Below, piece by piece: positions 1 through 34,546 of a stretch of 34,546 nt of DNA. The notes beneath the pieces were generated by a model that saw nothing but the letters and a program-made list of their open reading frames with translations, was not told the origin of the DNA and did no database searches. The stretch's first letter is position 1. Each line of letters starts with the position of its first letter. The translations under genes and the position numbers were made by a program. The stretch is from Gammaproteobacteria bacterium (GTDB lineage Bacteria > Pseudomonadota > Gammaproteobacteria > S012-40): NCBI GenBank assembly GCA_919902765.1, contig CAKKRP010000034.1, positions 1 through 34,546 of the forward strand, written 5' to 3'.

Positions 1-560
1 CCGTCGAGGATGCGGTCTTTTTCGACCACGCCGACACAAAAACCCGCCAGATCGTAGTCCTCACCGCTATACATCCCCGGCATCTCGGCGGTTTCACCCC
101 CGACCAAGGCGGCCCCGGCCTGTATGCAGCCGACGGCGATCCCGCCGATCACGTCCTTGGCGACCTCGACTTCCAACTTGCCGGTGGCGTAATAATCTAA
201 AAAAAACAACGGCTCGGCACCTTGCACGATCACATCATTGACGCACATCGCCACCAGATCTATGCCTATCGTGTCATGTTTGCGCAACATCATCGCCAAT
301 TTGAGCTTGGTGCCCACCCCGTCCGTGCCCGACACCAAGACCGGTTTGCGATATTGCGGGGGGATCTCGAACAAGGCCCCAAAGCCACCGATACCGCCCA
401 AACACCCAGGACGTTGTGTACGCTTGGCCATCGGCTTAATCAATTCCACCAGCGCGTCACCGGCATCGATATCCACTCCGGCATCGCGATAGGTCAGGGG
501 GCTGGCGTCATCTGCGCGTTTGACTTGAGGCGGCGTCGCCCCCTTTTGCTGCTTGGTCAC
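1..560 (-). CDS. purM: Phosphoribosylformylglycinamidine cyclo-ligase (AIR synthetase), N-terminal part; continues past the left window edge
   Basis: PurM closes the imidazole ring of FGAM to give AIR in cytoplasmic de novo purine synthesis. The leftward reading frame gives the family's early block [18 protein letters not shown], then [12 protein letters not shown], the segment [20 protein letters not shown], and [21 protein letters not shown] close to the window edge. About 186 codons are present; the C-terminal part is outside the window. The chosen start is the GTG at 558-560, preceded by AGGTGA at a suitable distance. It gives roughly a dozen more N-terminal residues than the E. coli protein, and no ATG was found in a better position. 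It is transcribed divergently from the DUF2066 gene, with about 85 bases between the starts. Identity is certain; only the start is open. Confidence 0.96.
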
Positions 561-644
561 CGTATCACCTATTGGCTACAATTAATATTTGCTTATGCTA
601 TTGTACCAAGTTCCTGCGTAAACTGTCTGTGGGTAGGGTGGTTC

Positions 645-1772
645 ATGTCCCGATTGCAACGACTATTTTTAGGTTCCGTCGTGTGGTGTACTGCGGTAAC
701 AGCCAACGCGGCGGCGCTGGAAGGCCTGTTTGAAATTGAAATTCCTATACAAAACCAAGGCGCGGATGAGCGCACGCGCGCCATCCGCGCCGGATTTTAT
801 GAATTGATCTTACGCTTAACGGGTACGCGCGATGCGGCCAACTCGCCCGCCGCCACCGCCTTGGCCGCCAAGGCACCCGAATATGTGGTGCAGTATCGCT
901 ATCGCGCCATCCCTGCAACGCCGCCCGTCACGGCGACCCCCGGCCTCGCGCCCGCCATGGCGCCCACGCCTAGCACCGAATCTAAACAAGTATTGTGGAT
1001 CTTGTTCGACGGCGACACGGTGAGTCAGTCGTTATATAAAAATCGGCTGCCGTTTTGGGGACGCATACGCCCCAATATGGTGGTCTGGCTAGCCCAAGAA
1101 GACGCCGACCGGAGGCGCTTATTGGTGGACGCGACCCTGCCATCGCCAGTGCTCGATGCCATTGTCAGTCGCGCCAAACTGCGCGGAATCCCGCTGATAT
1201 TTCCGACGCTAGATCAACAAGATCAGGCGATCCTGACGGCCACCGACGCCTGGAATAAGAACAGCGCCGCGATCCTCAAGGCCGCCGCGCGTTACCAAGC
1301 CGATGGCGTGTTATTAGGCCGCGTGCAAACCGATAGCAGCGGACGCTGGTCGTCGCGCTGGACCTTGTTTATGAATGACGCCGAACAAAATTGGGACATG
1401 CCACAAGAAACCGTTCCCGTAGGCAGCGAGGCGCTAGACCGCATCGCCGACGATTTAGGCCGCAAGCTTGCGCAAGCGTCGCTGGAGTCTACGCCGACGA
1501 CCGCCGTGATCACCGTCAGCGAAGTCAAATCGTTAGATAACTATATTAAAACCCTGCGCTATTTAGAATCGCTGGAACCTGTGGCCAGGGTGCGCGTCGC
1601 CAAAGTGGATGGCCAACGCGCGACCTATCATCTGGAATTACGCGGTTCTCCGGAGGCCGTGGCGCGCACCATCGCCTCCAGCAATGTGTTAATCGTCGAT
1701 ACCGCCAGCGGCAATCCCCCTGAGGTCACCCAGACTAAGGACGCGCCACTGGCCTACCGCCTCGTGCCCTAG
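645..1772 (+). CDS. DUF2066 domain-containing exported protein
   Basis: This 375-residue protein has an N-terminal signal peptide (SRLQRLFLGSVVWCTAVTANA, cleavage near residue 23) followed by a DUF2066-type domain beginning LEGLFEIEIPIQNQGADERT. The role of the family is unknown; members are predicted periplasmic. The frame stays open far upstream, but that portion lies antisense to purM. The ATG at 645 is preferred because it has AGGGTGG just upstream and starts directly at the signal peptide. The stop codon overlaps the next start by one base, so the gene is the first of a four-gene operon with the CDP-alcohol phosphatidyltransferase, the permease and hda. Position next to purM supports the family call. 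Confidence 0.85.
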   Translation: MSRLQRLFLGSVVWCTAVTANAAALEGLFEIEIPIQNQGADERTRAIRAGFYELILRLTGTRDAANSPAATALAAKAPEYVVQYRYRAIPATPPVTATPGLAPAMAPTPSTESKQVLWILFDGDTVSQSLYKNRLPFWGRIRPNMVVWLAQEDADRRRLLVDATLPSPVLDAIVSRAKLRGIPLIFPTLDQQDQAILTATDAWNKNSAAILKAAARYQADGVLLGRVQTDSSGRWSSRWTLFMNDAEQNWDMPQETVPVGSEALDRIADDLGRKLAQASLESTPTTAVITVSEVKSLDNYIKTLRYLESLEPVARVRVAKVDGQRATYHLELRGSPEAVARTIASSNVLIVDTASGNPPEVTQTKDAPLAYRLVP

Positions 1773-2332
1773 TGAACGCGCTACGCCACCTGCCCAACCT
1801 GATCAGCCTGCTACGCGTCGCCTTGGTAGGCCCCGCGCTATGGTTTTTGCTACAACTGCGCTATGCCGAGGCCTTAGCGACGGTATTTGTCGCCGGTGCA
1901 TCGGATGCGCTCGACGGCTATCTCGCTAAACGCTATGCTTGGCATAGTCGCATCGGCGCGGTACTCGACCCTTTAGCCGATAAAATCTTGCTAATCGCCA
2001 GCTATATCGCCTTGGCCTATCTACAATTGGTGCCGTTGTGGTTGGCGGTGTTGATTTTGGCGCGCGATCTGATCATCGTTACGGGTGCGACGGCCTATTA
2101 TTTTTTGATCGTGCGGATAGATATGACCCCTAGCATCAGCAGCAAAATCAACACCGTGGCGCAAATCGCCTTGGTATTATTAGTCATCGTTGCGCAACTC
2201 CTCCCGTGGCTAGCGCCGGATGTGATTGCTTACGCCATTTGGGCAGTGGCGGCAACCAGCGTGTGGAGCGGCGTATCTTATGTCGCCGTATGGAGCCGTC
2301 ACGCACTACGTGCGGCCGCCCGCCATGAATAA
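1772..2332 (+). CDS. CDP-alcohol phosphatidyltransferase family membrane protein (PgsA-like)
   Basis: Predicted inner-membrane enzyme of 186 residues that transfers a phosphatidyl group from CDP-diacylglycerol to an alcohol. The catalytic signature D-x2-DG-x2-A-x9-G-x3-D-x3-D is visible as DALDGYLAKRYAWHSRIG followed by AVLDPLADK. The usual AR is AK here. Several hydrophobic segments follow, as expected for a six-helix enzyme. It begins with GTG at 1772, overlapping the preceding TAG by one base, and overlaps the next gene by 8 bases, so translation is probably coupled. Length fits PgsA-type enzymes, but the alcohol substrate cannot be read from the sequence. The housekeeping pgsA may be elsewhere, so no symbol is given. 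Confidence 0.88.
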   Translation: MNALRHLPNLISLLRVALVGPALWFLLQLRYAEALATVFVAGASDALDGYLAKRYAWHSRIGAVLDPLADKILLIASYIALAYLQLVPLWLAVLILARDLIIVTGATAYYFLIVRIDMTPSISSKINTVAQIALVLLVIVAQLLPWLAPDVIAYAIWAVAATSVWSGVSYVAVWSRHALRAAARHE

Positions 2333-3367
2333 CAAAAATCTGAATTATATTGTGCTCGCCATCGCGGCGCTGGCGGCCTTGCTATACGCGTTGGGACCGG
2401 TGTTAACGCCCTTTGCGGTCGCTCTCGTATTAGCCTATTTATGCAATCCCCTGGTCGTACGTCTGGCGCGCTACCTCACGCGCGGCGGCGCGATCACGCT
2501 GGTATTTTTATTGTTAAGCGTGTTCATGGTCATCTTTGCGGTGGTGGTCGCGCCATTGCTGACGCGCCAAATCGAAGATTTATTCATGGCCCTGCCGGAA
2601 ACACTACAAACCCTAAAAACCCATTGGCAACCGCTGATACGCGAACGCCTCGGGGTCGATATCAATGCCTTGGATATCGATACCTTGATCGCCACGGCGC
2701 GCGCCAATTGGAGTAGCGCCAGTGGCATCGCCACATCATTGTTCGACGCGCTTACGCGTTCCGGCAAGGTGATCCTGACTTGGTTGGCGCTGCTACTTTT
2801 GGTGCCGGTATTGATGTTTTATTTCTTGCGCGATTGGAGCGAATTTTGGCAGCGCGCGGCCAATCTGGTGCCACGCCGTTTCGAACCCAAGGTCGTCGGC
2901 ATCGTGCGCGAAATCGACGACGTTTTAGGGGCGTTTTTACGCGGGCAATTGATCGTCATGAGCACCTTGGCGACCCTCTATAGCATAGGCTTGACCATCA
3001 TAGGTCTGAAATACGGAATACTGATCGGCGTGGTTGCGGGATTTCTCAATTTCATCCCTTATTTGGGCGTAGGCATAGGTGTGTTGGTGGCGGTAATCAC
3101 CGCGACATTTCAATTTGAAAACATCGGCCCGATACTCGCCGTGATAGGCGTATTCGGCGCGGGCCAACTCTTAGATGCGGTGTTTTTGACCCCCTTTCTG
3201 GTCGGCGAACGCATCGGCCTGCATCCGGTCGCGGTGATCTTTGCGGTGCTCGCCGGTGGACAATTGTTTGGTTTGACCGGCGTATTGATAGCGTTGCCGT
3301 GCGCGGCCGCCGCCGCCGTGTTATTCCGGCATGCCCACACGCGTTACCGTCACAGCAAGCTGTACCG

Positions 3368-3371
<4 letters not shown>
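2325..3371 (+). CDS. AI-2E family transporter / PerM-like permease
   Basis: A 348-residue polytopic inner-membrane protein of the AI-2E exporter (UPF0118, PerM) family. It starts MNNKNLNYIVLAIAALAALL. It has hydrophobic pairs at the N terminus, a soluble central stretch (about residues 85-150), and a C-terminal helical core containing GFLNFIPYLGVGIGVLVAVI and LVGERIGLHPVAVIFAVLAG, which are typical of the family. The ATG at 2325 overlaps the end of the previous gene. The frame is open further upstream, but that part is inside the phosphatidyltransferase gene. The stop overlaps the hda start as ATGA. Substrate is unknown; many chromosomal members next to hda are not known to carry AI-2. Confidence 0.9.
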
Positions 3372-4680
<1,309 letters not shown>

Positions 4681-4934
4681 CTATCTTTACACGCTACCGC
4701 CTGGCGATAGAATTTTCAAACACGATACTGTACTACAATTAAAAGATAACAAGGTTTGTTCATCCACAAATTATTTGTGCCTTCCATGTAAAAATTGGCG
4801 CAATTTACCGCTATGAGCTTGATGGATTAGGTAAATAGATTGTTTCGAGGACTAAGTTTTCTGTAAAACTGTCCGATAAACAGTGTACTAGCACCTGAAG
4901 CACCCCACTATTATGGGGATTATGGAGCGTATAT

Positions 4935-5945
4935 ATGCAGATGACGGTGAAGTTACTTGGGATCACATTGACAGTGGCAGCCTTGACCATGGCCTGCGGC
5001 AAAGAGCATAAAGCCGCTGCGGAAAAAGGTGCCAAGGGTTCAACGGCGGCAACCCCGGCGGCGCAATTACAAGATGCTGGAAAAATTCAAGCCGAAGATA
5101 GCCTCAATGCGGCGCGCGGCGCGGTGGCGCAAGCCAAGGATGCCGGGGCCAACGTAGAACCGGCCGAAGTTTCGCTACGCGACGCCACGGACGCGTTTAC
5201 TAAAGGCGTGTTCGATAAGGCCGGTATGCTGGCCACACAAGCCCAACAACAGGCCGCTCAGGTACACAATCAAATGCAATTGGATAAGGCCAAGGCCTTA
5301 ATTCTCGTGGCGCAAAAATCCCGCAAAGGATTTAGCGGCGACGATCAAGTGTTGCTGCGCGATGCCGAGGCGGCATTCGACAATGGGCAGGGAGAGGCCG
5401 CGCTAAAGCATATCACCGCGCTGATGAGCAATAATGCGCTGGCCACCACCTCCGGCAAGGTGGAGCGCTACATGGTCGTGGTGGGGGATTCCTTATGGAT
5501 CATCTCATCTAAACCGGAAGTCTATAACGACCCTTATCAATGGCCGCTTATTTATAAAGCCAATGCCGACCGCATAAAAGATCCGGATCGTGTCCTCCCA
5601 GGATGGCAATTGACAATAAAACGCGATTATTCTCAGACAGATACCCGCGAGGCCATCGCCCACGCGCGGCGCCGAGGCACATGGATGTTAGGCAAGCGTG
5701 AAGAAAGCGATATGAAGTATTTGGGCTTGGTCGTGGAAGACCATAAGCTGGCGGGCGCGCCGTCCAAAGGCCATGTGGCGCAAGCCGATACCGCAAAGCA
5801 TGCGGCACGCACTCTGCCGCGCGTCACCAATACCGAGATTTCCACTGACCACGCGGCGACGCCTGCCGCGCATGAAATGTCCCCACCAGCGAACAGCGCT
5901 GGAGAATTGCCACCCCCGGTAGAAGCACCTCCTGAGATCCATTGA
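4935..5945 (+). CDS. LysM domain lipoprotein
   Basis: A 336-residue predicted lipoprotein with an N-terminal hydrophobic segment and lipobox LTMAC (Cys about residue 21). The region from about 45 to 170 is alanine/glutamine-rich and helical (for example LNAARGAVAQAKDAGANVEP), resembling DUF4398-like helical repeats. A LysM peptidoglycan-binding module follows at about residues 178-230: YMVVVGDSLWIISSKPEVYN, then PYQWPLIYKANADRI and VLPGWQLTI. The C-terminal 80 residues are low-complexity and rich in Ala, Pro and His. GGAG lies 8-10 bases before the ATG. A perfect ACTGT-N7-ACAGT inverted repeat at 4868-4884 may be an operator. The gene is monocistronic, with a terminator-like hairpin behind it. 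Role in envelope anchoring is inferred from the LysM. Confidence 0.85.
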   Translation: MQMTVKLLGITLTVAALTMACGKEHKAAAEKGAKGSTAATPAAQLQDAGKIQAEDSLNAARGAVAQAKDAGANVEPAEVSLRDATDAFTKGVFDKAGMLATQAQQQAAQVHNQMQLDKAKALILVAQKSRKGFSGDDQVLLRDAEAAFDNGQGEAALKHITALMSNNALATTSGKVERYMVVVGDSLWIISSKPEVYNDPYQWPLIYKANADRIKDPDRVLPGWQLTIKRDYSQTDTREAIAHARRRGTWMLGKREESDMKYLGLVVEDHKLAGAPSKGHVAQADTAKHAARTLPRVTNTEISTDHAATPAAHEMSPPANSAGELPPPVEAPPEIH

Positions 5946-5966
5946 AATTTGTGTACTGCCCTCGAA

Positions 5967-5998
5967 TAATGCCCAGGCTCACACTTGGGCATTAGTTT
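5967..5998 (+). terminator. Terminator-like hairpin after the LysM gene
   Basis: TAATGCCCA (5967-5975) pairs perfectly with TGGGCATTA (5986-5994) across a 10-base loop and is followed by GTTT. It sits 21 bases after the LysM lipoprotein stop. The U tract is short, so termination efficiency is uncertain. Confidence 0.55.
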
Positions 5999-6072
5999 AA
6001 CTGCATATACATCGGTTCGTGCGTGCGGTAAAATAAGCACGTCAGGCACTCATATCACACGGAGTGCGCAGC

Positions 6073-7458
6073 ATGCGGATCGAATTTTTTGGCGCGACCC
6101 AAGAAGTGACAGGGGCATGTTTTCTGTTGCATGTCGGCCAACAACGCGTATTGATCGATTGCGGATTAATCCAAGGCGGTTACGCCGATGAACAGCGCAA
6201 CCACGCGCCTTTTCCTTTCGATGCCCGGCAACTGGATGCGGTGATCTTAAGCCACGCCCATCTTGATCACTCCGGGCGCTTGCCCTTGCTGCTAAAAAAC
6301 GGCTTTCGCGGCCCCATATACACCCAAACCGCAACCCGCGATTTAACGCGCATTATGTTGCGCGACGCCGCGTTTCTGAATCAAAAAGAAACCGAGTGGA
6401 CCAACAAAAAACGTCTGCGCAAAGGCCTCGCGCCGCAAACGCCGTTGTATACGGCGGCGGAGGCCAACGCCGCCGTGCGGCGCATGCAACCGCTCCCGTT
6501 TCATAAAGCCACCGCCCTGCCGCCAGGCATCACCCTCACCCTGCACGACGCCGGACATATTTTGGGATCGAGCATCGTCGAACTGAATTGCACACATGCA
6601 AACACCCGCCGCACCGTGATTTATAGTGGTGATTTAGGCCATAGAGGCGCGCCGGTTATGCGCGACCCTGAACGCATCAAGCATGCAGATTTATTGCTAT
6701 TGGAAACCACTTATGGCAATCGCTTACATCGCGCTTGGGACGCCACTTGGCAAGAACTCGGTAATATCCTTTTACAAGCGCGCGCGGACGGCGGCAATAT
6801 CCTGATCCCCGCCTTTGCGATCGGCCGGACACAGGAATTATTATATATATTCAAGCGTCAATTTGCCGCCTGGGGCTTGGATCAATGGGCGATTTTTCTC
6901 GATTCCCCTTTGGCCATCGAGGCGACTACGATCTACGCGCAACACGCATCGTTGTATGACGCCGAAACCCATCGCTTAAGCAAAAACGGCGATGTGTTTG
7001 CGCCGCCCAATCTGCATTACAGCAAAACCGCCGCGCAATCCATGGCGATCAATCGCATTAAAAGCGGCGCGATCATCATCGCCGGGAGCGGCATGTGCGA
7101 TGGCGGGCGCATTAAACATCATCTAAAACATCATTTATGGCGGTCCAATTGCCACGTAATATTTTCCGGGTTTCAAGCCCAAGGTACCTTGGGCAGGCGC
7201 ATTGTCGATGGCGCGGGATTCGTGCGTTTGTGGGGTGAAACCATTAAAGTAGCGGCACAAATTCATACGATAGGCGGTCTCTCCGCGCACGCGGATCAAG
7301 CGGGTTTATTGGATTGGCTGAGCGGATACGCCTCCCCCCCCGCCATCGCGCTAGTACACGGCGAGGCAACTGCTATGCAGGAATTTTACGCCAAATTGCG
7401 CCTCAGTGTGGCGACAAACATTTCCATGCCCAAGTATGGGGAGTCGATAGTATTGTGA
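6073..7458 (+). CDS. MBL-fold beta-CASP RNA-processing exo/endonuclease (CPSF73-like)
   Basis: This 461-residue cytoplasmic protein belongs to the metallo-beta-lactamase/beta-CASP family, whose members cut or degrade RNA (bacterial YsxO/TTHA0252-like and CPSF-73-like enzymes). The zinc-binding motif HAHLDHSG is at residues 61-68. HDAGHILGSSIVEL, YSGDLGHRGAP and LLLETTYGNRLH follow in order. The RNA-specificity part contains AGSGMCDGGRIKHHLKHH and the C-terminal IGGLSAHADQAGLLDWL. All the metal ligands expected for an active enzyme appear present. The ATG at 6073 is preferred over a GTG nine bases upstream because GGAG at 6061-6064 is correctly spaced for it. It is monocistronic between a hairpin and a convergent response regulator. 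The RNA substrate is unknown. Confidence 0.9.
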   Translation: MRIEFFGATQEVTGACFLLHVGQQRVLIDCGLIQGGYADEQRNHAPFPFDARQLDAVILSHAHLDHSGRLPLLLKNGFRGPIYTQTATRDLTRIMLRDAAFLNQKETEWTNKKRLRKGLAPQTPLYTAAEANAAVRRMQPLPFHKATALPPGITLTLHDAGHILGSSIVELNCTHANTRRTVIYSGDLGHRGAPVMRDPERIKHADLLLLETTYGNRLHRAWDATWQELGNILLQARADGGNILIPAFAIGRTQELLYIFKRQFAAWGLDQWAIFLDSPLAIEATTIYAQHASLYDAETHRLSKNGDVFAPPNLHYSKTAAQSMAINRIKSGAIIIAGSGMCDGGRIKHHLKHHLWRSNCHVIFSGFQAQGTLGRRIVDGAGFVRLWGETIKVAAQIHTIGGLSAHADQAGLLDWLSGYASPPAIALVHGEATAMQEFYAKLRLSVATNISMPKYGESIVL

Positions 7459-7518
7459 CCACGCCGTCAACCCGGCTTTTTTCCCGCCTGCGCCGGCGCA
7501 TCCCATCTGCACTAAGCC

Positions 7519-7899
7519 TCACCCGCCCATTATCCTTTTGAGGCGGGCAATCAGTTCGCCTGGCTGAAAGGGCTTGACGATGTATTCATTGGCCCCGAGC
7601 TTGATGGCTTTTATAACATCCATTTCTTGCGATTTTGCGGTTAACATCGCGACGGGTATTGTGTGCCATTTTTCATTGGCGCGTATTTCTTGCACCAATT
7701 GAAAACCATCTACATAAGGCATCATAATATCGAGCATCGCCAATTTCGGCGGCTCGTTGTCGCGTATATATTCGCGGGCGGCCATGCCATCCGGCACGTG
7801 TTTCACGGTGTACCCTTCGCAATTTAGCAATGCAACCAAGATATTTGCAATTTTCTCGTCGTCCTCCGCGACCAGCACATCCACATTTTCCGCTGTCAT
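7519..7899 (-). CDS. Single-domain response regulator (CheY-like receiver)
   Basis: A 126-residue stand-alone receiver domain. The acidic pocket EDD is at residues 12-14, the phospho-accepting Asp at position 57 (AMLDIMMPYVDG), the conserved Thr at 87 (AMLTAKS) and the Lys at 109 (YIVKPFQPGE). There is no output domain, so it probably acts by protein-protein contact or in a phosphorelay. The ATG has AGGGGT close upstream. It is not adjacent to a kinase; the hybrid kinase and orphan HPt protein about 8 kb away are possible partners, but nothing in the sequence proves this. Its 3' end converges on the RNase gene, 60 bases away. Confidence 0.93.
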   Translation of the reverse strand: MTAENVDVLVAEDDEKIANILVALLNCEGYTVKHVPDGMAAREYIRDNEPPKLAMLDIMMPYVDGFQLVQEIRANEKWHTIPVAMLTAKSQEMDVIKAIKLGANEYIVKPFQPGELIARLKRIMGG

Positions 7900-8066
7900 A
7901 CCCCTGCTCCATGCCTGTCGTCACATCACCGAACCGGTGTACCAACTAGCGGAATCGTTATGCAATTACTTGAGACGAATGTAGCGCATCTACTCTGCAT
8001 TTTTGTGTGACAAATCGCTACCTGTTCTGACCGCAAACTACCGCAATTCCCACACATCGCTTTACA

Positions 8067-8508
8067 TTAATTGCTACTCGCATCATCGTTATCGGCCGCT
8101 GAATTGGCGATATTTACCGTCAAAATCTTGCGCCCGCCCAATCCGCCTGCGACGAACAACATATCCGCGCGATACACGATATGATTTACCGATTGATCGC
8201 CGTTGAATTGCAATTTTCCGACTACGTGCAGATTATTTACGACACCACGACCGGAAGATACATAAACGTAATTGCCGTTGACATCGGTGTCATCGAATAA
8301 CGCGCTGCTAATCAACGCAGGGCGCGAAGGTTTGGATATGTCATACACTTCCACCGCGCCTATCGCCTTGATAATTATAGGTGGCATAGGCTTGATTACC
8401 TTGCACCCGTACCGCTGTCGCCTGCAAGGTCTGACCGTTGATAGCGGGCGCGCTGACCTCTGCAACGAGACTAATACTGATCACTATCGTCCACGGGTTT
8501 ATAAACCA
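8067..8508 (-). pseudogene. LVIVD-repeat beta-propeller protein remnant with a frameshift
   Basis: Two leftward frames together encode one recognisable LVIVD-type repeat. The upstream frame reads ATAVRVQGNQAYATYNYQGD and then reaches a stop near 8350. The downstream frame continues as GAVEVYDISKPSRPALISSA and then DVNGNYVYVSSGRGVVNNL, ending at a stop at 8067. The join falls at about 8350-8370. LVIVD repeats typically run V-x-G-N-x-A-Y-x(n)-G-L-x-V-x-D-I-S-x-P-x-x-P, so the two halves belong together. The upstream frame is also closed by a stop at 8509-8511, and no signal peptide or start was found. The remnant is therefore truncated as well as frameshifted, and a sequencing error alone would not explain it. 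The 230 bases before it up to 8743 contain no gene that I recognise. Confidence 0.65.
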
Positions 8509-8743
8509 TCACCCTGGATTTACACCTGCCCAATGTGGCTTTTGGCGCGCCGCGCGCGCATAAACCTTTGCAATTACGCCATTTTTGACGGGATATCCCC
8601 ACAGAAATTACACCGCTACGCATCAGTAAAAGCGTGTAAATCCCCTGCGCCTGCGCCACCCATTCGCGCCAAACAACTAGATTCGGATTTACAATTTTTT
8701 TCAAATTGCGTAATGTAGAGACTCAACTAACAAGGGGGAAACC

Positions 8744-10327
8744 ATGAACACCGCACGCCTAGAAAACGCTAATTTAATAGATGAAATTCGCCATACCATG
8801 CAGTCCTCTCCTGACACCATAGCGCTACGCTTTGGCGGGCGCACCGTCTCTTATGGGGCGCTCGATCAAGTGACCGACAATGTAGCCTCGGGTATCGGCG
8901 CGCAAGGCATACAACGCGGTGATCGCGTGGGACTTTATTGCATCAATTCCGACGCTTTTGTGATCGCCTATTTGGGGATATTAAAGGCGGGCGCCACCGT
9001 TGTGCCCCTTAACCTGATGCTAAATCCCAAAGAAATCGAATATATTTTGAACGATTGCGGCGCGCGCGGCGTGATCTATTTCGACGCCTTCGTGCCGCAA
9101 GTAAACGCCTTTCGCGCGCAGACACCGACCGTCAAGATGTTCATCGCTGTAGGCGCGAATAAATCCCAGGCCGGCGATTTGGATTGGCAGACCCTGTTGC
9201 AAGCTACCGGTGAACCGCCACGTTACACCTATCATCCGCGCACGGATTTAGCGGCGATTATCTATACCTCCGGCACTACCGGCAAACCCAAAGGGGTGAT
9301 GTTGACGCATCGTAACTTTATTTTCGATTGCGCGGGAATACAGGAAAGTATGCAATTCGTGCCCGGCAGCGACGCATTATTAGTGGTGCTGCCGATGTTC
9401 CATTCCTTCGCCGGGACGGTCGGCGTTATGACATCGCTGTTATATGGTTTGACGATTATACCGGTGCCTAAATTTGATCCTCACCTCGTTGCCGACACCA
9501 TTGCCGAACATCGGGCAACCATCTTCTTGGGTGTCCCCAGCATGTATAACGTGCTGCTCAATCTACCCGAGGCGGCGACACAGAAACTCTCGAGTTTGAG
9601 ATTCTGCGTCTCCGGCGGCGCCTCGATGCCCGTGGAGTTGATGAAACGCTTTGAGGCGCGGTTCAATAAATTAATTTATGAAGGCGACGGCCCGACGGAA
9701 TGTTGTCCGGTCACTTGCGTGAACCCCATCGGCGGCCTGCGCAAACCCGCCTCGGTCGGCCTGCCGATTGCCGGTGTCGAGATGAAAATATGCGATGAAA
9801 CCGGGCAGGAACAGCCCAACACTCAAGCGGGCGAGATTTGTGTGCGCGGCAATAATGTCATGCTCGGCTATTGGAATCGCCCGGAAGAAACCCGCGCGGC
9901 GTTTCATGGCGAGTGGTACCGCACCGGCGATATCGGCACGCGCGATGACGATGGCTATTTTTATATTATAGATCGCATCAAAGATTTGGTTATCGTCAAT
10001 GGCATGAACGTTTATCCACGCGTAATCGAGGAAATATTGTATCAACACCCGGCCATCAGCGAGGCGGCCGTCATCGGCGAACCCGCCGAATTGCAGGGCG
10101 AAATCCCTGTCGCATACATTGCATTAAAACCCAACCAAACCCTCACCGCAGCGGAGATCCGCAAATTCTGCAGCGCACACCTGGGCCGCCACGAGATTCC
10201 GCGCAAGGTGTTTTTCGTACCCAGCCTGCCAAAAAATGCGGCGGGCAAGATATTGAAACGTGAATTGCGTAAACAAGGTGAATTGGAGCGTGGCATCGAC
10301 AGCCGCATGCCGGAACAAGCATCCTAG
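8744..10327 (+). CDS. Long-chain acyl-CoA synthetase-like AMP-binding enzyme
   Basis: ANL-superfamily adenylating enzyme of 527 residues that activates a carboxylate, probably a fatty acid, with ATP and then CoA. The P-loop YTSGTTGKPKG is at 174-184 and the A5-type motif YEGDGPTE at 312-319. The ATP-binding YRTGDIG is at 392-398, the hinge region DRIKDLVIVNGMNVYP at 410-425, and the catalytic Lys at about 502 in PKNAAGKILKREL. In the A5 motif the residue before GPTE, usually Tyr in EGYG-type sequences, is Asp. Length and the GMNVYP hinge fit fatty-acyl-CoA ligases. A strong GGGGGA ribosome-binding site precedes the ATG. It is a single gene ending in a bidirectional terminator. The exact substrate is not readable from sequence. 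Confidence 0.88.
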   Translation: MNTARLENANLIDEIRHTMQSSPDTIALRFGGRTVSYGALDQVTDNVASGIGAQGIQRGDRVGLYCINSDAFVIAYLGILKAGATVVPLNLMLNPKEIEYILNDCGARGVIYFDAFVPQVNAFRAQTPTVKMFIAVGANKSQAGDLDWQTLLQATGEPPRYTYHPRTDLAAIIYTSGTTGKPKGVMLTHRNFIFDCAGIQESMQFVPGSDALLVVLPMFHSFAGTVGVMTSLLYGLTIIPVPKFDPHLVADTIAEHRATIFLGVPSMYNVLLNLPEAATQKLSSLRFCVSGGASMPVELMKRFEARFNKLIYEGDGPTECCPVTCVNPIGGLRKPASVGLPIAGVEMKICDETGQEQPNTQAGEICVRGNNVMLGYWNRPEETRAAFHGEWYRTGDIGTRDDDGYFYIIDRIKDLVIVNGMNVYPRVIEEILYQHPAISEAAVIGEPAELQGEIPVAYIALKPNQTLTAAEIRKFCSAHLGRHEIPRKVFFVPSLPKNAAGKILKRELRKQGELERGIDSRMPEQAS

Positions 10328-10338
10328 CAATATCAAAA

Positions 10339-10365
10339 AATAGGGCGCAACGACTGCGCCCTATT
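10339..10365. terminator. Bidirectional rho-independent terminator
   Basis: A perfect 11-bp stem, AATAGGGCGCA (10339-10349) with TGCGCCCTATT (10355-10365) and a 5-base loop. It lies between the convergent acyl-CoA synthetase and lipoate ligase genes. A run of six A at 10335-10340 overlaps the start of the stem and supplies the U tract for leftward transcripts. Confidence 0.8.
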
Positions 10366-10374
10366 GTTCATGCA

Positions 10375-11970
10375 TCAACTTGCGCATTTATTTTCAGCGG
10401 TCATTTCAATCTTAACGGGTATTTGCGCCAACACCTTGCTCACCAAACCCTGTTTCAGATCGGCCAAGGCGGTAAATGTCCCCGCGTATGCCTGATCTTC
10501 TTCACGCATTTGATAACAGGTCTTGCCATCGATATCCAGCAACACGCCGGGGATGCCTGCATTCAAAAACGCCTGTTGACGTTTGACAAAAAATTCTTCA
10601 CAACACGCGCCGATATAGGATTTAACGCCGGTCTCCTTCATGCGCGTCAGCGTTGCCTGCAAATGTTCAAAGCGTATGATCGTGACCGCCTCCATACCGC
10701 GCTCGCGCGCCAGACGGTATGCGTCGCCGATGGTACACATGCCGCACTCGCTGCAACCCTGCGTAAACCGAAATTTACACGCCGGCAGTTTCGCGCAATA
10801 GGGCAGTAACATGACGGTCGCCTCGCTGACGACCTCGCCTAGCGTGCGTCCCTCCGGCACATTCACCGGATACACGGCGTTGGCATCGTCTAGATCCAAA
10901 CCCATGCGCGTGTATTCGATTTTTTCTAAGGCCATGCGTAACACCAACATAAAATCTTCAGCGGTCAAACCACAAAAATCGATTTCATTTTGTTCAAAAA
11001 ACGTCTCTACACTGCGTTTTATAAACGGAAACGCCACCCCGCTCAACTGGCGCGCGAGCCTTTGCATCGCATCTGAGGGCTGCACATCGAAATCGCCGGC
11101 AATAGTCACCCCGGTGACGCACGACTGTTGCATATCGACTGCGATATTGGCCCGCACGACGCCGCCGTGACGCTTGATAACGCTTTGCAATATCCTTAAT
11201 CCTTCAGGCGTGCGCATGCGTTGCACCCAATCGGGATGAGCGTCCGCAACGCATTGCGCCGCCCACGCGGATTGCTCATCCGGCGTCAGCGCTTGCGGTG
11301 AAAATTCCACACCCAATGCGCTTGCAAAGCTAGCCGCCAAGGCCGCTTGGACTAGCGAATAATCCGGAGCGGCGGACAACAAATCGACTAATCCGACGAC
11401 GCGATCACGCGCCGCATCCAGACCTTCCGGCGTTAATTTTTCCATGGGCACTTTGAGCGCCCACAACATCGAATGCACATCCACGTTAAATAAAATACTG
11501 CCCTGCAATAACACGGTATCGGCGACGACAACGCCATTGATGCCGCCCAATTTTTTGCCGTTGACTTCGATATCGTTGCGTGGCCTGAATACCGCATCGA
11601 CACCCAGCGTTTTAAGCGCATCTATTGCGACTTGCGCCGCCCATGCGATACCGCTCTGAAAATCGCCCTGCGGCAACGCGGCGCGCGGCGCGATTAAACT
11701 CCAATGCAGTTGGCGGTCGTCTAAATATAATGCACCGCCGCCCGTCATCCGCCGCGCCACGGCGATGCGCCGGGCCTGACAATAATCCCAGCGCACCTCT
11801 TGCTCCATTATTTGATGCACACCTAGCGCGACTGCGGGCGTAGCGTAACGATAAATGCGCAGAGAATTCGCCCCCCCGCGACGCCGCCGTTCCAATAATG
11901 ACCTATCCAAGGCCAAATGCTCGGTGACCGCTAGTGTTTCCGAGGCTAATAGTCTCCAATGATTGTGCAT
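10375..11970 (-). CDS. Lipoate-protein ligase fused to a DUF116 cysteine-rich domain
   Basis: A 531-residue fusion. The N-terminal 230 residues are a BPL/LplA/LipB-type ligase domain: RRMTGGGALYLD at 73-84 is the lipoate-binding loop and RNDIEVNGKKLGG at 131-143 carries the expected catalytic Lys (about 140). Residues 245-320 look like the LplA accessory domain (GGVVRANIAVDM and IAGDFDVQP). The C-terminal 150 residues match DUF116, with Cys at about 392, 398, 406, 409, 412, 456, 457 and 485 (CKFRFTQGCSECGMC, SYIGACCEEFF); these could bind an Fe-S cluster or another metal. The ATG at 11968-11970 is chosen because TAGGAGAC precedes it; the frame extends 13 codons further upstream. The lipoylated target is not in the window. 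Confidence 0.85.
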   Translation of the reverse strand: MHNHWRLLASETLAVTEHLALDRSLLERRRRGGANSLRIYRYATPAVALGVHQIMEQEVRWDYCQARRIAVARRMTGGGALYLDDRQLHWSLIAPRAALPQGDFQSGIAWAAQVAIDALKTLGVDAVFRPRNDIEVNGKKLGGINGVVVADTVLLQGSILFNVDVHSMLWALKVPMEKLTPEGLDAARDRVVGLVDLLSAAPDYSLVQAALAASFASALGVEFSPQALTPDEQSAWAAQCVADAHPDWVQRMRTPEGLRILQSVIKRHGGVVRANIAVDMQQSCVTGVTIAGDFDVQPSDAMQRLARQLSGVAFPFIKRSVETFFEQNEIDFCGLTAEDFMLVLRMALEKIEYTRMGLDLDDANAVYPVNVPEGRTLGEVVSEATVMLLPYCAKLPACKFRFTQGCSECGMCTIGDAYRLARERGMEAVTIIRFEHLQATLTRMKETGVKSYIGACCEEFFVKRQQAFLNAGIPGVLLDIDGKTCYQMREEDQAYAGTFTALADLKQGLVSKVLAQIPVKIEMTAENKCAS

Positions 11971-12030
11971 GACGCGTCTCCTACGCAAGGGAAAATGGTT
12001 ACGACACAATACTATAACTATTTAAGCACT

Positions 12031-12067
12031 CAACAAACATATTATAATTTGTCTAGAATGTTTGTTG
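12031..12067. promoter_or_regulatory. Operator-like 10-bp inverted repeat over a divergent promoter
   Basis: CAACAAACAT (12031-12040) is repeated in perfect inversion as ATGTTTGTTG (12058-12067). The 17-base centre holds TATAAT at 12043-12048 on the plus strand and also TATAAT on the minus strand (12046-12041). The arrangement suits a dimeric repressor controlling one or both divergent genes. No strong -35 element was found on either strand, so the promoter assignment is tentative. Confidence 0.45.
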
Positions 12068-12278
12068 GGTGGGTTTTCACAGCAATTTTCGCAATTTTTT
12101 GAACTCTATAAGTTTATTTATGCACGCCATATATGGATTTCATGAACCGACCCTGATACCATTAAACATGAAAATAACGAGTGGATACGCCCACCTTCCG
12201 ACCGATGGAACGGGACGATAAATCGAACTTTTGCTAGATCGATTTTGGCGGGGCAGCGTTCATTTTCCCGCGCATCCC

Positions 12279-12328
12279 TTGAGCCCCAAGCTGGGGGGCA
12301 ATGAATTGTGGTGCTCGTTGGGGCTCAA
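12279..12328 (+). promoter_or_regulatory. Alternative hairpins in the leader of the SoxB-like gene
   Basis: TTGAGCCCCAA (12279-12289) pairs perfectly with TTGGGGCTCAA (12318-12328). The same left arm can instead form CCCCA-AGC-TGGGG at 12284-12296. The two foldings exclude each other, as in attenuators or riboswitch-like leaders. The structure ends about 45 bases before the ATG. No known riboswitch class was recognised. Confidence 0.4.
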
Positions 12329-12372
12329 ACTGCGCGTTTAGACGACAACTTCAACAACTTTATGAGGTATCT

Positions 12373-15078
12373 ATGCAGTTCCGTACATCATTATTCCAGC
12401 GCCGCCCGCTGCTCGCCGCAACGTTGGCGGTACTGGGCGCGATGGCAACCACATCGGCACACGCCGATAGTCAAGTCACGCTGATTCACACCGGCGATTT
12501 TCACGGTCATCTGACCCCACGCCCGAACCTGCGCGGCAATGCAGACTATCCCGGCCAAATGGTCGGCGGTCTGGCGCGTATCGCGGCGGAGATCAAAAAC
12601 ATTCAAGCCAGTAAGGGCGGCGCGGGCAACACCTTAGTGCTGCACACCGGCGATACCATCCAAGGCTCCGGCGAGGCCTTATATACACGCGGCCAGGCCA
12701 TCGTCGATGTCGTCGATATGTTTGGCATAGACGCCTATGCGCCCGGTAACTGGGATTATGTATATGGCCCCGAGCGCTTTAAAGAACTGTTTGCAATGCA
12801 ATTAGACCCCAATCTGCCCACTTTGCCCGAACAAACCGAAGGCCGGGTCGTGGCCCCGCCGTTTGGTACGCGTTGGGGAGGTGTGGTGTCGAACTTATAT
12901 CTCACCAGCCCTAACCCCAGCGCGCCGATAAATCCAGGCTCCGTGGGCACCGCGCAGGATGCCAATGTGTCGCAAGCGGAATATGATGCCTATGCGCAAT
13001 GGTATGCCACCAAGGGTCAACGCGTGTTGCCGCCATATTCGATCCGTATCGTCAACGGCGTAAAGGTCGGCCTGCTTGGTTGCACCACCAGCCGCGGCCC
13101 GCAGGTCGTCGGCAAATGGGTGACCACCGGCCTGGAATTCACCGATTGTTCGAACGAAGCGCCGATGTTTGCAGAAGAACTGCGCACCGTGCATGGCGCG
13201 GAAGTCGTAGTGCTGTTGGCGGAGATCGAAATCGGTCGCAATATCCAATTGATCAAAAACAAGATTGTCAAACCGGAACAACACATCGACGTGATCTTGA
13301 ATGCGGACATGCATGAAGAAGTGCTGCAACCGATACAAGTCACCGATGCCGTCGGCAACAAAACCTGGATCATCGAATCCGGTCAGGACGGCGCGTTGGT
13401 GGGCGAAATTAATTTAACGGTAAACGCCGGTGTCGTCACCGGCATGTCCCATGTCCCGCATCGCATTGATGATCGCATCGTCGAAGATGTCGCGGTCGCC
13501 GCTAAAGTGGCGCAAGTACGCGCGCCTTACAACGCAGGTTTTGACGCGTCCATTCCGTGCGACGCCAATAGCCCCTACTGGAATTCCTTCACGCAAGCGA
13601 CGTGTTTGAACGGCCCGCTGAGCGAAGTCGTCGGCAACACCGAGGTGGCCTTGCACCGCAGCAATTTCTCGTCTGAAAACATGCCCGCCGTGATCGAAGG
13701 CAGTTCGCACGACTTCATCGCCGACGCCATGCGCTGGTGGGCGAAATCGGACATGGCGACGGTGCGCGGTTTCCGCTACGGCACCCATGTCGCACCCGGC
13801 CCGATCACGCGCAACGATTTGTTCCACTTCGTGCCTATCGGTCCGCGCGTAGGCAAGGCGTCGCGCATCTCCGCAAACCAATTGCGCAACCAAATCGACA
13901 ACTCGTCGCTGGCGGTATTCAGCAGCGATCCGGGTAATCCGGTCACGCCGCGTCCTAACTACAACAACGCGGTGTATGCGCCTGGTGGCACCAAGGCCGG
14001 ACAATCTCCGGGTGCAGGCCTGCCGGTGTTTGGCGGGGCGGGGAATTCCCTGGGGTGGGGCGGCGGCTGGTTGTTCGCTTACAGCGCTGAGGGCTTCCAC
14101 GTCAACTTCGATCCGTACTTCACGCCGAGCCGGGAGAAAATTAAGGCCCCAGGCGCTACAGGTTCGGGTATAGACTTAGTAGCCAACGCGCAAACGGCAA
14201 CCCCGCCCACCGACACCTCACGCGCGCGTTCGCTAACGGTGAGCATGCCGTGCAAGTATCTGCCACCCGCAGAAATTGCGTCGCGCGCGTGCGACGTTGC
14301 GGATACCGTCACCCGTTACACAACGACCATCACCACCGCGAGCGACGGTTCCTACGTGGGCAACTGGAAAGCCAACTACACCAATGGCCAGGTCAAGGCC
14401 TTGAATGCGGCGGCCTTGGGTTACACCAATAACACACGCGCCGACCTCGCCGACACCGCGACGGCGTGTAATAAAGATGCCGCCGGCAACAATGTCGCAA
14501 ACACCTGCGGCTACACGCCGTTTTTGCTGAATCCGGACGGCTGGCAGTATTTGCGCGGCACACCCAACCAGCCCGACACGGCGTTCACCGTCAACCAGCA
14601 CTTCAAGGCACCTTTGTTTACCGCAGCGGGCTATTGGTATCAGCAAAGCCCCAATACGGTGAATAATTGCAACAATTGCTATCCGATGGGTCTGAATACC
14701 ATCGCCGGCGATGCAAACGCGGCGTATATATTGCCGGTGAATATGCTTGCGGATGGGACTGCCGCGCTGGATGCCAATGGCAATCCGATCTACGAGCGCG
14801 ACGGCAGCGGTAATGTGATATGGGTACCCGACTACAATGACACACCGCAAACGCGTTCGCTGAAACCTAAGCTGGCCGGCGCACCGATTGATCTGACCCA
14901 GATTATCGAAAAATATCTGGCCCAGCTCGGTGGCACGGTCACGTCCAGCGCGCTACCGTCGAATCGCATCGGTTTGTTGAACGTGCTACCGGATAGCACC
15001 GCCACCCTGGGGTTCCCGACCATGCAGCCGCTGTGCGGCGCGATCGGCCAACCGGCCGGTGGCAACGCCTGCCCGTAA
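12373..15078 (+). CDS. SoxB-like metallophosphoesterase / 5'-nucleotidase family exported protein
   Basis: A 901-residue exported protein with a signal peptide ending near HADS (residue 31) and a calcineurin-like two-metal domain. Metal-site motifs are GDFHGHL at 41-47, HTGDTIQGSG at 91-100, GNWDYVYG at 125-132 and NADMHEE around His314. The TIQGSGEALYTRGQAIVDVVD stretch and the short motif GNWDYVYG resemble SoxB thiosulfohydrolases more than ordinary nucleotidases, which have GNHE. At about 900 residues it is far longer than SoxB or UshA (roughly 550). The extra C-terminal 300 residues are rich in Asn, Thr and Ala, and cysteines are scattered there (for example NNCNNCYPMG). The ATG at 12373 has GAGGT upstream and begins the signal peptide; an upstream ATG at 12301 is less likely. 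No other sox gene is present, so thiosulfate oxidation is only a possibility. Confidence 0.8.
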   Translation: MQFRTSLFQRRPLLAATLAVLGAMATTSAHADSQVTLIHTGDFHGHLTPRPNLRGNADYPGQMVGGLARIAAEIKNIQASKGGAGNTLVLHTGDTIQGSGEALYTRGQAIVDVVDMFGIDAYAPGNWDYVYGPERFKELFAMQLDPNLPTLPEQTEGRVVAPPFGTRWGGVVSNLYLTSPNPSAPINPGSVGTAQDANVSQAEYDAYAQWYATKGQRVLPPYSIRIVNGVKVGLLGCTTSRGPQVVGKWVTTGLEFTDCSNEAPMFAEELRTVHGAEVVVLLAEIEIGRNIQLIKNKIVKPEQHIDVILNADMHEEVLQPIQVTDAVGNKTWIIESGQDGALVGEINLTVNAGVVTGMSHVPHRIDDRIVEDVAVAAKVAQVRAPYNAGFDASIPCDANSPYWNSFTQATCLNGPLSEVVGNTEVALHRSNFSSENMPAVIEGSSHDFIADAMRWWAKSDMATVRGFRYGTHVAPGPITRNDLFHFVPIGPRVGKASRISANQLRNQIDNSSLAVFSSDPGNPVTPRPNYNNAVYAPGGTKAGQSPGAGLPVFGGAGNSLGWGGGWLFAYSAEGFHVNFDPYFTPSREKIKAPGATGSGIDLVANAQTATPPTDTSRARSLTVSMPCKYLPPAEIASRACDVADTVTRYTTTITTASDGSYVGNWKANYTNGQVKALNAAALGYTNNTRADLADTATACNKDAAGNNVANTCGYTPFLLNPDGWQYLRGTPNQPDTAFTVNQHFKAPLFTAAGYWYQQSPNTVNNCNNCYPMGLNTIAGDANAAYILPVNMLADGTAALDANGNPIYERDGSGNVIWVPDYNDTPQTRSLKPKLAGAPIDLTQIIEKYLAQLGGTVTSSALPSNRIGLLNVLPDSTATLGFPTMQPLCGAIGQPAGGNACP

Positions 15079-15140
15079 GCGCACGCGCAAGCAAGGACGC
15101 AATAGCGGCGTAGCTACGCCGGAAAAATCCAAATTAGTTT

Positions 15141-15165
15141 GCCCCGCTCAGGCGGGGCTTTTTTT
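15141..15165 (+). terminator. Rho-independent terminator of the SoxB-like gene
   Basis: GCCCCGC (15141-15147) pairs with GCGGGGC (15152-15158) around a 4-base loop and is followed by seven T. It lies 62 bases after the stop codon. This is a textbook intrinsic terminator. Confidence 0.92.
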
Positions 15166-15222
15166 GCGTAACAATTCCATACAGATGCAATATCCCGTTA
15201 ATGCCGTTCAACTGTATTATTA

Positions 15223-15540
15223 CTACAAACCACTGGCGATAATGCGATCAATATATAGAATCAACTGCTGTGTCGTTTCTGCAAGCGTAACCTCGTTATT
15301 ATTCGCGATCTCCTGTTCGACTTTTCTAGCCAAACTCGTCAACTCCACGTAACCGTAACCGCCTCCCAGCCCCTTTATTTTATGCACGGCTTCTTTCAGC
15401 GCGCCCCGATTTTTTTGTTCCAACGCGCCATCGATTTCAGACCGAAAGTGTGGCAGTCTACCGATAAATTCCGCTATCAACGCATCCATCTCCGGACCTT
15501 CGCCGCGCAACGTGGAATATATGTGTTCGGTTTCCACCAT
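15223..15540 (-). CDS. Stand-alone HPt phosphotransfer protein
   Basis: A 105-residue histidine phosphotransfer domain. The phospho-accepting His is at 53 in AVHKIKGLGGGYGY, matching the family H-x2-K-G pattern. The rest is predicted to be a four-helix bundle (LTSLARKVEQEIAN at the third helix). Such proteins relay phosphate from a hybrid kinase to a response regulator. AGAGGAT precedes the ATG. It is transcribed away from the hybrid kinase gene 388 bases to the right. It resembles that kinase's own C-terminal HPt domain (F-x2-R-x-P-x-F-R-x-E before the His, and HKI-x-G at it), so a duplication is likely. Confidence 0.88.
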   Translation of the reverse strand: MVETEHIYSTLRGEGPEMDALIAEFIGRLPHFRSEIDGALEQKNRGALKEAVHKIKGLGGGYGYVELTSLARKVEQEIANNNEVTLAETTQQLILYIDRIIASGL

Positions 15541-15928
15541 GACTTACATCCTCTCGGTAATCCGGCTACTTTGCCCACTATGAAATCCACTATGGGCGTA
15601 TCAAAAGAAACGGTTTTTCACCCTTCATTATCCGCGCATACTTCTCGCCTCTTTAGGCCGTTGCCACAACTATTATTCGAAAAATATAAAATATTCTTCA
15701 ATTGCAAAGTCCGTCGATGACTTTCATCACCCACCCCTGCCGCCCCGCAGGCAACGGTAAACAACCCTACACGAACCCTCAAAACACACATTAATATATA
15801 TTAATCAAAAACTTATAAAAACACTCCGGCTTAAAGTTTAACGCAGTCGCGTCGCTATATTTAAGCCTGTCCGCAAATACAACACAGCGCGTATTTGCCC
15901 ACTTCGCGCACCCCTAATGTGAGCCAGC
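15541..15928. other. Intergenic region between the divergent HPt and hybrid kinase genes
   Basis: No gene was found in these 388 bases. The middle is AT-rich and contains a perfect 14-bp palindrome, TTAATATATATTAA, at 15791-15804, which could be a regulator site. No convincing -35/-10 pair was assigned. Confidence 0.5.
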
Positions 15929-18112
15929 ATGCCAGACAACAAATTGTACGTACCGACTAAAACAAACCAAACGCCGTCGGACGTTTTTTCCTATATTAGT
16001 ATTATCGTCATGCTGACCCTCATCGCTATTATAGTCGTCGTTGACGTCCTGTACATGCGCCACATTCAGCGTACCGGGGAATTGATCGTCCAAAACCGGT
16101 TAGAAAAAATCACCTTGGTGGAATCCATGAAGTCCGTCGCACGTGAACGAACTATCATATTACAACGTATGATGATGATTGACGATCCATTTGAAAATGA
16201 TCAGCTAAACTTAAGATTTGCCTACAATGGCGCCAAGTTTTCAGAACTGCGCTCATTACTCCTAAACAAAGATTTATCAGACGAAGAAAAATATTTATTA
16301 GCTCAACAGGGAAACGTCTCGACAATTGCTGTTCCGCTACAAAATGACATAGTGGATTTGATTTCGGCCGGCCGCCACGCCCAAGCAATTCGTGCCCAGT
16401 TGGAAAGTGCCGTGCCATTACAAGACGAAGTGTTAAAATATTTATCAGCCTTGCTGTTGTATCAAACGAATTTGGCGAAGGCCTCGATAGCACAAACTCG
16501 ACTCGTTTACAAACAAGGCCTGACGGCTATGATCGTCATGACAATCGTGGCGTTTTTCGTCACTTTTATATTGGCGTATTTTTTACGCAAAATCACCCGC
16601 GAACGATCCGATTATTTAACCCAATTGGCCGCCGCCAACCGCGCCAAATCGTCGTTCCTCGCCAAGATGAGCCACGAGATACGCACACCTTTAACGGCCA
16701 TCATCGGCTTCGCCGAAGCGTCTCTAGACAGCGGACAAACAATGGATGAGCGAATCAAGGCGCTCAAAATAATCAAGAAAAGCGGTTTACATTTATTACA
16801 GATAATAAACGATATTTTAGACATATCGAAAATTGAAGCCGAAAAACTCGCCATCAAAAAGATCGAATGTTCACTTTTTGAAATACTCACCGACATCGAG
16901 GCCCTCGCGCGCATACAGTCGGAACACAAAGGGCTTTCATTTAATATAAATTACCAGTATCCATTGCCGAAGTTAATCATGACAGACCCGCTGCGCGCCA
17001 AGCAAATTATCATCAATTTGACCAACAACGCGATAAAGTTTACCAGCAAAGGTCATGTAACCATCAACGTCGCTTATACACAAAATAATAATAAACTCAC
17101 TATCGAAGTCGAGGATACCGGAATCGGCCTATCCGCCGAAGAGGCAACGCATCTCTTTAAAGACTTTGAGCAGGCGGATGCGGAGATCAATCGCAAATTC
17201 GGGGGTACCGGCTTAGGCCTTGCGCTATCGCGAAAATTAGCGCAAATGCTCGATGGCGATGTGAACTTCGATAGCCAAAAAGGCGTCGGCAGTAAATTTC
17301 GTTTAGTACTCGACAATTGCGCGGCAACAATGGATTTTGTCGATACAAACACCATGCAACAAGCATTGAGCGCTACTCGCCAGCCCGGAAAAATAGCTAC
17401 CGCCACTCGCTTCAAAGGACGCGTGTTACTGGTGGAAGACACACCTGAGCTACGCAATTTACTGGTATTCATGCTGCGCCGCGTCGGCATAGACGCAGTG
17501 GTTGCGGAAAACGGGCAAATCGCGCTAGACAAAGTTACGGCGGAGACATTCGATCTAATATTAATGGATATCCAAATGCCCATCGTAGACGGTATCACGG
17601 CGTTCAAGGAAATCAGAGGCCGCAATATTGTCACGCCCATCATCGCCTTAACCGCCAACGCGATGAAGGACGATCAGGAAAGATATAAAGTAATCGGGTT
17701 TAACGGATTTTTGCCCAAACCGGTCAATCGCGACGAAATGAACCGCCTATTAGCGGAATTTCTAGCTACCGACGCTATCCCAACGCCGCAAACATTGTCT
17801 CCATTAGCGCCGGATACGGCTAACAAAGATCCTGAATTTATTAAACTAATCAATACTTTTGTTGCGCGGATTCCCGAATTTAGAACAGAGTTCGCGGCGG
17901 GCCTGGCCAACGAAAGCTGGACTGAAGTCCTCAAAATAGCCCATAAGATCAGGGGTTCCGGTGCCGCAACTGCGTATCCGAAACTCACCGAATTGTGTTC
18001 GTCGGTGATATTTCAATTTAAAAATGACAATTTAGCGGAAGTACGTCGGCTTGTTATTGAAATTTATACTCTATTAGAACGCATTATCGCCGGCAGGTCA
18101 CAGGTGCCCTGA
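15929..18112 (+). CDS. Hybrid sensor histidine kinase with receiver and HPt domains
   Basis: A 727-residue inner-membrane tripartite phosphorelay kinase. Transmembrane helices lie at about 22-43 and 197-219, enclosing a helical periplasmic sensor of about 150 residues. The HisKA box has its His at 249 (MSHEIRTPLTAIIGFAEA). The ATPase domain shows NLTNNAIKFT, DTGIGLS and GGTGLGLALS. The receiver domain has its Asp at 547 (LILMDIQMPIVDG), with ALTAN and LPKPV following. A C-terminal HPt has its His at 672 (IAHKIRGSG). The layout matches BarA/ArcB-type kinases. No clear HAMP domain is visible between TM2 and HisKA. The upstream ribosome site is weak. The cognate output regulator is not adjacent. 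The signal sensed is unknown. Confidence 0.92.
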   Translation: MPDNKLYVPTKTNQTPSDVFSYISIIVMLTLIAIIVVVDVLYMRHIQRTGELIVQNRLEKITLVESMKSVARERTIILQRMMMIDDPFENDQLNLRFAYNGAKFSELRSLLLNKDLSDEEKYLLAQQGNVSTIAVPLQNDIVDLISAGRHAQAIRAQLESAVPLQDEVLKYLSALLLYQTNLAKASIAQTRLVYKQGLTAMIVMTIVAFFVTFILAYFLRKITRERSDYLTQLAAANRAKSSFLAKMSHEIRTPLTAIIGFAEASLDSGQTMDERIKALKIIKKSGLHLLQIINDILDISKIEAEKLAIKKIECSLFEILTDIEALARIQSEHKGLSFNINYQYPLPKLIMTDPLRAKQIIINLTNNAIKFTSKGHVTINVAYTQNNNKLTIEVEDTGIGLSAEEATHLFKDFEQADAEINRKFGGTGLGLALSRKLAQMLDGDVNFDSQKGVGSKFRLVLDNCAATMDFVDTNTMQQALSATRQPGKIATATRFKGRVLLVEDTPELRNLLVFMLRRVGIDAVVAENGQIALDKVTAETFDLILMDIQMPIVDGITAFKEIRGRNIVTPIIALTANAMKDDQERYKVIGFNGFLPKPVNRDEMNRLLAEFLATDAIPTPQTLSPLAPDTANKDPEFIKLINTFVARIPEFRTEFAAGLANESWTEVLKIAHKIRGSGAATAYPKLTELCSSVIFQFKNDNLAEVRRLVIEIYTLLERIIAGRSQVP

Positions 18113-18187
18113 AAAGCGGCGTTAGTGGGTGTCCATGGCCGTCATTGGTCAGATGTTTGTATCGACGAGGTGTCATGTAGGGAACCT

Positions 18188-18769
18188 CTAAATATGACCG
18201 CGAAGCCTCTGATCCACCCACAAACGCCGCCACTCGGCGTGACCGAGGCGGCGCAATGTCGCAATATTATTTTGATAAATCGTAGCGGTGTCGGGAAACG
18301 CCGCTACCGCATGCGCGATGCTCGCTGCGCGCAATAAATGCAATGTCGGGTAGGGCGCGCGGTTGGTGTAGTTCTCGATATCGTCCGCCTCTGCATCGCC
18401 GAATTGGTAATCAGGATGAAAGCTCGCGATTTGAAATTCCTCGTCCATCCCTAGCTTAGCGATCATCGCCTCGGCGGTAGGTAAAAATAGGCTGTATTCG
18501 ATAAATTCCGTTAACACGTTGGGATGTATCAACAGCGTGGTCTCGGTGGTGTTTATATCTGTTTTCTGTAAGAGACGTAACTCATCCGCGAGGTCTTGCG
18601 ACAATTCCGCAGGGGAGTGCGCGTCACTCACGTAATAGCGTATGCGTTGATGCACATGCACGGATTTTGCGAATGGGCACAGATTCAAACCAATAACGGC
18701 GCGTGTGAGCCAGGTCTGTGTGGCCGCTATCACATCATCGGCGGCCGGTGTGGTGACTTTATCGTTCAT
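18188..18769 (-). CDS. DUF1415 family protein
   Basis: A 193-residue cytoplasmic protein matching the DUF1415 family, whose function is unknown. Characteristic segments are VIGLNLCPFAKSVHV near residue 30, FLPTAEAMIAKLG in the centre, and FQIASFHPDYQFGD followed by NRAPYPTLHLLRAASI. The last two form the most conserved part of the family. No signal peptide or membrane helix is seen. The ATG lacks a strong Shine-Dalgarno sequence. The gene converges on the hybrid kinase with about 75 bases between the ends. Confidence 0.85.
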   Translation of the reverse strand: MNDKVTTPAADDVIAATQTWLTRAVIGLNLCPFAKSVHVHQRIRYYVSDAHSPAELSQDLADELRLLQKTDINTTETTLLIHPNVLTEFIEYSLFLPTAEAMIAKLGMDEEFQIASFHPDYQFGDAEADDIENYTNRAPYPTLHLLRAASIAHAVAAFPDTATIYQNNIATLRRLGHAEWRRLWVDQRLRGHI

Positions 18770-18883
18770 TTGATTAAATTGCCCATCGCCAAAAATATTA
18801 TTCTCGACTAGCAGTGCGATATTGCATCGTTATTATACTACGGTTGCGCCGTCTTTATTGAGTTTGTATGTTTTAATCGCTCA

Positions 18884-19420
18884 TCAATCGCCCATTTCCA
18901 ATAATTCTTGGATGGCGTCTAATCCAGACTGTGCGCATGCGCCATCGATGCTGTCTTTTTCTGATTTGCCCGGTGGGGCACCTGATACCCCGATGCCGCC
19001 AATGATTTGTCCGGCCGATTCTATGAGCAATCCACCGCCCACTAGCAGCGCACCGGGATTGTGTTGCACCTGATTGGGTATTTTTCCTTGTTGTAATAAC
19101 TCCGCAAGCGTGGCGGTAGGTTGTCGAAAACTATTGGCTGTCCAGGCCTTGCGCGTTGCGGTTTCCGGGGTATGCGGCCCGGCATAGCGGTCACGCAACA
19201 GTGCTTGTACGTTGCCGCCGCGATCAACCACCGCAACCGCGACAGAGTATCCTTGTTTGCGACAAGCGCGTAGCGCCTCCCACGCGGCCTTGCTCGCGGC
19301 CTCTACGTTGAGTGAGCGAAAAGTTTCTATCTTCTCTGCTTCCGCAGACATCACGGGTGAGTAGTGGGCAACAGTCGTAAGGAATGTGAGTGGAATCGCT
19401 AGGCTAAATTTGAGGTGCAT
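18884..19420 (-). CDS. Exported GlcG/HbpS-family (DUF336) protein
   Basis: A 178-residue protein with a signal peptide (MHLKFSLAIPLTFLTTVAHY, cleavage near MSAEA) and a GlcG/HbpS-type domain. The domain shows GYSVAVAVVDRGGNVQALLR, an ARYAG-like DRYAGPHTPETATRKA, NPGALLVGGGLLI and IGGIGVSGAPPGKSEKD in family order. HbpS of Streptomyces binds heme and protects against oxidative stress; whether this one does is unknown. The ATG at 19420 is preferred because AGGGGCG lies upstream and it starts the signal peptide. An alternative ATG at 19495 overlaps the TfoX-domain stop (TAATG) and would add 25 residues. The gene is probably in one operon with the two genes upstream of it. Confidence 0.82.
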   Translation of the reverse strand: MHLKFSLAIPLTFLTTVAHYSPVMSAEAEKIETFRSLNVEAASKAAWEALRACRKQGYSVAVAVVDRGGNVQALLRDRYAGPHTPETATRKAWTANSFRQPTATLAELLQQGKIPNQVQHNPGALLVGGGLLIESAGQIIGGIGVSGAPPGKSEKDSIDGACAQSGLDAIQELLEMGD

Positions 19421-19494
19421 AAAATATCGCCCCTGTAGTTGAAAATAGTATTTGCCGATGCGGGTGATGATGCGCTGAGATTCGGTGTGGTTCA

Positions 19495-19842
19495 TTAACG
19501 TCCGCGCTCCGCCTTTTTCAACTTAGGTTTTTTCGGCTTGGGTTCTGGCAGTTCTTGCGCCGTGATTTTAATGAGTTGACCTAACCAATCACTATCATCA
19601 ATCTGGTCAGCGATTAACAAGCCGGGCTTCGCGCCAGGGTAGGCGGGCGCGAGCGGCAAGTCGCCCGCCAAGGCCAATCCGCCGGGGGTCGGTTTTACAT
19701 ATAACCGATTATCGCAGACCAGGGCCACGACCTTGCCGCAACAATAAATCGCATATTCGCCAAACATTTTTTTAAAAGTGACAGGGCAAGTCTTATGCAA
19801 TTGGTCGGCGATATATTCGACAAAGCCGAGATCGGTTGCCAT
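19495..19842 (-). CDS. TfoX N-terminal domain protein
   Basis: A 115-residue protein consisting of a TfoX N-terminal domain (PVTFKKMFGEYAIYCCGKVV, then NRLYVKPTPGG and AYPGAKPGLLI) plus a short lysine/proline-rich tail. Full-length TfoX/Sxy competence activators also carry a C-terminal domain, which is absent here. Single-domain members are common and uncharacterised. Its ATG directly follows the stop of the lysine-rich peptide gene (TAAATG), so translation may be coupled. No role in competence should be assumed. Confidence 0.85.
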   Translation of the reverse strand: MATDLGFVEYIADQLHKTCPVTFKKMFGEYAIYCCGKVVALVCDNRLYVKPTPGGLALAGDLPLAPAYPGAKPGLLIADQIDDSDWLGQLIKITAQELPEPKPKKPKLKKAERGR

Positions 19843-19947
19843 TTATTTTTTGGAATTCTTTTTTTCCTTTTTTTCAGCCTTTTTTTCTTTGGGCGACTTG
19901 GCCGGTTTCTTTTTGTCTTCTTTGTTACTCTTTTGCTCTCTGCCCAT
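19843..19947 (-). CDS. Small lysine-rich basic protein
   Basis: A 34-residue peptide beginning MGREQKSNKEDKKKPAKSP, with almost half its residues lysine. It is predicted to be disordered and could bind nucleic acid, but no function is known. The ATG at 19947 has AGGAG at proper spacing; the frame is open 26 codons further upstream without a better start. It abuts the TfoX-domain gene and is likely the first gene of a three-gene leftward operon. Similar short basic proteins are common hypothetical genes in proteobacteria. Confidence 0.65.
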   Translation of the reverse strand: MGREQKSNKEDKKKPAKSPKEKKAEKKEKKNSKK

Positions 19948-20063
19948 GGGGTGTGCTCCTAATCGAAGGGGATGTACGAATATACTAGCATGATTTAATG
20001 GAATATGCCTGTAGTCACGCATCAAATAATGTATAGATGTCAGTCCACTAGTTCGATATCGAG

Positions 20064-20098
20064 ACTATCCAAGCGTGGGCATATATGGTTTGGATAGT
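20064..20098. promoter_or_regulatory. Inverted repeat behind the sigma operon
   Basis: ACTATCCAA (20064-20072) pairs with TTGGATAGT (20090-20098) across 17 bases. It lies just after the anti-sigma-like gene stop (20125, leftward). There is no T tract, so it may be an operator for the lysine-rich peptide operon or a weak terminator. Confidence 0.3.
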
Positions 20099-20124
20099 TA
20101 GGCGCAACGGCGACAAATCGCCGA

Positions 20125-21036
20125 TTATCTGAACACATTCATGGTCACGGCCTCTGCCAGGCCGCATACCCCCGTTTCCTGTTTGGCGCTCCAGGCGGCG
20201 CGCAGGCGACCCACCGCTTCATCGTTGAGTTGAGCTAAATTTTTGAACGTGGCATCCAGCATGGCGGGCGCATCCGCCAGCGTCGGGGCTTGCTTGTCGA
20301 GTGCGCAATGCAAGGTGGCGACCGCCGCGTAGCGGCCTAATTGATACAATGCATGTTCTGTTTCGGTTTCCGGCGGTGTCGCGGTGGTGTTTAATTTTTC
20401 GATATGGATGCTTAAGGCTGCGAATTTGTCTTTACCCAATTGCATGGCGCCTTGAGCAAATCCCTGTTCGATCACGGTTTCGGCCGACGTTTTTGGTTTG
20501 GAAAAAAATGCGCGTGTGGCCAATGCCGCGCGATGGGGCTGCAACGCTTGGCTGGCCCAAGTGCGCGAAAATTCGTTGTCAACGGACGCGTAGTAGGCGT
20601 CGATAGTGGCGGCGGAATCCAATTCCGGATTTAGGTGGGTCACGACTGCCACCACCAGCGCTAAAGTCGCGACTGCGCCTAGCGCGGGCCATTGCATTAA
20701 ATTATTGAAAAAGTCCCGCCAGCCGCCTGTGCGTGACGCCGGCGGTGTGTTGGCGGCGGAAAAATCTAATGCAATGAGTTCGCCTGCGGCCTCGAGTGCG
20801 GCGATATAGCGATTGGTTTCAAAACAGCGCGCCCAACGCGCATAATGCTCATCTTGGGTGGCGATATAGGTGGTGACTTGGGCGCGTCGTATCGGGTCTA
20901 AGCGGCCGTCATAGAGCGCGGCCAGCTCTTCGTCGCTAGGGGGTGGGCCTACGAGCTGGGCGCCCATGTGGGTGAGCCGTAGGCCTAAAAAGGCCAGCGC
21001 AGCTTGTTCGCGGTAGGGGGTATCGTTAGTGTCCAT
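20125..21036 (-). CDS. Anti-sigma factor-like single-span membrane protein
   Basis: A 303-residue protein placed directly after a sigma factor gene. The N-terminal 95 residues are helical and include PSDEELAALYDGRLDPIRRA, a segment typical of anti-sigma N-domains. It lacks the H-x3-C-x2-C of zinc-binding anti-sigma factors. One transmembrane helix lies at about 117-134 (PALGAVATLALVVAVVTHL). The C-terminal 165 residues would be periplasmic, with two Cys and no recognised domain. The anti-sigma role is inferred from topology and position. A 12-bp motif shared with other genes of the locus lies at 21062-21073, only 26 bases before the ATG, so the gene may also have its own promoter. No strong ribosome-binding site is seen. 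Confidence 0.65.
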   Translation of the reverse strand: MDTNDTPYREQAALAFLGLRLTHMGAQLVGPPPSDEELAALYDGRLDPIRRAQVTTYIATQDEHYARWARCFETNRYIAALEAAGELIALDFSAANTPPASRTGGWRDFFNNLMQWPALGAVATLALVVAVVTHLNPELDSAATIDAYYASVDNEFSRTWASQALQPHRAALATRAFFSKPKTSAETVIEQGFAQGAMQLGKDKFAALSIHIEKLNTTATPPETETEHALYQLGRYAAVATLHCALDKQAPTLADAPAMLDATFKNLAQLNDEAVGRLRAAWSAKQETGVCGLAEAVTMNVFR

Positions 21037-21061
21037 GGTTCATGCTCGCGTTGTCGAGTAA

Positions 21062-21073
21062 TTAGTCGGACAA
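21062..21073 (-). promoter_or_regulatory. Locus motif site A, before the anti-sigma-like gene
   Basis: TTGTCCGACTAA on the minus strand, in the 56-base gap between the sigma and anti-sigma-like genes. It is identical over 12 bases to site B. GTGAAC lies 17 bases upstream of GACTAA, which resembles an ECF -35 element. This is possibly a second promoter for the anti-sigma-like gene. Confidence 0.5.
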
Positions 21074-21092
21074 ATCATTGTTATGTTCACTT

Positions 21093-22055
21093 TCAGTTCA
21101 TCGCTTCGTAAACTGAAGCTAAGTCGATGCCGCTTTTTTCCAGCGCGGCCCGAATATTTTGTAAGGCATTGGCGATAATGCGCCCTGGTTGATGGCTGGC
21201 TAAGCCCAATGACGCCGCGATATTATTGCGTTTGTGCCCATCCTGGTAAACCATGCGCAGGAGTAATATTTCTTGCTCAGAAAGTCGTAAATGGTCGCGA
21301 ACGGCGGCGAATTTGTGCCGAAAATCGGCGCTCAGGCCTTGAATGTCGGCGTCCGCCGGGGCTGCCTCAAAGAGGTGGGTGAGCATTAAAACCACATCGT
21401 CGTAGGCGTGGTTGGCCAATAAACCGTCTGGCGTATGGGGGTCGGCAATGAATTCTTCAACGCGCGCGTCTGGGTCGTCGTCACGGGTCAACGTGCCGGC
21501 CGAGACTTCGCGGTTGCTTAAACCGCAATTGGGGATGCGCGCTTTAATGGTGCGTATGGTCTGGCGCACGGCAGTGGGGTCGCGCATATCGCCGGCGCTG
21601 TGGCGCGCCACGACGGTCTCGGTGTCTTGGCGTTCCAGGCAGATCAAGCGCCACAGTTGTATCCAGGACTCACCCTGACGTTTCAACCATTCGGGTGGGC
21701 GTGGCCGCCCGAAGCGATCGCGTGAAAATTCTTCTAACATATTTGCGGCTAAGGTATGTAAAAACGTTTCCGGTTTGGCCTGACCTTTAAAAGACGCCAT
21801 TGCGCCCCAGTTATCGTCGCTGAGGCGTTCGAGTACATAGGCGCTGGCCTCCTCGGCAAGCCCCCCGGCCCCGAAGCGGCGGACGGCCAGCCGGTCTAGC
21901 CTTTCTAACCAACTCGGGTTTAACACCAGCGCGCGCCAATCGATCATAGTGCTGAGATCCTTCCTGCTAAACGTTTGTTGTTGCTCTATGGCCAATCGCA
22001 ACGGCATCACCCACGCAGTCGTGGCGACGGATAGTATGCCGTCATACGCGCTCAT
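21093..22055 (-). CDS. ECF-like RNA polymerase sigma factor
   Basis: A 320-residue protein with a sigma region 2-like part at about 65-125 (AEEASAYVLERLSDD, then ASFKGQAKPETFLHTLAANM and EEFSRDRFGRPRPPEW). A C-terminal region 4-like helix-turn-helix lies at about 255-305 (LRLSEQEILLLRMVYQDGH, then NNIAASLGLASHQPGRII). The approximately 130 residues between them are longer than in ordinary ECF factors and unassigned. The start chosen overlaps the caspase stop as ATGA. An internal ATG at 21947, behind AGGAAGGA, would remove 36 residues and is a real alternative. It is the third gene of the operon, before the anti-sigma-like gene. Its targets may be the genes preceded by the 12-bp motif. Divergence from standard sigma factors keeps confidence moderate. 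Confidence 0.75.
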   Translation of the reverse strand: MSAYDGILSVATTAWVMPLRLAIEQQQTFSRKDLSTMIDWRALVLNPSWLERLDRLAVRRFGAGGLAEEASAYVLERLSDDNWGAMASFKGQAKPETFLHTLAANMLEEFSRDRFGRPRPPEWLKRQGESWIQLWRLICLERQDTETVVARHSAGDMRDPTAVRQTIRTIKARIPNCGLSNREVSAGTLTRDDDPDARVEEFIADPHTPDGLLANHAYDDVVLMLTHLFEAAPADADIQGLSADFRHKFAAVRDHLRLSEQEILLLRMVYQDGHKRNNIAASLGLASHQPGRIIANALQNIRAALEKSGIDLASVYEAMN

Positions 22056-23800
22056 TTTATACCACCGCCAGCCGCAGTAGTAACCAGAGTGAGCGTCGCG
22101 CGGGCCTTTTTTAGCGTCTTATCGGTGAGCAGGCGTTCAAATGTCCCGGCCAACGGCTGATCGATCGCAAAATTTTTACCCTGTAGCGCGCGTAACTCAT
22201 CGGTAAGATGGTCAAAGGCGTAGGCAAAAACATGGTCGGTGCCATAGGGTGCGCGAACGACCGACATATCGATGAGGTTGAGGGCCTGGTTGGCCGGGAC
22301 AGGTGCCAATTCCGCCGCACTGTAAGGATACAGCACTGAGATCAAGCCGTACGGGTCTATATCGACGATGAGTAAATAGGCGGCTTCGGAGGTGCGCGCG
22401 CTAAATCCAACCGATTCGCCCGCCACCGCCGTCGCGCCGCGTCCGCGCCCGTGCATGTCAAAATCGAGATTAAAACCGGCGGAGACCTCGGTATTCAGCC
22501 ATTGATGCACCTTGCTCTGCGCGCGTAGCGCAGTGGTAATCGCCGCCGTGTCGAGCGTGGCGAAGGCCGCGATGAGATCGCCCGCCGAGCTGACCAATAT
22601 TGCGCCGTTGCCTTGTTTTTCCAAGCGCATCTCCGCCGCTTGGCCGGTTAAGGCAAGGCCGGATAGCGTGCTCAATTCACCCTGTAGCGATTTAAGGTCT
22701 GGGGCGACAAAGAGGCGTAACCGCCCATCGCCGGTGCCGATGTCGCCGTTGCCGCGTGGGGCAAGCGCAACGGCGGCCGTGCTCTCGCGCCCCACGCCGA
22801 ACACGGCGCGTTGCGCTAAATTGGCGCGATCTTCCGCCAGGGTTGGCAAACCTTGGGGCGTGTGATCGAAACCGCGTATGCGCATTAAATTGCGCACGGC
22901 TTGTTTTAATTCGCTATAACTGGTGTAGCCGTCTTGGTTGCTGTCGGAATCTATTTCTTTATTGAGTACGCGCAACAACGTATCGGTAAACGCCCCGTGG
23001 GGTTTGCCGTCTAGCGTGGGATAAATTTTTAATAAATCGGGCGGAATATCTTGTGCCGGTTCATGTTCGCCCGCCGCCGACAAGTAATAAATATTTTGAT
23101 AGGGATAAGGCGTGGTAGCGGTGTTGCCGCTCGACGCCGCCGCTTGCCAAGGTTTAGCGCTGGCAGGAATGTCATCGCCAAAGCCGCGACTTTTGAGTAT
23201 TTCTTTGATGCCCATCGCGCGCGTAGGTAAGGCGTTTTTTTGAAACGCCCCGCGCACCGTATTGCCCGAATAACAGGCGTCTATGGCCACGAAGACACGC
23301 CGATTGCCGTGGTCGAATTTAGATAATAACGGCTGCAAATCGCGATTGCCTATGATCAGATGGCGCGAAATTTCGTCCGGCGAATTCGCCTTTGCAATGT
23401 CGTAAGGGATGTAGGCCCCGGTGGTGGTCGGCAGCGTGACGATGGAGTTGTTATCTTCCGCGCTGGTGCCATGACCGCTGAGATAAATAAACACCTCGTC
23501 GTCGGCGTGCGTCTGTGTGTAGAGTTTGTTTATGGTGTTTAAAATATTTTCACGCGTGGCCTCACGATTTACAATAGACACGATATTTTTTTCTTTAAAC
23601 GCCCAGCGTTGCACCAACACCTTTTGTATCGCGCGTACGTCATTTACCGGCCCGTTTAGTGGTTTGACCGGGTAGTCGGAAACACCCACCAACAGCGCGA
23701 ATCGCTCGGCATAGGCCGGAATGCTGCACGTTAACCCCAGTAATGTTGCGAAGACGCGCGTAAGCGCCGGGTGTTTCTGAACTTGCAATGGATTATTCAA
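22052..23800 (-). CDS. Exported caspase-like (peptidase C14) protein with DUF4384-type C-terminal region
   Basis: A roughly 582-residue cysteine protease homologue. A hydrophobic signal (VFATLLGLTCSIPAYA) is followed by the caspase fold: LLVGVSDYPVKPLNGPVNDV, the catalytic His at about 110 in IYLSGHGTSAEDN, and the catalytic Cys at about 176 in AIDACYSGN. The His-Cys dyad is therefore intact. An Asp-rich loop (DSDSNQDGYTSYSEL) resembles an EF-hand and may bind calcium. The C-terminal 150 residues (FSARTSEAAYLLIVDIDPYG, VLYPYSAAEL) match DUF4384. The start is uncertain: the TTG at 23800, with GAGG upstream, gives the best signal peptide; a GTG at 23848 and a TTG at 23788 are alternatives. It overlaps the OmpA-type gene and the sigma gene, so co-translation is likely. 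The substrate is unknown. Confidence 0.85.
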   Translation of the reverse strand: MNNPLQVQKHPALTRVFATLLGLTCSIPAYAERFALLVGVSDYPVKPLNGPVNDVRAIQKVLVQRWAFKEKNIVSIVNREATRENILNTINKLYTQTHADDEVFIYLSGHGTSAEDNNSIVTLPTTTGAYIPYDIAKANSPDEISRHLIIGNRDLQPLLSKFDHGNRRVFVAIDACYSGNTVRGAFQKNALPTRAMGIKEILKSRGFGDDIPASAKPWQAAASSGNTATTPYPYQNIYYLSAAGEHEPAQDIPPDLLKIYPTLDGKPHGAFTDTLLRVLNKEIDSDSNQDGYTSYSELKQAVRNLMRIRGFDHTPQGLPTLAEDRANLAQRAVFGVGRESTAAVALAPRGNGDIGTGDGRLRLFVAPDLKSLQGELSTLSGLALTGQAAEMRLEKQGNGAILVSSAGDLIAAFATLDTAAITTALRAQSKVHQWLNTEVSAGFNLDFDMHGRGRGATAVAGESVGFSARTSEAAYLLIVDIDPYGLISVLYPYSAAELAPVPANQALNLIDMSVVRAPYGTDHVFAYAFDHLTDELRALQGKNFAIDQPLAGTFERLLTDKTLKKARATLTLVTTAAGGGIK

Positions 23801-24653
23801 GCGTAACCTCGATGCGCCGATTGAGCGCGAAAATATCTTCACTCTCACCTGGATATAGCGGCTCGCTTGCGCCCTTGCCGGCGATATGTAAGCGGCTTTT
23901 CAATTCTGGTTTGCGCGCGATCAGTGCAGCGGCGATTGTTTGTGCGCGTTGTTCAGATAGCGTTTTATTGTATTGCGTTTCGCCGCGCGCGTCGGTGTGT
24001 CCAGTCAGTTGTACTGGTCCTTTATACAGCGCATCACCGGCCAAGGCCTCGGCCAGCACATCGATATTGGCGGTGGAATTTTCTGTCACCTCGGTGCTGT
24101 TGTATTTAAAATTAATCGTGATATTTACCGATGGCTTGGCGTTCGGGCTGATCAGCGTAACCGAACGGCTGGTCAAGGCGCGTGTCAGTTGAGCGACCGT
24201 GACCGGTTGGTTGACGCGTTTTTTATCCAAGGACATGGCCAATTCCGTCATCCATGCGGGTGGGTGCGTATGTGCCTTGCGCGCCTGATGTAAGATCGCC
24301 AGGGGCTCGTCGATTTTGCCTTGTTGCGCCATCACTTGTGCATAACGTGCGCCCGCCAAGGCCTTTTCATCATTGGATTGCGCAAAACGCCGCGCGTCTT
24401 CAAAAGACGCGGAGGCGGCGTTGTAATCCTCCAGTTGTAATTGCGTTTGGCCTAGCAAATACCAATTATCGAAGCGATTGCATTCGGCGACGGATTTTTC
24501 CAATGCGCGGCGCGCCTCCGCCCATTGTTGGCGTTGACCGGCCTGCTTGCCCGTCTCAAAGAGCTTGTGTGCCGCTGTACAATCGCCGGCGTACGCAGAA
24601 TGCGTGGCGGCCAAGCTCAAAACAGCGATAGTCCATAACATAGTGTTGCGCAT
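23793..24653 (-). CDS. OmpA-family protein with TPR-like N-terminal region
   Basis: A 286-residue periplasmic protein with a signal peptide (MLWTIAVLSLAATHSAYAGD). The helical TPR-like region at about 25-135 includes WYLLGQTQLQLEDYNAASAS. A C-terminal OmpA peptidoglycan-binding domain covers about 180-286 (INFKYNSTEVTENSTANID, GPVQLTGHTDARGETQYN, LSEQRAQTIAAALI, LNRRIEVTLE). The conserved Asp and Arg that bind diaminopimelate are present. The ATG at 24653 is chosen for the signal peptide and upstream AGAGGATATC; the frame is open 42 codons further. It is the first gene of the OmpA-caspase-sigma-anti-sigma operon, with motif site B 41 bases upstream. Confidence 0.88.
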   Translation of the reverse strand: MRNTMLWTIAVLSLAATHSAYAGDCTAAHKLFETGKQAGQRQQWAEARRALEKSVAECNRFDNWYLLGQTQLQLEDYNAASASFEDARRFAQSNDEKALAGARYAQVMAQQGKIDEPLAILHQARKAHTHPPAWMTELAMSLDKKRVNQPVTVAQLTRALTSRSVTLISPNAKPSVNITINFKYNSTEVTENSTANIDVLAEALAGDALYKGPVQLTGHTDARGETQYNKTLSEQRAQTIAAALIARKPELKSRLHIAGKGASEPLYPGESEDIFALNRRIEVTLE

Positions 24654-24693
24654 AGTGGCGATATCCTCTGGTATTGATCTAAGTGATGTCATT

Positions 24694-24705
24694 TTAGTCG
24701 GACAA
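24694..24705 (-). promoter_or_regulatory. Locus motif site B, before the OmpA-caspase-sigma operon
   Basis: TTGTCCGACTAA on the minus strand, with its 3' end 40 bases before the first ATG of the operon. It is identical to site A. If CGACTAA is a -10 element, the leader would be about 35-40 bases long. Confidence 0.55.
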
Positions 24706-24797
24706 GTAGATGCATACAAACCTAACCTACAGATTGCTTGTGGCGCGCGCGCGGGCGACGTATAATTTTTGGTAATCAATGCGCGGAAATAGCGCGC

Positions 24798-24809
24798 ATG
24801 GCCGACTAA
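24798..24809 (+). promoter_or_regulatory. Locus motif site D (weaker), before the beta-barrel gene
   Basis: ATGGCCGACTAA on the plus strand matches sites A and B at 10 of 12 bases. It lies 28 bases before the beta-barrel ATG and points toward it. The match is weaker than A, B, C and E. Confidence 0.35.
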
Positions 24810-24837
24810 TACAGTGATTTATACAGGTGCAAAACAG

Positions 24838-25503
24838 ATGTCTATGTCGCGAGGTATGCAATTGGGCTGCTTGTCGTGGGTGCTGCTGGCGAGCTCGGCC
24901 GCTACTCAGGCCGGGGTTTTCGGAGGCGTGAAATCTGAGGCGGGAATATGGCAATCCGGGCTGGACGGCAACCTTCCTGGATGGTCGGTGGGCGCGGACC
25001 TGGGCTATCAACACCAGGATTGGTTCGGGGGGCTGGGTGTCGCCTGGGGCCAGTATGCGTTGCCTAATCAAAGCAACGGCGTTACGCGCGATGATCTCGA
25101 TATCATGCTGGGCTATCAAATCGGGTCGGGTTTATCAGTGTTTGGCGGCTACAAACACATCGGCATTGATCACCCGGCGAGCGGCAACTATGCCGCTTTT
25201 ACCGAGCAAATACAAACGTTTGGTTTGGGTGCGCAATACAGCATGCCGATCTCCGGGCCGTGGGCCGGGGTGTTTCGCGGATCGGCGAACATTCCGAGCA
25301 CGGTTTTTAAAAGCGGCAGCACCAGCGTGAACGGTAATGGTGCCGGTTTTAGCGCGGACGGCGGCGTGGCATATTGGATGGATAAGGCCACAAGCCTAAA
25401 CGCAGGGCTTAAAATGCAAAATATGCAGCTCAAATATACCACCGACGGCACCTGGACCACCACGACGTGGAAAGCGGTGCTTGCCCTCAATCGTCATTTT
25501 TAA
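24838..25503 (+). CDS. Outer-membrane beta-barrel-like exported protein
   Basis: A 221-residue protein with a signal peptide (LGCLSWVLLASSAATQAG). The mature part has alternating aromatic and small residues, as in amphipathic beta strands: WSVGADLGYQHQDWFGGLGV, GYQIGSGLSVFGGYKHIGI, FGLGAQYSMPISGPWAGVFR. It ends in an aromatic residue (ALNRHF), which suits BAM-dependent outer-membrane insertion. No named family was recognised. The ATG at 24838 (AGGTG upstream) is preferred over a GTG at 24814 and an ATG at 24856. It is transcribed divergently from the OmpA-caspase-sigma operon. Confidence 0.75.
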   Translation: MSMSRGMQLGCLSWVLLASSAATQAGVFGGVKSEAGIWQSGLDGNLPGWSVGADLGYQHQDWFGGLGVAWGQYALPNQSNGVTRDDLDIMLGYQIGSGLSVFGGYKHIGIDHPASGNYAAFTEQIQTFGLGAQYSMPISGPWAGVFRGSANIPSTVFKSGSTSVNGNGAGFSADGGVAYWMDKATSLNAGLKMQNMQLKYTTDGTWTTTTWKAVLALNRHF

Positions 25504-25603
25504 AAATCGCAGGTCGTAGGCTGCTAAACGGGATGTCCGAGCCGCCTGCTAGGTCGAATTTTTTCCCAATCTTTGCTAACGTATAGATGCTAGACGTTGC
25601 GGC

Positions 25604-25789
25604 TTATTGCCACTTGGCTGCGTCCCATTTGGACTGATCCCACCGCAAGGTAGTATCGGGCGGGTTGGTAGCGCCATTCTGCGAGCTTGTCGTCGTTGCA
25701 TGGGAAGGATGTCCAGCGCCGGTAGTGCCGCCGCCGCAGGCGGTTAACAAGACCAAGCCAATGCTCAGGGCTGTTATAAGATTACGCAT
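25604..25789 (-). CDS. Small lipoprotein
   Basis: A 61-residue predicted lipoprotein starting MRNLITALSIGLVLLTACGG, lipobox LTAC, with acylated Cys at about 18. The short mature part is Gly/Ser/Thr-rich and ends in the tryptophan pattern RWDQSKWDAAKWQ. The residues after the lipid Cys, CGGGTTGAGHPS, are nearly the same as CGGGDQGGGHPS in the ELWxxDGT lipoprotein 4 kb away. AGGTCGATC precedes the ATG; an upstream ATG at 25801 is less likely. The long 5' region (to 25932) contains motif site E in the right orientation. Function is unknown. Confidence 0.65.
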   Translation of the reverse strand: MRNLITALSIGLVLLTACGGGTTGAGHPSHATTTSSQNGATNPPDTTLRWDQSKWDAAKWQ

Positions 25790-25931
25790 GATCGACCTCA
25801 TAGGTGGGTAAAGCGCCAGTTAAGATTGCTACCATAATATTTGTAAGTATATACGCAGTAACTCATTTTGGCAAGATGAAAACACGGCGCGCCTTAAAGT
25901 GCAAGGCAAGCCCAAAAGCGTGAACCGCTTT

Positions 25932-25943
25932 TTAGATGGACAA
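25932..25943 (-). promoter_or_regulatory. Locus motif site E, toward the small lipoprotein
   Basis: TTGTCCATCTAA on the minus strand, 10 of 12 bases identical to sites A and B and 11 of 12 to site C. It lies about 142 bases before the lipoprotein ATG. Confidence 0.45.
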
Positions 25944-25985
25944 GCCTTTGTTTATGCTGAGTGTAGCAATTAAATATTAAGCGTT

Positions 25986-25997
25986 TTGTCCGTCTAA
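25986..25997 (+). promoter_or_regulatory. Locus motif site C, toward the second caspase gene
   Basis: TTGTCCGTCTAA on the plus strand, 11 of 12 bases identical to sites A and B. It lies 176 bases before the caspase ATG. Downstream bases AATGAC are shared with site B. Confidence 0.5.
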
Positions 25998-26173
25998 TAA
26001 TGACGATTTAGAGGCTTGATAGTTGGGCAACGCGCGTCTGAATACGGGGCGGTCGTTCAGCAAAGTATTCGGCCGCGATTTTGGTCGAACATCGCCTTCA
26101 CCTTCGGTCGCGCGGCCGTGCTAGACAGTATGGCTGATGCAAACTATAATGCCTGGAAATATAGGTGGATTGT

Positions 26174-27232
26174 ATGTGTACAATAAAGTTTTCGCCTGTT
26201 AAAACGCTATGTATGGCGTTTTTCGCCTCAGTAATTACCACAACCGCATTTGCATTGGATGTGCGCGGCTTGTCGCGCAAGGGCAGCACGCCTTTTTCTG
26301 ACGGTACGTTTCGCGCGTTGGTCATAGGCAATAACGCCTACCGTGATCCGACCGGCACCTGGAAACCTTTGCGCACGGCGGTCGCGGATGCCAAATCCGT
26401 TGCCGAAGTGTTGCGCGAGGAATACGGTTTTGCCGATGTTGAAGTGTTATTGGATGCCACGCAACGCGACATTCTGAAGGCCATAGACGCCCTCGGCAAC
26501 CGCACCAAAGATAACGATAGCGTGATCGTTTATTATGCCGGTCATGGTTACAAAGAAGACGATAAAGACCGTGCGTTCTGGGTGCCGGTGGATGGCGTAG
26601 GCCAAGATTTCACGACCTTTATCCGCAATTCGACGATACGCGACGAAATCGCGTTGCTCGCCGAACGCGCTAAACATACTATGCTGATTTCCGATTCTTG
26701 TTTCAGCGGCACCTTGCTGCGCACCGGCAACCGCGGCGCGGCCGTGCGTGAAGGCGCGCGTTATTATGAAAAGGTCGCCAACAAGAAGAGCGTGCAGATA
26801 TTGGCGGCGGGCGGCCAAGAATTCGTCGATGACAATTACAAAGGGTCGGGTCATTCGCCGTTTACCTATTTCTTATTGAATGAATTAAAACACAATAAAT
26901 CGCCGCTTCTTTCCGCAGGTGAGCTGGCGGCGAACGTCGAAAAGGCCGTTGCGAATAATGTGGAGCAGACCCCGGAAAGCGGCGTGCTGGCGAGTGCGGG
27001 GGATGAATTGGGCGAACTGATTTTTAGCAAGATCAATATCAAAATCGAATTGACGGCGGAGCCCGCACAGGGCCGCGCACAGCCCGCCAATATACCGATT
27101 ACGGTCGAAGCGCCGGTGGTGGTGAGTGGCGCGCCTGTGGCGGCGCCAGAAGCGTCTAAACCGGCGGCACGTCGCGCCGCAGACAATCGCAATGCGTCGG
27201 CCCAACCGTTGGCCGCATTACCGACCTTTTGA
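26174..27232 (+). CDS. Exported caspase-like (peptidase C14) protein, short form
   Basis: A 352-residue caspase homologue with a signal peptide (CMAFFASVITTTAFALD). The fold shows FRALVIGNNAYRDPTGTWKP, the catalytic His at about 124 in VYYAGHGYKED and the catalytic Cys at about 176 in LISDSCFSGTLL. The p10-like part has GSGHSPFTYFLLNELKHN. The last 65 residues are Pro/Ala-rich and likely a flexible linker or tail; no DUF4384 follows, unlike the larger paralogue at 22052-23800. The ATG at 26174 has AGGTGG upstream; a GTG at 26165 is possible. It may be the first gene of a rightward cluster with the repeat protein and CsgG-like genes, separated from them by 185 bases. Confidence 0.88.
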   Translation: MCTIKFSPVKTLCMAFFASVITTTAFALDVRGLSRKGSTPFSDGTFRALVIGNNAYRDPTGTWKPLRTAVADAKSVAEVLREEYGFADVEVLLDATQRDILKAIDALGNRTKDNDSVIVYYAGHGYKEDDKDRAFWVPVDGVGQDFTTFIRNSTIRDEIALLAERAKHTMLISDSCFSGTLLRTGNRGAAVREGARYYEKVANKKSVQILAAGGQEFVDDNYKGSGHSPFTYFLLNELKHNKSPLLSAGELAANVEKAVANNVEQTPESGVLASAGDELGELIFSKINIKIELTAEPAQGRAQPANIPITVEAPVVVSGAPVAAPEASKPAARRAADNRNASAQPLAALPTF

Positions 27233-27287
27233 TCCATATGACTCAGAATGCGAGAAATTTTTAAAAAAGCTTGTACAAAATAATAAA

Positions 27288-27299
27288 CTGTCCTACTTA
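27288..27299 (+). promoter_or_regulatory. Possible locus motif site F (weak), before the repeat-protein operon
   Basis: CTGTCCTACTTA on the plus strand matches sites A and B at 9 of 12 bases. It lies 118 bases before the repeat-protein ATG. It could be a chance match. Confidence 0.2.
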
Positions 27300-27417
27300 T
27301 ATTACAACGCAGTGACCGTCCTAGAAAACGTAAGAACTGCGGAGGTTAGGCAAGGGGAAGTTGGAAAGTTATTTAAAATGTTCGTTTTTTCATTCAACCA
27401 CTGTTAAGGAGAAAGTT

Positions 27418-27714
27418 ATGAAGACCGCAATCAAAACCGTCATCGCTGTTGCCGCCCTGGGCTTGTTCGTGGGTTCCGCTGGCGCCGCCGACATCAAAAA
27501 CTCGACCGTTGAAACCAATGTCAAGGCCGAGAAGCTTAACCAAAGCGCCAGCGGCTTTGCCTCTTCCAACAAATTGGAAGCCGGCAGCGTGGGCGACAAA
27601 GACACCAAGATCAAGAATTCCAAGGTGAAGACCAACGTGACGGTGAAAGACGTTAACCAAAGTTCCAGCGGCTTTGCCAGCTCGAACGATGTCAAATTGG
27701 GCAACGTGAAATAA
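27418..27714 (+). CDS. Small secreted two-repeat protein, curlin-like candidate
   Basis: A 98-residue protein with a signal peptide (MKTAIKTVIAVAALGLFVGS, cleavage near AGAAD) and two 33-residue repeats at about 26-58 and 65-97. They share 20 of 33 positions, including IKNS-x-V-x-TNV and NQS-x-SGFASSN. Regular Asn, Gln, Gly and Ser positions with short beta-like strands recall curlin repeats, though the spacing is not the canonical curlin consensus. AGGAGA precedes the ATG. The gene sits upstream of a CsgG-like lipoprotein gene, which supports secretion to the surface. A terminator-like hairpin follows it, so it may be expressed more strongly than the genes after it. Amyloid formation is inference only. 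Confidence 0.7.
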   Translation: MKTAIKTVIAVAALGLFVGSAGAADIKNSTVETNVKAEKLNQSASGFASSNKLEAGSVGDKDTKIKNSKVKTNVTVKDVNQSSSGFASSNDVKLGNVK

Positions 27715-27732
27715 TGCCTCATTAATAAGAAC

Positions 27733-27763
27733 CCACACCCTGCATTCAGGGTGTGGTGTTTTT
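27733..27763 (+). terminator. Intercistronic terminator/attenuator hairpin
   Basis: CCACACCCTG (27733-27742) pairs perfectly with CAGGGTGTGG (27747-27756) over a 4-base loop, followed by TGTTTTT. It ends 14 bases before the next ATG, immediately before that gene's AGGAAGG ribosome site. Partial read-through would set a high ratio of the repeat protein to downstream products. Confidence 0.8.
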
Positions 27764-27777
27764 AAGGAAGGTAACCC

Positions 27778-28071
27778 ATGTCCTATTCCCGATATCTTGT
27801 TGTATTCCTCGTGTTTATTAGTTATGCAGGCGTCAGCACAGCGGCGGTGCATAAATTTGAAGACAAGACCAACGCCAAAGTCGCGCGGCTCAAGGCCAGA
27901 CAAAATGCCGCCTCGGCTACGGCCGGTTCAGGTGTCGGCGGCGCGAAAGGCAATTGCGGCGGCGTAGACATCGGCAATGTGACTAATCAAAAAGGCTCTA
28001 AGCAAGCGAAACAGGAAGTGACCGTCGTGATTACCGGCGATGTCGTCAATATGGGCAACAAGTGTAAGTAG
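27778..28071 (+). CDS. Small secreted protein with two cysteines
   Basis: A 97-residue protein with a signal peptide (YLVVFLVFISYAGVSTAAVH). The mature part starts with a charged helical stretch (FEDKTNAKVARLKARQ) and a Gly/Ala linker. It ends in a short domain bounded by two Cys: NCGGVDIGNVTNQKGS, then VTVVITGDVVNMGNKCK. The Cys pair could form a disulfide in the periplasm. The Asn/Gln/Gly content of the tail (DIGNVTNQ, MGNK) is similar in flavour to the preceding repeat protein, so a minor or nucleating subunit is possible but unproven. AGGAAGG precedes the ATG. No family was recognised. Confidence 0.65.
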   Translation: MSYSRYLVVFLVFISYAGVSTAAVHKFEDKTNAKVARLKARQNAASATAGSGVGGAKGNCGGVDIGNVTNQKGSKQAKQEVTVVITGDVVNMGNKCK

Positions 28072-28099
28072 TGAAGCGCAGGATACGAGATATACACCT

Positions 28100-29611
28100 A
28101 TGTATAGTCAAACTACTAAACTGATTTCACTGTTGGTCGCCACCACACTGGCTGCGAGCGGCTGCACCAGCATGCTCAAAAAAAGCATCGAAAGCGACGT
28201 GGAACAAGCACGCGTGGGTCCGAGCCAACGCCCTGGGCGCGCGCTTACTAATTTTTCTCCTGCGTTACGCTGTATGGACGATATGTTCCTGGATTTCGGC
28301 ATAGAGCGCACCAAAATTTTAGTCGAAGACCTTGAGGACCGCACCTCGGTGGTCAAGGCCGGCACCAAGGACATGTTTATCTCGGCCGTGTCGGACATGA
28401 CGCGGCGTTCGCACGCCATAGAGCTGGTCGCCTATGGCAATGATTCCGGCAATCTAGTGGCGTTTATGAATGCCGCAGGGCGTCAAACGCAATTTCAAGA
28501 CGTGCCGAAATACGATATACGCGGTTCGATTTCTCAGCTCGATAAAGATGTAGTGAGCAAAGAGCTTGACGGCGGCATGACCATCGGGCAAAACGGATTA
28601 GGCTTAGGTGCGAGCGCCAAAGGCTCGATTTTAGGCATAGATCTCAATGTGTTGAGCACGGATACCTTCGCCGTGGTGCCTGGCGCGGTGTCGCGCAATT
28701 CGATGGCCGTGTTTGCGACGGGTGTTGGCGGCGATGTCGATGGCGTCATCCAAAAAGCAGGCTTAGCCTTTAGTTTTGCGATGAGCAAATCTGATGGCCA
28801 GGCGCAAGCGCTACGCAATTTGATAGAACTGGGCAGCATAGAATTGACGGGTCGTTTGTTTAAACTGCCGTATTGGAATTGCTTGGGCATAGACCCCGAC
28901 CATCCCGAAGTTCGCAATGAAGTCTCCGATTGGTATTATTCGTTGGATGCAAACCAACAGGCGGTCGCCTACGTGCAAAAACAAATGCGCTTGCGCGGCT
29001 ATTATCAAGGCGAAAGCGACGGCAAACTATCGCAAGCATTGTCGGAGTCCGTGCTCGCCTATCGCCAAGATTTAGGCATGCCCGCCAAGGGCGATGTCGA
29101 TGAAGAATTTTTCAAAACCCTATTGAATTTGCAACTCAAAAGAAAAGGCAATGCGACGTACGCGTCCACCACGGTGAATATTCCGCCGGATGCCGATTTA
29201 TATATCGCCGCCACCAATGCCGCGCAGTTGTTTAATCCTGGCGAAAAAGTCAATTTACTGGTCACCAGCAAGACCGACGGATTTGTGTATTGCTTCTACG
29301 AAGATGCGGAGCATCATGTGTCGCGTATTTTCCCAAACCGTTTTCAGCGTGACGGATTTTTAAAGGCGCGCAAGGAATTGTTGTTGCCGGGCACCATGCC
29401 GTTCCAAATCGCGGCCCATCCGCAAGGCAAGCCCGAAACGCTGACTTGCATGCGTACAACAAAGGATGTGCTTGCGGAGCTGCCGGACGCCATCAAAGTG
29501 CTGGATTTCGTTCACTTGAAGACCTCCGGGATGGGCGAGATACGCGCCGTCATCGCCAAGGCGGCGGGCGAGAAAGTGATGGAAAATTCGTTTACCCTCA
29601 AGTCTAAGTGA
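28100..29611 (+). CDS. CsgG-like lipoprotein with peptidoglycan-binding and DUF4384 domains
   Basis: A 503-residue predicted outer-membrane lipoprotein (signal ending TLAASGC, Cys about 22). Residues 50-260 resemble CsgG: TKILVEDLEDRTSVVKAG, DMFISAVSDMTRRSHAIELV, then a Gly-rich strand region and a helix ending GSIELTGRLFKLPYWNC. Residues 285-345 look like a PG_binding_1 module (VAYVQKQMRLRGYYQGESDG, LAYRQDLGMPAKG). Residues 358-480 fit DUF4384 (PPDADLYIAATNAAQLF, VLVTSK-like VNLLVTSKTDGFVYCFYED, RIFPNRF). CsgG forms the curli export pore; here the extra domains could anchor the pore to peptidoglycan and a partner. The ATG at 28100 is chosen for the lipoprotein signal. It lies in the operon of the two small secreted proteins. 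The CsgG assignment is moderate because divergence is high. Confidence 0.72.
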   Translation: MYSQTTKLISLLVATTLAASGCTSMLKKSIESDVEQARVGPSQRPGRALTNFSPALRCMDDMFLDFGIERTKILVEDLEDRTSVVKAGTKDMFISAVSDMTRRSHAIELVAYGNDSGNLVAFMNAAGRQTQFQDVPKYDIRGSISQLDKDVVSKELDGGMTIGQNGLGLGASAKGSILGIDLNVLSTDTFAVVPGAVSRNSMAVFATGVGGDVDGVIQKAGLAFSFAMSKSDGQAQALRNLIELGSIELTGRLFKLPYWNCLGIDPDHPEVRNEVSDWYYSLDANQQAVAYVQKQMRLRGYYQGESDGKLSQALSESVLAYRQDLGMPAKGDVDEEFFKTLLNLQLKRKGNATYASTTVNIPPDADLYIAATNAAQLFNPGEKVNLLVTSKTDGFVYCFYEDAEHHVSRIFPNRFQRDGFLKARKELLLPGTMPFQIAAHPQGKPETLTCMRTTKDVLAELPDAIKVLDFVHLKTSGMGEIRAVIAKAAGEKVMENSFTLKSK

Positions 29612-29621
29612 GTAGGTGGCC

Positions 29622-29909
29622 ATGCGTATCAAAGCGATTTTATTGTTGATGTTAGCCAGTGTTGCCGCTCACGCAGGGGTGCTTGAAAGCCCTGTCAAAG
29701 CGGTGGAGAAAATGACTAAGAATTCCCCCGCGTCGCAACTACGTTGTTGGCAATATGGCACATTGATTTTTGAAGAAACACAACTGATCGCCAAGCAATT
29801 GCCGAGCGGGGATAAAGACGTTGTGTTTTTGAAAAAAGACGGTTCGCAGGAAAAGTTGCACCTCTTCAATATGGATGGTGCGGCGTGTATGTATCGGGAA
29901 GCGGAGTAG
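29622..29909 (+). CDS. Small periplasmic protein
   Basis: A 95-residue protein with a signal peptide (RIKAILLLMLASVAAHAG) and a 75-residue mature domain. The domain contains QLRCWQYGTLIFEETQLIAK and KLHLFNMDGAACMYRE, with two Cys that may form a disulfide. It starts at ATG 29622, with AGGTGG upstream, 10 bases after the CsgG-like stop, so it is probably co-transcribed. No family was recognised. Position suggests an accessory factor for the CsgG-like protein, comparable in place only to CsgE/CsgF. Confidence 0.65.
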   Translation: MRIKAILLLMLASVAAHAGVLESPVKAVEKMTKNSPASQLRCWQYGTLIFEETQLIAKQLPSGDKDVVFLKKDGSQEKLHLFNMDGAACMYREAE

Positions 29910-29984
29910 TTTTAATTGGTGCGTTATCCCGGTTACATCCGACGCAGGACGCGCAAATAATGTAAATGTTGTCTTATTTGGTGC

Positions 29985-32900
29985 ATGTGTATGATGAATA
30001 TAACTTCTTTTCGTGTCGTTCGCGGGTTTTATTGCGCGGTTATTTTGGTGCTCTCAGGTTGTGGCGGTGGTGATCAAGGGGGCGGGCATCCTTCGAGACA
30101 GTTTACTACCGGCAATTTTAGCGTAGGTGGAAATGTTGCCGGATTGATTTCCGGCAATGTTGTTTTGCGGCTAAACAGCGGCGGAGATTTTCAAGTATCA
30201 AGCAACGGAGATTTCGTGTTTCCTGATACGGTGCCGAGTAATTCTGATTATGCGGTGTCCATAAATACTCAGCCGATAGGGCAAACCTGTGCAGTTGAAT
30301 CCGGTAATGGGAAGGTAAAAATCGCTAACATCAATAGCGTAAAAGTGGTATGTAACCCAAACACCTACAAAGTAATAGTCACCGCCACCGGCGTCACGCG
30401 TCCCGGTCTGAGTTTGCGCAATAATGGGGCGGACAATTTAACGATTGATGCAAATGGTGAATACACCTTTGGCGTTTCTGTGGCGTATATGTCGAATTAC
30501 GATTTAGCTATTGTAAACTCCCCTGCGGGCCTGTATTGCAGCTTGTCGCAAAGCAAGGGCGTTGTCGGCGCGACCGATATCAACGGCGTTAAGATCACGG
30601 TCAATTGTAACGTAAACTTTTTTAAGGTTAACGTCTCGGTATCCGGGGTTACTGGAGCCGGTATGGTGCTGCAAAACAATGGTGGGGATAATCTCCCTAT
30701 CAATGCGAACGGAAATTATATCTTTACAACAGCGGTGGCGGATCTTAGCAATTATAGTGTGTCCGTTTTAAAACCCCCTGCGCGCCCGAATCAGGAATGC
30801 TCGATCAGTAGTAATGGTACTGGCCAATTAGCTGGTGCAAATGTCAGCGTTTCTATAAGCTGTAAGCTCCAAGTGCTTTTTGTTGGCAATGATGGTAGTA
30901 CGGGGTATGAACTTTATAAAACGGATGGCACTGCGGCAGGTACGTCACAAATCAAGGACATCAATACCAACACCGATTCGAACCCGAGCGATTTTGTCGA
31001 CGTCAACGGTGTGATTTATTTTGCGGCTAGCGATGGCGGCACAGGTATGGAATTGTGGAAAACCACTGGCGTGGCCTTAGGCACGGCGTTAGTGAAGGAT
31101 ATTAATTCAGGGGCTGACAGTAGTTATCCGAGTAATCTCACCAAGGTAGGCGGTTTGCTTTTTTTCACTGCACAGGGCAATATCGGTCAGGAGCTGTGGA
31201 AATATGACCCATCGACCGCTATCCTCACCGGTGTAGATGTGAATCCCGGGTTGACTAACTCGACCCCGAACAGCTCTTCTCCTAGAAATTTGGTCGCAGT
31301 GGGGGGCGTGCTATATTTCACCGCGACCAGCGCAACGAATGGTAACGAGTTGTGGAAATATGATCCTGCCATAGCGCCGCCATTGCAAGTGATCGACATA
31401 GTTACAGGCGCTGTCGGTTCTAATCCAAATTATCTAACTTTAGTGGGCACGTCCAAATTATATTTTAGCGCCTATACGGCGGCCTCTGGCGATGAGTTGT
31501 GGCAGCTCGATCCCGCCGCCGCTACCCCCTTACCGACGATAGTGGCAGAGCTAGTAGCGACAACGGGTTCTTCTTATCCGAGCAATTTAAAGGCGATGGG
31601 GAGTTATTTGTATTTCAGCGCGACTACCGCCGCCAATGGATACGAGTTGTATCGTTATGACGGCAGCGCCGCACCTGTTTTGATAGATATCAATGGTGGT
31701 GCGGGCAGTTCTTATCCGGGTCAGTTCGAGGTGGCGGGTTCAACGCTCTATTTGAGCGCCGACAATGGGTCGAGCGGGCGCGAATTATTCAAGTGTGTGG
31801 CGACCACCTGCTCATTGGTGGTGGACATATGGCAGGGGATGAACGGCACTTATCCAAATAGCTCATCTCCCAGCAATATTACCGCAGTCGGAAGTGTAGT
31901 GTATTTCACTGCGAATGATGGCGCGAATGGTAACGAGCTATGGAAATACGATGGCTCAGCAACCTTGATTGATATTAACACGGGTGCCGTGGGTGGAGCG
32001 CCAAATAGTTCCTCTCCAAGGGATTTGGTGGTATTGAATTACAATACCTTGGTATTCAGCGCGTACGATAGCGCCCAAGGGCAAGAACTCTGGGCGTACA
32101 ACGGTTCCGCTCTAGCCAAGATAAATGATATTGTTCCTGGAGTCCCTAGCGGCTATCCCCAAAATTTATTTGTCACAAGTCTGAACAATAAGGTGTATTT
32201 TAGCGCCAGTGACGGCCAGCATGGACGTGAATTGTGGTCTACTGACGGTACCGTAGGTAATACCGCTATGGTGGCCGATATTGGGCAAAAGGGTGGGGAT
32301 TCTCTTTATTATTCACGAGGCGGTAAGGGTGGTGTTTCTCGTTGTTCACGAGGCGGTACGGGTTACGTCGCGACGGTCAATGGTATTACCTATTTTTCAG
32401 CTTACGACGGAATATCAAACGAATTGTGGCGCACTGATGGCATTCAAGCCGGCACCTTTATTGTAAAGCGGCTCAACACTGTTAATGCGAACGGTAGTAA
32501 CCCATCCAACTTTGCAGTGTTGGGCGATACCGTTTATTTCTCGGCGGATGACGGGGTTTCCGGGGTTGAGTTGTGGAGCACGCAGGGGACGAATGCTAGC
32601 ACCAAACGAGTGCGCGACATTAATCCAGGCCTTAACGGAAGTTGCCCGTCGAATCTGACAGTGGTTGGTAACGTTTTGTATTTTACTGCGAACGATGGGA
32701 CGTTGGGCACGGAGTTGTGGCGCACCACAAATACCTCGGCAGGTGCGGAGTTGGCATATGATATCTATGAAGGGGCGTATGGCAGCTACCCGTCCTACTT
32801 AACCGCTGTTGGCAATATGTTATATTTTTCAGCCAACGGGTACTCATCCACGACAGGTGAGGTAGGGACTGAACTCTATCGGTATGACCCCAGCGCCACG

Positions 32901-33563
32901 GGTGCGGCAGCGCTGACATTGTACGATATTTTTCCCGGCACATCTGGTACAGCCCCCAACATTTACCCGAATAGTTCTTCTCCCTATTATTTAACCGCAG
33001 TGGGAACTTCGTTGTATTTTACCGCCTATGACAGCACTCATGGTTCGGAGCTATGGAAGTTGAGTGGCGGTATAACTTCTGTGATAGAAATTGTAGCAGG
33101 CGCCACTAGCAGCTATCCTTCTCAGATGACGGCGTTAGGCAATACGCTCTATTTTAGCGCGACAGGAAGCAATGGCTCGGAGTTGTTCAAATACGATGGC
33201 AATACATTGACGTTCGATGATCTTTACCCAGGCCTCACTAATACCTATCAAAATAGCTCTTATCCGGGGCAGTTCACGGTACTGGGTAACAACCTGTTCT
33301 TCACCGCGAATGACGGATCCAATGGAAACGAACTTTGGAAAGTGGGTGTATCCAGCGCTCCGGTGATGGTGCCAAATATAAACGCGGGTGCAGATTCCAG
33401 TTCGCCTACGGCGTTGCGTGCGGTAGGCGATAAGCTGTTCTTCGTTGCCGACGATGGTAGTACGGGCATGGAATTATGGGTTTGGGACGGTGTGGCCCCA
33501 ACGCGTGTCAAGGACATAAATTCGGGTGCTGCGACTGGCGCGGCGGATATTTTTCCGCAGTGA
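29985..33563 (+). CDS. Large ELWxxDGT-repeat lipoprotein
   Basis: A 1192-residue lipoprotein with lipobox VLSGC and a mature start CGGGDQGGGHPS. About residues 40-305 hold repeated approximately 80-residue Ig-like modules (NVAGLISGNVVLRLNSGG, VTATGVTRPGLSLRNNGADN, VSVSGVTGAGMVLQNNGGDN). From about 305 to the end I count 18 ELWxxDGT-type units (ELWKTDGT-like) spaced about 45-55 residues apart, each with a preceding V-x-YF-x-A-x-DG strand, likely forming beta-propeller or solenoid structure. Such proteins are predicted surface or exported. Three in-frame ATGs cluster at 29985-29996; which is used is unclear. An atypical Gly/Arg/Ser insertion interrupts the repeats near residues 770-790. Lower GC and third-position AT use than the left-hand genes suggest a distinct history. 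Confidence 0.85.
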   Translation: MCMMNITSFRVVRGFYCAVILVLSGCGGGDQGGGHPSRQFTTGNFSVGGNVAGLISGNVVLRLNSGGDFQVSSNGDFVFPDTVPSNSDYAVSINTQPIGQTCAVESGNGKVKIANINSVKVVCNPNTYKVIVTATGVTRPGLSLRNNGADNLTIDANGEYTFGVSVAYMSNYDLAIVNSPAGLYCSLSQSKGVVGATDINGVKITVNCNVNFFKVNVSVSGVTGAGMVLQNNGGDNLPINANGNYIFTTAVADLSNYSVSVLKPPARPNQECSISSNGTGQLAGANVSVSISCKLQVLFVGNDGSTGYELYKTDGTAAGTSQIKDINTNTDSNPSDFVDVNGVIYFAASDGGTGMELWKTTGVALGTALVKDINSGADSSYPSNLTKVGGLLFFTAQGNIGQELWKYDPSTAILTGVDVNPGLTNSTPNSSSPRNLVAVGGVLYFTATSATNGNELWKYDPAIAPPLQVIDIVTGAVGSNPNYLTLVGTSKLYFSAYTAASGDELWQLDPAAATPLPTIVAELVATTGSSYPSNLKAMGSYLYFSATTAANGYELYRYDGSAAPVLIDINGGAGSSYPGQFEVAGSTLYLSADNGSSGRELFKCVATTCSLVVDIWQGMNGTYPNSSSPSNITAVGSVVYFTANDGANGNELWKYDGSATLIDINTGAVGGAPNSSSPRDLVVLNYNTLVFSAYDSAQGQELWAYNGSALAKINDIVPGVPSGYPQNLFVTSLNNKVYFSASDGQHGRELWSTDGTVGNTAMVADIGQKGGDSLYYSRGGKGGVSRCSRGGTGYVATVNGITYFSAYDGISNELWRTDGIQAGTFIVKRLNTVNANGSNPSNFAVLGDTVYFSADDGVSGVELWSTQGTNASTKRVRDINPGLNGSCPSNLTVVGNVLYFTANDGTLGTELWRTTNTSAGAELAYDIYEGAYGSYPSYLTAVGNMLYFSANGYSSTTGEVGTELYRYDPSATGAAALTLYDIFPGTSGTAPNIYPNSSSPYYLTAVGTSLYFTAYDSTHGSELWKLSGGITSVIEIVAGATSSYPSQMTALGNTLYFSATGSNGSELFKYDGNTLTFDDLYPGLTNTYQNSSYPGQFTVLGNNLFFTANDGSNGNELWKVGVSSAPVMVPNINAGADSSSPTALRAVGDKLFFVADDGSTGMELWVWDGVAPTRVKDINSGAATGAADIFPQ
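32312..32358 (+). repeat. Two direct 14-bp repeats inside the ELWxxDGT gene
   Basis: TTCACGAGGCGGTA occurs at 32312-32325 and 32345-32358, exactly 33 bases (11 codons) apart, encoding SRGGKGG then SRGGTG. It breaks the usual repeat pattern at the place where a Gly-Ser-Tyr-Pro-Ser-type linker is expected. Confidence 0.6.
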
Positions 33564-33910
33564 AAAGCATGAGGAAAGTATCGAGTGTTAGGCCTAGCAT
33601 TTGACGTTTCACTATTTTGAAAAATCGTATTGCGTGTGAAATGTAAGGTCTGACACCGATGTGTGTAAATGTTGTAATAACAAACGAAAATGTTCTTAAA
33701 TGGACTCCTGTGTTATCAGAAAAAATATTGTGCGCGTTGAAGCGAGTTTTCAGTTTAACAGTCAAAAAATTCATGTGGTTGCCATTTTTATCAAAATTCA
33801 GTGTATAAAAAATATCCCATCAATTAAATATTGACAGGCATCTAAATACAAATTCCGTTACTGCAAACTTGCCTAAGCGGACAGTCTTATGGGATAACGC
33901 ATTCACCTCC
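33564..33910. other. Intergenic region at the right end
   Basis: No gene was found in these 347 AT-rich bases between two convergent coding ends. The string GGTCTGACACC at about 33648 resembles fragments of REP-type elements, but no palindrome or transposase is present, so nothing is claimed. No clear terminator was found. Confidence 0.5.
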
Positions 33911-34546
33911 CTATATACCTATTATACATTTACCTCCGGAACAAATAGGGGTGCTACCGCCGCATGTAGCTTTGCACGCTCCACAATTGGAGGGGTTGGA
34001 ATTTAAATCAATTTCACATCCAGTACCTAAATTCCCATCGCAGTTAGCAAAATTCACACTGCATATGCACGCGTTGCTGTTACTTCCAGGGGTTGAATTC
34101 GCACCGCATGCTAACACCGCAACAATATAAGAGGCGGTAGATCCATCTGCTGCGGTAACTAGATACGTTAATGGAGATGAAAAATTATTAACACTGACGC
34201 CACTCACCTGTTTGACGCCATTCACCGATACGCTGGCCCCGGTGGTGCCGAACGCCGCTACTAAACCGCTAACGACAGTTCCGTTTGGTACAGTTAACAA
34301 TACCGTTTTAGCAGTCTGATCAATTAGTCCGCCTATAAGAGGAGTTAGGGAGGGTAATGTAAATGCAGTTAATTCTTTTGCGGTATTAAGGGACATGTTG
34401 ACGGTCACGGTATACGACGCAGTGCTGCCATCCTCCGCCTTAACGGTATAAATGATGGGGCGAGTAAAATCATTTTCGGTGACGCCGCTGGTTTGTGTTA
34501 TTCCATTCGCAGTGACTAACCTGCAACGAGCTGCACGGAAAATATT
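33911..34546 (-). CDS. C-terminal part of a repeat-domain surface protein with cysteine-rich tail; continues past the right window edge
   Basis: The leftward frame is open to the window edge, so only the last 210 or so residues are visible. It contains repeated DUF5018/cadherin-like units of about 80 residues. One ends TVKAEDGSTASYTVTVN and the next has VNGVKQVSGVSVNNF and VTAADGSTASYIVAV. The tail is cysteine-rich: CICSVNFANCDGNLGTGCE, then NCGACKATCGG and CSGGKC. It has the C-x-DG-x(3)-GCE and NCGAC spacing seen in secreted proteins of delta- and gammaproteobacteria. A GTG or ATG inside the visible frame is not taken as the start because homologous sequence continues upstream. Function is unknown; adhesion or surface display is plausible. 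Confidence 0.75.
   Translation of the reverse strand, partial: NIFRAARCRLVTANGITQTSGVTENDFTRPIIYTVKAEDGSTASYTVTVNMSLNTAKELTAFTLPSLTPLIGGLIDQTAKTVLLTVPNGTVVSGLVAAFGTTGASVSVNGVKQVSGVSVNNFSSPLTYLVTAADGSTASYIVAVLACGANSTPGSNSNACICSVNFANCDGNLGTGCEIDLNSNPSNCGACKATCGGSTPICSGGKCIIGI

Follow-up and report, generated by a model that had tools for sequence, protein, structure and literature searches.

Exported caspase homologues, an ECF-like sigma/anti-sigma pair and a CsgG-type module form a recurrent, modular gene set under a common promoter element

A single contig of 34,546 bases from a gammaproteobacterial genome of 3.3 Mb, analysed in full and referred to here as the window, carries a real, recurrent and modular system of exported caspase homologues, an ECF-like sigma factor with its anti-sigma and a CsgG-type outer-membrane module, which has a common promoter element and a plausible sigma switch. 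The gene assignments, the CsgG fold, the synteny and the promoter element are each supported computationally, and the genes probably form one sigma-controlled regulon. The reading we prefer, with a probability of roughly 0.55, is an envelope-response regulon that combines a sigma factor held by its anti-sigma, CsgG-type export and a caspase (caspase-1) that aids cleavage of the anti-sigma. The ECF-like sigma would be held at the inner membrane by an anti-sigma that crosses the membrane once and has a periplasmic domain; an envelope signal would lead to cleavage of the anti-sigma, and the freed sigma would drive its own TPR-OmpA/caspase-1/sigma operon and the repeat-protein/CsgG operon, besides the genes of the anti-sigma, barrel, lipoprotein and caspase-2. 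The peptidoglycan-tethered CsgG-type lipoprotein would then carry the repeat protein to the surface of the cell; the caspases, themselves exported, would be active in the periplasm, and caspase-1 would most likely help to cut the anti-sigma linker (candidate Arg175), giving a feed-forward loop.

All of the genes named in the initial annotation are present on the strands it gave, and the His/Cys motifs of both caspases are intact. The anti-sigma, sigma, caspase-1 and TPR-OmpA genes lie on the minus strand, and those for the beta-barrel, caspase-2, the repeat protein, a second small secreted protein, the CsgG-like lipoprotein and a last small protein lie on the plus strand, with the gene of a small lipoprotein antisense between the barrel and caspase-2. 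Starts were refined by signal peptides and homologue alignment, which places them at 21947 (sigma), 23782 (caspase-1, a GTG), 24653 (TPR-OmpA), 26174 (caspase-2), 27418 (repeat protein), 28100 (CsgG-like) and 29622 (last small protein). No named RNA elements or tRNAs were found in the window. The genes are as follows.

20125–21036, minus strand: anti-sigma, with a sigma-binding-like domain at the N-terminus, a single membrane span and a periplasmic domain of about 160 residues
21093–21947, minus strand: ECF-like sigma factor, start MIDW... (TIGR02937, 4.8e-5)
22052–23782, minus strand: caspase-1, exported C14 protease with DUF4384, motifs YLSGHG and DACYSG (PF00656, 7.8e-18)
23793–24653, minus strand: TPR-OmpA, peptidoglycan-binding, with signal peptide (PF00691, 9.3e-17, and TPR matches)
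24838–25503, plus strand: outer-membrane beta-barrel protein (PF13505, 0.0012)
25605–25790, minus strand: small lipoprotein, 61 aa, lipobox LLTAC (sequence reading)
26174–27232, plus strand: caspase-2, exported C14 protease, motifs YYAGHG and DSCFSG (PF00656, 7e-26)
27418–27714, plus strand: secreted repeat protein, two 39-aa repeats, Q-x3-G-x4-N (homologues by CsgG in L059–L062)
27778–28071, plus strand: small secreted protein of a conserved family immediately before CsgG (16 proteins)
28100–29611, plus strand: CsgG-type outer-membrane lipoprotein with C-terminal PG-binding and DUF4384 domains (CsgG-fold model)
29622–29909, plus strand: small periplasmic protein of the LRCWQYG family (homologues immediately after CsgG)
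29985–33563, plus strand: large lipoprotein, 1192 residues, with ELWxxDGT-type repeats (N-terminal domain relative in G008)

The last of these is, on sequence, probably a further member: its N-terminal domain is common to a lipoprotein at the orthologous locus of genome G008 (E 3e-6). The TPR-OmpA orthologue of G008 is 44% identical, and homologues of the barrel immediately adjoin homologues of caspase-2 in six further loci.

The sigma factor aligns with TIGR02937 over positions 16–164 of 165, which span sigma regions 2 and 4, at 23 bits against a curated cut-off of 42.9. It passes no curated Pfam or NCBIfam cut-off; because it is divergent, longer and under these thresholds, we label it only ECF-like. 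Against a local ECF model it reaches 4.7e-22 after iteration, and sigma genes adjoining CsgG or a caspase in other genomes encode proteins 38–48% identical to it. The two paralogues in its own genome have neither a strong promoter element upstream nor a caspase nearby. The anti-sigma has a single hydrophobic peak at about residues 112–140. It has no family match in Pfam or NCBIfam, the zf-HC2 finger being absent and its ligands replaced, and both HMM and BLASTP comparisons relate it to zf-HC2 anti-sigma proteins; in the homologue at locus L141 zf-HC2 scores above cut-off. In complete related loci the anti-sigma gene comes immediately after sigma.

Caspase-1 (DUF4384, 1.2e-5) has metacaspase relatives, and caspase-2, with homologues at 45–57% identity in the family, was aligned with the metacaspase-1 catalytic motifs. 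The whole genome has just these two caspase genes, and their presence inside one window is not chance. A hydrophobic, export-like N-terminus is found in 46 of the 52 caspase proteins of the set, and the initial annotation's generalization that C14 proteases are usually cytoplasmic does not fit them.

The CsgG-type export module proposed in the initial annotation is supported by structure. Residues 48–264 of the AlphaFold model, built as a monomer, match CsgG structures with Z 14.1 over 176 residues, the top eight VIA rows are all CsgG, and Foldseek gives E 1.2e-8. The model continues with a peptidoglycan-binding fold at about 275–348 and a beta domain (DUF4384) beyond 365, and the sequence has a PG_binding_1 plus DUF4384 match (6.7e-15, Pfam/NCBIfam) and a lipoprotein signal, LAASGC following a hydrophobic N-terminal stretch. 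PF03783 matches 11 of 33 relatives, though not the window protein itself. The two small secreted proteins noted earlier are both present and are unlike each other: one belongs to the repeat-substrate family, the other to a separate conserved family that adjoins CsgG in most loci. LRCWQYG-family homologues immediately follow CsgG in L059–L061, L064, L065, L068 and L069. We regard the repeat protein as the candidate substrate of the CsgG-type protein, since fold and neighbourhood together point to such export; its two-repeat beta model (pLDDT 63.5) is of low confidence and below use for a fold search. Curli (type VIII secretion, CsgG with CsgA/B/E/F) likewise place a CsgG-fold outer-membrane lipoprotein beside small secreted repeat proteins, but the window CsgG has added peptidoglycan-binding and DUF4384 domains, and the window system adds sigma, anti-sigma and caspases. 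Curli proper was rejected, as no Pfam match to curlin, CsgE or CsgF was found among the neighbouring small proteins; there is no PF07012 match to curlin repeats (QxGxxN), and the window repeats read Q-x3-G-x4-N.

Parts of the locus recur in related and unrelated genomes. Three further genera of the family have retained caspase-1/sigma/anti-sigma (L020, L021, L023), and in L021 the row goes on with TPR-OmpA, lipoprotein, barrel and caspase-2, without CsgG; in genomes G006, G007 and G008 sigma/anti-sigma/caspase-1 occurs without CsgG. Among the 13 genomes of the order, full-length CsgG is limited to that of the window, so the CsgG part is probably a later gain. When 84,980 species genomes were searched with the CsgG alignment, 49 loci emerged, spread over gamma-, beta- and alphaproteobacteria and some other groups; in these loci a repeat protein, the second small protein, CsgG, the last small protein and OmpA recur in that order. 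CsgG modules also occur in culturable Methylotuvimicrobium, Azoarcus, Tahibacter and Haemophilus parainfluenzae. In L059 and L060 a window-type sigma and anti-sigma lie divergent beside the CsgG operon, L090 has CsgG, OmpA, caspase, sigma and anti-sigma within 13 kb, and in L063 and L068 sigma/anti-sigma pairs from other ECF families follow CsgG, with OmpA and a caspase coming after the pair in L068. Sigma/anti-sigma pairs near a caspase are seen in L134, L135–L138 and L141. Synteny of the sigma, caspase and CsgG-like genes recurs in unrelated genomes, which the initial annotation had named as support.

At 14 of 37 loci a caspase and CsgG are no more than 10 kb apart, against 0.28 expected from per-genome caspase counts (12 of 35 without near-identical relatives), a window-type sigma occurs in 8 of 37 CsgG genomes against 2 of 368 other genomes in the class sample (5 of 34 CsgG genomes when those used for model building are excluded), and in four of the eight sigma-bearing CsgG genomes the sigma is within 10 kb of a caspase against 0.087 expected; the probabilities for these co-occurrences ignore shared ancestry, which overstates their significance. 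In L137 the sigma adjoins a caspase-like N-terminus that is truncated where the contig stops. In two further genomes of the eight the sigma adjoins CsgG, and one of these two contigs breaks within the anti-sigma; another contig of the same genome opens with the missing anti-sigma end, followed by repeat proteins and a caspase, so that L142 and L144 would appear to join. The class-wide search found the sigma in only two other genomes of 369, both without CsgG, and it is therefore not exclusive to the system. At the majority of CsgG loci sigma is absent from the surrounding 10 kb, and a caspase is often absent as well. The initial annotation had set the independent occurrence of the two halves as the observation that would count against it: the halves are indeed found apart and are not obligate partners, but they are associated far beyond chance.

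The closest contender keeps the same regulon but assigns the caspases to processing or policing the exported repeat protein or other envelope proteins, with no part in sigma release. We hold this to be possible, though clearly less probable than the preferred reading. Caspase-2 is immediately upstream of the repeat/CsgG operon, and caspases flank CsgG modules that lack sigma in many genomes (for example L069, L080 and L086–L088), both of which fit such a role; against it, the tight sigma/anti-sigma/caspase-1 operons of L020, L021 and L023 persist where no CsgG was found, and many CsgG/repeat modules have no caspase nearby, the scanned Haemophilus and Rodentibacter genomes having no caspase at all. 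For the anti-sigma as candidate target of the caspase, gene order fits at least as well as for a secreted substrate. The operon kept without CsgG speaks for its cleavage, as does an Arg-[Ser/Ala/Asn] motif that each of the six complete window-type anti-sigmas, and the G378 fragment as well, carries in its length-variable linker. This motif is post hoc, spotted afterwards; the basis for a caspase cut is this motif and gene order. Bacterial caspase homologues are described in PMC6426788 as cleaving following basic residues, and Arg175 in the window linker may be such a site. That the exported caspases act as the first-step periplasmic proteases which free sigma, and so switch on a peptidoglycan-anchored CsgG-type surface-protein exporter, is a more specific proposal that we put forward tentatively.

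The promoter element is common to the two halves. A TTCAA-N17-TCTA pair (extended, GTTCAA-N11-TGTCC-N-TCTA) occurs upstream of repeat-protein genes in L060 and G378 and is present at fixed spacing in five of eight upstream regions, the maximum in shuffles being three; a seven-site matrix then located a site in the sigma/anti-sigma gap of L060, L021, L134 and L142. When the window was scanned with the −10 part of a matrix from eleven sites, all from other genomes, the top six of about 69,000 positions were the six sites before all six transcription units, in both halves and all pointing toward their gene, although the choice of the −10 part only was made after a first look at the window. The element score splits these six from 16 other window genes (p 2e-4).

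21060–21072, minus strand: TGTCCGACTAATT, 24 bp before the anti-sigma start (rank 6)
24692–24704, minus strand: TGTCCGACTAAAA, TPR-OmpA/caspase-1/sigma operon, exact match (rank 4)
24799–24811, plus strand: TGGCCGACTAATA, barrel gene (rank 3)
25930–25942, minus strand: TGTCCATCTAAAA, small lipoprotein (rank 2)
25987–25999, plus strand: TGTCCGTCTAATA, caspase-2 (rank 1)
27289–27301, plus strand: TGTCCTACTTATA, repeat/CsgG operon (rank 5)

The exact pattern TGKCCNWCTAAWA has seven matches in the 3.3 Mb genome, four of them in this window; it was tuned after the window sites were known, and the rank test is the cleaner evidence. A full-length −35/−10 matrix was weaker in the window than the −10 part, and we claim no −35 there. 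In leave-one-out scans the two best sites were those of TPR-OmpA and the anti-sigma in L021, and those of the anti-sigma and caspase-1 in L134; with the all-site matrix the best site of L135 precedes a caspase and the second best of L062 a repeat protein. Across genomes the element precedes the anti-sigma (L021, L060, L134, L142), TPR-OmpA (L021 and, unlinked, L161), the CsgG-locus OmpA (L065), the caspase (L134, L135) and repeat-protein genes (L060, L142, L144, L062). In G384 it stands before a TPR-OmpA orthologue on another contig and a CsgG-adjoining OmpA on a third, and such unlinked (trans) genes favour a regulon over mere linkage. The earlier proposal of one system under a dedicated sigma spanning both halves gains support from the element common to them.

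The sigma would itself read this element, as we infer. The element could instead be recognised by a different regulator, either an activator or some other sigma, with the adjacent sigma having different targets, which we consider doubtful. The −35 element of L060 and G378 is not conserved in the window, and in G381 (L062) the element precedes a repeat protein in a genome with no detected window-type sigma, both of which would suit another regulator; yet it lies in the sigma/anti-sigma gap in five genomes (window, L021, L060, L134, L142), as expected for self-regulation, and its fixed orientation toward each start is promoter-like. A suicide or defence role, with caspases stationed in the envelope to kill or lyse the cell, would accord with the known activity of some bacterial caspase homologues in defence and cell death, but is improbable: no recognised defence gene is found among the ten proteins of the finding (Pfam, NCBIfam), export and peptidoglycan-binding partners suggest envelope work, and Haemophilus-type modules have no caspase. 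That two unrelated modules have only a chromosomal address in common is unlikely, and the least probable reading of all, for although full-length CsgG is confined to this genome within the order and sigma is missing from most CsgG loci, both halves have the common element, CsgG is repeatedly and independently associated with caspases and with sigma/anti-sigma pairs of different families, and chance neighbours are rejected by the synteny counts and the promoter rank test.

The preferred regulon resembles RpoE/RseA/DegS envelope-stress signalling, in which a membrane anti-sigma has a periplasmic domain and envelope genes are driven by sigma; the window cluster differs in having no DegS-like gene, and its periplasmic protease would be a caspase. 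In the type III-E CRISPR Csx29/Csx30/CASP-sigma system a caspase-like protease cuts the inhibitor of an ECF-like sigma (PMC10028731), and relief of sigma inhibition by inhibitor cleavage is what we propose for the window. That protease is cytoplasmic, CHAT-type and RNA-triggered, whereas the window has exported C14 caspases and a membrane anti-sigma, with no CHAT protease or Cas7-11 among the ten proteins (Pfam, NCBIfam). ECF54, which has CHAT-domain neighbours, is similar in its proposed proteolytic control by proteins including caspase-like ones and unlike the window in being without an anti-sigma (PMC8999054). Metacaspase operons with sigma-70 genes were reported from Myxococcus and others by Asplund-Samuelsson et al. 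(2012), who also noted OmpA in 14 operons (PMC3501461), so caspase operons with sigma or OmpA are not new; the operon section of that paper mentions neither a CsgG module nor an anti-sigma, and neither a shared promoter nor a mechanism. Curli diversity has been surveyed using CsgG/E/F/A models (PMC3521004), and the open-licence PMC literature yielded no paper joining CsgG, a caspase and a sigma/anti-sigma pair, an absence that is weak evidence.

The recurrence of this combination in unrelated bacteria suggests an undescribed envelope-response system. To our knowledge, what bacterial caspase homologues do beyond cell death and defence has largely still to be explained, as have the export signals that many of them carry. 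The locus offers a testable answer in the form of a sigma/anti-sigma switch, a candidate cleavage site and a promoter signature, with a defined output in a CsgG-type exporter and its candidate repeat-protein cargo. Judged by sequence, CsgG-type secretion would also extend past curli in many proteobacteria, culturable ones included.

The sigma factor of the window has two paralogues within the same genome, at C83 (locus L024) and C65 (L025), which are 43-47% identical to it; no caspase was found near either of them, and the neighbors of the C65 copy are, by appearance, proteins with ice-binding/adhesion-like domains and a subtilase. In G008, a genome of the same order, a pair of genes for a caspase of the caspase-2 type and a beta-barrel is located immediately after apparent type VI secretion genes (L110:150-9830).

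The CsgG-type module is also present in Haemophilus parainfluenzae and Rodentibacter (L073, L074, L075, and L082), where the second small protein accompanies it along with repeat proteins of small size; no sigma factor was found near the module in these loci, and no caspase was detected in the two genomes scanned. OmpA is followed in many CsgG loci, among them L059, L060, and L090, by a DUF2807 (head GIN domain) protein, which is absent from the window. Long repetitive secreted proteins of up to 1578 aa adjoin CsgG at L064:3769-9504, L069:6093-9438, and L061:8413-9513, and may themselves be exported by this route as large cargo.

Several further exported-caspase operons, both in the family of the window genome and beyond it, are partnered by sigma/anti-sigma-like genes of differing types: canonical ECF in L119 and L122-L124, and unrecognized Cys-rich proteins in L113, L114, and L143. 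These pairings suggest that recruitment has taken place repeatedly.
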